From: Mediterraneibacter glycyrrhizinilyticus
GTDB taxonomy: Bacteria; Bacillota; Clostridia; Lachnospirales; Lachnospiraceae
Direction of reading: 5' to 3'
DNA: 64,000 bases
Assembly (NCBI RefSeq): GCF_015560805.1
Contig: NZ_JADMSO010000011.1
Coordinates: forward strand, 1-64,000
Shown: piece after piece, positions 1-64,000 of the stretch
Layout: each line of letters begins with the position of its first letter
Numbering within the stretch: the stretch's first letter is position 1
The notes under the pieces: model-generated
Databases searched by the model: none
The model's input: the letters and a program-made list of their open reading frames with translations, nothing else
Told to the model about the DNA's origin: nothing
Position numbers and translations under genes: made by a program

Positions 1-98
1 TCATGCAATTCAGACAATAATAGGATTTCCCGGTTTTAAACGGAATAATTGTCGCATTTTTCTTCTGTTGCCGAGTTCATTTACATGTTCGCGGTAAA

Positions 99-119
99 GA
101 AATGAGTTTCTTTCATTTC
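99..119 (-). terminator. weak hairpin downstream of the CoA-disulfide reductase gene
   Basis: A 7-bp inverted repeat (GAAATGA/TCATTTC) with a 7-nt loop lies about 40 nt past the stop codon at 158 and is followed on the minus strand by only TTTA. It could end the rhodanese/reductase transcript, but the U-tract is short. The rest of 1-157 shows no gene. Confidence 0.3.
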
Positions 120-157
120 TCCACCGCTTTTTCCTGCTTATGTACTTATAGAAAGAT

Positions 158-1855
158 TTATTTCCTCTGATCCATCCCGCACGGCAATGACGTCTCGATC
201 AAACTTTGTTCACGGATCACCGCATCATAAAAACGAAATCCTCCGGCAAAATTATAGCACTCCAATCCTTTCCCCGAAAGAATGCGGCTGGCAATATAGC
301 TTCGCAGTCCGCTCTGACAAATTACATAAATTGGTTTATCCGTATCTATTTCATTCAGACGTTCTCTCAATTCATCTACCGGTATATTCCGAAAACCATC
401 GATATGCCCATGCGCATATTCTTCCGGTGTACGCACATCCAAACGTACTATATTTTCTTTCTGGACTACCTTTTCAATATCTTCTATATGAAATTGTTTT
501 AAAATCCCTTTCGAAATATTATCGATCATATAACCGGCCATGTTCACCGGATCTTTTGCCGAAGAATACGGAGGAGCATACGCAAGATCAAGACCTTTTA
601 AATCAGTCGCTTTCATTTTCATATGGATTGCTGTCGCCAGCACATCGATCCGTTTATCCACACCGTCATATCCTATGATCTGTGCACCAAGAAGCCTATA
701 ACTTTCTTTCTCAAAAATCACTTTCATTGTCATCATTTTTCCGCCCGGATAATATCCCGCATGGCTCATTGGAGAAAGGATCACTTTATCTACATTGATT
801 CCGGCTTTTTTTGCAGTTCTCTCATTGATCCCCGTTGTAGCTCCGGTCAGGCGAAAAATCTTGATAACAGAACTTCCCTGAGAACCATGATAGATGCTTT
901 TACCACCGCAAATGTTATCTGCTGCGATACGCCCCTGACGGTTTGCGGGTCCTGCAAGTGAGATTAATACATCCGCTCCGGTCACAGAATGTTTCACCTG
1001 CACCGCATCCCCGACCGCATAGATATCTGCAACCGACGTTTCCATACGCTCGTCAACAAGAATACTTTCTTTTATTCCCAGTTCCAGCCCCGCTGCTTTC
1101 GCAAGCTTCGTATCCGGTGTGGCCCCAAGTGCCATTACAACCATATCCGCTTGAAGAGCTGTGCCATCTTTTAATAAAACATTTATGCTTTGTTCATTTT
1201 CCTCTACTTTTTCCACCGTATGACCAAGATATAACTTCACGCCATGCTGTCTCATTTCATTATGGATAAAAGATGCCATATCCGGATCAAATGGATTCAT
1301 CAACTGTTTCGGGCGCTGAACGATCGTCACCACCATTCCTGATTCCCGTAAATTTTCTGCCAGTTCCAGACTGATAAACCCTCCGCCTGCAAGTATCACG
1401 GACTTCGGTTTCTTTTCTTCGATATATTTTTTAATCTTAAATGTATCTTCCACGGTACGAAGCGTAAATAGTTTCTCATTTCCGATACCGGAAATCTTCG
1501 GAAGTACCGCCTTTGCTCCCGGTGAAAGTAGAAGCTTATCATAGGATTCTTCAAATTCTTCCGCATTTTCCAGATTTTTAACGGAAACTGTTTTCCGCTC
1601 CGGATGGATTGCCGTCACTTCATGGTGTACTTTCATTTGGACACGAAATCGCTTCCAGAAACTCTCCGGCGTCTGAAGCGTCAACTCTTCCGCATCTTCG
1701 ATCGTGCCGCCGATATAATAGGGCAGCCCGCAATTTGCATAAGAAATATATCCGGTCCGTTCAAATACAACAATCTCTGCCTCTTCATCCAATCTTCTGA
1801 TTCTTGCAGCCGCAGTTGCTCCGCCTGCGACACCTCCTACGATCACCACTTTCAT
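158..1855 (-). CDS. CoA-disulfide reductase-like FAD oxidoreductase with C-terminal rhodanese domain
   Basis: A 565-residue flavoprotein of the CoADR-RHD family, which reduces CoA-disulfides, persulfides or polysulfides with NAD(P)H. The N-terminus has the FAD-binding Rossmann motif (VIVGGVAGGATAAARIRR) and the single redox-active cysteine in SYANCGLPYYIGG (about residue 43). A second dinucleotide-binding motif (ILAGGGFISLELAE) lies near residue 155 and the GD FAD motif (YAVGDAVQV) near 280. A rhodanese domain fills roughly residues 460-555, with its active-site cysteine in VICQSGLRS. The gene follows a stand-alone rhodanese by 1 nt, so the two form a sulfur-handling operon. The family is clear; the physiological substrate (CoASSCoA or inorganic polysulfide) cannot be told from sequence. 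Confidence 0.93.
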   Translation of the reverse strand: MKVVIVGGVAGGATAAARIRRLDEEAEIVVFERTGYISYANCGLPYYIGGTIEDAEELTLQTPESFWKRFRVQMKVHHEVTAIHPERKTVSVKNLENAEEFEESYDKLLLSPGAKAVLPKISGIGNEKLFTLRTVEDTFKIKKYIEEKKPKSVILAGGGFISLELAENLRESGMVVTIVQRPKQLMNPFDPDMASFIHNEMRQHGVKLYLGHTVEKVEENEQSINVLLKDGTALQADMVVMALGATPDTKLAKAAGLELGIKESILVDERMETSVADIYAVGDAVQVKHSVTGADVLISLAGPANRQGRIAADNICGGKSIYHGSQGSSVIKIFRLTGATTGINERTAKKAGINVDKVILSPMSHAGYYPGGKMMTMKVIFEKESYRLLGAQIIGYDGVDKRIDVLATAIHMKMKATDLKGLDLAYAPPYSSAKDPVNMAGYMIDNISKGILKQFHIEDIEKVVQKENIVRLDVRTPEEYAHGHIDGFRNIPVDELRERLNEIDTDKPIYVICQSGLRSYIASRILSGKGLECYNFAGGFRFYDAVIREQSLIETSLPCGMDQRK

Positions 1856-1856
1856 C

Positions 1857-2177
1857 TTATCGTTCCACCTTTCCCGTGTAGGACGCTATCCCACCGATAT
1901 TTTTTACATTCGAATATCCCATTTTTCCAAGCATTCTAACCGCTTGACTGCTTCTGCTTCCCGAGTAGCAATATACAAAAAGCGGTTTCTTCTTATCCGT
2001 TACGATTCTTTCAAGCTGCCCCAATGACTGCAGCGGCACGTTCTTACTTGACGGCACATACCCCTCCTTATATTCCTGCGGTGTACGGACGTCCAAAAGA
2101 ACTGCTCCCTCCGTATTTTTATATTCCACTACTCCCTGATCCATATTCGGGACACGTAAAAAATCCAAAATTCCCAT
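1857..2177 (-). CDS. single-domain rhodanese-like sulfurtransferase
   Basis: A 106-residue rhodanese-homology protein. The segment with LLDVRTPQEY begins the domain, and the active-site loop is CYSGSRS, with the cysteine that would carry the persulfide. It has no signal peptide, so it is cytosolic. A GGAGGGG Shine-Dalgarno lies 6-7 nt before the ATG. It is the first gene of a two-gene operon with the rhodanese-fused CoA-disulfide reductase, so it probably passes sulfane sulfur to or from that enzyme (inference). Confidence 0.9.
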   Translation of the reverse strand: MGILDFLRVPNMDQGVVEYKNTEGAVLLDVRTPQEYKEGYVPSSKNVPLQSLGQLERIVTDKKKPLFVYCYSGSRSSQAVRMLGKMGYSNVKNIGGIASYTGKVER

Positions 2178-2192
2178 ATTGAACCCCTCCTG

Positions 2193-2231
2193 TTATTCGT
2201 ATTTGTTATTCTTATTTGTTGTTCTCATCTC
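2193..2231. repeat. three 13-nt tandem repeats in the rhodanese leader
   Basis: TTATTCGTATTTG, TTATTCTTATTTG and a degenerate TTGTTCTCATCTC follow each other without gaps just upstream of the rhodanese Shine-Dalgarno. They fall in the 5' untranslated region, so copy number could affect translation, but nothing shows that it does. Confidence 0.5.
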
Positions 2232-2270
2232 CTGATATATTGTATATTAAAGATTATTTATCTCTTTTTC

Positions 2271-2285
2271 TGTGATAATATCACA
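2271..2285. promoter_or_regulatory. 15-bp palindrome, possible operator for the rhodanese operon
   Basis: TGTGA-TAATA-TCACA is a perfect inverted repeat between the divergent rhodanese and dihydroorotase genes. On the minus strand a possible -10 (TACAAT, 2239-2244) lies about 30 bp downstream, placing the palindrome near -45, where an activator might bind. The half-sites resemble Crp/Fnr sites but the spacer is 5 nt rather than 6, so the regulator is unknown. Confidence 0.4.
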
Positions 2286-2305
2286 TATTTTATTCAGAAA
2301 AGAAA

Positions 2306-2333
2306 TGACTGTTCATTTTTCTAATGATATAAT
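2306..2333 (+). promoter_or_regulatory. probable promoter of the dihydroorotase gene
   Basis: A TATAAT -10 at 2328-2333 is preceded by a weak -35 (TGACTG, 2306-2311) at 16-bp spacing. The Shine-Dalgarno AAAGGA and the ATG at 2362 follow, giving a short leader with no attenuator-like structure. Confidence 0.5.
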
Positions 2334-2361
2334 AATTTGAAAAAGAAAGGAATTTTATCTT

Positions 2362-3645
2362 ATGATCATTAAAAACGGAACCATTATGGACCCTTTAACT
2401 CTTACACACAAAAAAGCGGACCTTCTTATCAAAAACGGCTGTATCGAACAGATTTTACCGGAATCCTTCGACCTGCTTACATCACCTGAATTTTCACAGG
2501 AGGCTGTGATCGACGCCGACGGTCTCATCGTTGCTCCGGGACTGATCGATACACACATTCATTTCCGTGATCCGGGATTTACTTATAAAGAAGATTTGCA
2601 TACCGGAGCTTTGTCTGCCGCAAAAGGCGGAGTTACCACTGTCATCTGCATGGCAAACACTTCCCCGACCGTAGATCAGGTCACTGTACTGGAAGATATT
2701 CTCAATCGTGCAGAAAAAGAAGCGATCCGCATTTGTCAGGCTGCTGCCGTTTCCCGCTCCCTCAAAGGAGAAGAGCTGACCGATATGCAGGCATTGAAAA
2801 CTGCCGGCGCCTGCGGATTTACTGACGACGGAATCCCTTTGAAAAATGCAGCATTCTGTTATGAAGCAATGAAACAGGCTGCCGCCCTTGATCTCCCGAT
2901 CAGTCTCCACGAGGAAGATCCATCTTTCATCAAAAACAACGGGATCAACCACGGACCGGTTTCCGAACAGCTTGGACTTTACGGTTCTCCGTCGATCGCC
3001 GAGGAATCCCTCGTTGCAAGAGACTGTATGCTTGCACTTCGCTCCGGCGCAGATGTTGTGATCCAGCATATCAGCTCCGGTTATTCCGTAGAACTTGTGC
3101 GTACTTTCAAAGCTCTCGGCGCAAAAATCCACGCCGAAGCGACTCCGCATCACTTTACTTTGAACGATACCGCAGTCCTCAGGCACGGTACTCTGGCGAA
3201 AATGAACCCGCCGCTTCGATCCGAAGAAGATCGTCTGGCGATCATCCGGGGACTTGCCGACGGAACGCTCGATCTGATCGCAACCGACCACGCACCGCAT
3301 AGTATCGAAGAAAAGCAAAAACCGCTCTCGGAAGCGCCAAGCGGGATCATCGGTCTGGAAACTTCACTAGCGCTCGGCATTACATCCCTTGTCCGTCCGG
3401 GACATCTGACTTTGATGCAGCTTCTTGAAAAAATGACGATCAATCCGGCCAGACTTTACCGGCTTCCTTACGGAAAGATCGAAGAGCACGCCGCTGCGGA
3501 TCTGGTTATCTTTGATCCGGAAGAATGTTGGACGCCGGCCAAATATTGTTCCAAATCCTGCAACACTCCGTTCACCGGAACTCCACTGTACGGAAAGGTA
3601 AAATATACCGTCTGCCGCGGTGACCTCGTATACAGCGACCGATAG
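2362..3645 (+). CDS. pyrC: dihydroorotase (type I)
   Basis: A 427-residue cyclic amidohydrolase that interconverts carbamoyl-aspartate and dihydroorotate in pyrimidine synthesis. Metal-ligand motifs are present in order: DTHIHFRDPG near residue 62 (the HxH of beta-strand 1), a histidine in QHISS, AEATPHH, and ATDHAPH near 310 with the catalytic aspartate. The length and the RDPG signature fit the type I enzymes usually called PyrC in Firmicutes. The gene stands alone, with no other pyr genes next to it. A long hairpin follows the stop codon. Confidence 0.95.
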   Translation: MIIKNGTIMDPLTLTHKKADLLIKNGCIEQILPESFDLLTSPEFSQEAVIDADGLIVAPGLIDTHIHFRDPGFTYKEDLHTGALSAAKGGVTTVICMANTSPTVDQVTVLEDILNRAEKEAIRICQAAAVSRSLKGEELTDMQALKTAGACGFTDDGIPLKNAAFCYEAMKQAAALDLPISLHEEDPSFIKNNGINHGPVSEQLGLYGSPSIAEESLVARDCMLALRSGADVVIQHISSGYSVELVRTFKALGAKIHAEATPHHFTLNDTAVLRHGTLAKMNPPLRSEEDRLAIIRGLADGTLDLIATDHAPHSIEEKQKPLSEAPSGIIGLETSLALGITSLVRPGHLTLMQLLEKMTINPARLYRLPYGKIEEHAAADLVIFDPEECWTPAKYCSKSCNTPFTGTPLYGKVKYTVCRGDLVYSDR

Positions 3646-3667
3646 TCAAACTTCACTCTTCACAAAA

Positions 3668-3735
3668 AGACCTGCCATACAGAAAATCCGAGCGTATCAC
3701 CGCTTCGCATTCCTCTGTATGGCAGGTCTCTTTTA
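3668..3735. terminator. bidirectional terminator between pyrC and the aldo/keto reductase gene
   Basis: A perfect 16-bp inverted repeat (3668-3683 with 3714-3729, starting AGACCTGCC) surrounds a 30-nt loop. CTTTT follows on the plus strand and a T-run follows on the minus strand. It lies between two convergent genes and can serve both. Confidence 0.85.
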
Positions 3736-3793
3736 TCTTCTGCCTGTCGATATATTACGACATATTTATGTACTGCTTTACTGCTGCCTTACA

Positions 3794-4819
3794 TCACACT
3801 TCCACTTCTCCGGCAAGGATTTTTTTATAATCTTCATAATTTTTCCGAAGCAGATTCGGCGTATCCAGTTCATACGGACATTTGCTTTTACACTGTCCGC
3901 AGTCAAGACAATTCTCGATCTGTTTCATATTCTCCTGCCACTGTTCGTTCAGCCAGTTTGCCGACGGCGCTCTTCGTACCATCAGCGACATTCTCGCACA
4001 GTTGTTGATCTGGATCCCTGCCGGACAAGGCATACAATATCCGCATCCCCGGCAAAAATCTCCGGTCAGTTCCGCCTTTTCTTTCTCGATAAATGCTTTG
4101 ATCTCTTCATCGTAAACCGGGCTCTCTGTCATATATCCAAGCCATTCTTCCAGTTCTTCCATCTTCTGGATTCCCCAGATCGGAAGTACATTGTCAAACT
4201 GCGACATATATGCAAATGCTGCTTTGGAATTGTTGATCAATCCGCCTGCCAGACCTTTCATTGCAATAAATCCCATATTCCGCTCACGGCACATATTCAC
4301 CAACTCCACTTCTTTTTCCGAAGAAAGATAACTAAGCGGATATTGAAGCGTCTCATATAAACCGGACTCCACACACTCTCTCGCTACATTTAACTTATGC
4401 GCAGTCACTCCGATATGCCGGATTTTCCCCTGCTCTTTCGCTTCCAACATACACTCATACATCCCTGTTCCGTCTCCCGGACGATAACACATGTCTACAC
4501 AATGAAACTGATAAATATCTATGTAATCTGTCTGAAGCATGTTCAGAGAAGTCTCCAGCTGACTTTTAAACTCTTCCGGCGTCCGCCCCATTGTCTTGCT
4601 TGCTATATAAATTTTGTCACGCATGCCGGCAAACGCATTTCCTAATTTTTCTTCACTGTCACTATATGCCCGCGCGGTATCAAAAAACCGCATTCCGCCC
4701 TCATATGCCCGGCGCAGGATCCCCGCTGCCGTCTCCATATCTACCCGCTGAATCGGAAGCGCCCCGAACGCATTCTGACAGACCGTGATCCCGGTGCTTC
4801 CCAACGTAATCTGCTTCAT
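3794..4819 (-). CDS. aldo/keto reductase with C-terminal 4Fe-4S ferredoxin domain
   Basis: A 341-residue protein. Residues about 1-240 form an AKR barrel: the family tetrad region includes FFDTARAYSDSEEKLG (Asp and Tyr) and a lysine in YIASKTM, and the proton-relay histidine is in YQFHCVD. The C-terminal 90 residues carry two cysteine clusters, CRGCGYCMPCPAG and CLDCGQCKSKCPYE, typical of two 4Fe-4S centres. Proteins of this architecture are common in anaerobes and couple the barrel to an iron-sulfur electron path; the substrate is not known. It appears monocistronic. Confidence 0.9.
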   Translation of the reverse strand: MKQITLGSTGITVCQNAFGALPIQRVDMETAAGILRRAYEGGMRFFDTARAYSDSEEKLGNAFAGMRDKIYIASKTMGRTPEEFKSQLETSLNMLQTDYIDIYQFHCVDMCYRPGDGTGMYECMLEAKEQGKIRHIGVTAHKLNVARECVESGLYETLQYPLSYLSSEKEVELVNMCRERNMGFIAMKGLAGGLINNSKAAFAYMSQFDNVLPIWGIQKMEELEEWLGYMTESPVYDEEIKAFIEKEKAELTGDFCRGCGYCMPCPAGIQINNCARMSLMVRRAPSANWLNEQWQENMKQIENCLDCGQCKSKCPYELDTPNLLRKNYEDYKKILAGEVEV

Positions 4820-4934
4820 ATCCCGTTCCTCCTTATTCTATATGCTGCATAATTTTCCACTGACAATTTTAGCATATTTTCTCCAAAAGGAACAGACCTT
4901 TGAGTGTTCTATGCGCTTCTCTGCACAGATGAAA

Positions 4935-4976
4935 GCGTCAGCGTACAAGGAGAAAAACGCCCTTGTGCACCGACGC
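4935..4976. repeat. dispersed hairpin repeat, copy A
   Basis: An imperfect inverted repeat begins GCGTCAGCGTACAAGG and ends with CCTTGTGCACCGACGC. It closely resembles the perfect hairpin at 59751-59797 in arms and loop (GAGAAAAACG against GAAAATACG). It lies downstream of the FeoB-associated gene. There is no U-tract, so it is not an ordinary terminator. The remaining bases of 4820-4985 show no gene. Confidence 0.7.
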
Positions 4977-4985
4977 CGTTGATTT

Positions 4986-5123
4986 TTAATGACAATGTCC
5001 GCCACAGTGGCTGCAGTCACCGCCGCATTGGATTGATTTTCCATTCTTTTTATCCCGGATTATGCTCCGGATCACAAACGCCACAACTCCGACTAAAATC
5101 GCTCCAACCACAAATGTTCCCAT
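4986..5123 (-). CDS. FeoB-associated Cys-rich membrane protein
   Basis: A 45-residue protein. Residues 1-20 form one hydrophobic helix (MGTFVVGAILVGVVAFVIRS), followed by a basic stretch and a cysteine/histidine tail (CGGDCSHCGGHCH). This matches the small proteins found beside FeoB ferrous-iron transporters in Firmicutes, which are thought to assist iron uptake. No feoA or feoB lies in the window, so here it is separated from its usual partner. A TTAG-N6-CTAA box lies 49 nt before the start codon, suggesting metal-dependent control. Confidence 0.8.
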   Translation of the reverse strand: MGTFVVGAILVGVVAFVIRSIIRDKKNGKSIQCGGDCSHCGGHCH

Positions 5124-5171
5124 ATCTTTATCTCCTTTTCTCTGAATTTTTGTTCTATCATTCTTCTATAG

Positions 5172-5185
5172 TTAGTTTATACTAA
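5172..5185. promoter_or_regulatory. TTAG-N6-CTAA box, putative DtxR-family operator
   Basis: TTAG-TTTATA-CTAA is an inverted repeat upstream of the FeoB-associated gene. The same pattern recurs at 6959-6972 upstream of the DUF2325 gene, with a one-mismatch version at 6937-6950. The half-site resembles the TTAGG/CCTAA arms of DtxR/IdeR boxes, and a DtxR-type regulator is encoded at 5593. Confidence 0.55.
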
Positions 5186-5190
5186 TCCTT

Positions 5191-5523
5191 TTGGAAAGTC
5201 AATCACATTCTTCGCCCTACAATTTTGATTACGCGATGACAGGGCTCATTCTGATGATGATTTTCTATCTTTACAGAAACAAGCCATGGTTAGGGATTAT
5301 TATTTATACACTTTCCTACCTGCCTGCGCTGAATGGACACATGGAAGATCCGCTTGCACTGAAACTAGGGGGACATGCCATAGGGTTTGAAATTTTCGCA
5401 TTGTTGGCTTTACCGTTTATTTACATTCATACAAAGTCCAACCTCAAAATTTCAAAATGGTTTTTCTACCTCTATTATCCGGCGCACCTTTTCGCAATTT
5501 TCTTAATTCAGCTTTTTATATGA
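5191..5523 (+). pseudogene. C-terminal fragment of a TraX-family membrane protein
   Basis: About 110 codons, opening with TTG, encode three or four hydrophobic helices and end FFYLYYPAHLFAIFLI, which looks like the C-terminal signature of TraX-family proteins (normally well over 200 residues). The N-terminal half is absent and no Shine-Dalgarno precedes the TTG. I read it as a decayed remnant; the alternative, a short intact membrane protein, is less likely. It sits between the metal-related genes. Confidence 0.55.
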
Positions 5524-5526
5524 ACA

Positions 5527-5555
5527 TTGCATTTTCCCTCTGAAAATGCTACCAT
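5527..5555 (+). promoter_or_regulatory. possible promoter of the DtxR-type gene with a palindrome in the spacer
   Basis: TTGCAT (5527-5532) and TACCAT (5550-5555) are separated by 17 bp. The spacer region holds a perfect 8-bp inverted repeat, GCATTTTC-CCTCT-GAAAATGC (5529-5549), placed where a repressor could block RNA polymerase. The -10 is weak. Confidence 0.4.
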
Positions 5556-5592
5556 TATACACATATACATCGAATGAAAGGAGGATTCCCTT

Positions 5593-5994
5593 ATGGATTA
5601 TATACGACATAAATCAGAAGAATCTGTGGAAGATTATTTGGAGACCATTCATATATTAAGTCAGCGGCTCCCTGTTGTCCGCTCTGTCGATATTGCAACA
5701 GAACTACATTATTCCAAGCCAAGCATCAGCGTCGCTATGAAAAATCTCCGTGCACGCGGTTATGCCGCAGTTTCCCCGGAGGGATATATCACGTTGACCG
5801 ATCTTGGCAAAGAGATCGCTCTAAAAACTTATGAGCGTCATGTTCTTCTCCGCGACTGGCTGATCCGTCTCGGCGTCGCTCCCGAAACAGCCTCTCAGGA
5901 TGCCTGCAAGATGGAACATGATATCAGCGAAGAAAGCTTTCTTGCGATCAAACAATATATCACCTATACCGGTCATGATGCAGATTCTCTTTGA
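5593..5994 (+). CDS. DtxR/MntR-family metal-dependent transcriptional regulator
   Basis: A 133-residue repressor. The N-terminal winged helix (residues about 8-70) contains the recognition segment YSKPSISVAMKNLRARGY, and a dimerisation/metal-binding region follows (residues 75-133) with the expected HDISEESF stretch. Its length matches MntR-type members without an SH3-like domain. AAAGGAGG lies 8 nt before the ATG. It probably reads Fe(II) or Mn(II) and may bind the TTAG-N6-CTAA boxes nearby (inference). Which metal it senses is not clear from sequence. Confidence 0.88.
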   Translation: MDYIRHKSEESVEDYLETIHILSQRLPVVRSVDIATELHYSKPSISVAMKNLRARGYAAVSPEGYITLTDLGKEIALKTYERHVLLRDWLIRLGVAPETASQDACKMEHDISEESFLAIKQYITYTGHDADSL

Positions 5995-6016
5995 TTAAAA
6001 CGGAACATCATGAAAC

Positions 6017-6066
6017 AAAAAGAAGCTGAAAGCAAATCCAGATATAACTTTCCTCAGCTTCTTTTT
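6017..6066. terminator. bidirectional terminator between the DtxR-type and ArsR-type genes
   Basis: AAAAAGAAGCTGA (6017-6029) pairs perfectly with TCAGCTTCTTTTT (6054-6066) across a 24-nt loop. The arms provide a U-tract on each strand, serving the two convergent genes. Confidence 0.8.
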
Positions 6067-6121
6067 ATTATGCTTCTTATTATGCTTCTGCGCAAATCCA
6101 CGCTTTCTTTCCCGATACAGC

Positions 6122-6493
6122 TCAGCCGCGGGGTTCTTCCTCGATATGTTCCCGACCCTGATTGATGATCGTCCGTACATGATCGTCTGCAAGAGAATAG
6201 AAGACGGATTTTCCCTCTCTTCTGCTCTTCACAAGTTTGTTCTGCTTCAGGATCCGAAGTTGGTGCGAAATTGCAGACTGCGTCATGTTCAGTGCGCTCG
6301 CCAGATCACAGACACATACTTCCGCTTCGAACAAAACAAACAAGATACGAATCCTTGTAGAATCTCCAAACACTTTAAACAATTCTGCAAGATCATACAA
6401 TTCGGTCTCTTCCGGCATCGTCTCCCGCACGATTTTCAAAAGATTCTCATGGAGTTCAAACGACTCACAACATTCCACTTCTTTTCGTTCCAT
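6122..6493 (-). CDS. ArsR/SmtB-family metal-responsive repressor
   Basis: A 123-residue winged-helix repressor. EVCVCDLASALNMTQSAISHQLRILK spans the CadC/ArsR-type metal-binding CVC motif and the recognition helix. The N-terminus has a CCESF cysteine pair and the C-terminus a histidine/glutamate-rich tail (HVRTIINQGREHIEE) resembling the alpha-5 zinc site. These features suggest a soft-metal or zinc sensor. A strong promoter with an overlapping inverted repeat lies directly upstream, so autoregulation is likely. No efflux pump gene is adjacent; the nearest neighbour is the DUF2325 gene. Confidence 0.9.
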   Translation of the reverse strand: MERKEVECCESFELHENLLKIVRETMPEETELYDLAELFKVFGDSTRIRILFVLFEAEVCVCDLASALNMTQSAISHQLRILKQNKLVKSRREGKSVFYSLADDHVRTIINQGREHIEEEPRG

Positions 6494-6536
6494 GTGTCCA
6501 CCTCACAATTCTTTCGGATATGCCACGCTTCAATAT

Positions 6537-6552
6537 ATGAATACTCGTTCAT
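6537..6552. promoter_or_regulatory. ArsR-type operator
   Basis: ATGAA-TACTCG-TTCAT is a perfect inverted repeat within a longer AT-rich dyad (TATATGAA on one side, TATA on the other). The form is typical of SmtB/ArsR sites. It lies between the -10 and the start codon of the ArsR-type gene, fitting repression. Confidence 0.65.
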
Positions 6553-6558
6553 TCGTAT

Positions 6559-6586
6559 ATTATAGCATGCATCCTTTTCTTGTCAA
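6559..6586 (-). promoter_or_regulatory. promoter of the ArsR-type gene
   Basis: On the minus strand TTGACA (6581-6586) and TATAAT (6559-6564) are 16 bp apart, both perfect consensus. The -35 overlaps the last codons of the DUF2325 gene. Confidence 0.8.
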
Positions 6587-6906
6587 GCAGACTCCCCGTC
6601 GCATTTTCCCCCACATTTACTACATTTGCAACAACATTCTTCCAGAATCTCCGTCAGCGCTGTTCCGCTGCTTGTGTGACACCGTACGATATCCGTCCTG
6701 TCGCTGTCCACTTCATCCAGTGCACACCGCACCATCTTATGAGACACTGTACTCGTAAACAGGACAAGCACGTCCGGTGAACCAATTTGTTTATTGAAAT
6801 CAGCCCTCATCTGTGTAAATACTTTGACTTTGCATTTATATGACTTACAGATTTTTTTATACCGGGCTACCATTCGGTCATGCCCGCCTACGATCACAAC
6901 ACTCAT
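6583..6906 (-). CDS. DUF2325 protein with Cys-rich tail
   Basis: A 107-residue protein of the DUF2325 family, starting MSVVIVGGHDRM as usual for it, with a small Rossmann-like core. The last 20 residues are a cysteine-rich tail (ECCCKCSKCGGKC), very like the tail of the FeoB-associated protein at 4986. The family has no proven biochemical role but often sits beside iron-uptake genes. Two TTAG-type boxes lie 30-70 nt upstream, supporting metal-dependent expression. It may bind a metal through the tail (inference). Confidence 0.8.
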   Translation of the reverse strand: MSVVIVGGHDRMVARYKKICKSYKCKVKVFTQMRADFNKQIGSPDVLVLFTSTVSHKMVRCALDEVDSDRTDIVRCHTSSGTALTEILEECCCKCSKCGGKCDGESA

Positions 6907-6932
6907 ATACGCTTCTTCCTTTCCTTATCCGC

Positions 6933-6973
6933 TTAGTTAGTATTAGTTAACTTACGTGTTAGCATACACTAAC
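6933..6973. promoter_or_regulatory. pair of TTAG-type boxes upstream of the DUF2325 gene
   Basis: TTAG-TATTAG-TTAA (6937-6950, one mismatch) and GTTAG-CATACA-CTAAC (6958-6973) lie 8 bp apart. The second contains the same TTAG-N6-CTAA core as the box at 5172. The pair suggests binding of two dimers of a DtxR-like regulator. No other gene lies in 6907-7035. Confidence 0.55.
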
Positions 6974-7035
6974 CAATTAATTCTGTCAATAAGAAATGGA
7001 TTGGATTTTTTGATTTTTCCGTAATTTATCGAAGT

Positions 7036-8997
7036 TCAGATTTCTTCCGATTCTCCCAGCATCTGAAGCACTTCTTTTTTTAATGTCGCTTTCATATATC
7101 CGGCAGAGATCAAAACTGTGAGGATAAACAGTACGATGCCGCTTCCGACCGCCAAAGAAACCGGAGGCTTCTTCTCCCCCACTGTTTTTCGGCTTTCCAC
7201 TGTCTCTTTTGCTTTTCCTGTCTCTTCTTCTGTCTCTTCTTCTGTCTCTTCTTCCGTCTCTTCTTCCGTCTCTTCCCGGGCTTCTTTTTCCTCCTCTTCC
7301 TGTACTGCCTGAACCGCCGCATTACTGTAAGTCGTATCAAATTTCAACTCGGTTTCTGTCTGCTGTCCGACCATCCCGGCTGTCACATAGCCGGTCGCAC
7401 TTCCGCAAAAGATACCTGCGGCTGCCAGCACTAACATTCCCGATAATACGGAAACCGCACACTGACGTTTCATTCTTCCGAGAAGCCGCTCGACTGCGAT
7501 CCGTTCCTGCTGTCCGGATATAAAGAGATTTGCGAAAAACAATAAGATTAAAAATGCCATTGCCAGACCGCCGGTCAGAAAGATTTTCGACGTCATTTTT
7601 CTGCTTTCCAGATCCTCTTTTAATTCCGTATAACCGTTATCATAGAATTTGATCTCCAGCCCATCGATCCCCTGCTTCTTCCATCCCTCCATATATTCCG
7701 CGATCGAACCGTTCGGAATCTGAAAAGATGTATTGTAACTTTTCATATATCCGGCTCCTGTTCCCGTGATATTTTCACTCCATGCTTCTTCCGGCACGGT
7801 GTTCCATGGGATGATCACCTCATACATCCCCAATTCCGAATCATCTTTTTCCGCCGATTGACTGACCGTATAAATACCGACGATCTCATATTCCCGCTCA
7901 TCAAATACCGGATAAATCTCTCCATCCGTATTCAGGATCGTGGGCGCGGACATTCCGTTTCCGCCGATATAAGAATAGTCTGCATAATAGAGCGGCAATG
8001 TCACCCGATCTCCTACTTCTTTCTGTAAAAGCACTGCAAGCTGCCGTGGGATCAGACACACGTCCGCACCGGTTTCATACTCTTCTCCGGAAATGTCACG
8101 CCCCTCCTCAATCACTGCCTCGCCGCGGTAGAACGGCAGTAACAGTTTCGTTGCCCCCACCGGAGTGACCGGGATGGTCCTGTTTTCATATTCCTGAGTA
8201 TGTGCGACATTCAGCCACCGCTTCCCACTCTCTGTCTCATAAAATCCATCCGTTACCTCATCATAACGAACGCCTTTGTTCTCCCCACTCTCTAGATACG
8301 GATCCGGCTTTTGCTCTCCCTCCGGTGTAAACTGACTGGACACAATTCCATTTGTAAATCCATACTCCAATTCAAACGGATCCAATGCGTTCTGTGCCGC
8401 CAGTTCTCCATGCACAACGCCCTGTTCCCGAAGCTGCATGATATAGGTCTTTCCTGCTTCCAGTGTCACCGGTTTCTCCGAATGTTCATCGCAGAACCAG
8501 ATGATCTCCCCCTCTTCTCTGGCCCCCTCCAAAACCTTTGTGATCCGAAGCGGGATCGACTCGGTCGCCGTCCTTGTCTCTGACACCTCTGCCTCCACCG
8601 TGATCACCGTTGTTCTCCCGATCCCCTGATACATCTGCTCGACGTACGCTCCCAAATGCGGTCTTAATTTCGCCTCTGTCAGATAGGGCGCCCCGTCGAA
8701 ATCCAATACCTCATCCGAAATCCGCTCCCCATACACACCATGATTGATATAATAGTAATCCTGAAGCGTCTCATCCCAAACCGGAATTGTCCGGACTTCT
8801 TCCTGTTTCTGTTCTACGGTCGCAATGGTCGTATAGATTTTTTCAAATTCCCGTTCCATCCCACTGCTCTGATACCAAAGACTTCCTCCCACAGCAAGCA
8901 GCAATGCGGAAACTCCGACAAGCACGAAAAACAGGATACTCCGAAGAGGCGTCCGAAGCATTTGCTTCATACTATAATAAAATGTCATCATTCTCAC
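7036..8997 (-). CDS. FtsX/MacB-type ABC transporter permease
   Basis: A 653-residue permease and third gene of the MerR-linked ABC operon. TM1 is at residues 15-37, followed by a large extracytoplasmic domain (about 38-470). TM2 lies at 473-494 with the cytoplasmic coupling segment QQERIAVERLLGRMKRQ, TM3 at 515-540 and TM4 near 613-633. The TM3-TM4 loop is unusually long (about 70 residues) and contains a tandem EETE run near 574-595. This is the usual MacB/FtsX four-helix topology. It starts 1 nt past the ATPase stop. It probably pairs with the MerR-FtsX protein as a heterodimeric pore; the substrate is unknown (peptide, antibiotic or lipid are the family options). Confidence 0.88.
   Translation of the reverse strand: MRMMTFYYSMKQMLRTPLRSILFFVLVGVSALLLAVGGSLWYQSSGMEREFEKIYTTIATVEQKQEEVRTIPVWDETLQDYYYINHGVYGERISDEVLDFDGAPYLTEAKLRPHLGAYVEQMYQGIGRTTVITVEAEVSETRTATESIPLRITKVLEGAREEGEIIWFCDEHSEKPVTLEAGKTYIMQLREQGVVHGELAAQNALDPFELEYGFTNGIVSSQFTPEGEQKPDPYLESGENKGVRYDEVTDGFYETESGKRWLNVAHTQEYENRTIPVTPVGATKLLLPFYRGEAVIEEGRDISGEEYETGADVCLIPRQLAVLLQKEVGDRVTLPLYYADYSYIGGNGMSAPTILNTDGEIYPVFDEREYEIVGIYTVSQSAEKDDSELGMYEVIIPWNTVPEEAWSENITGTGAGYMKSYNTSFQIPNGSIAEYMEGWKKQGIDGLEIKFYDNGYTELKEDLESRKMTSKIFLTGGLAMAFLILLFFANLFISGQQERIAVERLLGRMKRQCAVSVLSGMLVLAAAGIFCGSATGYVTAGMVGQQTETELKFDTTYSNAAVQAVQEEEEKEAREETEEETEEETEEETEEETGKAKETVESRKTVGEKKPPVSLAVGSGIVLFILTVLISAGYMKATLKKEVLQMLGESEEI
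7219..7278. repeat. five 12-bp tandem repeats inside the permease gene
   Basis: Five units of the form (T/C)GTCTCTTC(T/C)(T/C)(C/G) run head to tail; the first three are identical. They encode EETE units in the extracytoplasmic TM3-TM4 loop. Because the unit is 12 bp, slippage would change loop length without shifting the frame. Confidence 0.9.
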
Positions 8998-8998
8998 C

Positions 8999-9676
8999 TC
9001 ATTGCTTTTTTATCGATAACAATCTCCCGTCTTTCATCGTCATTTTTACGTCTGCCGAAGATGCCACCATTGGATTATGTGTCACCACGATCACCACATA
9101 ATCCATCTCATGCGCCAGTTTCAACAAAAGCTGTACGATATGTTCCTCATTTTCCGAATCCAGGTTGCCGGTCGGTTCGTCAGCCAGCAGGATATTTCCG
9201 CCCGCTGCCATTGCCCGCGCGATCGCAACCCGCTGCTGCTCCCCGCCGCTCATCATTTTCGGATACTGGCGGAAAATTTTCTGATCCAATCCGACTTCCT
9301 CCAGACTTTCCACTGCGCGCTGCATCGCTTCTTTTCTGGATATCCCCTTCAATTCCAGCGGATACATCACATTTTCCAGCGCAGTCAGAAGCGGAAGCAA
9401 ATGAAATGCCTGATAGACGACTGCCGCCTGCTTTCTGCGGTACGCATCCCGATCCATTGTTGCAAGATCTGTTCCCCTGATCAACACTCGCCCGGAATCC
9501 GGCGCATCCAGTCCTGCCAGCAGCGACAAAAATGTACTTTTTCCGCTCCCGGATTCTCCGACGATCGCATACAGACTGCCGGCTTCAAACCCACACGAAA
9601 TATCTTTGACCGCTTCGATTTTCTGATATTGATTCTGATAAGAATAACTGATATGTTCCACTTTGATCTGTTCCAT
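8999..9676 (-). CDS. MacB/LolD-type ABC transporter ATPase
   Basis: A 225-residue ATPase. The Walker A is GESGSGKST (about residue 37), the Q-loop is in [10 protein letters not shown], the signature is [15 protein letters not shown] (about 143), the Walker B is [12 protein letters not shown] and the H-loop is in VVTHNP. The ADEPTGNLD form marks the MacB/LolD/BceA group that partners FtsX-type permeases. It sits between the two permease genes of the operon with gaps of 1 and 9 nt, so one transcript and one complex are likely. Confidence 0.95.
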
Positions 9677-9685
9677 ATTTCCCTC

Positions 9686-11650
9686 TCAATCCCGGCGTGC
9701 CAACACAGCCGCTATACTGATCCGTCCAAACATCCACATCGCTGCCGCCGCTCCCAGAAGATAACACACAAGAAAGATCACCCAGATCAACCCGGCATGC
9801 CTTATCTTTGCAGCGCCCGCCGCAACTCCCGCAATCGCTCCGAGTCCTCCGCCGAAAGCCGCCAGCAGGATATGTTCCGAAAAAAACAAAAGGATACATC
9901 GTTTTTTACTTGTTCCAAGCGCCCGCATCACTGCATATTCTTCTCTTCTTCCCTGAAGAAGCAAATGCGGGACAACATAACCTGTCAGAAGAACGATCAG
10001 AAACAAAAACGGAAGATAGCCTTTCAGCAGATTCAATGTCCGATCCAGATTTCCTGCCGTTTCTATAAATACCGCATCATCAAACCGGATCGCGGATCCT
10101 GCATACGAATCTTTCGCCGCAGTGACAACCGTCTTCATCCCGGCATCTTTCAAGTCTTGCTTTAATGCATTTAATTCCATCGGATCTTTCACGGTGAATG
10201 AAAGCGCGGAAGCAAAATACGTTTTATCATTCTTTTCAAACAACTGCTTTGCATAAGAAAGAGGAATCAACAATTCCGGCGGCTGCGCTTCCGCCAATGT
10301 ATCCGACCGCTCCATCACTCCTACGATCGTCATGTTTTCCGTACTCATCTCTTCCCGCTCCAAATATACTCCGGACAATGTCTGTTTGTAACGTCCCAGA
10401 TCCAATGTGATCATCTCTCCAGGTTCATATCCGTACTTTTCCAGAAACGCCTTATCCGCAATACAGACTTCCCGTTCGTCTTTAAAAAGATCCCAATTCC
10501 AATCCTCACACCACTGTACTGATTTTTCGGCGATCTTCTTCGTACATGCTTCTGAACTGACACCCCATATTTTTGTTTCCTCCGTTGCCGGTATCGCTTT
10601 CTGTCCCGTCTCTGTTTTTTCTTGATCCGGAGAGATATTTTTATCACTTTTAACTTTACCAAGCAACTCTACAATTTCTTTTACATCTTTTACATTTCCG
10701 TTTTTATATAACGCATCCAATACTTCCTCTCGTATAAAAAGACCGTTTTTCAACATTCCGTTTGGACTTGCGATTTCCGCTGTCACCGGGATCTTCTCCG
10801 CAAGACCGTCAAATTGTGCCTGTGTGCGGATCAAATTTCCAAGGTAAAATGTAAGTACGAGCACTGTCAAAAAGCAAATAGTCAGATTCAATATACTTTT
10901 TGTACGGTGCCTATGTATGTTCATACCGATCAAATGGATTCCCTGAAATAATTTCTGCCGTCCCGGCGAGATCGTCTGATCCGGGCGCGTCCGTTTTTCT
11001 CGTCTGCATATGATCTTTGTTCCCATGCATTTTGTCTTTGGATCTTCTTCCAGAACAGAGACAACCGTATAATTGACACTGTCAAGCTTGATCTCCGGGT
11101 ATCGCCCCTTTTTTATGATTTTCAGTTTCATCCCATGTCCCGCGGCATATTCCTGTATCGCCTGCAGGAGTGTCCCCTCCGTATTTATCGGATATGGCAC
11201 ATGAAATGAAAATCTGCGTTCTTTTTCCTCCTGAGCGATCTGCTTATAATCATTCACGATCTGTGCAAACATACCGCCGCTTCCGGACATACGCTCCATC
11301 CGTTCCAGATAAGCATTCACATCAATAACCGCATTCTTCTCTTTCCGGATACTGGCACATACTTCGATCGCAGCCTGCAGCTGCTCTTTCTGTGAAAGAA
11401 GTTGTTCTCTTTGATGCTCAACCGCCTCTTTCACCGAAACTTCTCCGTTTACTACGCGTTCGATTTCTTTCAGCGGCATATCCAGCATCCGAAGCATCTT
11501 GATCAGTTTAAGGCGCTCCACATCTTTTTGGGAATAATCCCGGTAATCATTCCCATCCGTCCGCGCCGGCTCCAAAAGCCCCTGACGCTCATAATACCGG
11601 ATATTCTGCCTTGTCAATCCGGTCAGCTCTTCCACCTGTTTTGTGTTCAC
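9686..11650 (-). CDS. MerR regulator fused to an FtsX-type ABC permease
   Basis: One 654-residue frame. Residues 1-70 are a MerR winged helix (TKQVEELTGLTRQNIRYYER, then YRDYSQKDVERLKLIKMLRM) and 72-108 the helix that usually dimerises MerR proteins. Residues about 147-215 form an unassigned cytoplasmic domain. TM1 is at 253-273, an extracytoplasmic domain covers about 275-540, TM2 is near 545-565, TM3 near 592-612 and TM4 near 617-642; GRREEYAVMRALGTSKKR is the FtsX coupling segment. It begins with GTG, with AAAGGAGG 9 nt ahead, and heads the operon permease-ATPase-permease. The DNA-binding domain would face the cytoplasm beside the ATPase, so the transporter could control its own promoter directly (inference). 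No frameshift or internal start suggests two separate proteins. Confidence 0.88.
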   Translation of the reverse strand: MNTKQVEELTGLTRQNIRYYERQGLLEPARTDGNDYRDYSQKDVERLKLIKMLRMLDMPLKEIERVVNGEVSVKEAVEHQREQLLSQKEQLQAAIEVCASIRKEKNAVIDVNAYLERMERMSGSGGMFAQIVNDYKQIAQEEKERRFSFHVPYPINTEGTLLQAIQEYAAGHGMKLKIIKKGRYPEIKLDSVNYTVVSVLEEDPKTKCMGTKIICRREKRTRPDQTISPGRQKLFQGIHLIGMNIHRHRTKSILNLTICFLTVLVLTFYLGNLIRTQAQFDGLAEKIPVTAEIASPNGMLKNGLFIREEVLDALYKNGNVKDVKEIVELLGKVKSDKNISPDQEKTETGQKAIPATEETKIWGVSSEACTKKIAEKSVQWCEDWNWDLFKDEREVCIADKAFLEKYGYEPGEMITLDLGRYKQTLSGVYLEREEMSTENMTIVGVMERSDTLAEAQPPELLIPLSYAKQLFEKNDKTYFASALSFTVKDPMELNALKQDLKDAGMKTVVTAAKDSYAGSAIRFDDAVFIETAGNLDRTLNLLKGYLPFLFLIVLLTGYVVPHLLLQGRREEYAVMRALGTSKKRCILLFFSEHILLAAFGGGLGAIAGVAAGAAKIRHAGLIWVIFLVCYLLGAAAAMWMFGRISIAAVLARRD

Positions 11651-11680
11651 ACCCTCACCTCCTTTGCTTGTTATGCTCCT

Positions 11681-11711
11681 ATCTTAAAGTGTATACCACT
11701 CATACAGTCAA
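11681..11711 (-). promoter_or_regulatory. MerR-type promoter with 19-bp spacer
   Basis: On the minus strand TTGACT (-35, 11706-11711) and TAAGAT (-10, 11681-11686) are separated by exactly 19 bp, the over-long spacing that MerR activators correct by twisting DNA. The spacer holds the dyad AGTG-GTATA-CACT. It lies directly upstream of the MerR-FtsX gene, whose Shine-Dalgarno follows. Confidence 0.8.
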
Positions 11712-11730
11712 GCGTTTTTTCATTTTTACG

Positions 11731-11760
11731 AAAAAAACGGCAGTTCCTCACAAACTGCCG
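11731..11760 (-). terminator. terminator downstream of the SdpI-like gene
   Basis: CGGCAGTT and AACTGCCG pair across a 7-nt loop, followed on the minus strand by seven T. It separates the SdpI-like gene from the MerR-FtsX promoter. Confidence 0.88.
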
Positions 11761-11868
11761 CTTCATACAATCTTACTTTTTCATCACCAGATGATACTCC
11801 GAATCATAATACATCCCCAGTTCCCGGCGGATCCGGTCATTCACCCGATCCAACGCTTCCTTACCTTT

Positions 11869-12198
11869 TCACCGCAGTGCCATATAGATCACCCAAAATT
11901 CCGTAACAAGAACGAAACCCAAAACACCATTGATCATCCAATTGTACTGCACATCCGACCAAAACGCCTTGGAATGTGTCAGAACATATTTTACCTTTTC
12001 CCTGCCTGTCAGCCATGCAATAAAAACTTCCAACACCGGAAACAGGAAAATCTGGATCTTTCCGCTGAAATCATCCGCAACTCCATTTGAAAAATGCATC
12101 GGTATCAGATCCGGCAGGAAAAGCAAACTGATGACTGCTGCCAGACAGCCGACAATACAAATTCCCCACGCTATTTTTCTGCTGTTTAAAAATCTCAT
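11869..12198 (-). CDS. SdpI/DUF1648-like membrane protein, apparently cut short by TGA
   Basis: A 109-residue protein with a TM near residues 9-28, the DUF1648 signature LIPMHFSNGVADDFSG, and further TMs near 46-62 and 85-105. The start chosen (12198) has GAGGG 6-7 nt ahead; the longer frame would overlap the promoter. After the TGA at 11869-11871 the same frame continues for 31 sense codons to TAA at 11773-11775, reading KGKEALDRVNDRIRRELG and ending HLVMKK, a natural-looking charged C-terminus. A point nonsense change, or a sequencing error, is likely. Such proteins include SdpI-type immunity proteins; a role here is not shown. Confidence 0.7.
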   Translation of the reverse strand: MRFLNSRKIAWGICIVGCLAAVISLLFLPDLIPMHFSNGVADDFSGKIQIFLFPVLEVFIAWLTGREKVKYVLTHSKAFWSDVQYNWMINGVLGFVLVTEFWVIYMALR

Positions 12199-12208
12199 AT
12201 TCATCCCT

Positions 12209-12239
12209 CTTTCTATACAAGGTACTTTGTTATAGAAAG
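12209..12239. promoter_or_regulatory. inverted repeat at the SdpI-like gene start region, possible operator
   Basis: CTTTCTATA (12209-12217) and TATAGAAAG (12231-12239) are perfect 9-bp arms around 13 nt, with CAAG/CTTG extending the dyad inward. It lies immediately downstream of the -10, suited to repression. No regulator gene is adjacent. Confidence 0.5.
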
Positions 12240-12240
12240 T

Positions 12241-12269
12241 ATTATAATACCCGATCCGAAACTTTTCAA
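12241..12269 (-). promoter_or_regulatory. promoter of the SdpI-like gene
   Basis: On the minus strand TTGAAA (12264-12269), a 17-bp spacer and TATAAT (12241-12246). It lies between the radA stop and the chosen start codon, and supports starting translation at 12198. Confidence 0.75.
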
Positions 12270-12301
12270 CATTTTCACTCGAATTCTTCACCCATTGTAT
12301 T

Positions 12302-13657
12302 TTAAATCAGGTTCATCGCATCACTGATATTCTTCACACCCATCACTTTGATTCCCCGGATCCCTTTTACCATATCCAATGACACTTCCGGCACAACACA
12401 TGTCTCAAATCCCAGTTTCTTCGCCTCGGCGACACGCTGTTCCGGCATATTGACCGCACGCACCTCGCCGCTTAATCCGACTTCTCCAAATACGATCATC
12501 TTCTCATCGATCGGACGATTCTTGTAACTGGATACGATTGCCATCACGATTCCCAGATCGATGGCCGGCTCGTTCATCCGGATCCCTCCCGCAATATTGA
12601 CATATGCGTCGCAGTTTCCGAGATGCAGACCGATCCTCTTCTCCAGAACGGCCATCAACAGATTGACGCGGTTATAATCGGTTCCGGTCGCCGTCCGTCT
12701 CGGCATTCCGAAATTACTCTCACATACAAGAGCCTGGATCTCGATCAGAAGCGGACGTGTCCCCTCCATCGAACAAGCCACCACCGAACCCGATGCATTT
12801 TCCGGCTTCCCGCTCAGCATATATTCCGACGGATTTTCTACTTCCACAAGACCATTCTGCCGCATCTCAAAAACTCCGATCTCATTGGTCGATCCAAACC
12901 GGTTCTTGACGCCGCGCAGTATCCGGTAAGACGCATGCCGGTCGCCCTCGAAATAAAGCACGGTATCCACCATATGTTCCAGCACTCTCGGTCCGGCGAC
13001 CGTTCCCTCCTTTGTCACATGTCCGACAATGAAGATCGTGATCCCCAAGCCTTTTGCAAGCTGCATAAATACATTCGTCGATTCCCGCACCTGAGAGACA
13101 CTTCCCGGCGCAGATGTCACTTCTTCGCTGTACATCGTCTGGATCGAATCTATGATGACCAGTTCCGGCTTCCTTTTCTCGATCACGGAACGGATCGCAG
13201 CAAGGTTCGTCTCACACAAAAGTTTTAAATTTTCCTGAAACGTCCCCATCCGGTTTGCACGGAGTTTGATCTGGGAAAGAGATTCCTCCCCGGAAATATA
13301 TAACACCGAACGGTTCTCGGAAAGTTTCTGACAGACCTGCAAAAGCAGCGTTGATTTTCCGATCCCCGGATCACCGCCCACCAAAACCAACGATCCCGGC
13401 ACGATCCCGCCGCCAAGCACCCGATCCAATTCCGCCATCCCGGTTGTAATGCGGTCCTGATCATCCGCATTCACCTCTGACAATGATACGATCTGTATTT
13501 CCCGATCCGTCCTGCTACCGGAAGTCACCGAAGAAGCGATCACTTTCTCTTCCACAAATGTATTCCATTCTTTACACGCCGGACACTGCCCGAGCCACTT
13601 TGTCTCCTCATGTCCGCAATTCTGACAAAAATAAACTGTCTTTTTTCCTTTCGCCAC
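12302..13657 (-). CDS. radA: DNA repair protein RadA
   Basis: A 451-residue RecA-like ATPase that promotes branch migration of recombination intermediates. In order: an N-terminal four-cysteine zinc finger (CQNCG and CPAC, residues 11-31), Walker A GGDPGIGKST near 94, the RadA-specific KNRFG motif near 250, and a C-terminal Lon-like domain (about 275-451). The length is normal. It is followed on the same strand by the SdpI-like gene, which has its own promoter. Confidence 0.97.
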   Translation of the reverse strand: MAKGKKTVYFCQNCGHEETKWLGQCPACKEWNTFVEEKVIASSVTSGSRTDREIQIVSLSEVNADDQDRITTGMAELDRVLGGGIVPGSLVLVGGDPGIGKSTLLLQVCQKLSENRSVLYISGEESLSQIKLRANRMGTFQENLKLLCETNLAAIRSVIEKRKPELVIIDSIQTMYSEEVTSAPGSVSQVRESTNVFMQLAKGLGITIFIVGHVTKEGTVAGPRVLEHMVDTVLYFEGDRHASYRILRGVKNRFGSTNEIGVFEMRQNGLVEVENPSEYMLSGKPENASGSVVACSMEGTRPLLIEIQALVCESNFGMPRRTATGTDYNRVNLLMAVLEKRIGLHLGNCDAYVNIAGGIRMNEPAIDLGIVMAIVSSYKNRPIDEKMIVFGEVGLSGEVRAVNMPEQRVAEAKKLGFETCVVPEVSLDMVKGIRGIKVMGVKNISDAMNLI

Positions 13658-13680
13658 GTCTTTCTCCTTTTAATATGCTG

Positions 13681-13716
13681 AAAAAGGGAACAGAAACGCT
13701 CTGCTTTCTGTCCCCT
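13681..13716 (-). terminator. terminator of the 13756-14169 gene
   Basis: An 11-bp stem with one G-U pair (GGGAACAGAAA at 13686-13696 with TTTCTGTCCCC at 13705-13715) is followed on the minus strand by five T. It separates the hypothetical gene from radA. Confidence 0.85.
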
Positions 13717-13755
13717 CTGTTTATTGCTCACTGTGTATTGCTTACTATTTATATT

Positions 13756-14169
13756 TTAGCATTTTACAACATTTACAGATGCATTCTCATCCGGATTCAA
13801 CTCAATGCTCACGCTCAGTTTTCCGCTTAAATTCGTCGTCATCTTTCCGGCTGATTCTCCGTCGATCAGCACTTCATATTCACTCTCCGGTTCCAGTTCC
13901 AGAGTAAACTGTACATCTTCCGGTGCGGATACCTGAAAAGATACCCCTTTTTCTGTCTCCTTAAAATTCTCCACCGCACTTCCCGGTACAGACTCATAAA
14001 CGAACATTCCGTTCTTCTCCAACTTCGTAATCTCTGAAAATGTCTTCACTTTATAAAGATCGCCCTCAAATTCGTAATTGTCCAGCTTCGTCTTGGATGC
14101 CAGTGTGTAATCTCCAAAGCTGAGTGTTCCGTCTTCTTCCGCGCGTAATAATTCTTTTACAGTTGCCAT
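13756..14169 (-). CDS. conserved hypothetical protein, 137 aa
   Basis: An acidic soluble protein with no signal peptide or membrane segment. It begins MATVKELLRAEEDGTLSFGD; the C-terminal part (about 70-137) has alternating hydrophobic/polar residues suggesting beta-strands (FTLELEPESEYEVLIDG, KLSVSIELNPDEN). Proteins like this are widespread in Lachnospiraceae, sometimes labelled endosialidase, but nothing here supports enzyme activity. AGGAGG lies 7-8 nt before the start and a strong terminator follows, so it is expressed as a single gene. Confidence 0.75.
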   Translation of the reverse strand: MATVKELLRAEEDGTLSFGDYTLASKTKLDNYEFEGDLYKVKTFSEITKLEKNGMFVYESVPGSAVENFKETEKGVSFQVSAPEDVQFTLELEPESEYEVLIDGESAGKMTTNLSGKLSVSIELNPDENASVNVVKC

Positions 14170-14257
14170 CTTTTTACTCCTCCTGCGTACTTTGAATTGC
14201 CATCTTCATTCGGCATATCCACAGTATATAATAATTCTTTCGTTTTTTCTACTGCTA

Positions 14258-16726
14258 TTATTGCTTCGGATAAAATTTAATTTCCTTTTTAGAAACTCCC
14301 ACATCTACCTGCTGTCCCGGCGCAACCTCACCTGCCAGGATCGCTTCCGCCAGTTTGTCTTCCAGTTCCGTCTGTATTGCCCGGCGCAGCGGTCTCGCTC
14401 CGTATTTGGCGTCCGTTCCTTTTTCCACGATATGATTTTTCGCGGAATCCCGCACATGCAGCGTTATATCCAACTGTGCTTTGACCCTTGCGGTAAATTC
14501 TTTGCACAACAGGCTGACGATCTGCTTCATATGTTCCTTGCCAAGCGGATGGAAGACGATGATCTCGTCGATACGGTTCAGAAATTCCGGTCGGAAGATC
14601 ATTCGGACCTCTTCCATCACATTCTGCTTCATACGTTCATAATCCGCTTTCGTGTCTTCCTTTGCCGCAAATCCAAGCTTTTTCGGCTCCACGATCGCCT
14701 TTGCCCCCGCATTGGAAGTCATGATGATCACCGTGTTGCTGAAATCTACTTTTCTTCCCTGCGAATCTGTGATATGTCCGTCATCCAGAACCTGTAAGAG
14801 GATATTAAACACGTCCGGATGCGCTTTCTCGATCTCATCAAACAGGATCACCGAATACGGATGTGTTCTGACCTGATCGCTGAGCTGTCCGCCCTCTTCA
14901 TGTCCCACATATCCCGGAGGAGATCCGATCATCTTCGCCACCGAATGTTTCTCCATATATTCGGACATGTCGACCCGGATCATCGAATCTTCTCTTCCGA
15001 AAAGTGTCTCAGCAAGCGCCTTGGATAATTCGGTCTTTCCGACTCCTGTCGGTCCAAGGAATAAGAATGAACCGATCGGCCGTCTCGGATCTTTCAATCC
15101 GACGCGTCCGCGCTTGACTGCCCGCGCAACGGCGCTGACTGCCTCTTCCTGCCCGATGACGCGTCTGTGAAGCGTCTTTTCCAATTTCTGCAGACGCTGT
15201 GCGTCGCTTTCCTCCAGTTTCTGCACCGGAATCTTTGTCCATGCGGAAACAACTTCCGCGATCTCGGATGCTCCCACCTCCGGATGTGCCGACCGGTTCT
15301 TTTTTTCAAGACGTTTCTTTTGGTTCCGGAATTTCTTCAATGCCTCTTCCTGCTCTTTCTGAAGCAGCGCCGCCTCGGTGAAATTCCCCTCGCGGATGCA
15401 GTCCTCTTTCTGCCGGATCAGTGATTTGATCAGATCTTCCAGCTGCATCAGTTGTTCCGGAGCCTGATAGCCTTTCAGTCCCACTTTGGAACAAGCCTCG
15501 TCCAGCACGTCGATCGCCTTGTCCGGCAGGTTCCGGTCGGTGATATATCGTTCCGATAACTCCACGGCAGCCCGGACAGCCTCATCTTGGATCATCACAT
15601 GGTGATGTGCTTCATACCGTGTTTTCAATCCCTCTAAAATCGCAGTACACTCTTCTTTCGTCGGTTCTTCCACCGTGATCGGCTGGAATCTCCGCTCCAG
15701 AGCCGCATCTTTCTCGATATATTTGCGGTATTCTGCAATCGTCGTCGCACCGATCAGACGCAGTTCTCCTCTGGAAAGCGCCGGTTTCAAAATGCCGGAC
15801 GCATCCATCGCTCCCTCCGCGCCTCCTGCGCCGATCATCGTATGCAGCTCATCCATGAACAGGATCACATCCGGATCCGATTCCACTTCTGTGATCAGCC
15901 GCTTCATCCGCTCTTCAAATTCCCCGCGGTATTTGGAGCCTGCGATCAGCCCTGCCAGATCCAATGTATAAATGCGTTTGCCCCGCATGCTTTCCGGAAC
16001 CGCTCCGATCGCAATACGCTGTGCGAGTCCCTCCAAAATAGCTGTCTTTCCGACTCCCGGTTCGCCGACAAGACATGGATTGTTCTTCGTCCTGCGGCTC
16101 AAAACCTGCATCAGACGGAAGATCTCTTCTTCTCTCCCGACGATCGGATCCAGCTTTCCGTTCTCGGCAGCCGCCGTCAGATCATGGCAGAACTGCTCTA
16201 ACGCGCCGCCCCTGCCCCGGCTCTCCTCCTGAATCTCATCCTGGTACTCTTTCGGATCGATCCCCGCCGCATACAAAATATCCTGAAATACTTTCTGCAA
16301 ATTGATGTTGAGTGTGATCAGGATCCGGGCAGCCACACATTCCACATCCCGTATGATCGCCATCAGGATATGCTCCGTTCCGATCTCTTTCATATGAAAA
16401 TGTCCGGCTTCCCTGGCGCTGTCCTCCATAATATAGTGAAACCGTGGGCTTTCTTTCGGTCGTTTTCCCTGTATGCCCTCCTCTTCCGGTGCGATCAGTT
16501 CATCCATCAGCTTCAGGATCTTTTCTTCATCCACACCATGCTGTGCCAGTACCTGCCCTGCCACACCTGTATACTCTTTCCGAAGTCCAAGCAGCAGATG
16601 CTCCGTTCCGATGTACGGATGTCTCAGCTTCTTTGCCGAAGCCGCCGCATATCGGATCGCTCCCTCCGCCTGCTTTGTATAACGATTCTGCATAAATTCT
16701 ATCTCCTGTTTTCCTATTTCTGTCAT
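14258..16726 (-). CDS. clpC: ClpC-type AAA+ unfoldase
   Basis: An 822-residue Hsp100 ATPase that unfolds substrates for ClpP. Two Clp_N repeats occupy about residues 12-150, the first Walker A (GEPGVGKT) is near 222, a UVR-like coiled segment ([24 protein letters not shown]) is near 430 and the second Walker A (GPTGVGKT) near 560. The start overlaps the GntR stop as ATGA. A second start at 16693 ([17 protein letters not shown]) has a stronger AGGAG and matches the usual ClpC N-terminus, so the true protein may be 811 residues. There are no ctsR, mcsA or mcsB genes beside it, unlike Bacilli. Confidence 0.95.
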
Positions 16727-17100
16727 ACGAGAGCTCCGTATTCCTCAAAGATCTCGTCCACCAGTTCGTGCACTTCCTCTCTGGTAATATTCTTGCAGCA
16801 TCCTTTTGCAAGAATGATCCGAAGCTGTTCACGCATCTCCTCCAACGCTTTCAGCTTATCGGCATCCAACGCGATCACCGCTCCCCGTCTCTTGTCAAGA
16901 CTGATAAAGCCCTCCTGCTTAAGCACATTATATGCTTTGTTCACTGTATGCATGTTCACACCGACTGTCTCAGCCAGCTGGCGCACAGACGGAAGCGAAT
17001 CGCCCTCCTGTATCGTAGATGTGGCGATCCCAAGAATGATCTGGTTGCGAAGCTGGATATAAATAGCCTCGCTGCTGTTAAAATCAACCTCTATCAACAT
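16723..17100 (-). CDS. GntR-family (YtrA-type) transcriptional regulator
   Basis: A 125-residue regulator with an N-terminal winged helix (residues 8-75, [30 protein letters not shown]) and a short C-terminal helical tail, the YtrA subfamily layout. The start at 17100 has AAGGAG 8 nt ahead; the longer frame lacks family similarity before it. The stop codon overlaps the clpC start by 4 nt, so the two are translationally coupled. YtrA-type regulators usually control ABC transporters, so coupling to clpC is unusual; it may control clpC in place of CtsR (inference). Confidence 0.88.
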
Positions 17101-17242
17101 AACATCTTCTCCTTTGTACAGCGCCGTTCCCTCGAAAACTTTATCCGGGCGGAAACTGCCGACACTGTTATAGGTATCATAGCACAATCCACCGCCCCAC
17201 GCAAGCACAGAGTGAAAGAAGCCCCCATATCACTTCACAGAC

Positions 17243-17307
17243 AAAAAGCCTGTATACCGGCTCCACGGGATTTTTCATGTTGTCCCCGCAGCTTTGCCGA
17301 TATACAG
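17243..17307 (-). terminator. two-tier stem-loop terminator of the DapF-like gene
   Basis: Outer arms CTGTATACCGGC (17250-17261) and GCCGATATACAG (17296-17307) pair with one G-U, an inner GGGA/TCCC stem forms inside, and on the minus strand GC plus five T follow. It starts 34 nt past the stop at 17341. It could also act as a leader structure for the GntR-clpC transcript. Nothing else is evident in 17101-17340. Confidence 0.65.
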
Positions 17308-17340
17308 ACCTTTTGATTCTCTCACGATTCTCTTCTCACA

Positions 17341-18198
17341 TTATAATGCGCGCAGTTTTTCCGCAAATTCACTGCTCAGCGTCACTTTCGCCACATAGAA
17401 CACATCTCCGGTCATATATGCCTGCCAGTCCTCATCAATTTCCACCTGCAGGTCGCCGCCCGGCATATGCACGACCACTTTATTCCCGGTCATCCCGAGT
17501 TTGTACGCCACCGCCGCAGCCGCACAGGCTCCGGTCCCGGTCGCCATCGTATATCCTGCTCCGCGCTCATACGTCTCGATCGAGATCTGATTCTCATCGT
17601 CCACACGCATGATCTCTGTATTCACACGCTCCGGAAAATATCTCGCCATCTCGGAAAAGTTTCCGATCTTGCATACAAGCGGTTTGGAAATCTCACGCAT
17701 CGGGATCACACAGTGCGGATTTCCCACAGACACACATGTTGCCGGATAGAGTGTGTTACCGAATACCATATCTTCATTGATCACTTCGCGGCGCTCTCCC
17801 GTCACCGGAACCTCATCGCTCCAGAACGAAAGTTTTCCCATCGACACACGAAGCCTGCTTCCGTCTTCATTGAGATAAGTGATCTCCACTTCCCCGCCGT
17901 CCGTCAAAAGCTCGTATTTTTTCTTTTGTACATATCCCGCATCTTTCAAATATTTCGCAAAAATGCGGACGCCGTTTCCACTCTTTTGTGCAATGCTTCC
18001 GTCCGGATTCCAGATCCGCACCGCCATATGTTTTTCACCGAGAATCGGTCCCTCCAGAATACCGTCCGATCCAAGTCCCATATTCCGGTTACAAAGCATC
18101 GATACATTCTTTGGGTTCAGCTCCAGCTCATTTTTATTCGGATCAAATACCAGATAATCATTTCCCAGTCCATGATACCGTTCCAACACCATCTTCAT
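17341..18198 (-). CDS. DapF-family protein lacking both catalytic cysteines
   Basis: A 285-residue protein aligning over its whole length with diaminopimelate epimerase: HGLGNDYLVFD at the N-terminus, GLGSDGIL, WNPDGS, GNPHCV, FPERVN and ERGAG. The two catalytic cysteines are replaced. CGNG is here KSGNGVR (Ser, near residue 75), and the second ACG(S/T)GAC is here MATGTGAC (Thr, near 215); the usual GAGET is GAGYT. Thiol-based two-base epimerisation of LL-DAP is therefore doubtful. It may be a paralogue acting on another substrate, or an isomerase/dehydratase (inference). AAGGAGGT precedes the start at 18198 by 6 nt. Confidence 0.85.
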   Translation of the reverse strand: MKMVLERYHGLGNDYLVFDPNKNELELNPKNVSMLCNRNMGLGSDGILEGPILGEKHMAVRIWNPDGSIAQKSGNGVRIFAKYLKDAGYVQKKKYELLTDGGEVEITYLNEDGSRLRVSMGKLSFWSDEVPVTGERREVINEDMVFGNTLYPATCVSVGNPHCVIPMREISKPLVCKIGNFSEMARYFPERVNTEIMRVDDENQISIETYERGAGYTMATGTGACAAAAVAYKLGMTGNKVVVHMPGGDLQVEIDEDWQAYMTGDVFYVAKVTLSSEFAEKLRAL

Positions 18199-18387
18199 GA
18201 TATGACCTCCTTGCGCCTGCATTCCGTTCTTTTTCCATAAATCTCTTCTTTATTATATGAATGGTTTCTTTTATTATATCAGGCATTTTTTGTCAGAAAT
18301 ATATATAAAGTGCTTTTTATATTGCAAATAATGCTGTATATTAAAAATGAAACCTGATTTACATGCCAAGAAAGGAGACCATTGCTC

Positions 18388-19242
18388 ATGTCGGAAAGAT
18401 ACCCGACCGAAGAATACGGCAAACGCGGCTATCTCAACAGCGATTTCCGCATTTTTCATCTCAAAGATCAACTGGCAAATGAATTTGAATTTCATTATCA
18501 TGAATTTCACAAGATCACTATTTTTCTGAAAGGAAACGTGCGTTATTATATAGAGGGAACATGTTATGAACTGGAGCCTTACGACATTGTGCTCGTCAAC
18601 CGGAACGATATCCATCGGGTGGAAACGGATGCTTCCGTCCCCTACGAACGGATCATCGTCTACATTTCACCGGGATTCATGGAAACCTATCGGACAGACG
18701 AGTATGATCTGAGCGACTGCTTTCTTCGCGCAAAGACAAAGCATTCCCATGTACTGCGCATCCCCTCCCCGGAAAAGAGTGCGCTCCTGCACGCGATCCA
18801 CCGGCTGGAACATTCCTTTGAAGACACAGGCTATGCTTCCGGACTGTACAGGCAGACTTTATTTCTGGAATTTATGATCCAACTGAACCGTGCGGTCCAA
18901 AACCGCAGGATCGGCTATCTGGATCGTGGTCTGGCCAATCCGAAGATCGTAGAGATCTTAAATTATATCAACTCCCATCTGACGGAACCCCTCCCCATTG
19001 ATTTTCTGGCGCAGACTTTCTATCTCAGCAAATATCACATGATGCGCCTTTTCAAATCCGAAACCGGATACACGATCGGAAGTTATATCACTTATCGCCG
19101 GCTTTTGCTCGCCCGGGATTCCATTGCCTCCGGCATGAATGTAACGGAAGCCTGTTTTTCATCCGGATTCCGGGATTATACGACGTTTGCGAGAGCTTAT
19201 AAAGCAGAATTCGGCGTTCCCGCACGGACGGCAAAGCCATGA
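18388..19242 (+). CDS. AraC-family transcriptional regulator
   Basis: A 284-residue regulator. The N-terminal cupin sensor domain (about 15-150) has HYHEFHKITIFLKG and EPYDIVLVNRNDIHRV; the C-terminal double helix-turn-helix (about 180-284) has FLAQTFYLSKYHMMRLFKSETG and the family motif FSSGFRDYTTFARAYKAEFG. AAAGGAG lies 10 nt before the ATG at 18388. It is divergent from the DapF-like gene and convergent with the CmpB-type gene; the ligand, likely a sugar or related compound, is unknown. Confidence 0.92.
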   Translation: MSERYPTEEYGKRGYLNSDFRIFHLKDQLANEFEFHYHEFHKITIFLKGNVRYYIEGTCYELEPYDIVLVNRNDIHRVETDASVPYERIIVYISPGFMETYRTDEYDLSDCFLRAKTKHSHVLRIPSPEKSALLHAIHRLEHSFEDTGYASGLYRQTLFLEFMIQLNRAVQNRRIGYLDRGLANPKIVEILNYINSHLTEPLPIDFLAQTFYLSKYHMMRLFKSETGYTIGSYITYRRLLLARDSIASGMNVTEACFSSGFRDYTTFARAYKAEFGVPARTAKP

Positions 19243-19267
19243 TCCTAAACGGAAACGCCGAATGTGA

Positions 19268-20620
19268 TTATTCTACTACTTTTGCATTCGGATAGATCCT
19301 CTCCATCCGTTCATCCGGGAAATGATCGTCAAGAAATTCTTCGACTGCATTTCCCGCTTTCTTTTCTCCGGTATGGCGTTCGGTATATCGTCCCAGCGCC
19401 ATTCCCGACATCAGGATATTGAATATCATAAAAACGACTAAGATCCATGTAGCGGTTTCTCCGGCTTTCTTCGGAATCTTTTCGATCCAGTCCGACAGTC
19501 TCGGATACAAAACGCGCATCCATACAACCGCCGCGATTCCCCAGAAAAAACAGTACAGCAAGTTGATCCTGCCGCCAAGATTGAACGGGATCTTACTGTA
19601 ATCCCAGAATACGGTTCCGAACACCAGCTCGGTAAATACGCTACAGGCGTATTCATATGCACCGCCCAGCACGGTTCCGAACACAAAGATAAAACTGTCG
19701 CTTTTATTGCGGTACTGATAAAGGATCATCGTCAGAAAAACGGCTCCGAGCCCCCATACGATACTGAACGGTCCGTAGACCACACTGCTCCGGCTCATCA
19801 GCCGACCGCTTGTCACAAGACAGAAGATCGTCTCGGTCACATCCCCCAGAAATGCGCCGATAAAAAACAGACTGACCAGTTTGTAAAATCCGCAACCGAC
19901 CGCAAATCTGCCGGCTTTTTCTTTCTCTTCTTCCAGCCGTTTCTCCCGTTCCAGTTCCGCTTCCAAAAGCTTCTCGATCTTCAGTTCCGGATAACGATTT
20001 CCGAAATGCCGCAGGACAAATCCAGTCAGACCTTCACCTAAGAAATCTGCCTGTTTTTGGAGACTCTCGGAAACCGTGCCTACCAGCCCGTTTTTCCGGA
20101 GTTTGGATTTGGCTGCCAGCACACCGCTGACCGTTCCGACAAAATCCAGAAACAGCACCACATAAATGACCGGCAGTAAAATATCGCCTGCCCAGCGCGG
20201 CAGCATCGCGATCCCGCGCATTAAAAGCGGATTGAAAAAGCAGATACTTCCGACCGCGGCCACGCCCCACACAACCACATAAGGCAGATTGACGCGTCCG
20301 CCGAACTGAAACCGCTTCCGCGAATAATCCCACCATTTGCGGTGGAACACATATTCCAATATTCCCCCCGTCATATATGTGACAATAAACGCCACAACCA
20401 TACCGCCTAAGAATAAAAACGGCAGATCATTCCGCAGTTCCGTTAAAAGTACCGCAAAGGCGATCCCCCCGAATCCGTATGCCGGACACCATGGACCGTA
20501 TAAAAAACCTACGTCGATAAATTTTCTTTTTCTGATCGCCGCTGCCGCTGTTCCGACGCCCCATCCGAGGACACTGTAAATCAGGAAAAACCACAACAGA
20601 TCATACGCTGTGTAATTCAA
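19268..20620 (-). CDS. membrane protein with two CmpB-type domains
   Basis: A 450-residue polytopic protein. The signature YSVLGWGVGTAAA...FLYGPWCPAYGFG near the N-terminus recurs near residue 250 as GAFLGDVTETIFC...VVYGPFSIVWGLG, and each half has the paired DYSKIPFNLGGRINL or DYSRKRFQFGGRVNL segment. It is thus a duplicated PF06541-type (putative ABC transporter type IV) protein with about ten TMs. A basic/acidic linker (LEAELEREKRLEEEKEKAG, about 225-243) joins the halves. TTG is the start, with GGAGG 7 nt ahead. No ATPase is adjacent, and its function is unproven. Confidence 0.82.
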   Translation of the reverse strand: MNYTAYDLLWFFLIYSVLGWGVGTAAAAIRKRKFIDVGFLYGPWCPAYGFGGIAFAVLLTELRNDLPFLFLGGMVVAFIVTYMTGGILEYVFHRKWWDYSRKRFQFGGRVNLPYVVVWGVAAVGSICFFNPLLMRGIAMLPRWAGDILLPVIYVVLFLDFVGTVSGVLAAKSKLRKNGLVGTVSESLQKQADFLGEGLTGFVLRHFGNRYPELKIEKLLEAELEREKRLEEEKEKAGRFAVGCGFYKLVSLFFIGAFLGDVTETIFCLVTSGRLMSRSSVVYGPFSIVWGLGAVFLTMILYQYRNKSDSFIFVFGTVLGGAYEYACSVFTELVFGTVFWDYSKIPFNLGGRINLLYCFFWGIAAVVWMRVLYPRLSDWIEKIPKKAGETATWILVVFMIFNILMSGMALGRYTERHTGEKKAGNAVEEFLDDHFPDERMERIYPNAKVVE

Positions 20621-20697
20621 ACTATTTCCTCCTTTGTATCACCGACAAATCCGCTGCTTTTTCTAAATTGGCTGCAGAGATTTCTCTATATCAGAAC

Positions 20698-20726
20698 ATC
20701 ATACCGATTCAGGTTCTGTTTGTCAA
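20698..20726 (-). promoter_or_regulatory. promoter of the CmpB-type gene
   Basis: On the minus strand TTGACA (20721-20726), a 17-bp spacer and TATGAT (20698-20703). It lies downstream of the sensor kinase stop, so the CmpB-type gene is transcribed separately from the phosphate operon. Confidence 0.75.
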
Positions 20727-20782
20727 TGAAAGTTTGAATCACTTCACGCTTATCCACTTCATTCTTACCTCTGATCTGCGGT

Positions 20783-22093
20783 CTAAAATAAGATATCGAT
20801 CCGCGTTCCCTCTCCGACCTTGCTCTCCACCTGTACGTTTGCCCCGTGCAGGATCGCGCCGTGTTTGACAATGGACAAGCCAAGCCCGGTTCCGCCCCGT
20901 TCTTTGGAATGACTTTTGTCGACCCGGTAAAAACGTTCAAAAATCCGGTCCAGATGTTCCTCCGGAATCCCGATCCCGTTGTCTGTCACACTGATCTTTG
21001 CTCCGTTCAGAGTTTTTCCGCACCAGACGACCACACGTCCGCCCTCATTGTTATACTTGATCGCATTCTCACAGATATTATAGATCATCTCATCCAGGAT
21101 CTGCCGGATTCCACGGTAAACGACCTGCTCTCCCTGCACGCTCACCTGAACACGGCGCGCATTTGCCTGCGGCGACAGGCGGCTTACGATCTCTCTGCAA
21201 AGTCCATACAACTCCACGTCTTCTTTTTCCAGTTCCACCGACTCCTCATCCAGCTTCGATAATTTGATGATATCCTCGACCAGTGTGATCAGACGTCGCG
21301 CTTCCTTATATATGCGCTCGGAAAAGTTCGGAATATCCTGCGGTCTTACGAGCCCGTTTTTCATGATCTCCGCATAACCGGAGATGGAGGTCAGCGGCGT
21401 CTTCAGCTCGTGGGAAACATTTGCCGAAAACTCTTTTCTCATATTCGAGACTTCCTCTTTTTCCCGGTTGCTCTGATCCATCGCAGTCAAAAGCGGAGTC
21501 AGTTCCTCATATACCATATTGTCCAGCGGATGTTCGATATCCAGTTCGTTGATCGGTTTGATCAGCCTGCGTGTCTGCCAGCTTGCAAGAATGACCGTGA
21601 GCAGGATCATCACTGCCGCGATCAAAAACATGACCGGAAGCATCCGAAACGCTGTTCCCGCAAGGCTCTCCATATTCTTAGACACGCGAAGTACGGTTCC
21701 GTCGTCCAGCATCGTCGCATAATAATACATCTCCCGGTCCCGTGTATCCGACATTCTCGTGATCTCGCCCTCTCCGGAAGCAAGCGCCTGCTTTACTTCC
21801 TCTCTGCCTTTGTGATTTTCCAAAAGGCGCTCGTCTCCTCCGGAATCATAAAGCACGGTTCCGTCCGCCCCGATCCGTGTCACCCGCGTATTCACTTCTA
21901 CATTATCCAGACGTTCCAAATAATCCGAACCGACAATGTCCACGGCAGTCCGGATATAACGCGCTTCCTGCTTCACCTCGGATTTGAGTAGGCTTAAATT
22001 CTGATAATAGACAATAAACGAAAAAAATCCATAAGAAAGAAGCAGTGCCAATCCGAGGATTAGCACCATTGTTTTCTGTATTCTAGCTCTCAT
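20783..22093 (-). CDS. PhoR-like sensor histidine kinase
   Basis: A 436-residue kinase: TM1 at about 9-29, an extracytoplasmic segment with a PAS-like region, TM2 near 145-167, the phosphoacceptor SHELKTPLTSISGYAE near 230, and the ATP-binding N box (NICENAIKYN) and G boxes (DNGIGIP, GGTGLGLSI). The start at 22093 overlaps the response regulator gene end, showing coupling. Its place behind pstSCAB-phoU argues for phosphate sensing through the Pst/PhoU complex, as for PhoR. Confidence 0.9.
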   Translation of the reverse strand: MRARIQKTMVLILGLALLLSYGFFSFIVYYQNLSLLKSEVKQEARYIRTAVDIVGSDYLERLDNVEVNTRVTRIGADGTVLYDSGGDERLLENHKGREEVKQALASGEGEITRMSDTRDREMYYYATMLDDGTVLRVSKNMESLAGTAFRMLPVMFLIAAVMILLTVILASWQTRRLIKPINELDIEHPLDNMVYEELTPLLTAMDQSNREKEEVSNMRKEFSANVSHELKTPLTSISGYAEIMKNGLVRPQDIPNFSERIYKEARRLITLVEDIIKLSKLDEESVELEKEDVELYGLCREIVSRLSPQANARRVQVSVQGEQVVYRGIRQILDEMIYNICENAIKYNNEGGRVVVWCGKTLNGAKISVTDNGIGIPEEHLDRIFERFYRVDKSHSKERGGTGLGLSIVKHGAILHGANVQVESKVGEGTRIDILF

Positions 22094-22763
22094 ACGCTTC
22101 TCCGATCCGATAACCGACACCGCGCACGGTCTCGATGATCGCGCCTTTTTCTCCCAATTTGTGACGGAGCGTCCGCACATGTACATCTACGGTACGGGTC
22201 TCTCCGTCAAAATCATACCCCCATATATCTTCCAGAAGCTGATCTCTTGTCAGCACGATATTCCGGTTACGCATCAGCCGCTCCAGCAGCTCGTATTCTT
22301 TCAATGTCAAGGTTACGGTCTGACCGTCTACCGTTACTTCATGCTTTTTCACATTCATCTTCACACCGTCGATCTCCAAATCCGCCTTATCTGCCGTCTG
22401 ACCGGAACGGCGGAGCACGGCTTTGATCCGCGATACCAGTTCCATCATTCCGAACGGCTTTGTCACATAGTCGTCCGCTCCGGAATCCAGACCGATCACT
22501 TTATCATATTCGGTACCTTTCGCCGTAACCATGATCACCGGGATGTCCTTTGTCTTCGAAGAACTTTTCAGCTTGCGCAGAATTGCCAGACCATCCTCCC
22601 CCGGAAGCATGATATCAAGCAAGATCAATTCCGGCGTATCAAATGCCAGCGCCTCCATAAATTCTGCTCCCTCCGCAAATCCTTTCGCTTTCAGCCCCGT
22701 TGTCTCCAATGTATAGATCACCAGTTCCCGGATATTGTCGTCATCTTCTACGCAATAGATCAT
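22083..22763 (-). CDS. PhoB/PhoP-like response regulator
   Basis: A 226-residue OmpR-family regulator. The receiver domain (1-118) has the acidic pocket EDD, the phosphoacceptor aspartate in ILLDIMLPGEDG and the lysine in VTKPFG. The winged-helix domain (about 130-222) ends with TRTVDVHVRTLRHKLG. AAAGGAGC precedes the ATG. It lies between phoU and the kinase gene and probably controls the pst operon through the repeat boxes before pstS (inference). Confidence 0.92.
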   Translation of the reverse strand: MIYCVEDDDNIRELVIYTLETTGLKAKGFAEGAEFMEALAFDTPELILLDIMLPGEDGLAILRKLKSSSKTKDIPVIMVTAKGTEYDKVIGLDSGADDYVTKPFGMMELVSRIKAVLRRSGQTADKADLEIDGVKMNVKKHEVTVDGQTVTLTLKEYELLERLMRNRNIVLTRDQLLEDIWGYDFDGETRTVDVHVRTLRHKLGEKGAIIETVRGVGYRIGEAYES

Positions 22764-22828
22764 TTTTTAAGCTCCTTTATCCATTTACTCCTGCTTTGTG
22801 CATTTCGCCGTCCCTTTGGGCAAACGTC

Positions 22829-23497
22829 CTAGTCTTCTTTCATCAGCATTGCATTGTTGCGGTGCACGCCCGTAATGGAAAATTCCACCCACTCCGCAAT
22901 GTTTGTCGCATGGTCCCCGATTCGTTCCAGATACTTGGTCACCATGATCAGATCGAAGATCTGCTTGCCTCTCTGACCTTTTTCTTCCTTGATATAGGCG
23001 ATCATCTGCTCCTTGACTTCCTCAAAGCAGGTATCCACCGCATCGTCTTCCAGGATCACATTCTTTGCAAGTTCCAGATCTTTGGATACATACGCGTTGA
23101 CACTGTCGCGCACCATCTTGCTGACTTCCCCTGCCATCACGCCGATCGTCACAAGTTCATCCTCGGAATATCCGTTGGAGGAAAGTACGATCTCCGCAAT
23201 ATCCGACGTCTGATCCCCGATACGCTCCATGTCCGTGATCATCTTGAGCGCCGCGGAAATCCTCCTGAGATCCTTTGCCACCGGCTGCTGCTGCAAAAGC
23301 AGTTTCAGACAAAGCCGCTCGATGTCTTTCTCCATCTGATCGATCTCCTCGTCTGCGGACATCACTGCCCGCGCCTGCTTTGCATCCCCCTCTCGGAGCG
23401 CTTTCGTCGCATTCGCGATCGCGACCTCACAAAGTTCGCCCATATGAGTAAGCTGCTCATCCAAAATCTGTAATTGTCTGTCAAATCTGTTCCGCAT
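22829..23497 (-). CDS. phoU: phosphate transport regulator PhoU
   Basis: A 222-residue all-helical protein with two PhoU repeats. Each carries the metal-binding signature: DMERIGDQTSDIAE in the first half and YLERIGDHATNIAE in the second. PhoU links Pst transport state to the sensor kinase and holds it off when phosphate is plentiful. It starts 3 nt after the pstB stop codon. Confidence 0.96.
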   Translation of the reverse strand: MRNRFDRQLQILDEQLTHMGELCEVAIANATKALREGDAKQARAVMSADEEIDQMEKDIERLCLKLLLQQQPVAKDLRRISAALKMITDMERIGDQTSDIAEIVLSSNGYSEDELVTIGVMAGEVSKMVRDSVNAYVSKDLELAKNVILEDDAVDTCFEEVKEQMIAYIKEEKGQRGKQIFDLIMVTKYLERIGDHATNIAEWVEFSITGVHRNNAMLMKED

Positions 23498-23500
23498 AAA

Positions 23501-24250
23501 TCAGCCAAACCTCCCTGTAATATAATCTTCTGTCCGCTTGTCCGCCGGGATCGAAAATAATTTCTCCGTATCGTTGTACTCCACTACCTCGCCGAGCAGG
23601 AAAAAAGCGGTATTGTCTGATACGCGGACTGCCTGCTGCATATTATGCGTGACCATGACAATAGTATAGTCTTTTTTCAGCTCCATCGCAAGGTCTTCTA
23701 TCTTCGATGTGGAGATCGGATCCAGCGCGGATGTCGGTTCATCCATCAGAAGCACCTCCGGTTCCACCGCAAGCGCTCTCGCAATACAAAGACGCTGCTG
23801 CTGTCCGCCGGACATCCCAAGCGCGCTCTTTTTCAGACGATCCTTACACTCATCCCAGATTGCCGCATTGCGAAGCGACCGCTCCACGATCTCATCCAGT
23901 TTTGCTTTGGAACGGATCCCATGGGTGCGTGGTCCATACGCCACATTATCATAAATACTCATCGGGAACGGATTCGGTTTCTGGAACACCATTCCCACCC
24001 GTTTTCTTAATAAGTTGACGTCCATATTTTTAAAAATATCCTGTCCGTCCAACAAAATCTGCCCCTCGATCCGGCATCCCTCCACAAGATCGTTCATCCG
24101 GTTGATCGATTTTAACAGCGTGGATTTTCCGCACCCGCTTGGTCCGATAAACGCGGTGATCTTATTTTCCTCTATTTCAAGGCTGACATCTTTCAGGGCT
24201 TTAAAATCACTATAATATAAGTCCAGATTTCTGATGCTTATCTTTGACAT
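23501..24250 (-). CDS. pstB: phosphate ABC transporter ATPase
   Basis: A 249-residue ATPase that powers high-affinity phosphate uptake. It has Walker [10 protein letters not shown], the PstB-specific [20 protein letters not shown], the signature [17 protein letters not shown], Walker [13 protein letters not shown] and the H-loop VTHNM. The chosen start (MSKISIRN) has AGAGGA 9 nt ahead; a longer frame adds ten residues without family similarity. Confidence 0.96.
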
Positions 24251-24299
24251 GTTTCCATCCTCTCTTTTTCTGTCTTTCATCTGTTCCGTTCTCTGTCCG

Positions 24300-25160
24300 T
24301 TATGCTTTTGTCAGGCGTTTTGCAATGACACCCGAAAGGGTATTGATCCCTACAACAAGGACGAGCAGTACCACGGCCGTCGCATACGCCTGATCCATGT
24401 AGAGTCCCTCGCTTGCGAGATTATACATATGTACAGCCAATGTCCGCCCGGATCCCATCACGCTGGACGGTACTTTCGCCACGGTTCCAGCCGTGTACAT
24501 CAATGCCGCTGTCTCCCCGACGATCCGCCCGATCGCCAGAATGACGCCCGCCAAGATTCCCGGTACGGCAGACGGAAGCACGATCCGAAATACGGTGCGC
24601 AGTTTTCCCGCTCCCAGCCCGAAACTTCCCTCCCGGTAAGAATCCGGAACCGATTTCAGAGACTCCTCGGTCTGACGCATGATCAGCGGAAGAATCATAA
24701 TCGACAAGGTGAACGCTCCTGCCAGCAGGGAAAATCCCCAGCCCAGCGTATTGACAAAAAACAACATTCCGAACAGCCCGTACACGATAGACGGGATTCC
24801 GGAAAGCGTCTCCGTTGTCAGTCGGATCACTCCCATGAATTTATTGCCGCGTTTGGCATATTCCACAAGAAAGATCGCCGCAAAAATCCCCAGCGGCACA
24901 GCGATCAAAAGCGACAGTCCCGTCATAATGACCGTGTTGATCAGCGCCGGCATTAGCGAAGCGTTCTCCGACGTGTAATGCAGAGAGAACAACGACGGCT
25001 TTAAGTACGGAACTCCATGTACCAGAATGTAAACGATCAGAAAAATCAGTACAAGAAATGTCAGGATCGCTCCGAACATCACAAGCAGCATCATGATCAG
25101 AGAGCCCGGATGATTCAGGTAATTTTTCATTTTTTGCTTTAACGTATTTCGATTACTCAC
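24300..25160 (-). CDS. pstA: phosphate ABC transporter permease PstA
   Basis: A 286-residue inner-membrane permease with six predicted TMs. The typical [19 protein letters not shown] segment lies near 118 and the ATPase-contact loop region ([22 protein letters not shown]) near 175. The start overlaps the pstC stop by 8 nt. Confidence 0.95.
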
Positions 25161-26052
25161 GTCCGCTCCTCCTGTTCAACAGCGCTACGCTGAAATTAAT
25201 GATCAGAATAAATACAAACAGTACCACGCCGGTCGCGATCAGCGCCTCCCGGTGCAGATCGGTCGCATATCCCATTTCGATCACGATATTTGCAGTCAGT
25301 GTCCGCACGCCTTTTAAGATACCAACCGGCATTCTCGCCTGATTTCCGGCTACCATGATCACCGCCATCGTCTCGCCGATCGCGCGCCCGATGCCGAGTA
25401 CGATCCCCGCGATCACACCGGATTTGGCTGCCGGGATCACGATCCGGAAGATACTTCTTTCATGGGTCGCTCCCAGCGCGAGAGATCCCTCATAATAATG
25501 GGTCGGCACGGCGCGGATCGCCGCTTCGGTCGTTCCGATGATCGTCGGCAGGATCATCATGCCGAGCAGGACCGATGCGGTCAGCATACTGTTTCCGTTC
25601 CCCCCGGATGGAAACAGCGCCGGGAACGCATTGTGCAGCATTTTACCGAAATCACGCATTGCCGGAACCAGCACGACAAGTCCGAAAAATCCGTACACAA
25701 CCGACGGAATCCCTGCGAGAAGTTCGGTTGCCGCTTTCAGCGGTTTATAAATCCGTTTCGGACAGTACATCGCCATAAAAACAGACGTCAGTATTCCGAT
25801 CGGCACACCGATCAGAATCGCTCCCGCCGTCACATAAATACTTCCGACGATCATCGGCAGGATCCCGAAAATCTTGTTGTTCGGTTTCCACATTTCTCCG
25901 GTGATAAATTTTACAAATCCAATCTCTTTCATCGCAGGGACTCCATTTGCAAAAAGAAAGATACAAATGAGAGCTACCGCCAGCACCGAGGCGCAGGCGG
26001 CAATAAAGAAGACTCCCTGCATGAATTTTTCAGTCCATGCTTTTGATTTCAT
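25153..26052 (-). CDS. pstC: phosphate ABC transporter permease PstC
   Basis: A 299-residue permease with six TMs. TELLAGIPSVVYGFFGLVVL lies near 93, and YEGSLALGATHERSIFRIV is the coupling loop that docks on PstB. It starts 1 nt after the pstS stop and overlaps pstA, so the transporter genes are co-translated. Confidence 0.95.
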   Translation of the reverse strand: MKSKAWTEKFMQGVFFIAACASVLAVALICIFLFANGVPAMKEIGFVKFITGEMWKPNNKIFGILPMIVGSIYVTAGAILIGVPIGILTSVFMAMYCPKRIYKPLKAATELLAGIPSVVYGFFGLVVLVPAMRDFGKMLHNAFPALFPSGGNGNSMLTASVLLGMMILPTIIGTTEAAIRAVPTHYYEGSLALGATHERSIFRIVIPAAKSGVIAGIVLGIGRAIGETMAVIMVAGNQARMPVGILKGVRTLTANIVIEMGYATDLHREALIATGVVLFVFILIINFSVALLNRRSGRE

Positions 26053-26053
26053 T

Positions 26054-27007
26054 TCACTCGACTACCTCATCCCATGTAAGAGCTTCGCCTGTGTAGATCG
26101 CTTTGACCTGATCGCTGCTCAGCTCGTCCATCGCGTTGTTGTTGTTCACGATCACTGCGATTCCGTCGGTTGCGATCACTTTTGCATCAAGCTCTGCGAT
26201 TTCTTCCTCTTTCAGTTCACGGGATGCCATTCCGATGTCATAGCTTCCGTCGATCGCAGACGTCATACCTGTTGTGGAGTCCGTTGTCTGCAGTTCGATC
26301 TCTGCGTTCGGATTTACCTCTTTGTATGCCTCTGCCAGTTTCTCCATAACAGGCGATACGGAAGAAGATCCGCCTACAACCGCTTTTCCGGACGGCTGTG
26401 TTCCCTCGAATGCTTCCGCACCCTCAACCGCAATGTATCCGTTATCTTCTACAACTTTCTGTCCCTCTGCACTCATGATATAATTGATAAAATCTTTTGC
26501 CACTTCATTGTCCAGATCTTTTTTCGTTGCGATATTAAACGGTCTGGATACTTTGTAATCGCCGGATTTCACGTTTTCGGCTGTCGCCTCCGCACCGTCG
26601 ATCTTCAGTGCTTTCACCGATTCGTCGAGAGATCCGAGTGAAATATAGCCGATCGCATATTCGTCTCCGGCAACCGTCGTCATCATAACGGAAGTGCTGT
26701 TTGTGATCTGCGCTTCCTCGGTCGTCATGTCCACTTTCTCTCCGTCCATTTCCTCCTGGATTCCAAACAATTCGATGAACGCGCCTCTTGTACCGGAACC
26801 GTCCTCACGGGAAACGATCGTAATGTCGCTGGAAGAATCCCAGTCTCCCGCTTCTGCGCCTGCTTCTTTTGTATCCTCTGTGTTCGCTTCCGCTTTTGTC
26901 TCTGTTGTATCAGCCGCCTGCTCATCGCTTCCGTTTCCACATCCTGCCGCTGCAACTGCCACCATACTTACCATTGATAAAACCGCAATTAACTTTTTCA
27001 TTTTCAT
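26054..27007 (-). CDS. pstS: phosphate-binding lipoprotein PstS
   Basis: A 317-residue lipoprotein. The signal peptide ends in the lipobox AAGC, so the mature protein is anchored by its cysteine outside the membrane. A Thr/Glu-rich linker follows, then the PstS fold with phosphate-contact motifs SREDGSGTRGAF and GGSSSVSP. Two binding-lobe halves appear in swapped order relative to many PstS proteins (the SREDGSGTR segment comes first), a common Clostridial arrangement. AAGGAG lies 11 nt before the chosen start. Confidence 0.93.
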   Translation of the reverse strand: MKMKKLIAVLSMVSMVAVAAAGCGNGSDEQAADTTETKAEANTEDTKEAGAEAGDWDSSSDITIVSREDGSGTRGAFIELFGIQEEMDGEKVDMTTEEAQITNSTSVMMTTVAGDEYAIGYISLGSLDESVKALKIDGAEATAENVKSGDYKVSRPFNIATKKDLDNEVAKDFINYIMSAEGQKVVEDNGYIAVEGAEAFEGTQPSGKAVVGGSSSVSPVMEKLAEAYKEVNPNAEIELQTTDSTTGMTSAIDGSYDIGMASRELKEEEIAELDAKVIATDGIAVIVNNNNAMDELSSDQVKAIYTGEALTWDEVVE

Positions 27008-27079
27008 TTCACACAAATCTCCTTTACTTTCCATATTGTTGTGTCTTTTGTGTTTTTCTTGTTTATCAGCACAGTAGTT

Positions 27080-27107
27080 ATCATAAAGAACTCATGTAAA
27101 ATGTAAA
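27080..27107 (-). promoter_or_regulatory. promoter of the pst operon
   Basis: On the minus strand TTTACA (27102-27107), a 16-bp spacer and TATGAT (27080-27085). The -35 overlaps one of the PhoP-box-like hexamers, as is usual for activated pst promoters. Confidence 0.65.
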
Positions 27108-27134
27108 ATCTGCTCTTTGTTAAATGTATGTAAA
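27095..27134 (-). promoter_or_regulatory. PhoP-box-like direct repeats upstream of pstS
   Basis: On the minus strand TTTACA (27129-27134) and TTAACA (27118-27123) have an 11-bp period, followed by two more TTTACA hexamers (27102-27107 and 27095-27100). B. subtilis PhoP binds TT(A/T/C)ACA hexamers at 11-bp steps. The first pair fits well; the last pair has a 7-bp step. Confidence 0.6.
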
Positions 27135-27147
27135 GATTTTTTTACAC

Positions 27148-27239
27148 AATCACCGGAAGTGCCAAAAGGCACATTCCGGGATTGTAAGCGGTCGCCAAGG
27201 CCCCGGGCAAGCCCGGACTTTGGCTCGTCGCCTATACAA
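27148..27239 (-). repeat. 92-nt structured intergenic repeat, copy 1
   Basis: Read on the minus strand it starts TTGTATAGGCGACGAGCC and ends CTTCCGGTGATT. It folds into a long outer arm with an inner GCCAAAG.../CCGGGC hairpin, and a second hairpin CCGGAAUGUGCC/GGCACUUCCGG with a UUUU loop. Copy 2 (44569-44660) has the same length and differs at five positions, mostly keeping pairing. It starts at the T-tract of the cotransporter terminator and ends just before the pst promoter region. Confidence 0.85.
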
Positions 27240-27285
27240 AAAACGGACGGAACTTTCCTTTTCTTTGGAAAATCCCATCCGTTTT
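27238..27285 (-). terminator. terminator of the Na/Pi cotransporter gene
   Basis: Arms AACGGACGGAACTTTCC (27242-27258) and GGAAAATCCCATCCGTTTT (27267-27285) pair with small interruptions, and six T follow on the minus strand. The T-tract runs into structured repeat copy 1. Confidence 0.8.
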
Positions 27286-27306
27286 CACTTCTTTTACATA
27301 TCAGGG

Positions 27307-28944
27307 TCAGTATGCCGTCAGCACTTCCTCCGCAATGTTCCGCGAATGATCCGAGATACGTTCCAGCGCCACAAGCGCGTCAAGGTAAACGATTCCCGCG
27401 TCTGTATTACACTGATTATTGGCAAGACGCTTCATATGTTCCGTTCTGAGACGGATCTCCAGATCGTCCGCCTGACTTTCTTTCTCGATGACTTTCATCG
27501 CCTTATCCTTATCGTTCTCCGTAAATGCCTCGACCGCATACTTGAAACTGTCCGCACAAGTCTCGATCATCTCGCGCATCTCTTTTGTACCGATCTCGGT
27601 AAATACCGCTTTACGCTCGGTCAGCGTCTCCGCAAATTCGGAAATATTCTCACAGTAATCGCTTACCCGTTCGATATCCGAAAGGATCTGCAGAATGCTC
27701 GCCACATGCTGATGCTCTTTTTCATTGAGCGACAGGGAGCTTAATTTGATCACATAATTGTTGATCCCGCTGCAAAGCCGGTCCACGGTCTGCTCTTCCT
27801 CTTTGATCTCGAGGATCTGCTGATAGTCTTTCGTGAACATGACTTCTCTCGCCTTGTCCATCGTACGCATAACGATACTTCCCATACGCATCACTTCGCT
27901 GACTGCTGACTGCAGGGCGATTCCCGGCGTCTCCATCATACGCTCGTCCAACAGAACACGGCTCTCGTCTTTCTCGCTGTCGTCTTCTTTCTCGAGCTTC
28001 TTCGCCAGCTTGATGATCATATCGGAGAACGGGAACAAAAGAACCGTCGTTCCGATATTGAAAATCGTATGGACCAGACTGATCTCGGTCTGTGTGATCA
28101 TTCCGGCGCCCATTTCCACAAAGAATACTTTGAACATCACGATCGCCGCAATGCTGAAAATGATCGTTCCGATAATATTAAACAACAGATGCATGATCGC
28201 CGCGGTCTTCGCATTCTTCTTCGCACCGATACTGGACATGATCGCGGTCACACAAGTACCGATGTTCTGTCCCATGATGATGTAGACAGCCGCATTAAAC
28301 GGAACCAGTCCCGCTGCCGCAAGACTCTGCAGGATTCCGACCGACGCCGATGAACTCTGGATGATCGCCGTCACGCCTGCGCCCGCAAGGATTCCGAGGA
28401 ACGGATTGTGTCCCAATGTCACGAACAGGCTGCGGAACATCTCCGACTCCTGAAGCGGCGCTACCGCAGATGACATCGTTGTAATTCCGACAAACAAAAG
28501 ACCGAATCCGATGATAATGCTGGAAACATCTTTTGTTGAACGTCTCTTTCCGGTCAGCATCACGATCACACCTGCCATGATCGCGATCGGTGCCAGATTG
28601 CCCGGACTTAAGAACTTCGCCCACTCCACACTGGATACGAGCCATCCGGTCACGGTCGTACCGATGTTGGCGCCCATGATCACGCCCATCGCCTGGCTTA
28701 AATTCATGATCCCGGCATTGACAAAACCGACGACCATGACTGTCGTTGCCGATGAACTCTGGATCACTGCCGTGATCAGCGCACCGAGAAGCACTCCCAT
28801 CAGCTTATTTCTCGTCAGAGCTTCCAATAAGGTCTTCATCCGGCTGCCGGCTGCATTCTCCAATCCCTGCGCCATGATCTGCATCCCGTAGATGAACATC
28901 CCGAGCCCCCCTACAAAGGGGATAATAATACCAACGTAATCCAT
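27307..28944 (-). CDS. Na/Pi cotransporter-like protein with PhoU-like domain
   Basis: A 545-residue protein. The N-terminal 310 residues hold two inverted Na_Pi_cotrans repeats marked by the duplicated QSSSATTVMVVGFVNAG and QSSSASVGILQSLAAAG, which bind sodium and phosphate. The C-terminal 200 residues are PhoU-like, with ILQILSDIERVSDYCENI and ALERISDHSRNIAE. Start 28944 has GGAGG 7 nt ahead. It lies directly upstream of the pst operon but has its own terminator. Low-affinity phosphate import or export is likely (family knowledge). Confidence 0.92.
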   Translation of the reverse strand: MDYVGIIIPFVGGLGMFIYGMQIMAQGLENAAGSRMKTLLEALTRNKLMGVLLGALITAVIQSSSATTVMVVGFVNAGIMNLSQAMGVIMGANIGTTVTGWLVSSVEWAKFLSPGNLAPIAIMAGVIVMLTGKRRSTKDVSSIIIGFGLLFVGITTMSSAVAPLQESEMFRSLFVTLGHNPFLGILAGAGVTAIIQSSSASVGILQSLAAAGLVPFNAAVYIIMGQNIGTCVTAIMSSIGAKKNAKTAAIMHLLFNIIGTIIFSIAAIVMFKVFFVEMGAGMITQTEISLVHTIFNIGTTVLLFPFSDMIIKLAKKLEKEDDSEKDESRVLLDERMMETPGIALQSAVSEVMRMGSIVMRTMDKAREVMFTKDYQQILEIKEEEQTVDRLCSGINNYVIKLSSLSLNEKEHQHVASILQILSDIERVSDYCENISEFAETLTERKAVFTEIGTKEMREMIETCADSFKYAVEAFTENDKDKAMKVIEKESQADDLEIRLRTEHMKRLANNQCNTDAGIVYLDALVALERISDHSRNIAEEVLTAY

Positions 28945-29010
28945 TACGCATCCTCCCATATATCACATCTCTATCCCCTTTACGATACCATTATCATCGA
29001 CAAAAAACAA

Positions 29011-29367
29011 CTATTTTTTCATATGCGGCTCAAAAACAAACGACGCCGCATAGCCGAAGATAAGCGCCGCGCTGATCCCCACCGCGCTGGCTTTGAATCC
29101 TCCTTGAAAAATGCCTAAAAATCCGCTTTTATCCACCGCCTCTTTGACGCCGTTCCAGAGCACGTTTCCAAACCCGAGCAGCGGGACGCTCGCACCTGCT
29201 CCCGCCACCTCCTGAAACGGCTGATAGATATTTAAAAATCCGAGCACCGCGCCGCTGCAGACAAGCAGTACCATGATCCGCCCCGGCATCAGCTTCGTCC
29301 GGTCCAAAAGGATCTGCACAAGCGCGCAGATCAGACCTCCCACCCAAAATGCATTGATATAGTCCAT
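29011..29367 (-). CDS. spoVAE: stage V sporulation protein AE
   Basis: A 118-residue membrane protein with three or four TMs, including the conserved AGAGASVPLLGFGNVLWNGVKEAV. SpoVA proteins form the inner-membrane channel that loads dipicolinic acid into the spore and releases it at germination. Start 29367 has GAGGAGG 8 nt ahead. It follows spoVAD by 31 nt on the same strand. Confidence 0.93.
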   Translation of the reverse strand: MDYINAFWVGGLICALVQILLDRTKLMPGRIMVLLVCSGAVLGFLNIYQPFQEVAGAGASVPLLGFGNVLWNGVKEAVDKSGFLGIFQGGFKASAVGISAALIFGYAASFVFEPHMKK

Positions 29368-29398
29368 TCTTTTTTCCTCCTCTTCTTTCATCGACCGG

Positions 29399-30406
29399 TC
29401 AGTTGACGTGTTCCAGCACGATCCCGTGGGCGATCCCCGGAACGCTCGCCCCCTCGTTAAAACTGACCGTAGACATCAGCGCTCCGGTCGGCACGAACAA
29501 GACGCGCTTCCATTCCCCTTTCCGGATCTTCGGCAAAATATACGAGGACAGCGTCACTGCCGCACATCCGCATCCGCTGCCGCCTGCATGGGTATCCTGA
29601 CTCTTCTGATCGAAGATCGTCATGCCGCAGTCCACATGTTTCGTCTGAATGTCATAGCCTTTCTGTTCCAGCAGATCGAACAAAATATCCTGCCCCACAT
29701 ATCCAAGGTCTCCGGTGACGATCCGGTCATAATCCGACGCCGTCCTTCCGAAATCTTTGAAATTCTGCGCGATCGTATCCATCGCTGCCGGCGCCATACA
29801 GGCTCCCATATTCTGGGAGTCCTTTAATCCGTAATCCACGATCTTTCCCACCGTAACGCCGCTGATCCGCACATGGCTTTTCTCCGTCCCGACGAGAAAT
29901 GCGCCGCTTCCCGTTACCGTCCAGTGTGCGGAAAGCGGGCGCTGGGATGCGTATCCAAGTGGAAAACGAAATTCTTTCTCCGCGCTTCCGAAATGACTGG
30001 ACGTCACTGCCAGCATACAGTCTCCGTATCCCGCCGCCGCACTCATCGCTGCAAGCGCAAGCGCCTCTCCCGACGTGGAGCATGCTCCGTACAAGCCGAA
30101 CATCGGAATATGGAGTGCTTCAATTCCCATGGATGTGGCGATCCCCTGACGGAGCAGATCTCCGCCGAACAAAAATCGGACGTCCTCCGGCTTCTTATGC
30201 GCCTTTCCAAGTGCAAGTATACAGGCTTCCCTCTGCATATTGCTTTCCGCTTCCTCCCACGTTTTCGCACCGAACAGATCGTCCTGATTCGTCATATCAA
30301 ATAATTTTCCAAGCGGTCCCTCCGCTTCCTTGCTTCCGGCAACCGACGCCGCCCCGATCAAAAACGGCGCTTTCTCAAATGCAATACTCTGACTTTTCTG
30401 ATTCAT
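29399..30406 (-). CDS. spoVAD: stage V sporulation protein AD
   Basis: A 335-residue soluble protein with a thiolase-like fold that binds dipicolinic acid in the SpoVA complex. Family segments include GPLGKLFD, GACSTSGEALALAAMSAAAGYGD, TGDLGYVGQDIL and GGSGCGCAAVTLSSYILPKI. It lies divergent from spoVAC, and a sigma-G-like promoter is centred about 80 nt upstream. Confidence 0.95.
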   Translation of the reverse strand: MNQKSQSIAFEKAPFLIGAASVAGSKEAEGPLGKLFDMTNQDDLFGAKTWEEAESNMQREACILALGKAHKKPEDVRFLFGGDLLRQGIATSMGIEALHIPMFGLYGACSTSGEALALAAMSAAAGYGDCMLAVTSSHFGSAEKEFRFPLGYASQRPLSAHWTVTGSGAFLVGTEKSHVRISGVTVGKIVDYGLKDSQNMGACMAPAAMDTIAQNFKDFGRTASDYDRIVTGDLGYVGQDILFDLLEQKGYDIQTKHVDCGMTIFDQKSQDTHAGGSGCGCAAVTLSSYILPKIRKGEWKRVLFVPTGALMSTVSFNEGASVPGIAHGIVLEHVN

Positions 30407-30472
30407 GATCTTCCCCCGTTTCTTCCGCGTTTCTTCTGCGTAACTTCCGCATTGCTTCTTCCGGCTATCATT

Positions 30473-30502
30473 TAGTATGACTTCCGCAGGAAATTTTTAT
30501 AC
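30473..30502 (-). promoter_or_regulatory. sigma-G-like promoter of spoVAD-spoVAE
   Basis: On the minus strand GTATA (30498-30502), 18 bp, and CATACTA (30473-30479). This matches the forespore sigma-G pattern known from B. subtilis (GHATR, 18 bp, CATnnTA) at every constrained position. Confidence 0.7.
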
Positions 30503-30590
30503 CTGCTCTTCCGTCCTCCGATGCTTTGCGCGCCGCTTTGCACAATGACCGCCCCATGGATATCGGGATATGGCTTCCCGCACAGTCTAT

Positions 30591-30619
30591 GTATATTTCT
30601 CTGATTTTTCCGGATACTA
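30591..30619 (+). promoter_or_regulatory. sigma-G-like promoter of spoVAC
   Basis: On the plus strand GTATA (30591-30595), 17 bp, and GATACTA (30613-30619), one mismatch from CATnnTA and one base short in spacing. It lies 20 nt before the spoVAC start codon, so with a TSS near 30626 the leader would be short. Confidence 0.5.
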
Positions 30620-30638
30620 CCTTTGAGGTGATTTCTTT

Positions 30639-31106
30639 ATGGACAATCTTGAAAAAATGAAACAAGAAAAGCAGTATGAAGAGTATGTAACTCAGAAGAC
30701 GCCGAAACATAATGTATGGGCAAACATGCTGAAAGCATTTTTGACAGGCGGTATCATCTGTACCATCGGGCAGGCGATCTACAATTACTGTGAGCTTCAA
30801 AGCCTGTCCAAAGACGCGTGCAGCGGCTGGACTTCTCTGCTCCTGATCCTTGCAAGCGTGATCCTGACCGGTATGAACCTTTATCCCCGTATCGCAAAAT
30901 GGGGCGGAGCAGGCGCGCTTGTTCCGATCACCGGATTCGCCAACTCCGTCGCAGCACCTGCGATCGAATACAAAAAAGAGGGGCAGGTTTTCGGAATCGG
31001 CTGCAAGATCTTCACGATCGCCGGTCCGGTCATCCTGTACGGGATCGTTACAAGCAGCGTGCTTGGTCTTCTCTACTGGATCGGAAAAATAACGGGAGTG
31101 GTCTGA
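30639..31106 (+). CDS. spoVAC: stage V sporulation protein AC, inverted relative to its operon
   Basis: A 155-residue membrane protein with three or four TMs and the family motifs AFLTGGIICTIGQAIYNY, GAGALVPITGFANSVAAPAIEYK and VFGIGCKIFTIAGPVI. SpoVAC acts as the mechanosensitive part of the dipicolinate channel. GAGGTG lies 8 nt before the start. It is on the plus strand while spoVAA, AB, AD and AE are all on the minus strand, so the usual AA-AB-AC-AD-AE order is broken by inversion of this one gene. Confidence 0.93.
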   Translation: MDNLEKMKQEKQYEEYVTQKTPKHNVWANMLKAFLTGGIICTIGQAIYNYCELQSLSKDACSGWTSLLLILASVILTGMNLYPRIAKWGGAGALVPITGFANSVAAPAIEYKKEGQVFGIGCKIFTIAGPVILYGIVTSSVLGLLYWIGKITGVV

Positions 31107-31126
31107 TGCCTCTCCCGTTATTTTTT
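31088..31126 (+). terminator. terminator of spoVAC
   Basis: AATAACGGGAG (31088-31098) pairs perfectly with CTCCCGTTATT (31112-31122), followed by a T-run. The left arm overlaps the end of the spoVAC coding sequence. Confidence 0.88.
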
Positions 31127-31182
31127 CTGTTCCTTTTACTGATGTCAATATATACAGGATAACCGCCCCTTATTCCTCGGCG

Positions 31183-31599
31183 CTACCAGTTTTTAAAGAA
31201 ATACAGCACTGCTCCCACTCCTCTTCCGAGCGCCATGCTGAGTATAAATGCGGAAATATAGCGCACAATTTTCAACCGTCTCACAAAAATCGGTAATACA
31301 TTTAAGATCTCCGCCAACGCCATCGACCAGCAGCCGACAAACATCCCCGCGAGCAGTCCGAACAGCGGCAGCAGCCACCGTCCAAACGGAACCGGAACAT
31401 GGAACAAAAAGAACAGATTTCCAACAATTCCGCCAAGCGCTGCCGCATCTTCATATAGAAGAAGGTGATCCGCCGTATGCGTCCGGTCTGCAAAATCCGC
31501 GATCACACCCAGCTCGATCAAAAATGCAAACAATCCCCCTGCCACTACAGCTCCGGAACTAAGCCCGATGACCGCCAGGATGATTTGCTCTGCCCACAT
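31183..31599 (-). CDS. spoVAB: stage V sporulation protein AB
   Basis: A 138-residue membrane protein with about four TMs. LSSGAVVAGGLFAFLIELGVI near the N-terminus and GCWSMALAEILNVLPIFVRRLK are family signatures. The start at 31599 has AAAGGAGG 8 nt ahead and overlaps the spoVAA end by 41 nt. It is the last gene of the spoIIA-sigF-spoVA transcript. Confidence 0.92.
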   Translation of the reverse strand: MWAEQIILAVIGLSSGAVVAGGLFAFLIELGVIADFADRTHTADHLLLYEDAAALGGIVGNLFFLFHVPVPFGRWLLPLFGLLAGMFVGCWSMALAEILNVLPIFVRRLKIVRYISAFILSMALGRGVGAVLYFFKNW

Positions 31600-32224
31600 C
31601 CAGCTCTTCCTCCTTTCTCGAAGCATCTTCCACCAATGTTGTCTGAATATCATTCTCATAGAGACGCATCTGCACTTCCATCGGCGTCGGATCGACACTG
31701 AACCGTTTCTTTCCGAAATGATTGAAAAAGACAAGGATTCCGATACTGATGCCGATCGAATAACTGATCTCCATGATCGTGATCCCATCCGGTTTTATTC
31801 CGGTTACCCACTGATAAATCTGATCAAACAGCTTGGGCACTGACACATCGTTATTAAATGCCATGATCGAAAATGCCGCTCCCATAAACGTCAGCACAAC
31901 GACAAATGCAGTTTTGAACAGATGCACCGCCATCCCCGGCGTCTTCTGATTTTCATAAGTAACGATCAGATCACTTTCTCCCAAATTCCGGATCTCCACC
32001 CCCGGATACTGCGCATGAATACAGGCAATAATTTTTAAGATCGAGATCACATAACGTTTCTGCCCATTTTCCGGTATTTTCAGAATCTTCAGTGCTTTCA
32101 CTTTGGGGATCAGCGCTTTGTTGCTGCATTCAAATGACAATATATCCCCAAGCGTCACCTCCCGTTTTGTCACTTCAACATCGCGCTCTCCCTTGATATA
32201 GAGCGTATCCGGGTTAGACGACAT
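31559..32224 (-). CDS. spoVAA: stage V sporulation protein AA
   Basis: A 221-residue protein. Residues 1-95 form a cytosolic domain (LYIKGERDVEVTKREVTLGDI), followed by two TMs (about 105-125 and 150-170) and the SpoVAA motif MEISYSIGISIGILVFFNHFGKK. GGAGG lies 9 nt before the ATG, inside the end of the preceding 53-residue gene. Confidence 0.93.
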   Translation of the reverse strand: MSSNPDTLYIKGERDVEVTKREVTLGDILSFECSNKALIPKVKALKILKIPENGQKRYVISILKIIACIHAQYPGVEIRNLGESDLIVTYENQKTPGMAVHLFKTAFVVVLTFMGAAFSIMAFNNDVSVPKLFDQIYQWVTGIKPDGITIMEISYSIGISIGILVFFNHFGKKRFSVDPTPMEVQMRLYENDIQTTLVEDASRKEEELDVGRANHPGGHRA

Positions 32225-32375
32225 AAGACGCCACCTCCGGTCGCCGGATCAGAGTTCCCTCACTTCCGGAAACCGCATCCCCCTCATGATAGTAATAATA
32301 AAAAATGCCGATGACCACTGCGGCAAGCACCATTGTAATCAGACAGATCCTGATTTTCTTCTTTCCCTCTTCCAT
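32214..32375 (-). CDS. small single-TM protein between sigF and spoVAA
   Basis: A 53-residue protein: a basic N-terminus (MEEGKKKIRIC), one TM (about 10-29, LITMVLAAVVIGIFYYYY) and a short polar tail of about 24 residues. It is not recognised. It overlaps spoVAA by 11 nt and follows sigF by 62 nt, so it is co-expressed with the sigma-F operon. AGGT lies 9 nt before the start. Its position suggests a forespore membrane role (inference). Confidence 0.65.
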   Translation of the reverse strand: MEEGKKKIRICLITMVLAAVVIGIFYYYYHEGDAVSGSEGTLIRRPEVASYVV

Positions 32376-32437
32376 GCGACTGTACCTCAACTTTCTTTTT
32401 CTATATTTTCCATTAGTATCTGAAAAAGAAACCGGCA

Positions 32438-33151
32438 TTATACGTTTTCCCGCATTTTTTTCAGGATCTGCTTTTCCATTCTCGACACCTGCACTTGGGA
32501 AATACCGAGCACTTTTCCGATCTGGCTCTGCGTATGATTTGCAAAATACCGCAGATAAATGATCTTCCGCTCCTTGGATCCAAGCGTATTGAGCAGGTCG
32601 TTCAGCAGAAGATGATCCAAAATCCGCTCTTCCTCCCGCTTTTCCCCAGGCAGCTTGTCCATCAGCCGGATCTCCTGTCCGTCTTTTTGATAAATCGATT
32701 TCTGCAGAGATTCAATATCTCCGCTCGCCTCCATCGCCATTGTCAGATCTTCCGTCGATACCGAAAGCGCCTCCGCCAATTCTTCGATCGTCGGATCCCG
32801 TCCGTTTTTTTCCTGTAATTCTTCCTGCTTCAGATATGCCTTGTAGGACAATTCTTTCAGCGAACGGCTCACCTTGATCATCCCGTCGTCTCTCAAAAAA
32901 CGTTTGATCTCCCCGGTGATCATCGGAACTGCATACGTTGAAAATTTCACGTCGTATGACAAGTCAAATTTGTCGATCGCTTTCAGCAAACCGATGCTTC
33001 CGATCTGAAACAGATCTTCGGCTTCCGTTCCTCTCCCTGCAAATCGTTTGACAACGCACCAGATCAGACCTACGTTTTCTTCCACCAATCGTTCTCTCGC
33101 CTCTTTATCCCCTGCGTGCGACTTCCTGATCAGATCGATTGTGTGGTCCAT
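32438..33151 (-). CDS. sigF: sporulation sigma factor SigF
   Basis: A 237-residue sigma-70 family factor for early forespore transcription. Region 2 has EDLFQIGSIGLLKAIDKFD and VKFSTYAVPMITGEIKRFLRDDG; region 3 has LKELSYKAY; region 4 ends with QSQIGKVLGISQVQVSRMEKQILKKMRE. Start 33151 (MDHTIDLIRKS) has GGAAGG 5 nt ahead and overlaps the spoIIAB end by 22 nt. The gene order spoIIAA-spoIIAB-sigF is the standard one. Confidence 0.96.
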   Translation of the reverse strand: MDHTIDLIRKSHAGDKEARERLVEENVGLIWCVVKRFAGRGTEAEDLFQIGSIGLLKAIDKFDLSYDVKFSTYAVPMITGEIKRFLRDDGMIKVSRSLKELSYKAYLKQEELQEKNGRDPTIEELAEALSVSTEDLTMAMEASGDIESLQKSIYQKDGQEIRLMDKLPGEKREEERILDHLLLNDLLNTLGSKERKIIYLRYFANHTQSQIGKVLGISQVQVSRMEKQILKKMRENV

Positions 33152-33585
33152 ATGTTCCTTCCTTTTCCGATTGTTTTTTCCATTGTCACCGTGGTCCCGA
33201 CTCCCGGCTCCGACTCCACCTCGATGCGGTCCATAAACGCCTCCATAAACGCAAACCCCATTCCGGATCGATCCAGATCCGGCTTCGTTGTGAACATCGG
33301 AAGCATCGCCTGTTCCACATTTTCCATGCCGCATCCCTCGTCCCGGATCCGCACGATCAATGTATTTTCCCGGATCCTGCACCGGATCGAGATTTTCCGG
33401 ATATCGCCCTCGTATCCGTGGATGATCGAATTGGTCACAGCTTCCGATACCGCCGTTTTTACATCCGATACCTCTTCCACCGTCGGATTCAGCTGTGTCA
33501 GAAACGCCGCAACCGCAACTCTGGCAAATCCCTCATTTTCCGAACGGCTGTCAAAAATCACTTCCATTTCATTGGTGTCTCTCAT
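33130..33585 (-). CDS. spoIIAB: anti-sigma-F factor and kinase SpoIIAB
   Basis: A 151-residue GHKL-type kinase that holds SigF inactive and phosphorylates SpoIIAA. The ATP-binding motifs are EAVTNSIIHGY (N box), RDEGCGMENVEQA (G1) and DRSGMGFAFMEAFMD (G2). It overlaps spoIIAA by 4 nt. Confidence 0.96.
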   Translation of the reverse strand: MRDTNEMEVIFDSRSENEGFARVAVAAFLTQLNPTVEEVSDVKTAVSEAVTNSIIHGYEGDIRKISIRCRIRENTLIVRIRDEGCGMENVEQAMLPMFTTKPDLDRSGMGFAFMEAFMDRIEVESEPGVGTTVTMEKTIGKGRNIWTTQSI

Positions 33586-33896
33586 CTCTGTTCCTCCTCA
33601 TAGATCTGCATTATTCTTGTCACGCCTGACAACGTCAGTATTTTTTTGATCCGCATGGACGTGTGGACCGCCCATACTTCCCCGTCCACAAGCCGGATCA
33701 GCCGATATCTTCCCATGATCGCCCCGATCCCGGAACTGTCCATAAATTCGGTTCTCTCAAAATCAAAAATTACATATTTGATATGATTTTTCTCGATCAC
33801 CATGTCCGCATTTTTACGGATTTCCTCGGCATGGTGATGATCCACCTCCCTTGGCAGGAAAATGGTCAGGCAGTTTTCCTGTACCTGATATTTCAT
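33582..33896 (-). CDS. spoIIAA: anti-sigma-F factor antagonist SpoIIAA
   Basis: A 104-residue STAS-domain protein. The phosphorylatable serine is in FMDSSGIGAIMGRY. Dephosphorylated SpoIIAA displaces SigF from SpoIIAB. Start 33896 (MKYQVQENC) has GGAGGG about 8 nt ahead; upstream codons belong to the terminator hairpin of the next gene. Confidence 0.96.
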   Translation of the reverse strand: MKYQVQENCLTIFLPREVDHHHAEEIRKNADMVIEKNHIKYVIFDFERTEFMDSSGIGAIMGRYRLIRLVDGEVWAVHTSMRIKKILTLSGVTRIMQIYEEEQR

Positions 33897-33919
33897 GATA
33901 TTCTCCCTCCGTTTTTGCA

Positions 33920-33963
33920 AAAGAAAAGGATGCATCCCCGCTTCCGGATGCATCCTTTTCTTT
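33920..33963 (-). terminator. terminator of the TPR gene
   Basis: AAAGAAAAGGATGCATCC (33920-33937) pairs with GGATGCATCCTTTTCTTT (33946-33963) across 8 nt. The arms provide T-tracts on both strands; on the minus strand it ends the TPR gene ahead of spoIIAA. Confidence 0.88.
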
Positions 33964-34013
33964 CGTAATTTCTTTTTGAATTTCTTCTTGATTTCTTTTT
34001 TGTTTTTCCGTTT

Positions 34014-35375
34014 TTATTGTGCAGGCTGTTCCGGCGCTACCGCGCCCTCCACTGCCGCCTGCGCGATCGCGTCCAGATTCGTCTTCGCTTCCGCCGCATA
34101 TTCGCTGTCCGCAAACTGTTCATAACATTGCTGCAGATACGTCGTTGCCGTCGCCGAATCTCCGCTTCTCATATATGCCAGTCCGAGATTCAAAAGCGCG
34201 CCGCCGGTGTCATAGTTGGCATCCATCTGCACAACTTTTGACAGGTTTTCGATCGCGCCCTCATAATTTGCCGCATTCAATGCCGCTACTCCTGTCTCAT
34301 ACTTGGTCTGACACGCCGCCGGGAAAATTGCCGCTGCAAGTTCATCATATTTCGCCTGCCCCGACGCCCCCAGCGTATCCCGATTGATCAGCACCATCGT
34401 ATCTGCGATCACATCTTCCGTATAGCTTTCTGATTCGTACTGTTCGACCGCCGCCATCAGATTCTCATAGCTGTCTGCCGTCGTCGCCGCATTCTGCGCG
34501 TCCGCCTCGGTATCTGCTCCGGCTGCCCGGTATTGATCCAGCATCCTTGTCTGAGCGCTGACCTGCGCTTCCAGAGCATTGATCCGCTCGCTGGACTCGA
34601 TCACCTGCTTGTTCGTCTCGTCATTCTTCTTCTCCTGCACTGCCGGTGCGATCAGAAACCACACGACTGCCGCGCCGATCAGCGTTCCGATCAGAATGTT
34701 GATCACGGTAAACTTTCCTGCCAGCAGCTTCATCGCATTCTGCGCCGGCTGTATGATCGTTTCATTGCCGAGACTGTACTCGACGGCTCTGCTCTTTTTC
34801 TTCGTCTCTTGTTTCCGCGCTTTCTGTCCTCTGTTCTGCGCCAACTCATGCATATAGCGCAGCGTCAGATCATTTGTCGTGTCCAGCTTACGCGCCGATT
34901 TCAAAACCTGACGCGCTTTTGCATACTGTTCCGTATGTAAATAAAGAAGCGCAAGAAGCTGATAAGCTTTCAAAAACGTCGGATGATCCGTGATCACGCG
35001 CTTTAGCTGGATCAACGCAAGATCTTCCCCGTTCTGCTCACAGTAAGCGAGACACTGATTGTATTTTTTCACCGCCTGGTTGATCACTTCCAGTTCGCCC
35101 GACGCATCCTGGATCCGCTGGATATATTCATTTGCAATATTATCCCGCGGTCTTAAATTCTTACTGATGATCCACTCCACAAGCGCTTCCGCGACTTCTC
35201 CTCTTCCATAATAGACAAGTCCGAGAAGATTTCTTGCCGCAATATTTCCCCTGTTATACTGCAGACTCCGCCGGAGGGATACGATCGCCCCCGACATATC
35301 GCGGATCTTTGCCTTTCCCAATCCATCATTGTACCAGTAATTCGACTGGTGCATGATCTTCTTTGTATAATCCAT
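34014..35375 (-). CDS. TPR membrane protein
   Basis: A 453-residue protein: an N-terminal cytosolic TPR region (about 15-175, e.g. LAYCEQNGEDLALIQLKRVITDHPTFLKAYQLLALLYLHTEQ in part), one TM (about 225-247), a coiled-coil (ESSERINALEAQVSAQTRML) and a C-terminal extracytoplasmic TPR region (about 340-445) with Ala-rich repeats such as YDTGGALLNLGLAYMRSGD. TPR proteins scaffold complexes; the partner is unknown. It lies downstream of folC and has its own terminator. Confidence 0.82.
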   Translation of the reverse strand: MDYTKKIMHQSNYWYNDGLGKAKIRDMSGAIVSLRRSLQYNRGNIAARNLLGLVYYGRGEVAEALVEWIISKNLRPRDNIANEYIQRIQDASGELEVINQAVKKYNQCLAYCEQNGEDLALIQLKRVITDHPTFLKAYQLLALLYLHTEQYAKARQVLKSARKLDTTNDLTLRYMHELAQNRGQKARKQETKKKSRAVEYSLGNETIIQPAQNAMKLLAGKFTVINILIGTLIGAAVVWFLIAPAVQEKKNDETNKQVIESSERINALEAQVSAQTRMLDQYRAAGADTEADAQNAATTADSYENLMAAVEQYESESYTEDVIADTMVLINRDTLGASGQAKYDELAAAIFPAACQTKYETGVAALNAANYEGAIENLSKVVQMDANYDTGGALLNLGLAYMRSGDSATATTYLQQCYEQFADSEYAAEAKTNLDAIAQAAVEGAVAPEQPAQ

Positions 35376-35412
35376 TTATACCCACCGTAATCTTTCCAAC
35401 GTCACTTTTTCG

Positions 35413-35550
35413 TTACTTATTGTTCTGATCCATCACCTGTTTCAGCAGATCCGTCATGTCCGACAGATCCTCCTGATAAACGGCATCCTCAATATCTTCC
35501 ACTTCCAAGCTCGGTTTGAATTTCTTCAGTTCTTCTTCATAATCCAGCAT
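35413..35550 (-). CDS. small acidic protein overlapping the folC end
   Basis: A 45-residue acidic protein starting MLDYEEELKKFKPSLEVED and ending LLKQVMDQNNK, predicted helical. GGGGG lies 8 nt before the ATG at 35550. The gene overlaps the folC 3' end by 25 nt in another frame and is followed by the TPR gene. Short proteins starting MLDYEEEL are, to my knowledge, common after folC in Lachnospiraceae, but no function is known. Confidence 0.6.
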   Translation of the reverse strand: MLDYEEELKKFKPSLEVEDIEDAVYQEDLSDMTDLLKQVMDQNNK

Positions 35551-36863
35551 CCTAAAGACCCCCTTTCTTGGATCAGTTCTTCGATCATCCCCGCCAGATA
35601 AAGAGATCCGAGACAATAAATGCTCCGTCCTCCCTGATTCTCCAGCAGATAATTCCACGCCGTCTCCAGTGTTTCAAACATCAGAACCGGCTGTTCTGTA
35701 TATTTGCGGAATGTCTCACAAAGCCTGTCCAGTCCGGCAGCCCGGCTGTCGGTGATCTGCGTCACAATGTACACATCCGCCTGTACTCTTTTGCACAAAC
35801 ATGCGATCATTTCCTCGTAATCTTTATCTTCCACGGCGGAAAATAAAAGCATCCGTCCGGCTGCATCCTGCCCGTTTCCGCACTGATCCAGCGCTTCAAG
35901 GCTCTGGGCAAACCGTTCCACTGCACTTAAATTATGTGCTCCGTCTACAAAGACGTCCGGCAGTACTTCTTCCATCCGTCCTGCCCAGACTACATCATCC
36001 AGCGCCTTTCTCCAGCGTTCTTTCTTCCCATCTTCACCGAAGAGCATCCGCATCACTTCCAACGCAAGCATCGCGTTCTCCGGCTGGTAGATCCCGGTGT
36101 TATGAAGACTCCAGATAATATCTTCATAATACGCACTCACACAGGAAAATGCAATACGTTTCTGTTCGATTCCGAGAATTTTGAACGCATTTTTCCCGAT
36201 TTTTTTACAGGAAATCCCAAGTGTTTCCGCACGGTTTTCGATCACGGTATCGCTTCCGTTTCCATTTTCAAAAAAGAAAAGCGGTGTGTCCGGTTTTAAG
36301 ATCCCTGCTTTTTCCGCCGCGATCTCTTCCAGTGTATTGCCAAGCAGCGCCATGTGATCCCATCCGATCGAGGTGATCACGGAACATACCGGCGCTTCCA
36401 CCGCATTGGTGGCATCCAGCCTGCCGCCGAGTCCGGTCTCCAACACAGCATACTCGACGCCTGCATCCGCAAACGCCGTCACTGCCATTCCAAATAAAAA
36501 CTCAAAAAATGTCGGGTGAAAAAGCCCGTCCGCTTCCATCACCCGCACCACATCCATCACCTTTTCAAAAACGGAAAGGAACTGCTCATCCGAACATTCC
36601 TCCCCGTCTATCACGATCCGCTCATTTGGCTTTACAAGATGGGGAGAGGTGAACAATCCCACTCTCTTCCCTTCCGCACGGAGCATCGCATCCAGATAAG
36701 TACACACCGAGCCTTTCCCGTTCGTTCCGGCCACATGGATCACTTTTAAGTTTCTCTCCGGATTTCCCAGATAGGAAAGAAAATCTTTTGTATGCTCCGG
36801 TTTATTCTTTTTTGTAAACTTTGGAATTTCCAGAATATAATTGACTGCCTCTCGATACTCCAT
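35526..36863 (-). CDS. folC: folylpolyglutamate synthase/dihydrofolate synthase
   Basis: A 445-residue Mur-ligase-family enzyme adding glutamate to folates. It has the ATP-binding GTNGKGSVCTYLDAML near residue 45, the ligase motif YAVLETGLGGRLDATNAV near 140, and the C-terminal DGAHN near 310. The start codon overlaps the stop of the LTA-synthase-like gene by one base. Confidence 0.94.
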   Translation of the reverse strand: MEYREAVNYILEIPKFTKKNKPEHTKDFLSYLGNPERNLKVIHVAGTNGKGSVCTYLDAMLRAEGKRVGLFTSPHLVKPNERIVIDGEECSDEQFLSVFEKVMDVVRVMEADGLFHPTFFEFLFGMAVTAFADAGVEYAVLETGLGGRLDATNAVEAPVCSVITSIGWDHMALLGNTLEEIAAEKAGILKPDTPLFFFENGNGSDTVIENRAETLGISCKKIGKNAFKILGIEQKRIAFSCVSAYYEDIIWSLHNTGIYQPENAMLALEVMRMLFGEDGKKERWRKALDDVVWAGRMEEVLPDVFVDGAHNLSAVERFAQSLEALDQCGNGQDAAGRMLLFSAVEDKDYEEMIACLCKRVQADVYIVTQITDSRAAGLDRLCETFRKYTEQPVLMFETLETAWNYLLENQGGRSIYCLGSLYLAGMIEELIQERGSLGCWIMKKN

Positions 36864-39070
36864 TATTCTTTCGCCTCTGCAAATGCATTTCTTCCGGTCT
36901 CCACCGCATCCGGATCCGCCGGAAGTTCCGTCAATGTGCCGTCGTTGTATTCAAATTCCACCGAAGTCCGAAAGATCGTATTGCTCGATCCGACCTGAGC
37001 CGCCATCACAATATCGCCGTCCTTTAATTCGGACTTCTTCAGATCCACTCTCGTATTATTTAAGAATGACGTCGGCTGCTTCTCTCCATTGATATAGACT
37101 TTTGTCTGCTTCGTGAAGTTTTCACCGTAAATACTGTACGTTCCGTCTGCCTGCTCCACGAGATCGGTAATGATCGTGTCGTTCACGCCCATGACCATAT
37201 GCCCCTCGGTGATCGGTTTTCCGTTTTCCTCATAAATATACTGATCGCCATACAAAATGTCATACTGCAGAAGTTCCAGATCCGCCAGATAATTTTTCGT
37301 CTGGTGGCGGGTCTGATGGTAGTTGAATACCGTTCCCGCATGAATATCCAGCCGTTCAAATACTTCCGCCATGATCTGATATGCCGCATAATTGCCGTCT
37401 TTCTTTTCCAGACCGATGTTATCCCAGATCACATAATTGGTGTTGTAGAGATACCGGCTCTTCAGATCTTTCGCTTCCAGATCCATCGTCGGCAGGTGAT
37501 CCCCGTAAAATACGACGACGGTCGGCTCTCCGCGTTCTTCCAGTGCCGCCACGAGGTCTCCTGCAAATTTGTCCATCTCGTAGACTTCATTTACATAATA
37601 TTCCCACGCATTGCGTTTGCCCTCGTCCTCCACGCCGTCCACTTTGATCGTCGGATTTTCCAAGGTCGGCTCCGTCGGATAATCACCGTGCCCCTGCACG
37701 CTGATCGTAAACACGAAATCCTGTCCCTCGGTCGTATCCATCGAATCCAGGATATTCGGGATCAACACGTCGTCGGTCGCCCATCCTTTCGGCGTCATCC
37801 GCAGGATGTTCATAAACTCTTTGCTTGTATAATGATCGAATCCCATATGGTTGAATACCTGTGCACGGCTGTAAAAATTACCGCCGTTGTTGTGCAGCGC
37901 CTCCGTCCCATATCCAAGGGAGCCAAGCGCCGACGCCGCGCTCTCGATCACTTTCGTCTTTCCATACGTCTTGTACGGATATTCACCCGGACCGAAGAAT
38001 CGCATGCTCATGCCTGTCAATACTTCAAACTCGGTATTCGCGGTTCCTGCTCCGACCGACGGTACTTTGAAATATCCGCTGGAATATTTGCTGTACATTT
38101 CCCGTAAGTTCGGGATCGGATCTTCCGAGAACTGCAGCCATTCCACTTCTGTCGGATCGAAATAGGATTCCAGCTGCACAAATAAAATGTTCGGCAGTTC
38201 TTCCTCGCTTCTTCCGGTTTCATTGACTGTGATCGCGCCGTCATTGCCGATCTTTGCCATCGTCTCCTCACTGTATCCGACCGGTTCGGAAATTCCGGTA
38301 TTGAACAGACTGGCGGTAAAACAGTACGGGAATCCGTAATCTTCATATGCAAACGCGATATTTCCGAAATAATTGGAGATGACACGTTTATCGATCGCAA
38401 TGTCAGTCAGCGCAACGTAAGCAAACACCGAGACAGCCACACCGCAAAGCGCGATCACACGATGGATCTTTCCGGTATACTGTCCGCCTCTCCGCCACAT
38501 CGAAATCACCCAGAGTACGACCGCCGCGATCCCGACGATCAGCAGGATCAACTCCACCGTATTAAAATAATTTCCGGTCAAAGACAATGCGTCCGAAAGT
38601 ACTTTGAGATCCTGCGCGTTAAACGGTGTTACACGCTTCATCAGCAAATATCCGTTGCACGCTCCTAAAAACAGCCAGAACACACTGAGCAGGATCCGGG
38701 CAAATACACGCCGCTTCACAAGATACACGATTGAAAATGTTGCAAAGATCAAAAATGCATTGAACAGAAATACTTTCGGCGTTCCTACCATATAATCCCA
38801 GGCTTCAAACAGGGAATGTCTTGAAATCACTTCTATAAAAAAGTTCAGCACACATGCCAGCAAATAGTGAAAAATCAGAGACGTCCGGTTCATAAAACGG
38901 TAAACCGGCTGCATTTTCTTTGCAAACCGGCTGTTTCGCCGCTGTTCCAAGATCCGGGCTCTCCGCTCTTTCTTCGCCTGCCATGCAGCTTTCATCGTTT
39001 CCTTATCCATCTGTCTCATTTTTTGAAAAAAACCTTTGACATTCGGTTTCTTTATATGAAACTGCTTCAT
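36863..39070 (-). CDS. LTA synthase family sulfatase-like membrane enzyme with C-terminal Ig-like domain
   Basis: A 735-residue protein: a basic N-terminal cytosolic segment (about 1-60), five TMs (about 70-240), then an extracellular sulfatase domain (about 290-620) with VQLESYFDPTEVEW, the nucleophile threonine in GAGTANTEFEVLTG, and VVFYGDHLPT. These match LtaS-type phosphoglycerol transferases that use a Thr nucleophile and Mn2+. The last 90 residues (GTYSIYGENFTKQTKVYINGE...) look like an IPT/Ig-like domain, which standard LtaS lacks. GAGG lies 6-8 nt before the start. The polymer made is uncertain. Confidence 0.85.
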   Translation of the reverse strand: MKQFHIKKPNVKGFFQKMRQMDKETMKAAWQAKKERRARILEQRRNSRFAKKMQPVYRFMNRTSLIFHYLLACVLNFFIEVISRHSLFEAWDYMVGTPKVFLFNAFLIFATFSIVYLVKRRVFARILLSVFWLFLGACNGYLLMKRVTPFNAQDLKVLSDALSLTGNYFNTVELILLIVGIAAVVLWVISMWRRGGQYTGKIHRVIALCGVAVSVFAYVALTDIAIDKRVISNYFGNIAFAYEDYGFPYCFTASLFNTGISEPVGYSEETMAKIGNDGAITVNETGRSEEELPNILFVQLESYFDPTEVEWLQFSEDPIPNLREMYSKYSSGYFKVPSVGAGTANTEFEVLTGMSMRFFGPGEYPYKTYGKTKVIESAASALGSLGYGTEALHNNGGNFYSRAQVFNHMGFDHYTSKEFMNILRMTPKGWATDDVLIPNILDSMDTTEGQDFVFTISVQGHGDYPTEPTLENPTIKVDGVEDEGKRNAWEYYVNEVYEMDKFAGDLVAALEERGEPTVVVFYGDHLPTMDLEAKDLKSRYLYNTNYVIWDNIGLEKKDGNYAAYQIMAEVFERLDIHAGTVFNYHQTRHQTKNYLADLELLQYDILYGDQYIYEENGKPITEGHMVMGVNDTIITDLVEQADGTYSIYGENFTKQTKVYINGEKQPTSFLNNTRVDLKKSELKDGDIVMAAQVGSSNTIFRTSVEFEYNDGTLTELPADPDAVETGRNAFAEAKE

Positions 39071-39091
39071 CAGTAACCTCTCTTTTCTAAT

Positions 39092-39117
39092 GGCTCCCAC
39101 CAAAAACTGTGGGAGCC
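39092..39117. terminator. hairpin between valS and the LTA-synthase-like gene
   Basis: GGCTCCCAC and GTGGGAGCC pair perfectly around 8 nt. No U-tract follows on the minus strand (ATTAGAAAAG), so it may only weaken read-through or protect the valS 3' end. Confidence 0.5.
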
Positions 39118-39172
39118 GCTCTCTAATCTTCCGGTTCCGCCCCCTGCAAAACTCTTTTTGTTTTTCTAAAGA

Positions 39173-41821
39173 CTACCGCGCAAGTCCTTTCATCCGCTCC
39201 TGTACATTCGCAAGCATCTGCGTATATTTTTCTAACTTCTCTTTCTCTTCCTGTACCTTTGCCTCCGGCGCTTTGCTGACAAACCGCTCATTGGAAAGCA
39301 TTCCTTTGGCGCGCGCGATCTCTTTTGTCAGTTTTTCTTCTTCTTTTTTCAGACGTTCCAGTTCCTGCTCAAAGTCAACCAAGTCCTCAAGCGGCAGATA
39401 AACAGTCGCTCCCGGAACAACGATCGATACCGCGTCTTCGGCAACATCCTTTTTCTCGTTATCCGCTACGATCTCATTTGCGAGCATCAGCGGAAGAACC
39501 GAATCTTTCATCGCATCCACACCGGCAAGCAGCTCTGCATCTTCACTGATGACAAATACTTTTGTCCGGCGGTTGTTCGGCACATTCATCTCCGCGCGCA
39601 TATTCCGGATGCCTCTTGTGATATCTTTAATATGCTCTACGGCTGTCTCGTCTGCCGGGAAATTCCACTCGTCTTTGTAAACCGGCCAGGAGGACATCAT
39701 CAAAGATTCCTCTTCCGGAACAAGCGCTCCGTAGATTTCCTCTGTGATAAACGGCATGAACGGATGCAGAAGCTTAAGCGCATTGCCGAGAACCGTTTTC
39801 AGTACCCAGAGCGCACAGTTTGCAGCTTCCGGATTCTCTTCCGCGTGATAGATACGATATTTTGCCATCTCCACATACCAGTCGCAGAACTCATCCCATA
39901 CAAAATCATATACTTTCTGTACCGCGATCCCGAGCTCATATTTGTCCATATTCTCCGTCACATCTTTTGCCAACGTATTGACTCTGGAGAGGATCCATTT
40001 GTCCGCTGTTGTCAGAAGCGACGCATCCGGCTTCGTCACGCCCTCTTCTTTCATATTCATCAGAATAAATCTGGACGCATTCCATACTTTGTTGGCAAAG
40101 TTACGGCTTGCCTCCACACGTTCGTTGTAGAAGCGCATATCATTTCCCGGCGCATTTCCGGTTACAAGCGTCAGACGCAGTGCATCCGCGCCGTACTGGT
40201 CGATGATCTCCAGCGGATCGATCCCGTTTCCTAAAGATTTGCTCATCTTGCGCCCCTGAGAATCCCGGACAAGCCCGTGGATCAATACGGTGTGGAACGG
40301 CGTTTTTCCGGTATGTTCCAGTCCGGAGAATACCATACGGATCACCCAGAAGAAAATGATGTCATATCCGGTTACAAGTACGTCTGTCGGATAGAAGTAG
40401 TCCAACTCTTCTGTATTTTCCGGCCATCCCAATGTGGAGAACGGCCACAGCGCAGAACTGAACCATGTATCCAACGTATCCTCATCCTGTGTAAAATGCG
40501 TGCATCCGCAGTGCGGGCATTTCTCCGGCATTTCTCTTGCCACAACAAATTCGCCGCACTCGTCACAGTAATATGCCGGGATCCGGTGTCCCCACCAGAT
40601 CTGACGGGAAATACACCAGTCTTTGATATTTTCCAGCCAGTGCAGATAAATCTTGTCAAAACGCTCCGGCACGAATTTCAATTCCCCACTCTTTAATGCC
40701 TCGATCGCCGGTTTCGCCAGTTCTTCCATCTTTACAAACCACTGCTGTTTGATCAGCGGTTCCACAGTCGTACCACAGCGGTCATGCGTTCCTACATTAT
40801 GGGAATGCGGTTCTACTTTCACAAGGTATCCTTGTTCTTCCAGATCTTTGACGATCGCTTTTCTCGCTTCATAACGATCCATTCCCGCATATTTTCCGCC
40901 CTTTTCATTGATCGTCGCATCATCGTTCATGATGTTGATCTCCGGCAGATTGTGGCGTTTTCCAACCTCAAAGTCATTCGGGTCATGTGCCGGCGTGATC
41001 TTCACGGCTCCGGTTCCGAATTCTTTGTCTACATAATAATCCGCAACAACCGGAATCTCTTTGTTTACAAGCGGAAGCAGAACCGTCTTGCCTACAATAT
41101 CTTTATACCGCTCGTCATCCGGATGTACTGCGATCGCGGAATCCCCGAGCATCGTCTCCGGACGTGTCGTCGCGATCTCAAGGAAACGGTCTGTTCCGAC
41201 GATCGGATATTTGATATGCCAGAAATGTCCGTCCTGTTCCTCGTGCTCTACTTCCGCGTCGGACAGGGACGTCTTGCAGACCGGACACCAGTTGATGATC
41301 CGGGATCCTTTGTAAATATATCCTTTTTCATACAGCTTGATGAACACTTCTTCTACCGCTTTGGAACAGCCCTCGTCCATCGTGAAACGCTCTCTGTCCC
41401 AGTCACAGGAAACGCCCAGCTTTTTCAGCTGTCCCTCGATCGTTCCCGCGTACTCCTCTTTCCACTGCCATGTACGCTCCAAAAATCTCTCGCGTCCCAG
41501 TTCTTTCTTATCGATTCCCTCTTCTTTGAGCTGGTTCGTTACTTTTACTTCCGTTGAGATCGCCGCATGGTCCGTTCCCGGGATCCAAAGTGCATTGTAC
41601 CCCTCCATTCTCTTATAGCGGATCAAAATGTCCTGCAATGTGTTGTCGAGCGCATGTCCCATATGCAGCTTTCCTGTAATATTCGGAGGTGGCATCACCG
41701 TTGTAAACGGTTTCTTGCTGCGGTCTACCTCCGCGTGAAAATATTTATTTTCACACCATTTCTCATACAATTTTTCTTCAATCTCTTTTGGATTGTAAGT
41801 TTTTGCCAATTCTTTATTCAT
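39173..41821 (-). CDS. valS: valyl-tRNA synthetase
   Basis: An 882-residue class I synthetase. The HIGH motif is [15 protein letters not shown] near 52, the editing domain covers about 190-340 ([18 protein letters not shown]), zinc-type cysteines occur in CDECG and CPHCGC near 415-435, and KMSKSLGN lies near 525. A C-terminal coiled-coil arm (about 820-882) is typical of ValRS. A T-box leader precedes it. Confidence 0.97.
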
Positions 41822-41881
41822 AGTGCCTCCTTTACAAATTCCCCCGCTTTTTTGTCTTCTTCACTCTTTTTTCACATTTTC

Positions 41882-42150
41882 AAAAGAAAAAGCCCTTTGC
41901 ATTGCTGCAAAGGGCGAAACATATCCGCGGTACCACCTTTTTTGTCACTCTTGGTTCTGTAACGTAAACCACCACGAAACAACCTCATCCTCTGCCGGGT
42001 TCTTCCTGATTCCCACGCTTTCGGTTCGACTGTCCGGTTCAGAAGCTACCTTCCACAATCCTGATTCTGAAGCTGCCTTTCAGCCGATGGACAACTCTCT
42101 CTGACAGACAGAGTATGTGTACTCCTCTTCCTCACTACCACTTTGTCTTT
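41882..42150 (-). ncRNA. T-box riboswitch controlling valS
   Basis: On the minus strand the leader shows a stem I region with GAAGAGGAGUA and AGAGAG, followed by UUCUGAACC, and the T-box core GGUGGUACCGCGG (41925-41937). The terminator GCCCTTTGCA/TGCAAAGGGC follows (41892-41915) with a T-run. A GUA just before GCUUCUGAACC (42048-42050) would be the specifier for valine. Uncharged tRNA-Val would favour the antiterminator. Confidence 0.92.
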
Positions 42151-42232
42151 TGCTGTATTGAAAAATCAACTAAAGACTATCATATCGGGCAAAAAAGGAT
42201 TTGTCAACACTGTTTCTGGAATTATAAGAAAT

Positions 42233-42415
42233 TCATGCATCCGGCATAATGATTGCCGCGACAAAATATGCAATGATCCCTGTTCCGAAACTGCATGCTG
42301 CAACAAGCACCCAGCCGAGCCGTACCAGCGTCGGATCGATATTAAAATACTCCGCGACACCTCCGCATACACCACAGATCATTCTGTTTTCTCTTGAACG
42401 AAATAGTTTCTTCAT
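42233..42415 (-). CDS. PspC-domain protein
   Basis: A 60-residue membrane protein: MKKLFRSRENRMICGVCGGVAEYFNIDP is the PspC signature, followed by one or two TMs (about 33-55). The start at 42415 has GAGGT about 10 nt ahead. It closes the PadR-DUF1700-DUF4097 operon and probably senses membrane stress. Confidence 0.88.
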   Translation of the reverse strand: MKKLFRSRENRMICGVCGGVAEYFNIDPTLVRLGWVLVAACSFGTGIIAYFVAAIIMPDA

Positions 42416-42433
42416 AATTATATACACCTCTTC

Positions 42434-43327
42434 TTATTCTGTAAATGTAATTGTCACAGTACCGATACTGCATTCCACATCCATCTTACTTCCGGCTCCC
42501 GCCTGCATTTTTTCTGTGGATATACCACTGAATTCTTCCTCGCCGATGGTGATCGTTCCTGCACCACATTCAATATCATAATAGTAGTCACCCTTTGAGC
42601 CAACAGCCTGATATCCAACCGCGCCAATTCCACACTCAATCTGACTCTCCTGCATTGCAGTTCCAAAAAGACTTACTTCTCCAACCTCACAACTGACATC
42701 CAACTGATCTACTGTAAAATTCGCCACTTCTGCAAAGCCTGCTCCGATTTCCAATTCCAGTTCTGTCGCCTGAATATTGTCTACCAAAAGTTCTCCGGCG
42801 CCACAGGCAATCGAAGCAGAATACAACTTGGTATCTTTCGGAATCCAGATTGTAAGTGTCGCATCTTCTTCAAAATTTTTCATCCTTTTTGTCCATTCGT
42901 TCTGACCGCGAATCTCCACATTGAGTTCCGCGCCCTCCTGATAAAGCAGCAGATTATCCGTCATATCTCCCGGGATATTGGAAAGTTCTGTTCTCACTTC
43001 ACTTTCCTCACTCTCCCGGATCCAGACTTTCAGATAATTGACATCCACATCCAATTCTTTAATTCCCGAAAACGTCATACTTTCCTCCGCCTGCTGCGGC
43101 GCATTCTGTCTTGTTCCGTCACAGTATTCCGTTTCTGCATAATCGTCATAGTCGTCGTCATCATAATATTCGTTCTCATCTATCCATCCCCACCCGGAAC
43201 GTGTATTAAGCGCTGCTTCTACCTCATAAAAATCTGCTCCCATCACAGCTCCGCCGATACAAAGCGCCGCACCGATCCCGGTCAGGCTTGCACAAATGAT
43301 CCAAAAAATCTTCCAGCCTTTCTTCAT
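42434..43327 (-). CDS. DUF4097-family membrane-anchored beta-helix-like protein
   Basis: A 297-residue protein: a TM near residues 8-30, a very acidic segment (EYYDDDDYDDYAETEYCD, about 53-70), then a DUF4097 repeat domain (about 80-297) with recurring xxxxCGAGxLxV units (ACGAGELLVDN, EIGAGFAEV, ECGIGAVG, ECGAGTITIG). Such proteins follow PadR and DUF1700 genes. The product acts outside the membrane; its function is unknown. It ends 18 nt before the PspC start. Confidence 0.85.
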   Translation of the reverse strand: MKKGWKIFWIICASLTGIGAALCIGGAVMGADFYEVEAALNTRSGWGWIDENEYYDDDDYDDYAETEYCDGTRQNAPQQAEESMTFSGIKELDVDVNYLKVWIRESEESEVRTELSNIPGDMTDNLLLYQEGAELNVEIRGQNEWTKRMKNFEEDATLTIWIPKDTKLYSASIACGAGELLVDNIQATELELEIGAGFAEVANFTVDQLDVSCEVGEVSLFGTAMQESQIECGIGAVGYQAVGSKGDYYYDIECGAGTITIGEEEFSGISTEKMQAGAGSKMDVECSIGTVTITFTE

Positions 43328-43330
43328 ATA

Positions 43331-44131
43331 TTAAGACACCACCTTTCTTCTATGAAACGGCATCCTGCAAATGTTCACGATCATACGGAACATTGCCGGA
43401 TACATCACGATACAAAGTTTCACGGTTGCCACAGTTGCGATCAATCCTACCACTGTGACCAATACGCCCGTTCCCGTTGTCAGAAGCGCCGCCGGAACGG
43501 CTACTGTAAACAACATTACTCCGATCGCAGTTACCGCGATCCCTGCGATCAAAATCCCAGCTGCTCCGAGTACCAAACCTGCAAAAAATGCATATGCAGC
43601 AATTACCAGTGAGATCACAAGACAGATCAGTGCGATTCCGATCGGGATCACAACCGGGATTCCGATCAAAATGATCAGAATGATCAACAAAATCTTAAGT
43701 CCGAGACTTGTTGCAGGCTTCTTCTGCTCCTGCGGATCCGGATTCCTGTAAGTATAACCGCTCTTCTCCTGTCCGTTTCTTTCTGCTTCTGTTCCTCGAT
43801 TGTATCGGTATCCGCTTTCGCTCTCCTGCTTACTTTCCTGCTTTTCATCCCCATCGCTTCTCTTCGCCGGCGTTGCCTTTGCGGTAAAGCGTTCATCTTC
43901 ATATCCGCATTCTGTAAATAGTCCGGCGTCGGTACTTCCGCATTTCAGATCTGCTTTGATCGTAGCAGCTACTTTCTGCGGGCTTCCCAGTTCCCGGATC
44001 ACCTCCGCCTCATGTTCCTCTCCCGCATCTGCAAAATAATCTTCATAATACTGTAATGCTTCCTCTCGCTCTTCTGCTGAAATCTCACGGAGCAAGTCTT
44101 TCAGCTGATCCATAAATTCGATCCGATTCAT
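43331..44131 (-). CDS. DUF1700-family membrane protein
   Basis: A 266-residue protein: residues 1-60 hold the DUF1700 helical domain (MNRIEFMDQLKDLLREISAEEREEALQYYEDYF in part, then LGSPQKVAATIKADL), followed by a polar linker and about four TMs (about 140-245). The start overlaps the PadR stop by 4 nt. In many Firmicutes DUF1700 and PadR genes are paired, possibly as a membrane sensor with its regulator (inference). Confidence 0.87.
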   Translation of the reverse strand: MNRIEFMDQLKDLLREISAEEREEALQYYEDYFADAGEEHEAEVIRELGSPQKVAATIKADLKCGSTDAGLFTECGYEDERFTAKATPAKRSDGDEKQESKQESESGYRYNRGTEAERNGQEKSGYTYRNPDPQEQKKPATSLGLKILLIILIILIGIPVVIPIGIALICLVISLVIAAYAFFAGLVLGAAGILIAGIAVTAIGVMLFTVAVPAALLTTGTGVLVTVVGLIATVATVKLCIVMYPAMFRMIVNICRMPFHRRKVVS

Positions 44132-44451
44132 TCAGCAACACCTCCCTCAAAAATATCTCGAATCTTCTTAGAATAATTCTTCCACTCAATCTTATATAAA
44201 TTCAACTGTGCCATTCCTTTTTCTGTCACTTTATAATATCGTCGGTTTCTTCCGTCGAACTGCATGTCATAAACTTCCAGACATTCATCTTTTTGAAGTC
44301 TTCTCAAAACCGGATATAATGTCGACTCCGATACATCGATCGCCTTTCGTACATCCTGTGTGATCTTATATCCGTAGGTTCCGTCTTTTTCCCGTGACAC
44401 GACCGCCAGCACAATGGCGTCCAAAAGCGCTGCTCCGGTATTAAAAACCAT
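44128..44451 (-). CDS. PadR-family transcriptional regulator
   Basis: A 107-residue winged-helix regulator: LDAIVLAVVSREKDGTYGYKITQDVRKAIDVSESTLYPVLRRLQKDE is the PadR DNA-binding domain, with YYKVTEKG at the wing and a short C-terminal helix. AAAGGGGTG precedes the start. A palindrome directly upstream (44464-44477) and a consensus promoter suggest autorepression. Confidence 0.93.
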   Translation of the reverse strand: MVFNTGAALLDAIVLAVVSREKDGTYGYKITQDVRKAIDVSESTLYPVLRRLQKDECLEVYDMQFDGRNRRYYKVTEKGMAQLNLYKIEWKNYSKKIRDIFEGGVAE

Positions 44452-44463
44452 TGAATCACCCCT

Positions 44464-44477
44464 TTACAATATTGTAA
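44464..44477. promoter_or_regulatory. palindrome upstream of the PadR gene, likely operator
   Basis: TTACAATATTGTAA is a perfect 14-bp palindrome 12 nt before the start codon and downstream of the -10. Its position suits autorepression. Confidence 0.6.
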
Positions 44478-44504
44478 CCTCATTAATATTATTTATTTGT
44501 CTAT

Positions 44505-44533
44505 ATTATATGTTGTATAATATTGTTTGTCAA
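44505..44533 (-). promoter_or_regulatory. promoter of the PadR operon
   Basis: On the minus strand TTGACA (44528-44533), 17 bp, and TATAAT (44505-44510), both perfect consensus. Confidence 0.85.
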
Positions 44534-44568
44534 CACAAAAATTTGAAAGAAAATCCAAAGATTTTCTT

Positions 44569-44660
44569 AATCACCGGAAGTGCCAAAAGACACATTCCGG
44601 GATTGTAAGCAGTCGCCAAGGTCTCGGGCAAGCCCGGACTTTGGCTCGTTGCCTATACAA
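44569..44660 (-). repeat. 92-nt structured intergenic repeat, copy 2
   Basis: Same length and layout as the element at 27148-27239, with five substitutions. GCG/CGC in copy 1 is GCA/UGC here, a compensatory pair, and GUGCC becomes GUGUC, kept as U-G. It begins right after the T-tract of the DUF1294-gene terminator and ends about 35 bp before the PadR -35. Confidence 0.85.
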
Positions 44661-44689
44661 GAAAAGAGAGTCAGATCACTCCGACTCCC
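44661..44689 (-). terminator. terminator of addB-addA-DUF1294
   Basis: GAGAGTC (44666-44672) and GACTCCC (44683-44689) pair with one mismatch around 10 nt. TCTTTTC follows on the minus strand, directly abutting the structured repeat. Confidence 0.65.
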
Positions 44690-44697
44690 TCCTATCT

Positions 44698-44970
44698 TCA
44701 CCACATTCCCATTTTTTTCATCTGCACAACCGCCCCCAGCATGATCTGCCCTGCCAGCATCACCGGCACACCGATCCGGAATTTCCACTTCCTTGTCTTA
44801 TGTCGGCACAGATACATTCCTGCAAGCGCGCCGACAGATCCGCCGAATAATGCAAACAAAAGCAGCGTACGCTCCGGAATGCGCCACATTTCTTTTCTCG
44901 CCCGTTTCTTATCTTCCGCAAACAGAAAAAATGTAAACAGATTGAGAAACACAAAATAAAACACTAACAT
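44698..44970 (-). CDS. DUF1294 membrane protein
   Basis: A 90-residue protein with three TMs (about 3-18, 32-50 and 65-82). FALFGGSVGALAGMYLCRHKTRKWKFRIGVP is the DUF1294 signature. The start overlaps the addA stop by 7 nt, so it is translated from the same transcript. Its function is unknown. Confidence 0.87.
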   Translation of the reverse strand: MLVFYFVFLNLFTFFLFAEDKKRARKEMWRIPERTLLLFALFGGSVGALAGMYLCRHKTRKWKFRIGVPVMLAGQIMLGAVVQMKKMGMW

Positions 44971-47900
44971 CTGATTTCCTCCCGCAGTGTAAAGGAATAA
45001 ATGATCTTCTCTTTGACCGGTTTCTTTAAAAGCTGTTCCAAAGCCTCCGCATAATAATCCAGCTGCGCATGATATTTTTCCCGCAGTTCCTCCGCCTTAC
45101 GCACCCGGTCCGTCTTATAATCCAGCACGACCAGTTCTCCGTTTTCTTCAAAACAAACGTCGATGATCCCCTGCACAAGGATCATTTCCTCACTTTGGAT
45201 CTCCGGATAGATCTCTGATGCCGGAACTCCAAGCACAAACGGCTGCTCTCTCCAGAGGCATCCTGCTCTCGCTGCCGCCCGCATCCTTTTTCCGGCTCCG
45301 CTGTTCAAAAACCGCAGAATATCCGGTAGTCGGATGCAGTCTGCCATTTCTTTCGACAGCCGTCCCTCTTCCTGAAATCGCCGGATCTGTTCTCCAAGCT
45401 GTACGCCGAATGTTTCTTCCTTATATTCCTCAGAAAAATCCAGCAGTTCCAGCACTTTATGGTAAGCGCTTCCTCTAGACGCGCCCTTTAATTCTTCGGT
45501 TTCCTGCATAAATTTCGGGATCAGCGGAACCATTTCCGGTTCCTCGTACAAGATTTCTCCGCTTTCTTCTTTCAGATACGCATGCTTTTTCAATTCCGAT
45601 ACGGTAAATTTCAACTGCATTTTCTGTTCTTCCCGATACGGATAAGAAAAAGAGCCCTGCTCTTCCAGATGTTTCCGAAGTTCTTCATCATAAACGGTCT
45701 CCGTGTTCCAATGTTCCAATACATCCCGTGCGATCTCATCGCCTTTTTCCTCTGCATGATTTTCCAGTTCCACATCCCAAAGCGATGCAACCTCCACCTT
45801 GATTGGCGTCTCTTCTCCGAGAACCGCCGCCGTCACCCAGTCCATATACGATCTGGCTTTCGTAAGCTGATGGAAAGAAAGCGGTGTGATCTCCTGTTCC
45901 GTTTTCCATGGCTGTTCATATCCCGCTTTCCCCGGCTGTTCCTGTTCCGTTTCCTGCATCTTACATACATATTCCGCAGTCTTTTCATCAACAGTTCCTA
46001 CCATGATCAGTTTTTCTTTCGCACGGGTCAGCGCCACATAAAGCACGCGCAGTTCTTCCCCAAGAGTTTCCAGCTTTACTTCCTGCTGGATCACTTTTTT
46101 CAGAAGTGTCGGGATCTTCGTCCTCCTTTCCAGATCGACCGTATCGATCCCCACGCCCCACTCCGGATGGATGATCAGATTTCCTGTGATGTCCATCATA
46201 TTAAAGCGTTTTCCCATTCCTGCCACAAACACGACCGGAAATTCCAGACCTTTACTCTTATGGATACTCATGATCCGCACCGTATCCGCCTGTTCATCGG
46301 CAATATTTGCCTCCCCGTAATCCACGTCATACTTCCGCAATTGTTCAATATACCGCACAAAATGAAACAGACCTTTATAACTTGTTCCCTCAAACACCGC
46401 AGCTTTCTCCACGAGCATCTCCACATTTGCCGCCCGCTGTTCTCCGCCCGGCATTGCGCTGATATAAAGTCCATATCCGGTCTCCTCCAAAATCCGCCAC
46501 AACAATTCATGGATCGGCGTATAAGGGATCATTTCCCGGAAACGTTCAACCTGCCGGTAAAATTTCCGAAGTTTCGCGCCGATTTCTCCGGTATGTTCTT
46601 CTGCCGCACGATGTACCGCTTCATAAAAGAAATTTCCCGATTCACATGCTTTTTCATCGTCTTCCGTTTCATGTGCCGTTTCATGCGCCTTTTCATCATC
46701 TGCCATTTCGCACGCCTTTGCTTTTGCCGCCGTTTTGATCTCTGCCAGCTGCTGTGCGTTCAGTCCCACAAACGGAGATGTCAGCACCGCCGCAAGAGGA
46801 AGATCCTGCCGCATATTATCCAGAATTTTCAGATAATCCAAAAGAACGCTGACCTCATACGTTTCAAAATATCCCTCCCGGCTTCCCGCATAAGCCGGAA
46901 TCCCCTCCTCAGCAAGCACCGATGCGTACACATCCGCCCAGCCTTTGATGCTTCGGGTCAGGATCACAATATCCCTGTACTGCGCCCTCCGAAGCTTTCC
47001 GGTCTTTTTATCCGTCACCACACCATTTTGCACCAATTCCCGGATACGATGCGCAACGATCCGCGCTTCCAGTTCTTTTGCTTCCATATCCCCTGTCGGA
47101 TCTACAAGCAGAAGTTCCGCCTCAAACTCCGATATGCCGTCCCTCCGCATCACCGGTTCAAATGCCGCTCCCGGGTAAAGAGCCGCCTGATCATCGTAGC
47201 AGATCCCTCCCAGTTCCTTTCGCATGATCCGCCGGAAAATATAATTTGCTCCGTCCAGCACTTCCGTCCTGCTCCGGAAATTTTTGTGAAGATCGATCCG
47301 CTGGCACACACTGTCGTCCAAACTGTATGTGTCGTATTTCTCCATAAACAATTCCGGTCTGGAAAGCCGGAACCGGTAAATACTCTGCTTCACATCCCCG
47401 ACCATGAAAACATTATAGTCTCCGCGGCTCACCGTCGATACACTTGTCAGGATCGCCTCCTGGATCAGGTTGCTGTCCTGATACTCATCGATCATCACTT
47501 CGGCAAACTGCTCCTGATATTCTCTCGCCGTCACGGACGGCTTCAATTCCCCATCCACTTCTTCTGTTAAAATACGAAGTGCGAACTGTTCCATGTCTCC
47601 GAAATCGATCAGATTTTTACTCTGCTTTTTCTCCGCAAATGCATCCGCAAACCGGTTCACCAGTTCCGTAAATGTACACATCGTCTTGTAGGAATCTTCC
47701 AGATCTTTAAAAATCTCCTCAGGCGCTTCGTAAAAATAGGCTTCCGTAAGGTCTCCCACAAGCTTTTTCACCTCACCGCGCAAAGCTTTGATCTGCTCCC
47801 TTTTTTCCGGCGAGACACTTTCATCTTTCTTCGTGGAAAGCCGCTTCCATTTTAAAGAAGAAAGCTGTTCATACATTTCAGAAAATGAAACGGCTGCCGC

Positions 47901-48671
47901 CGCTCTCTCCAACATCTTCAAATCCGCTTCCAAAATATCCGCCTGCATATATGGACCGTCAGGTTCTTCGCATATGCGGATTCCCTCCCGCAGGACTTCC
48001 AGTATATCTTTCAGATACTGACCGATCCGATTCATCGCTTGCAATATAAATTCCGGTTCATTTCCATTATTTCTATACTGTTCGGCACACTGCTCCAACC
48101 ATCGTTTTGGCTGCGGATAGCTTCGGGAATACTCATACAGCTTTAAAATCTGTTCTTCCAGCTTTTTATCGTTTCTTCCGCCGCCGAACTTTTCCGCCAT
48201 TTCCAGAAACTCTTCCGCCCCATCTGCATAGCATGCTTCCAATAATTCTTCGAGTACATCCTGTTTCAGAAGCTTCAATTCTCCCTCTTCTGCGATCCGG
48301 AATCCCGGATCGATATCGATCACATGAAAATGATCCCGAATCACCGACAGACAGAAACTGTGGATCGTCGTGATCGGCGCACTGTGGATCAACGTTGCCT
48401 GTCTCTGCAGATTCGCATTTCCCGGATCTGCCTCCAACACTTTTTCGATCGCTTCCCGAATCCGTTCTTTCATCTCCGCTGCCGCAGCCTCGGTAAAGGT
48501 CACGATCAAAAGCCGGTCCACATCCACCGGATGTTCCCGATCCGTCAGCATTTGGATGATCCGTTCTACGAGGACTGCGGTTTTACCCGATCCTGCTGCC
48601 GCCGATACAAGAATATTCCGGTTTCGCAGGTCGATCACTTTCTGCTGTTCTTCTGTCCATTTTACGCTCAT
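44964..48671 (-). CDS. addA: ATP-dependent helicase/nuclease subunit A
   Basis: A 1235-residue UvrD-type helicase with a nuclease domain, the AddA half of the RecBCD-like end-processing enzyme. Walker A is SAAAGSGKT near 25, motif II is IDEYQDSN near 390, later helicase motifs include MSIHKSKGLEFPVVF and VALTRAKEKL, and the C-terminal nuclease has VVLDYKTDR near 1190. Start 48671 (MSVKWTEEQQ) has GGAGGGG ahead and overlaps the addB end by 4 nt. Confidence 0.96.
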   Translation of the reverse strand: MSVKWTEEQQKVIDLRNRNILVSAAAGSGKTAVLVERIIQMLTDREHPVDVDRLLIVTFTEAAAAEMKERIREAIEKVLEADPGNANLQRQATLIHSAPITTIHSFCLSVIRDHFHVIDIDPGFRIAEEGELKLLKQDVLEELLEACYADGAEEFLEMAEKFGGGRNDKKLEEQILKLYEYSRSYPQPKRWLEQCAEQYRNNGNEPEFILQAMNRIGQYLKDILEVLREGIRICEEPDGPYMQADILEADLKMLERAAAAVSFSEMYEQLSSLKWKRLSTKKDESVSPEKREQIKALRGEVKKLVGDLTEAYFYEAPEEIFKDLEDSYKTMCTFTELVNRFADAFAEKKQSKNLIDFGDMEQFALRILTEEVDGELKPSVTAREYQEQFAEVMIDEYQDSNLIQEAILTSVSTVSRGDYNVFMVGDVKQSIYRFRLSRPELFMEKYDTYSLDDSVCQRIDLHKNFRSRTEVLDGANYIFRRIMRKELGGICYDDQAALYPGAAFEPVMRRDGISEFEAELLLVDPTGDMEAKELEARIVAHRIRELVQNGVVTDKKTGKLRRAQYRDIVILTRSIKGWADVYASVLAEEGIPAYAGSREGYFETYEVSVLLDYLKILDNMRQDLPLAAVLTSPFVGLNAQQLAEIKTAAKAKACEMADDEKAHETAHETEDDEKACESGNFFYEAVHRAAEEHTGEIGAKLRKFYRQVERFREMIPYTPIHELLWRILEETGYGLYISAMPGGEQRAANVEMLVEKAAVFEGTSYKGLFHFVRYIEQLRKYDVDYGEANIADEQADTVRIMSIHKSKGLEFPVVFVAGMGKRFNMMDITGNLIIHPEWGVGIDTVDLERRTKIPTLLKKVIQQEVKLETLGEELRVLYVALTRAKEKLIMVGTVDEKTAEYVCKMQETEQEQPGKAGYEQPWKTEQEITPLSFHQLTKARSYMDWVTAAVLGEETPIKVEVASLWDVELENHAEEKGDEIARDVLEHWNTETVYDEELRKHLEEQGSFSYPYREEQKMQLKFTVSELKKHAYLKEESGEILYEEPEMVPLIPKFMQETEELKGASRGSAYHKVLELLDFSEEYKEETFGVQLGEQIRRFQEEGRLSKEMADCIRLPDILRFLNSGAGKRMRAAARAGCLWREQPFVLGVPASEIYPEIQSEEMILVQGIIDVCFEENGELVVLDYKTDRVRKAEELREKYHAQLDYYAEALEQLLKKPVKEKIIYSFTLREEIRC

Positions 48672-51600
48672 GCCTGCCCCTCCTTTCCATTCTTGCACAC
48701 TTCGTTTACGAAGCCTTCCCCTGCGCGGTCAGATATTTTCTGCGCCCGGCTGCAGATCTGCGCGATCACCTCATCCCGGGAAAGTTTCTCCAGGATTCGA
48801 TATTCATAACCGTCCAGTCTTGGATCGAATCCGCAAATATCCCGATATGCACAGTAATCACATCCCGTACTTCCGCCCAGTTCATAAGGCGCAGCCTCGG
48901 CATGTCCCTCAAAAATCTTTGTTTTTAATTCCTGTTCTTTTTCTTTTGTATAACGAAGAAATCCTGCGAATTCTCCCTGTGTCAAAACTTTGGAAGTTTT
49001 GCTCAGGCTTCCGTCCTTATTACGTCCGACCGGGATCAGTACCGAATTTCCGCTCAGATTTTTCTCCAAATGTGCCAGAACCTCTTCCTCTGCATTGACC
49101 AGGCCATCCAACCGCAGTTCTTTTAAAATCTTCGTCTCCAGAATCTGATCGTCCCTCTCCTTTTCCACAAGCGGATCCTGCATCCGATAATAGAAAATTC
49201 CCGCCGGGACGATCTCTTTTGCTTTCGTTTTCCGTCCCTCCAGATCCATCGCCGCATTCAGATAAACCGGAAGCTGCAGCTGCAGACCATGATAAAACGC
49301 GGTAATATCAAACGTCTTCATCCCTGTTTTGTAATCTGTCACCTTGACATAAATACAGTTCTCATCCTCGCAAGTATCGATCCGGTCGATCTTCCCGCTT
49401 CCAAACTGCAGTTCATATCCGCTCGGCAGGAAATCACTCTGTTCCATCTGCTTCGTCAATGCCCAGACTGAACGCCGGATCAGCTTTTTGATCCGCGTGA
49501 TCATGTATTCATTTCGGGCGCTGCTGTAAAGCACGGTATTTCCATAATCAAGGATACTTTCCTCTACGCTCGCATCGATCAGTTTGCTTCGCACAGCTTC
49601 ATCCATCTCCGTCCATTTTGTCCGATGCTCATCCGCTTTTCTTGCAAAACGTTCCATCGACTGGTGCGCGATATTCCCCAGATCCATCGCCTCAAACTGA
49701 TACTGCTCCCGCTCGGAAAGCCGCAGTCCATACGTCAGGAAATGAGCATACGCGCAAGCGGCAAATCGTTCCAGCCTTGTCACACTTACCCGTTTCGGAT
49801 CTCCGAACAACGCCCCGGCAGTCTCCTCCCTCAGCCGATCCGGCTCTTTCCGGTAAAATGCCGCGTCAAGCAGAAGTCCCGCTTCTCTTGGTTCCATCCG
49901 TTCCACTGCTTCTGTGGTCGGATCTTTCCTCGGTTCTGCTGCCGACTCTGTTGCCTGTTCTGTTTCCCGTTCTGCGATGGATTTCTCCGCCACTTCCACG
50001 GACAGATACCAACTGTAAAGCTGCTTCCAGGAATCGGAAATCCCCTGCTGCCGGTTCCGAAGTCCCGCCGCCAGATATTGTGCCATACCACGTCCGGTCA
50101 GCTCCTGCTCCGACAACGTCCTCGCATCCTCATCCTGCACGGCGATCCCCGGAAACATCCGCCGCAGATCCTGCACAAGATAAGCCGGGCGAAGCGCCTT
50201 TCCGTCTCCCGACGCTTTCGCCCATGAAAGGATCAATCGGTCGGACGGTTTCGTCAAATTCATATACAGGTAAAATTTCTGAATATACGTTTTTTCTTTC
50301 GCCCCCGGTGACAGCGCGATCTTCTTCTCCGAAAAATGTGCCCGGTCGCGCTCCGATAAAAGACCTCCCTGCCCCAGATTTCCGGGCAGCAGCGTATCGT
50401 TTGCCCCGACAAAAAACAGGACTTTTAAATGATTCAGACGCGTACGCTCTACATCTCCCACGACAACCTGGTCGAGACTCGGCGGGATCACGCCGACTTT
50501 CGCTTCTTCCAGTCCCGCATCCAGAAGCTCACAATATTCTTTCATCGAAATCGGTTCCTCACCGAGCAGTTCGGTAAACTTGTCGAATAATTCCAGTACG
50601 ATCCGGTAAATCTGTGAATATTCCTTTGCCAGCGCCAGCTCGCCTGTTTCCTGAAATCGCAGTTCCATCGCATGTACTTTTTCCTGCATCTGTTCCTGTA
50701 CGAGAAATTCATACACAGCCATCGTAATATCCCGCACGGTTTTCTTTCTTTTCTTCAAAATCGTCACAAGCGGATCTAATTTTTCCACAAACTGAACCCG
50801 CAGATGATTCAAACGTGCAAGCGCTTCTTCGTCCACTCCGCCGCATCGTCTCACCCAGGCGCTCTGCCATTTTTTGTAGCCTTTGATTCCAAGCGCGATC
50901 ACATAATTTTCCATCCGATCCACTTCGTCTCCGGAAAATCCGCTCATCCCGGTCCGCAGAAAACGGAACGCACTTTCATACGAAAAATTCTGTTCCGCCA
51001 TAGCCAGAAGACTCCGCACATATTCTACAAATGCATTGAGCAAAATACTTTTCTTATAGTCGAGAAAGATCGGTACTCCATAAAGCTCACACTGCTTTTC
51101 CAAATGTGCGGCATAAGTATTCAGATCACTTGCCACTACCGCAATATCCCGATAACGATAACCGGATTCCCGTACAAGCCGCCGGATCTGCGCCGCTACA
51201 AACGCAGCCTCTTCCTTTGGATTCCGCACCACATGGAGCGACAGCGCATCCGATGTATCCCCACTGACCGGATAAGTCTTAGACGAATACCGGAATAATT
51301 CCGCTTCCAGAAATCCCATCATCGGATTCTCCCGAAAACGCGGCGTCGGTGTCTCACACAATGTAATCGGATCTTCTATCAAAACCTTGCATTCTTCCGC
51401 TTTCTTCACCAAAGAAAAAACCATCTCTTTACTGATCGCAAACAATTGATACGGATGTCTGTATGTGAACGGATCTTCTTTCGGATCGATCATAACAGTC
51501 ACGATCACCTTGCGGCATACTTTCATCAATTCTCCGAGCAGACGGACCTGTACCGGTGTAAACCCGGTAAATCCATCCAATGCCACGACGCTGTTTTTTA

Positions 51601-52180
51601 AGATCTTTGATTTCGCCGCCATACTGCTCAAAAGATCCAATATCTCTTCTTTTGTAATATACCTGTCTGCCAGATACGCTTCAAATCCCTCATATAACTT
51701 CCGGATATCACGCAGTTTATACGCCAGATAGCTCTCCGGTTCCAGTGTTTCCAGAAAAGTATCCAGCACGTCAAATCCGATGCCATACTGTGTAAATTCC
51801 GAGATGACCGATTTCACTTCACTAATATAGCCCTGTTTTTTCAAATTTCCTTTGAGCACTTTTAAATCGTCTTCATAGTTTCCCGCAATTTTCCTCAGAA
51901 TCAGATTTTTCCCCTCGTCATCCAGAACCTGTTTCGTCTCACATCCCAATTCCTCGAATACACGATGAGAAAGACGCACAAAACTCAGCACATCGATATT
52001 CATGATCCCATGTCTCGGATGTGCCATACAAAGATCTTTCTGCGTCTGCATCGTAAACTGCTCCGGCACAAGCACCAGATAATTTTCCGTCGGATGCTCC
52101 AGAGACTCCTCTATGACCGTCTGATATAAATAACTCGATTTTCCGGCTCCCGAATTTCCGAAAATAAACTGTAATCCCAT
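48668..52180 (-). CDS. addB: ATP-dependent helicase/nuclease subunit B
   Basis: A 1170-residue partner of AddA. It has an N-terminal Walker A (GNSGAGKSSYL), an inactivated helicase core, and a C-terminal RecB-type nuclease (VTDYKTGMKTF near 990) followed by cysteines for the 4Fe-4S cluster (CDYCAYRDIC near 1130, with an earlier cysteine in RFAACAYAH). AddAB processes double-strand ends for recombination. The next gene, on the plus strand, is divergent. Confidence 0.96.
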   Translation of the reverse strand: MGLQFIFGNSGAGKSSYLYQTVIEESLEHPTENYLVLVPEQFTMQTQKDLCMAHPRHGIMNIDVLSFVRLSHRVFEELGCETKQVLDDEGKNLILRKIAGNYEDDLKVLKGNLKKQGYISEVKSVISEFTQYGIGFDVLDTFLETLEPESYLAYKLRDIRKLYEGFEAYLADRYITKEEILDLLSSMAAKSKILKNSVVALDGFTGFTPVQVRLLGELMKVCRKVIVTVMIDPKEDPFTYRHPYQLFAISKEMVFSLVKKAEECKVLIEDPITLCETPTPRFRENPMMGFLEAELFRYSSKTYPVSGDTSDALSLHVVRNPKEEAAFVAAQIRRLVRESGYRYRDIAVVASDLNTYAAHLEKQCELYGVPIFLDYKKSILLNAFVEYVRSLLAMAEQNFSYESAFRFLRTGMSGFSGDEVDRMENYVIALGIKGYKKWQSAWVRRCGGVDEEALARLNHLRVQFVEKLDPLVTILKKRKKTVRDITMAVYEFLVQEQMQEKVHAMELRFQETGELALAKEYSQIYRIVLELFDKFTELLGEEPISMKEYCELLDAGLEEAKVGVIPPSLDQVVVGDVERTRLNHLKVLFFVGANDTLLPGNLGQGGLLSERDRAHFSEKKIALSPGAKEKTYIQKFYLYMNLTKPSDRLILSWAKASGDGKALRPAYLVQDLRRMFPGIAVQDEDARTLSEQELTGRGMAQYLAAGLRNRQQGISDSWKQLYSWYLSVEVAEKSIAERETEQATESAAEPRKDPTTEAVERMEPREAGLLLDAAFYRKEPDRLREETAGALFGDPKRVSVTRLERFAACAYAHFLTYGLRLSEREQYQFEAMDLGNIAHQSMERFARKADEHRTKWTEMDEAVRSKLIDASVEESILDYGNTVLYSSARNEYMITRIKKLIRRSVWALTKQMEQSDFLPSGYELQFGSGKIDRIDTCEDENCIYVKVTDYKTGMKTFDITAFYHGLQLQLPVYLNAAMDLEGRKTKAKEIVPAGIFYYRMQDPLVEKERDDQILETKILKELRLDGLVNAEEEVLAHLEKNLSGNSVLIPVGRNKDGSLSKTSKVLTQGEFAGFLRYTKEKEQELKTKIFEGHAEAAPYELGGSTGCDYCAYRDICGFDPRLDGYEYRILEKLSRDEVIAQICSRAQKISDRAGEGFVNEVCKNGKEGQA

Positions 52181-52368
52181 ATCCTCTTCTCCTGCTTTCC
52201 TGTCTCTTTTCCTGCCTGTTTTTCATAGCTTTTATCTTAACAAAAAATCGAACAAAAAAACACCCGTTCAAAGATAGTTTTTCTCCGCCTCTTATGATAA
52301 TATCGTATATATCATTTGATACAAATGAAATCGCATTCTATACCATTACACCAAAAGGAGTACAGCCT

Positions 52369-54567
52369 ATGAACAATTTAAAACAACTCCGCGACCGTCT
52401 CCAGACAAATTACGGCGACTGCCATATTTCCTATGTTCCGGGACAGCTCACCGTCAAATTCGGAAAAGGGACGATACTCGCCGACGGTATCCGCACAGAA
52501 TTTCAGGAGGACGGACAGCCCATACAGGAAGTCACCATAGCCAATGACGATGATCTGTATGAGCAAATGGAAGCATTTCTTCTTTATTTGAAAGAGGGCG
52601 GTGCGGCAGCGGCACAGCCGGAAAGCGACAAGCTGCGCCGAAACCCGACCTATCGTTCTGCCTCAGAAGCATTGCAAAAGAATGGGAAGCGTCTCCTTTT
52701 CGCACTCGGGACTTTGGAAGTCCTGATTTTCTTAAGCGCGCTCTTTTTCGGTGGAAGCACACTGCACTACATCCTATTTTTGCTCGTGCCGTCCCTTGCA
52801 ATGATTCCGATCTCATGGATCCAACGCGCCTGCATCAAGAAACACTGGATTTGTCCGCATTGTCAAAATGCACTGCCAATATCCGGCACTCGATTTTCCC
52901 CGGCGATCCAGTATGTCGCACACTGCCCGTGTTGTAAAAATAATCTGGAAACCGAAGCGATCCCGGAGCCATATGCCGAGTCGCAGACCGACTCTCAGTC
53001 GGGATCTGATTCTGAACAAGACGCCGAATCCGGCTCATTCTCTCAGGAAGAGCCGTCTTTCGGTACAGAATCCGCCGCAGAATCTTCCGCCCCGCTTCCC
53101 ACAGCATTTCCCAAGGCACGCGGCAAATGGGCATGCAGGATTTCCGGACTCCTGCTTCTTCTCTATCTTGCGGTCATCGTACTGTTTTTTGTGACTTCCG
53201 TTTCAGAAATACCGCTCGTTAACCTTATAACAGGGGTATGTCTTCATATTCCGGTGGTCATTCTCGTCGTAGCTTTGTTTATTTGCGGTATGCCACACTT
53301 AAGTGAATTTACCCGTCCGCAGGCGGTGATCCGCGAACGCCCCTCCATCCTGATCGTGGGATTCATCGGATGGGTCTTCGGCATTGCGTTGATCTTTATG
53401 GCATTTGCGGTATGCGCAGTACCTCCGCTTGACCTGGTGCTTGTCCTTGTTCTGTACGCTGCCGGACTCGCCTTTTTCCTGTGTGGAATCTGGGCGCTTC
53501 TTGCAGTCAAAAACCGGGCGCTTTTTCTCTATGAAAATGGAAATGTCCGTTATCTTACCAGCTTCGGACGCCTGAAAGAATTTTCCGCAAAAGAAATCGC
53601 TTCGATCCGGCTTTCCGTAAACGGATCGGTTCAATTTCTGAATGCAGACGGAAGAAAACTTTTCTCTGTCGAAAAGAATATGCAGAGCATGGACGCTCTC
53701 GTAAATTGGATCGAAACACACGATATTTCTTTCGGTCTGACAAAACAGATGGAAGAAAAAGTGATTCAGGACGCAGGAATTGTAGAACCGAAACAATGGC
53801 GTGAAGAATATCGTTCATGGATGCACGATCATATCAAACCGATCCGGTTCGGTCTGATCTTAACAGTACTTTTCCTGCTCATCGGAAGCGTCCTGCCGTT
53901 CATCCTGTATATACGCACGGATTTTAAATTCAGTTCAACGGTATACCTGTCCGCACTGTCGCCGCTTCCGCTTTTGATCTACATTTTGATTTTTGCACCC
54001 GTCATCAATCTGAACGGAAAACCGAAAGGCGCGACAAAAGAATGGATTTCGATGCACGCCAATCTTTCCGCCCCACTGCTCCTGATCCCGGGACTATGGC
54101 TTATCGCAATGTTCTTCTATGGATTTAACGACGTTGTATTGACCGTGGTTGATTTTGGAAAATTTCTTGTGCTCTGGCTTGTGATCTGTGCTTTGTTCGG
54201 AATCCTGTATTTCTTCCGCACTCCAAAGAGACTGCGCGGCGAAGGATCTTTTATTTTCCTTATCCTGCTGCTTCTGTTCTCCTATCCAATGGCGTACGGG
54301 CTGAATCTTGCGCTATGTACTCCTGCCGAACATTATCCGGCAGAGATCGTTTCTCAGGAGATCGAACAGGACGAAGACGAAGATTCTCCCGACTATGTCC
54401 TGACTGTCCGGCTTGAAGACGGAACAGAAACCGATATTGAAGTGGTGGAGGAACTATATCAGCTCGCCTATTTTGATGCTGAACTCGTTGTCTGCGAACG
54501 GAAAAGCGTCTTCGGAATCCGCATGGTAGATCTGCATCTGTCGGATTTCGGCGAGATGGGCGAATAA
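52369..54567 (+). CDS. unrecognised zinc-ribbon membrane protein
   Basis: A 732-residue protein I cannot name. Residues 1-85 form a soluble domain; TMs follow near 85-125. A possible zinc ribbon, CPHCQNALPISG...HCPCC, lies near 137-165, and an acidic Ser/Glu/Gln stretch near 175-215. TMs lie about 225-335, and a PH-like cytosolic domain (FLYENGNVRYLTSFGRLKEFSAKEI) follows near 380-450. Four more TMs (about 490-640) precede an acidic C-terminal domain. Start 52369 has AAGGAG 9 nt ahead. It is flanked by addB and a terminator, with no operon partner. Confidence 0.7.
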   Translation: MNNLKQLRDRLQTNYGDCHISYVPGQLTVKFGKGTILADGIRTEFQEDGQPIQEVTIANDDDLYEQMEAFLLYLKEGGAAAAQPESDKLRRNPTYRSASEALQKNGKRLLFALGTLEVLIFLSALFFGGSTLHYILFLLVPSLAMIPISWIQRACIKKHWICPHCQNALPISGTRFSPAIQYVAHCPCCKNNLETEAIPEPYAESQTDSQSGSDSEQDAESGSFSQEEPSFGTESAAESSAPLPTAFPKARGKWACRISGLLLLLYLAVIVLFFVTSVSEIPLVNLITGVCLHIPVVILVVALFICGMPHLSEFTRPQAVIRERPSILIVGFIGWVFGIALIFMAFAVCAVPPLDLVLVLVLYAAGLAFFLCGIWALLAVKNRALFLYENGNVRYLTSFGRLKEFSAKEIASIRLSVNGSVQFLNADGRKLFSVEKNMQSMDALVNWIETHDISFGLTKQMEEKVIQDAGIVEPKQWREEYRSWMHDHIKPIRFGLILTVLFLLIGSVLPFILYIRTDFKFSSTVYLSALSPLPLLIYILIFAPVINLNGKPKGATKEWISMHANLSAPLLLIPGLWLIAMFFYGFNDVVLTVVDFGKFLVLWLVICALFGILYFFRTPKRLRGEGSFIFLILLLLFSYPMAYGLNLALCTPAEHYPAEIVSQEIEQDEDEDSPDYVLTVRLEDGTETDIEVVEELYQLAYFDAELVVCERKSVFGIRMVDLHLSDFGEMGE

Positions 54568-54610
54568 AAAACTTCATACCTCCGTGCACTGATGTGCTCA
54601 TCCTACGATC

Positions 54611-54652
54611 CGGATTCATCGTTTTTATAAATTCGATGAATCCGTATTTTTT
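54611..54652 (+). terminator. terminator of the zinc-ribbon membrane protein gene
   Basis: CGGATTCATCG (54611-54621) and CGATGAATCCG (54634-54644) pair perfectly around 12 nt, followed by TATTTTTT. Confidence 0.88.
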
Positions 54653-54860
54653 ATTCATTTTGATAGAATTTCTGCTCTTTCTATGTTAGACTGTTCTTAT
54701 CTGTTTCCGATTCCGGAAATTGATCTATTACATTCCGGCTGATTCAGCCAACTTACACAATTCGACAATTATTTTTGAACTTGCGAAGCGGAAAGAGGGA
54801 TTGCCTATGATCTGATTGCAAATGACACCTGCAGCGTTTATAATCAAAGGAGGAAAACAC

Positions 54861-55742
54861 ATGAGTGTAAATAAACAACTGAATATGCAGATTTCAAACG
54901 AAGAGGAAATTCTTGAGCCGCTCAGAAAGCTGAATTTGCTGGATGATTTTCTTTTTGATGTGGCAACCGTAGATTTGGAAACCTGTAAAATTATACTGGA
55001 ACTGTCCCTTGGTATTCGTATTAAAAAGCTCTCTTGGCGAGAGGGACAGAAAGTCGTCCACAATCTGCCCGGATATCGCGGCATCCGCATGGATTTCTAT
55101 GCCGTGGCAGAAGACGGAACCGTATTTGACGTAGAAATGCAGAAACGAAACGAGGGAAATATCCCTAAGCGAACACGATTTTATCAGGCACTTGTAGACA
55201 GCCCAATGCTGAAAAGCGGGGAGCGAGGTTTTGATAATCTACGTCCGACTGTCATCATTGTGATATGTGGATTTGATCTCTATGGCTATGGAAAGTACCG
55301 ATATACATTTGAAAATCGATGTTTGGAAGATCTCTCCCTTCCACTGGGGGATGAATGTAAAAAGGTCATTTTGAATACCAAAGGAAATAACAAAAATGAA
55401 GTAGAGTCTAATCTGGTCGATTTTCTAAATTATATTGAAAATAGTGAAGATGAATCCATTTCGGAATGCTGTGACGAACGTTTGAAAAATCTGCATAATA
55501 AAATCCGTCAAATTAAATCCAGCGTACAGATTGGAGTGGAATATATGAAGATGGAAGAACGCGACAGGCTGATCCGTGAAGAAGCAATGCAGCAGGGACT
55601 TGCTCAAGGGCAATCACAGGGCGAAACTCGTATGGCAAAACTTGTATTGGAATTGACACAAAAACAACGTTTTTCAGATTTGGAACGTGCGACATTGGAC
55701 GAAGGGTATCGCAGGAAACTATTCAAAGAATTTGGTATCTAA
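54861..55742 (+). CDS. Rpn family recombination-promoting nuclease / PDDEXK transposase-like protein
   Basis: A 293-residue protein with the PD-(D/E)XK core: FLFDVAT near 33, GYRGIRMDFYAVAEDGTVFDVEMQ near 80-103 (catalytic D, E and Q), and a long C-terminal region with the low-complexity Gln/Gly segment QQGLAQGQSQGETRMAKL near 250. Rpn proteins are nucleases or remnants of transposase-like genes and often mark horizontally moved loci. AAAGGAGG lies 7 nt before the start at 54861. Its base composition looks more AT-rich than its neighbours. Confidence 0.88.
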   Translation: MSVNKQLNMQISNEEEILEPLRKLNLLDDFLFDVATVDLETCKIILELSLGIRIKKLSWREGQKVVHNLPGYRGIRMDFYAVAEDGTVFDVEMQKRNEGNIPKRTRFYQALVDSPMLKSGERGFDNLRPTVIIVICGFDLYGYGKYRYTFENRCLEDLSLPLGDECKKVILNTKGNNKNEVESNLVDFLNYIENSEDESISECCDERLKNLHNKIRQIKSSVQIGVEYMKMEERDRLIREEAMQQGLAQGQSQGETRMAKLVLELTQKQRFSDLERATLDEGYRRKLFKEFGI

Positions 55743-55795
55743 CTTCTGTGAAGAGCAACACAGGTATCTCATATTACAAAAAGATACAGCAAGCA

Positions 55796-55860
55796 AAAAG
55801 CCCCGTAAAGAGTGCAAAGCACCACCAATGGTGGCAAGGCTCTTGACAGGGCTTTTCCTT
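55796..55860 (+). terminator. terminator of the Rpn gene
   Basis: AAAAGCCC and GGGCTTTT form the outer stem, with inner pairing of AAGAG with CTCTT and ACCACC with GGTGG. CCTTTTC follows. The minus-strand reading also ends in T, so it may act both ways. Confidence 0.7.
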
Positions 55861-55959
55861 TTCTGTGGTTAGTAAAATTGTTTTTACGAACTGATCTTAT
55901 ACATTCAAGCTATCATCTCATTTCTTATAAATTTTTAATCGCTCCCAAAATCGCTTTCT

Positions 55960-58083
55960 CTATTTCCCATAGTACTGCTCCACGATCGCACGCACTTTCG
56001 CAGTCACATATCCGCTTCCGCCATGTGGCTTCACATCCTCCACCATTCCGACGACTGCAAGCGGACGTTCCACTCCCTCAAGAGTCTCGCAGATAAACCA
56101 TCCCCGCTCCACTCCCTCCGTGGAATCCTGTGCTTCTTTGATCTCCGCCGTTCCGGTCTTTCCAAGCATTGGTATGCCCTCGATCTTTGCACTCGCACCA
56201 GTTCCGGTCGGATTTTCGATCACCTGGATCAAGCCCTGTTTCACGATCTCCGCAGTCTGCGGCGAGATCACCTGTTCTTTCCAATACTGCGGCGTTTGTT
56301 CTTCCTCCTGGATCAAAACCGGAAGGATCATATTTCCGCCATTTACGAACATCGAATACATCGAGAGTAAATGCACCGGATTGACAAGAAGCTCTCCCTG
56401 ACCATATCCGGTATCCGCCAGTTGGATTTCCGATGCGATTTCTCCGTCGGAATCATCCGAATCATAACTCGAAGCGCCCAGATATACCGGAAAATCCATT
56501 TCTTCTTTAAATCCCATTTTCCGGAACCACTCCACCTGGGTCTTGGCACCGATCTCCAGTGACGCACGCGCAAAATAAATATTGTCCGAATACGTCATCG
56601 CATTGGTCAGATTCACCTCCGATCCATACGGGGTCAACGTTGTCACATAATAATCTCCCCATCCGGCGTCTTTTTGCCAGCTCAATCCCACGTCGCCGAA
56701 ATTGGCATTCGGATCTAATTTTCCGCTCTCCACACCGATTGCCGCCGTGATCGCCTTAAATGTCGAGCCCGGAACCCACGTCGTCTCGAACCGGTTCATT
56801 AACGGTTTATTCGGATCTTCATTCAAATTCTTCCATCTCGCATCCGAAAGTCCCATGATAAATTCATTCGGATCATATCCCGGTGTACTGACGAGCGCAA
56901 GCATCTTTCCGGTAGTCGGATCCATGGCAGCCGTCACCGCTGGATCTGCCGCAAACTGCTCATATGCGCTCTGCTGTACGCCCGCATCGATCGTCGTATA
57001 GACGTCTTTTCCGTTCTCTTCCGGTTTAAGCGCCATCGTCTCGATCAAAATACCGTCCGCATTCACAATGTCAATACTGTATCCGTCGTGTTCATGCAGT
57101 GTTTCTTCCAACGCCATCTCCAGTCCGGCTTTTCCGATCAGACTGTTCGCGTGATAATCTTTCCCCTCCAGTTTTTCCAGATCTTCCGCCGTTACCGACT
57201 GCACATATCCGGTCAGATGTCCTGCAGCGGCTCCAAGCGGATAGACTCTCGTCTCGGCGTCATTTAAAAGCACACCTGGTATCTGCAGCAATGCTTCTTC
57301 TTTTGCCGTATCCGTCTTCGCGATCATCTTCAGCGGAACAAATGTATCATCCTGCACATAATCGGCTTCCATTTTCGTGCGGATCGTATCGGCATCCATA
57401 TCGAGGATCTGTGCAAGCTGCTCCACTGCCACGTCCCGGTCTTCCATCTTCCCCGTCACAACGCCGACTTCCGTTGCCGTTCCCTGTCCGGCAAGCAGAA
57501 CGCCGTTCCGATCATAAATATTTCCACGCACTGCCGGACGGGTGTTGATCTGCACCCGGTAATCCTCTTTGAGCATCGGAAAAATAAACGTCGAATCCCA
57601 GTTGATCTTCCAGTCTCCGCGCTCCTTTACAAACGTGCTTTTATTCACAAAAGAAATCTTTCCTGCCATCGATTCCATTTCACAAGTATAAGACAGCTCC
57701 GCTTCTTTTTTCCCTTTCTCAAATACAGGTTCTTCCTCACACTGAACAGTCAGATTTTCCGCTTCGATCCCCTCGTAGATCTTCTGATTCCGTTCCGTAA
57801 ATTCTTCTTCGGAAATACGTTCTCTTGCCTGTTCACTCAGCATTTCGTACATCCGGTCATATTTTCGTTGATTGACCAATTCACCGTATGCCACGAGCGT
57901 CTCTTCCGGTGTTTTCCCGCTCTTCAAAAAGAACGCTGCGCATCCGATCCCCGTAATAAGCAGTACCGCAGCAATACCGATGACTGCTCCCCATATTTTT
58001 TTATTTCTCTCGTGCCTGCCTATTGCTCTTTTATCTACTGCTTTTCTGTTTCCCGCTCTTTTCTTACCCCTTTGTTTTGCCAT
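55960..58083 (-). CDS. class B penicillin-binding protein with MecA_N domain
   Basis: A 707-residue PBP: a basic N-terminus and one TM (about 30-52), an NTF2-like MecA_N domain (about 55-165), a PBP dimerisation domain (about 175-330), and a transpeptidase domain (about 360-700). The active-site motifs are STFK (in WVPGSTFKAITA), SDN (in TYSDNIYF) and KTG (in GKTGTAE). This layout is that of PBP2a/PBP5/PBP3-type proteins, some of which have low beta-lactam affinity; that property cannot be judged here. Start 58083 has GGGG 7 nt ahead. Confidence 0.93.
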   Translation of the reverse strand: MAKQRGKKRAGNRKAVDKRAIGRHERNKKIWGAVIGIAAVLLITGIGCAAFFLKSGKTPEETLVAYGELVNQRKYDRMYEMLSEQARERISEEEFTERNQKIYEGIEAENLTVQCEEEPVFEKGKKEAELSYTCEMESMAGKISFVNKSTFVKERGDWKINWDSTFIFPMLKEDYRVQINTRPAVRGNIYDRNGVLLAGQGTATEVGVVTGKMEDRDVAVEQLAQILDMDADTIRTKMEADYVQDDTFVPLKMIAKTDTAKEEALLQIPGVLLNDAETRVYPLGAAAGHLTGYVQSVTAEDLEKLEGKDYHANSLIGKAGLEMALEETLHEHDGYSIDIVNADGILIETMALKPEENGKDVYTTIDAGVQQSAYEQFAADPAVTAAMDPTTGKMLALVSTPGYDPNEFIMGLSDARWKNLNEDPNKPLMNRFETTWVPGSTFKAITAAIGVESGKLDPNANFGDVGLSWQKDAGWGDYYVTTLTPYGSEVNLTNAMTYSDNIYFARASLEIGAKTQVEWFRKMGFKEEMDFPVYLGASSYDSDDSDGEIASEIQLADTGYGQGELLVNPVHLLSMYSMFVNGGNMILPVLIQEEEQTPQYWKEQVISPQTAEIVKQGLIQVIENPTGTGASAKIEGIPMLGKTGTAEIKEAQDSTEGVERGWFICETLEGVERPLAVVGMVEDVKPHGGSGYVTAKVRAIVEQYYGK

Positions 58084-58146
58084 CTTACGCCCCTTTCCGC
58101 ATGATCTCTTTGCAGCAAATGTCACTGAACATGTTCCGCTTTAATA

Positions 58147-59475
58147 TTACATCTGTAATCTTTCGTTGTCAATCGTTTCCCTGTATAGTTCCACCACTGC
58201 TTCTTCCACCATATGCCGCTGCACACTTTTGACATGAATGGACAAATTTCCATCCTCACATGCAAAACTCTCCCCATCATCCGGCACACGCCCGATCACA
58301 CCGCAGACATATCCGCTGAACGTATCATATTCCTCCACCGGAAAATCATGTTTGATCGCTTTCGCCACATCTTCCAGATCCGCATAGCCCTGGATCACCC
58401 AACGGTTCTCTCCGATCTGTTCCAACTCTTTCGGATGTTTTGGTTCTTCACAGTCTTCCAGCTCCCCGACCAGCGTCTCCATCAGATCATGCAGCGTAAT
58501 GATTCCCGACATCCCGCCGTATTCATCCAGGATCACCGCGAAATAACTCCGTTTCTCTTTCATTTGCCTGAACAAAAGATTTGCTTTCATACTCTCCGGA
58601 ATCAGCCACGCCTTATCTACCGCATGGTCAAGCAAAGCGTCCCGCCCTTTTTCCTGCATGCGGAAATAATCTTTCGTATCGAGGATCCCGACAATATCGT
58701 CTTTATTTTCCCCAAACACCGGATAATATGTATGTCGGCTTTCGTAAATCGTTTCTTCCCATTTTTCTTCCGTATCCTTGAGCGAAAGACCGATCACTTC
58801 ACGCCGGTGCGTGCAGATTTCCTCCACTGTCTGGTCGTCCAGTTCAAATACATTCTGGATGATCTCATTTTCCTCAGATGGGATCACACCTTGTTCCTGT
58901 CCCTCCAAAAGCAGCATCCGGATTTCCTCTTCGGTCACCATCTCGTCATCTTCATTCGGATCGATCCCGATCAGCCTCAAGATGCCGTTAGTCGAAAGGG
59001 TCAAAAGCCATACCAACGGTGCAAATACTTTCGAGACAACGTGCAGGATTCCCGACATCCCAAGCGCAAGGTTTTCCGGCTTTTTCATCGCCACACGTTT
59101 CGGGACAAGCTCTCCGAATACAAGACTGAAATATGCCAGCACAACGGTGATCACAAACAGACACACCGGAGCAAGGATCTGTTCCGGAATTCCGATCCCG
59201 CTGTCTACTAAAAATGAAACCAAAATCTCAGAAAACTGATCGGCTGCCGTCGCTCCCTGTAAAAATCCAGCCATCGTGATCGCCACCTGGATCGTTGCGA
59301 GAAACTTTGCCGGCTGTGCCGTCAGCGCCGAAAGCCGAGCCGCTTTTTTGTTGCCGCCGTCCGCCAGATTTTTCAGTCTTGCGTCACTGATCGAGATCAC
59401 GGCGATCTCTGCGCTGGCAAACGCCGCATTTAAAAAGATCAAAAATAAAAATAACAAAAACGTCTGTAACATCAA
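58147..59475 (-). CDS. CNNM/DUF21 and CBS domain protein (CorC/hemolysin family)
   Basis: A 442-residue protein. The N-terminal DUF21 domain has four TMs (about 3-25, 60-80, 95-120, 130-150), including FASAEIAVISISDARLKNLADGG and LVFGELVPKR. Two CBS repeats follow (about 205-330) with VFELDDQTVEEICTHRREV and DEYGGMSGIITLHDLME, then a CorC_HlyC domain (about 345-430). The family is linked to magnesium or other cation efflux. The hemolysin name is historical. Confidence 0.92.
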   Translation of the reverse strand: MMLQTFLLFLFLIFLNAAFASAEIAVISISDARLKNLADGGNKKAARLSALTAQPAKFLATIQVAITMAGFLQGATAADQFSEILVSFLVDSGIGIPEQILAPVCLFVITVVLAYFSLVFGELVPKRVAMKKPENLALGMSGILHVVSKVFAPLVWLLTLSTNGILRLIGIDPNEDDEMVTEEEIRMLLLEGQEQGVIPSEENEIIQNVFELDDQTVEEICTHRREVIGLSLKDTEEKWEETIYESRHTYYPVFGENKDDIVGILDTKDYFRMQEKGRDALLDHAVDKAWLIPESMKANLLFRQMKEKRSYFAVILDEYGGMSGIITLHDLMETLVGELEDCEEPKHPKELEQIGENRWVIQGYADLEDVAKAIKHDFPVEEYDTFSGYVCGVIGRVPDDGESFACEDGNLSIHVKSVQRHMVEEAVVELYRETIDNERLQM

Positions 59476-59574
59476 AATTTCCTCCTGTTTCTCTTTCCTG
59501 CCGCATCCGCGGCAGCATACCGCCGTCCATTTTTATCCGTGCGGCTTCTTTTCATTTCTTCGTATCAATGCGCG

Positions 59575-59621
59575 AAAAGGTACAGTCTGATCCCGATCAC
59601 TGAGACCAGACTGTACCTTTT
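59575..59621. terminator. bidirectional terminator after the 37-codon frame
   Basis: AAAAGGTACAGTCTG (59575-59589) and CAGACTGTACCTTTT (59607-59621) are a perfect 15-bp inverted repeat. On the minus strand it directly abuts the stop of the small frame. It also ends the liv/kinase transcript. Confidence 0.85.
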
Positions 59622-59733
59622 ATCTATCCATCGCACTACACGGCACAGTCACTCTTCTGTTTGTCCTATTCATCTCACATTCATCATCCGAACTGTCGTC
59701 CATGTATGCAATCACATCCTCTCTTGAAATCAT
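59620..59733 (-). CDS. candidate small protein, 37 aa, acidic
   Basis: An ATG frame with 37 sense codons begins MISREDVIAYMDDSSDDECE, continues with a basic NRTNRRV stretch and ends CSAMDR, directly followed by a terminator. No clear Shine-Dalgarno precedes it and no promoter is obvious, so it may be a leftover of a longer gene or not translated. It occupies the 394-nt gap 59476-59869 together with a hairpin repeat and the terminator. Confidence 0.3.
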   Translation of the reverse strand: MISREDVIAYMDDSSDDECEMNRTNRRVTVPCSAMDR

Positions 59734-59750
59734 CGTGTATATTATTGACT

Positions 59751-59797
59751 TTAGCGTCAGTGTACAAGGGAAAATACGCCTTGTACACTGACGCTAA
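59751..59797. repeat. dispersed hairpin repeat, copy B
   Basis: A perfect 19-bp inverted repeat (TTAGCGTCAGTGTACAAGG and its complement) around a 9-nt loop GAAAATACG. It closely resembles copy A at 4935-4976. It lies downstream of the cytidylate-kinase-like gene, with no U-tract. Confidence 0.8.
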
Positions 59798-59869
59798 CAT
59801 ATTTCTTTTCTAAAATCAAGAAAACGCTTCTAAACTTTTTATGAATTTTTCTTCTCTGAAATGACAACC

Positions 59870-60490
59870 TTAAGAAAATCTTACCTTGATATACGCTTTG
59901 ATCTCCTCCACACATTTCTCAAACCCAAGTTTTCCGCTGTTTAAGCAGAGATCATAATTTCTAGCATCCGACCATTCCCGTCCGGTATAATGCTTGTAAT
60001 ATTCCGCGCGGTATTTGTCCGTCGACGCAATAAATTTCTCCATCTCTGCCGTCGTCATACTGTTGCGCTCCATGGCGCGCGCCAGATTAAATTCCGGCGA
60101 CGCATGGACGAACACACTGACCACATTCGGATAATCTTTCAGCACGAAATCTGCCGCTCTGCCGACGATCACACAGTTTTCCGTCTTAGCCACCCGCTTG
60201 ATGATCTCCGCCTGATAGTTAAAAAGATTTTTCGCGGAGACAAAATCTTTATGTCCCGGCGGGATCACCTTTCCGTCATACACGTCCATCGTCATCCGCA
60301 GGAGCGGGCTGTTGCGCAGCTTTTCATCCAACTGCATAAAAAGCTGTTCGCTGATGCCGCTTTCATCTGCCGCCATCTGGAGCAGATTTCGACCGTAACA
60401 CGGAATCCCCATCTCTTTCGCATACATTTCACCGATCGTTTTGCCGCCGCTTCCATACTGTCTTGCGATCGTCACTACAATATTATCCAT
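59870..60490 (-). CDS. cytidylate kinase-like protein
   Basis: A 206-residue P-loop protein: IVVTIARQYGSGGKTIGEMYAKEMG near the N-terminus is the shortened Walker A, and CVIVGRAADFVLKDYPNVVSVFVHAS and VHASPEFNLARAMERN resemble the NMP/CMP kinase core. The family is annotated cytidylate kinase-like; true CMP kinase activity has not been shown for it. It follows livF by 12 nt and probably rides on the liv transcript. Confidence 0.85.
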   Translation of the reverse strand: MDNIVVTIARQYGSGGKTIGEMYAKEMGIPCYGRNLLQMAADESGISEQLFMQLDEKLRNSPLLRMTMDVYDGKVIPPGHKDFVSAKNLFNYQAEIIKRVAKTENCVIVGRAADFVLKDYPNVVSVFVHASPEFNLARAMERNSMTTAEMEKFIASTDKYRAEYYKHYTGREWSDARNYDLCLNSGKLGFEKCVEEIKAYIKVRFS

Positions 60491-60502
60491 CTCCTCGCCC
60501 CC

Positions 60503-61213
60503 CTACTCTCCAAGATATGCTTTCTTAATCGAATCGTCATTCATCAATTCTTTTGCGTCCCCCTCAAGTACGATCTTTCCGGTCTCCAGCACATATGCCC
60601 GGTCCGCGATCGAGAGCGCTTTTTTCGCATTCTGCTCGACGAGAAGCACGGTCGTTCCGCTGGCGCTGACTTCCTTGATAATATCGAAAATCTCATTGAC
60701 CAGGATCGGCGAAAGTCCCATCGACGGCTCATCCATCACAATGATCTTCGGATGCGACATCAGCGCGCGCCCCATCGCGAGCATCTGCTGTTCTCCGCCG
60801 CTTAATGTTCCGGCAAGCTGATTCTTTCGCTCTTCCAGTCTCGGGAACCGCTTATAGACCATTTCCAGCGTCTTCGCGATCTCGTCCTTATCTTTTCTCG
60901 TGTATGCGCCCATTTTCAGATTTTGGTACACGCTCAGTTCCGCAAAGACACGCCGCCCCTCCGGAACATGTGCCATCCCAAGGGAAACGATCTTATGTGC
61001 CGGTACTTTCGTAATGTCCTGCCCCTCAAACAGGACCGATCCCTTTTTCGGGGAAAGCAGTCCCGTGATCGTGTGCAGCGTCGTTGTTTTTCCGGCGCCG
61101 TTCGCCCCGATCAGCGCGATGACCTCTCCCTCATTTACTTCAAAAGAAATCCCTTTCAGCGCCTGGATCATCCCGTAATATACTTCAATATCTTTTACTT
61201 CCAACATTGCCAT
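60503..61213 (-). CDS. livF: branched-chain amino-acid ABC transporter ATPase LivF
   Basis: A 236-residue ATPase with Walker A GANGAGKTTTLHTITG, signature LSGGEQQMLAMGRALM and Walker B IIMDEP, plus the LivF-type ...EAKELMNDDSIKKAYLGE ending. It pairs with LivG to drive import of leucine, isoleucine and valine. It starts 12 nt after the livG stop. Confidence 0.95.
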   Translation of the reverse strand: MAMLEVKDIEVYYGMIQALKGISFEVNEGEVIALIGANGAGKTTTLHTITGLLSPKKGSVLFEGQDITKVPAHKIVSLGMAHVPEGRRVFAELSVYQNLKMGAYTRKDKDEIAKTLEMVYKRFPRLEERKNQLAGTLSGGEQQMLAMGRALMSHPKIIVMDEPSMGLSPILVNEIFDIIKEVSASGTTVLLVEQNAKKALSIADRAYVLETGKIVLEGDAKELMNDDSIKKAYLGE

Positions 61214-61225
61214 GATTTATCCCTC

Positions 61226-61984
61226 CTATTCGCCCAGATATGCCTTGATGACTTCCGGATCGTTCAGCACATCCGCGGTTTTTCCCTCCGCCAGTACCTG
61301 ACCGAAGTTGAGGACCGTCAGTTCTTCACAGATCCCAGATACCAGTTTCATATCGTGTTCGATCAAAAGGATCGTCATGTCAAATGTATCCCGCACAAAA
61401 TGGATCGTCTCCATCAGTTCTTTTGTCTCGTTCGGATTCATGCCCGCTGCCGGCTCATCCAAAAGCAGAAGCTTCGGTTCCGTCGCCAGCGCACGCGCGA
61501 TCTCCAGTTTCCGCTGCTTTCCATATGGGAGATTGGACGCCAGTGTCTGCGCCTCGCCGTCCAGATCAAAAACTTTCAAAAGCTCCATTGCTTTTTCATC
61601 CATCGCTTTTTCCACTTTAAAATAGTTTGGCAGACGGAGGATTCCCGCAAAAGTAGAATATTTGTAATGATTATGAAGTCCGGCTTTCACATTATCGAGC
61701 ACTGTCAGATCTTTGAACAGACGGATATTCTGGAACGTCCGCGCAATTCCCGCTTTGTTGATCTCCGTCGTCTTCTTGCCCACTATATTTTCTCCGTCCA
61801 GTGTGATGATCCCCTCGTTCGGCTTATACACTCCGGTCAGAAGATTGAAGACCGTAGTTTTTCCCGCGCCGTTCGGACCGATCAGACCGTACAGCCGTCC
61901 TTTTTCGATCTTCATATGAAACTCATGGACTGCACGCAGTCCGCCAAAGGAGATCCCAAGATTTTTTACTTCCAGCAATGCCAT
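61226..61984 (-). CDS. livG: branched-chain amino-acid ABC transporter ATPase LivG
   Basis: A 252-residue ATPase with Walker A GPNGAGKTTVFNLLTG, signature LPYGKQRKLEIARALA and Walker B LLLDEPAAGMNP, typical of LivG. Start 61984 (MALLEVKNLG) has GGAGG 10 nt ahead; the longer frame adds 23 unrelated residues. It overlaps nothing and follows livM by 5 nt. Confidence 0.95.
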   Translation of the reverse strand: MALLEVKNLGISFGGLRAVHEFHMKIEKGRLYGLIGPNGAGKTTVFNLLTGVYKPNEGIITLDGENIVGKKTTEINKAGIARTFQNIRLFKDLTVLDNVKAGLHNHYKYSTFAGILRLPNYFKVEKAMDEKAMELLKVFDLDGEAQTLASNLPYGKQRKLEIARALATEPKLLLLDEPAAGMNPNETKELMETIHFVRDTFDMTILLIEHDMKLVSGICEELTVLNFGQVLAEGKTADVLNDPEVIKAYLGE

Positions 61985-61989
61985 AATAC

Positions 61990-63066
61990 TTAAACCTCCT
62001 CCGCACATTTTTTCTTCGCAAATTTTCTCTTTGACAAATGTTTTTCTCTCCATTCGATCGCTTTCGGGCTCCAGTTGAAGAGCATCATTGCGATCAGCAC
62101 GACAGCATAGATCAGCATACGATAATCATTCAGACCTCGGAGCATTTCCGGAAGCAATGTCAATACGATCGCCGCAATGATCGAACCCCGGATATTTCCG
62201 ATTCCGCCGAGTACAACAAAGACAAGGATCATGATCGACATATTATATCCGAAGTTTTTCGGCTGCGCCGTCAACGTCGCCAGGTTGTGAGAATAGATCA
62301 CACCTGCCACGCCTGCAAGCGCTGCCGATACGGAAAATGCCATCAGTTTGTATTTTGTCACATTGATCCCGATCGATTCCGCTGCGATCCGGTTGTCTCT
62401 CACCGCCATGATCGCACGTCCGCTCCGGGAGTGGATCATATTCAGCACGATAACCAATGTGATCAAAATTAAAATCACACCGATCGTGAACGTGGAATCT
62501 TTCGGAGTTCCCGTGATCCCCTGCGGTCCGTTGATGATGACCTGTCCGTCCGGCTCCATGCCAAGCGACATCACATCTTTCGTCGAAAAATGAAATCCGT
62601 TGGAATCTCTTCCTATAAATAAAATATTGACTACATTTTTAATGATCTCACCAAACGCAAGCGTCACGATCGCAAGGTAATCCCCTTTTAACCGCAATAC
62701 CGGGATTCCAATCAAAATACCGAAGATCCCGGCGCTTGCCGCTCCGATCAGAAGCGCCAGAAAATAGCGGATTCCCGCAACCGGTATCGCATCCACCATA
62801 CATTTTGAGAAAAAAGCGCTTGTAAACGCACCCACACACATAAATCCCGCATGACCAAGACTCAGTTCCCCGAGGATCCCGACCGTCAGGTTCAAAGAAA
62901 CCGCAAGGATCACATAAGAGCAAAGCGGAACCAAGAGTCCCTGAAGCAGACTGGAAATACTTCCTGTCATGATCAAAATCTGCGTCACCAGATAAATACC
63001 GATCACCAATCCGTAAGTGATTAGATTGCTTTTTGTTGTTTTTTTCATCTTTTTCATTCCGCTCAC
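61990..63066 (-). CDS. livM: branched-chain amino-acid ABC transporter permease LivM
   Basis: A 358-residue permease with about nine TMs and the family motif LGGIGNIRGSIIAAIVLTLLPEML near the end. The start is GTG at 63066 with GGAG 9 nt ahead; an ATG at 63057 with AGGTG is an alternative. Its GTG start follows the livH stop directly. Confidence 0.93.
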   Translation of the reverse strand: MSGMKKMKKTTKSNLITYGLVIGIYLVTQILIMTGSISSLLQGLLVPLCSYVILAVSLNLTVGILGELSLGHAGFMCVGAFTSAFFSKCMVDAIPVAGIRYFLALLIGAASAGIFGILIGIPVLRLKGDYLAIVTLAFGEIIKNVVNILFIGRDSNGFHFSTKDVMSLGMEPDGQVIINGPQGITGTPKDSTFTIGVILILITLVIVLNMIHSRSGRAIMAVRDNRIAAESIGINVTKYKLMAFSVSAALAGVAGVIYSHNLATLTAQPKNFGYNMSIMILVFVVLGGIGNIRGSIIAAIVLTLLPEMLRGLNDYRMLIYAVVLIAMMLFNWSPKAIEWREKHLSKRKFAKKKCAEEV

Positions 63067-63951
63067 CTACACTTTCTCCTGAATATTCTTGCCGAGGATT
63101 CCGGCAGGTTTTACGAGCAGCACGATGATCAGTACGCCAAATACGATCGCATCCGCCATCTGGGATGAAATATATGCTTTTCCGAAAATCTCGATCACAC
63201 CAAGCAGTATCCCACCGATCATTGCGCCCGGAATCGAACCGATCCCGCCGAATACCGCCGCCACAAATGCTTTGATTCCCGGCATTGCTCCGGTATAAGG
63301 AGTCAGCGTCGGATATGCCGAACAGAGTAATACGCCTGCGATCGCCGCCAATGCAGATCCGATCGCGAATGTCAGCGCGATCGTCTTATTGACATTGATA
63401 CCCATCAGCTGCGCTGCGCCCCGATCCTCCGAGACAGCCAGCATTGCCTGACCGGATTTTGATTTCTTGATAAATACTGTCAGTCCGATCATGATCACGA
63501 TACATGCTGCGATCGTCATGATCGTCTCCCCGGTGATCGTCAGATTTCCGTCCGCCAAAACAACCGGAGGGATCGGAACAACGGAAGTAAATGATTTGGT
63601 ATTTGCTCCAAAGATCAACAGCGCGATATTCTGGAGCAGATAACTGACTCCGATCGCCGTGATCAGCACTGCCAGCGGAGACGCCGCATTCCGAAGCGGT
63701 TTGTATGCAACCCGTTCGATCAGCATTCCAAGCAGGGTACAAAAAACAACTGCAATCAGCACTGCCGCATATGCCGGAAGCCCTGCGGAAGTCATCGCCG
63801 TCAGAACAACATACGCGCCTATCATGATCACATCGCCATGTGCAAAATTCAGCATTTTTGCAATGCCGTAAACCATCGTATATCCCAATGCGATGATCGC
63901 GTACACACTGCCCAGGCTGATTCCATTTATCAAATAAGAAATAAAACTCAT
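63067..63951 (-). CDS. livH: branched-chain amino-acid ABC transporter permease LivH
   Basis: A 294-residue permease with about eight TMs: GISLGSVYAIIALGYTMVYGIAKMLNFAHGD at the N-terminus and VFGGIGSIPGAMIGGILLGVIEI near the C-terminus are LivH signatures. AGGTGGAGG precedes the ATG. A binding-protein gene (livJ) would be expected upstream, beyond the right edge. Confidence 0.95.
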   Translation of the reverse strand: MSFISYLINGISLGSVYAIIALGYTMVYGIAKMLNFAHGDVIMIGAYVVLTAMTSAGLPAYAAVLIAVVFCTLLGMLIERVAYKPLRNAASPLAVLITAIGVSYLLQNIALLIFGANTKSFTSVVPIPPVVLADGNLTITGETIMTIAACIVIMIGLTVFIKKSKSGQAMLAVSEDRGAAQLMGINVNKTIALTFAIGSALAAIAGVLLCSAYPTLTPYTGAMPGIKAFVAAVFGGIGSIPGAMIGGILLGVIEIFGKAYISSQMADAIVFGVLIIVLLVKPAGILGKNIQEKV

Positions 63952-64000
63952 AGATCCTCCACCTGTCTCTCATTTTATCAGAAAAGGTTATCCCGAAAGA

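Follow-up and report, generated by a model that had tools for sequence, protein, structure and literature searches.

Coupling of transporter activity to gene expression has been studied mainly in Bce-type systems, which combine a transporter, its ATPase, a kinase and a regulator, and BceB-type permeases have ten helices. MerR proteins act as dimers; BmrR, CadR and CueR are soluble and carry a small C-terminal effector part. In a Bce module, the transporter has been proposed to signal its conformational cycling and thereby increase its own expression (PMC10314905). BcrR of Enterococcus faecalis is described as a membrane-bound one-component regulator of the peptide-antibiotic ABC transporter BcrAB; bcrR is reported to be an independent transcriptional unit and its product to have no obvious extracellular domains (PMC3968067). 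MerR proteins are described as repressing promoters with 19–20 bp spacers and then activating them via DNA distortion (PMC9909328). A survey of transmembrane transcription regulators counts 50,302 such proteins; its main text does not contain the word "permease" and has "MerR" and "transporter" only in the reference list, and its supplementary lists may include such proteins (PMC10269533).

The window, the 64,000-nt stretch of a Mediterraneibacter glycyrrhizinilyticus contig that we analysed, contains an ORF in which the original prediction had recognized a MerR DNA-binding domain joined to an FtsX-type permease. The prediction knew of no characterised example, and in the literature on membrane-bound and transporter-fused regulators (titles and abstract openings of the papers listed, in several cases the top of a longer list, most subscription papers lying outside this scope) we found no characterised MerR-permease fusion either. 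The features of the locus are as follows.

9686–11650, minus strand: MerR-FtsX fusion ORF, 654 aa (Pfam, AlphaFold2, 33 loci)
11441–11650, minus strand: MerR winged-helix DNA-binding domain, residues 1–70 (Pfam MerR_1 at 1–68)
11342–11434, minus strand: long helix, residues 73–103, at the site of the MerR dimerisation helix (AlphaFold2 model)
11000–11215, minus strand: small cytoplasmic alpha/beta domain, residues 146–217 (AlphaFold2 model; marginal DUF4318 match)
10808–10966, minus strand: pre-membrane helix and TM1, residues 229–281 (hydropathy; AlphaFold2, helix 229–247)
10076–10807, minus strand: extracellular MacB/LolE-like domain, residues 282–525 (Pfam, AlphaFold2, Foldseek)
9725–10075, minus strand: TM2–TM4, residues 526–642, with helix 569–577 between TM2 and TM3 (Pfam, hydropathy, AlphaFold2)
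8999–9676, minus strand: ABC ATPase of the LolD/MacB/FtsE type, 225 aa, 9 nt downstream of the fusion (Pfam, NCBIfam)
7036–8997, minus strand: second permease, 653 aa, four TM helices, without MerR, 1 nt downstream of the ATPase gene
11681–11711, minus strand: MerR-type promoter with TTGACT and TAAGAT 19 bp apart, the spacer holding an imperfect dyad (promoter present at all 33 fused loci)
11869–12291: DUF1648 gene, the upstream neighbour (Pfam)

The fusion of a MerR DNA-binding domain with a LolE/MacB-type permease is real and not a sequencing artefact. The frame, predicted to run uninterrupted through 654 residues, is also open in ten relatives (29–52% identity). It starts with GTG, in the context aaaggaggtgagggtGTG, with a strong ribosome-binding site ahead. 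The stretch originally assigned to it, 9686–11711, was too long: the ORF stops at 11650, and 11711 marks the outer limit of the promoter −35 element.

The predicted winged helix at residues 1–70 was recovered by Pfam, where MerR_1 (PF13411) matched residues 1–68 above its cut-off (E 2.3e-19); R14–R18, Y20, E21, N34 and Y36–S40, in the recognition helix and wing, were invariant in 11 aligned rows. An AlphaFold2 model with an alignment of 36 rows as input (mean pLDDT 86.7, pTM 0.68) gave the order winged helix, helix 73–103, two more helices, alpha/beta domain, pre-membrane helix, TM1, extracellular domain and TM2–TM4. The long helix 73–103 lies where a dimerisation helix had been expected and is presumably the predicted dimer helix. 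The lowest pLDDT within the cytoplasmic part was at residues 111–130 (block means 67 and 61). The cytoplasmic domain, placed at about residues 147–215 by the prediction, occupies residues 146–217 in the model, with the topology beta-alpha-beta-beta-beta-beta.

The permease half was likewise complete as foreseen: hydropathy, AlphaFold2 and Foldseek agreed on four TM helices, the first two separated by a large extracellular domain, and hydropathy placed the helices at 253–271, 539–557, 585–603 and 614–632. FtsX matched residues 549–648 above its cut-off (E 4.1e-6), and the MacB_PCD match had 21.5 bits, below its cut-off of 27. In Foldseek, the model matched chain E of LolCDE (9rlc, E 1.2e-14) and MacB (5lil, E 7.1e-13), and weakly BmrR (3d71, E 4.1e-4) and CadR (6jni, E 6.1e-4). 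Whole-model TM-scores were low (maximum 0.35), as is usual for a chain with several domains. A DNA-binding domain and a TM region, the two marks of a transmembrane transcription regulator, are found on this one chain.

An ATPase and a second permease had been predicted in the same operon, and both are there, separated by the gaps of 9 and 1 nt. This gene order, whose conservation was proposed as a check, was found downstream of the fusion in all 30 intact fused loci; in L089 and L091, the second permease extends up to the end of the contig. The ATPase matched PF00005 (E 9e-35), and what we take to be the ATPase motifs, VTHN among them, are intact in its translation; among the NCBIfam models, it matched those of LolD, MacB, FtsE and a putative bacteriocin exporter, in each case below the cut-off. 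The FtsX match of the second permease had 23.0 bits, below the cut-off of 25.5. An acidic repeat of EEET units lies between its TM3 and TM4 (window 7215–7310). In Schaedlerella arabinosiphila (genome G002; L043 8794–12541), the second permease is present in two tandem copies after the ATPase.

A genome-collection scan gave 72 loci, 31 of them with MerR and permease in one frame (28 intact). Together with the window and with L048, which was absent from that scan, these make 33 distinct fused loci (L043–L047 and L049–L053 coincide with ten of these). Thirty are intact, two (L095 and L096) are cut by contig ends, and one is shortened. Nearly all are in named Lachnospiraceae, a set of gut bacteria including Schaedlerella, Faecalicatena, Mediterraneibacter, Claveliimonas, Hespellia and Lachnoclostridium; NCBI places Eubacterium sp. 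ER2 (L105) in Eubacteriaceae and the source of L079 only as Clostridiales. The shortened frame, in Mediterraneibacter catenae (L106 5001–6317), has 438 codons and a promoter, and neither the ATPase nor the second permease was found downstream.

In the family sample of 397 genomes, which includes the window's own, the fusion was present in 7 others; in the genus sample it was present in 4 of 11 other genomes, including G010, where the end of a contig truncates it. Only the window's protein covered both halves in the class sample (391 genomes, E up to 1e-25) and in the phylum sample (299 genomes, E up to 1e-30), two partial and overlapping samples with few candidates scored per genome and blind to an unrelated convergent fusion. 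Among plasmids, 106 records matched the fusion, none covering 80% of the query, and the best 10 of the 106 matches were confined to residues 1–134. Elsewhere in the window's genome there are 10 MerR places, all without predicted TM helices.

In a permease tree of 39 rows, a single branch (support 96/94) separated the 30 fused rows from the 9 unfused ones. Neither the root nor the branching order among the unfused rows is certain, because some of these rows have long branches and the outgroup rows do not lie on one side of a branch. The single clade of 30 intact fusions suggests one fusion event; homologues in which the two parts are always separate genes, which would have spoken against the prediction, are not what was found. 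A frameshift or assembly error as the origin of the fusion was ruled out by the 30 intact fusions across many assemblies. In the unfused relatives L054–L057 and L176, a permease, an ATPase and a second permease form one cluster.

The stretch 11670–11720 had been named as a candidate DNA target, and a MerR-type promoter was found inside it. With spacers of 14–22 bp tested, TTGACN-19-TANNNT was present within 200 nt upstream of all 33 fused loci (0.12 expected from mononucleotide shuffles). The element is kept although the distance from the −10 end to the start codon varies from 22 to 124 nt. A reading with a 14-bp spacer is also present at 24 fused loci; we interpret it as an overlapping reading of this site, within the TATA-rich dyad. 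Over 30 distinct sites, the dyad had a mean of 5.63 of 9 pairs (shuffles, at most 3.47). The locus has what marks a MerR target, a 19–20 bp spacer with a dyad: the spacer is 19 bp at all 33 loci, and the dyad is imperfect with its centre 2 bp away from the spacer centre. A chance promoter was ruled out by the comparison with shuffles. No RNA element was found in 6400–12500 at Rfam gathering scores.

With up to 2 mismatches, the 3.0-Mb genome has a single copy of the operator pattern, at the fusion operon (11681–11711). When up to 1 mismatch is allowed, 9 of 10 fusion-bearing relatives have the pattern at the fusion, and the 4 relatives that lack the fusion have no copy at all. The remaining relative with the fusion, G159, has no operator within 2 mismatches of the fixed pattern, and its 19-bp promoter is present (L123). 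G047, G006 and G005 have one further site each, at 2 mismatches. Both the operator and a MerR-like ORF were absent at the five unfused operons L054–L057 and L176, the nearer five of the nine unfused rows in the permease tree; the DNA scanned reached 345 nt upstream of L054 and, at the remaining operons, up to 600 nt ahead of each start.

Genome G002 has one additional perfect operator site. Thirty-five nucleotides downstream of this copy (L175 7634–7664, minus strand) comes a DUF6034 gene, which is followed by genes for predicted membrane proteins and an ABC ATPase, an ABC-transporter gene set distinct from the fusion operon. Since the extra site precedes a different ABC-transporter operon, regulation would not be purely local, and the fusion may also control a second transporter in Schaedlerella arabinosiphila. 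No paper linking MerR with DUF6034 was found among the full texts searched.

Judged by sequence identity, the MerR part is the best conserved within the fusion. In nine closer loci, identity to the window was 70–78% for MerR, 41–44% for the cytoplasmic domain and 44–47% for the permease (35% for the cut permease of L046); the ATPase had 71–77% in the six of these nine loci where it was detected. The wider intact set gave 68–78% for MerR and 40–48% for the permease at closer loci, and 49–62% and 27–31%, respectively, at six distant intact loci. Of nine pairs, seven had a MerR dN/dS (residues 1–75) of 0.04–0.10, while one pair gave zero and another no estimate; the permease values over the nine were 0.07–0.30. 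The MerR value was the lowest among four parts in 5 of 7 usable pairs, the exceptions being L088/L090 and L080/L081.

The cytoplasmic domain also occurs in stand-alone proteins, in which MerR and this domain are followed by one or two predicted C-terminal TM helices. This architecture was found in all 14 loci L108–L121 (274–301 aa) and in the 12 loci L059–L070; the two sets overlap in three places, leaving 23 distinct loci. A 19-bp promoter lies within 100 nt of the start in 10 of the 14 loci L108–L121, by a script that favoured 19 over other spacings. No homologue of the fusion's permease pair was found beside the stand-alone proteins. We infer that the fusion may have arisen by the joining of such a membrane MerR to a permease gene, with the permease TM1 replacing the anchor.

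DUF4318 matched the domain marginally in 6 of 30 aligned fusion members (best E 1.6e-4). The fold search gave no convincing match (best E 0.031), with the regulatory domains of CIPK (2zfd) and SAD kinase (4yom) among the weak ones; against PDB sequences, the sole match up to E 10 had E 0.21. A search of the cytoplasmic part for known ligand domains found none. Its YPEF motif is absent in the L052/L053 group.

Membrane-anchored MerR proteins look common in Clostridia. Other joins of MerR with membrane parts were seen in L074 (5807–7249), L122 (5001–6383), L077 (5201–6352) and L075 (5696–6688), the partners being an RDD domain, a CPBP/Rce1-like domain, and five or six predicted TM helices without a Pfam name. 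In L068 (2192–6913), a stand-alone membrane MerR adjoins two DUF1648-like genes, near a DUF2325-like gene; DUF1648 and DUF2325 genes are also near the fusion operon in the window. In L060 (5792–11854), membrane-protein genes and an ABC-ATPase-like gene are followed by a stand-alone membrane MerR in the same direction.

The fusion had been thought to take the place of a two-component system. A kinase and response-regulator pair does lie upstream of one unfused relative (L057), but such a pair also lies beside one fused locus. Pfam analysis of the upstream ORF at ten fused loci, which covered this one neighbour per locus, found the pair, adjacent as in Bce systems, at L044 only. The other nine upstream ORFs encode an amylase, an ABC ATPase protein, a DUF4432 protein, a VTT protein, a MarR regulator, a flavodoxin, an ion channel and, at two loci, ABC-2 proteins. 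In Hespellia (L052 8221–9105 and L053 8083–9447), an ABC-2 membrane protein gene is just 5′ of the fusion in the same direction. No kinase or response regulator was among the scanned neighbours of the unfused L055, L056 and L176, and L056 has a divergent XRE-type ORF. The DUF1648 gene was rejected as a part of the system: over eleven loci, it gave only weak matches, inside two second permeases.

The unfused operon of L176 (5035–12942) lies among genes for a subtilase, an ABC exporter and peptide-maturation-like proteins. The surrounding genes include matches to TIGR04066 (a partial frame) and TIGR04069, both below the cut-offs, and a 60-aa Cys-rich ORF without a match among the NCBIfam models. 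The cluster is likely one for peptide maturation. As a lead from this one locus, the cargo of fusion-type exporters could be related to peptide export or immunity.

Because the promoter is present at 33 of 33 fused loci, is absent from the DNA scanned at five unfused operons and has a single site in the window's genome, an autoregulatory transporter that is also a transcription factor is well supported. That the protein is an exporter-bound MerR controlling its own operon is, on this genomic evidence, very probable. Of the original prediction, the architecture stands: a real fusion, a complete permease, an ATPase with a second permease, and a MerR-type promoter. The MerR half, held at the membrane, would bind the promoter at 11681–11711 as a dimer and repress it at rest, as MerR proteins do. 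Engagement of a substrate by the extracellular domain and cycling of the ATPases would move the membrane-entry helix and TM1; this movement would change the MerR dimer, distort the spacer and turn the promoter on. The outcome would be positive feedback in which the amount of exporter is matched to demand, a Bce-like flux sensing without a kinase or separate regulator. Because only one of the two permeases has a MerR, each MerR dimer formed on the operator would link a pair of exporter complexes or a pair of fusion subunits.

We lean slightly towards the transport state as the signal, an assignment suggested by the architecture, because MerR and the cytoplasmic parts lead directly into the membrane-entry helix and TM1. 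In its fuller form, the steps of the export cycle would be read by a MerR dimer on the moving permease, flux would set the promoter output, and the operator would tether the locus at the membrane; this we rate a little below an even chance. The same tentative estimate applies to a single protein doing this without a kinase, phosphorelay or free ligand receptor, with the locus beside the exporter that it encodes.

The main rival locates the sensor elsewhere. The cytoplasmic domain is common to the stand-alone proteins, so the sensor could be this domain and not the permease. Domain 146–217 or the membrane face would bind an inducer and drive MerR, the permease would be just an anchor and payload, and the transport state would be irrelevant. 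The same domain linking MerR to TM helices in the 23 stand-alone loci, and the 19-bp promoters at 10 of 14 of them by the script mentioned above, fit such a tethered one-component sensor. However, the domain is, with the permease, the least conserved part (41–44%), has lost YPEF in the L052/L053 group, and yielded neither a known ligand domain nor a convincing fold, and we regard this explanation as rather unlikely. That MerR is on just one of the two permeases, and that MerR proteins work as dimers, would also suit a sensor of assembly, in which unpaired fusion subunits form MerR dimers on the promoter and pairing stops them, setting subunit balance and not a substrate response. This improbable scheme leaves unexplained both the domain shared with the stand-alone regulators and the second site in G002.

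Release of the MerR part by proteolysis, to act as a soluble regulator, could draw on residues 111–130, whose low model confidence may reflect flexibility. No cleavage site was identified, though, and the one upstream gene at each of nine fused loci encodes no protease (Pfam), making release a very improbable account. A vestigial MerR without DNA-binding function, for which we found no supporting observation, is hardly credible in view of the low dN/dS, the recognition helix and wing that are unchanged across 11 rows, and the promoter kept in 33 of 33 loci.

For the preferred reading, in which transport state drives the promoter, a single chain unites sensor and switch, and its promoter lends itself to assays in isolation; flux sensing would thus be testable via single changes. 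If it is true, the DNA distortion typical of MerR could be driven from the membrane. The fusion also points to a broader set of membrane-anchored MerR proteins in Clostridia.

Among known systems, LolCDE and MacB share the permease fold and the ATPase type with the fusion operon, and LolC and LolE are, as here, two different permeases of one system. To our knowledge, the LolCDE and MacB exporters have no DNA-binding domain, and the DNA-binding type of BcrR is not MerR. LolCDE and MacB chains (down to E 1.2e-14) ranked above BceABS (best E 3.9e-8) in Foldseek, and the fusion permease, by hydropathy and the model, has four helices instead of the ten of the BceB type. With BmrR, CadR and CueR, the fusion has in common the winged helix with the following helix and the logic of a long-spacer promoter. 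Like the fusion, transmembrane transcription regulators, as the survey describes them, have a DNA-binding domain and a transmembrane region in one protein (PMC10269533). BcrR, as reported, is also a membrane-bound DNA-binding regulator of an ABC transporter working without a kinase, but there the regulator and transporter are separate proteins, whereas here the DNA-binding domain is inside the permease (PMC3968067). Bce modules (BceAB-BceRS) are described as signalling via a histidine kinase and a response regulator, whereas the circuit proposed for the fusion would need neither (PMC10314905).
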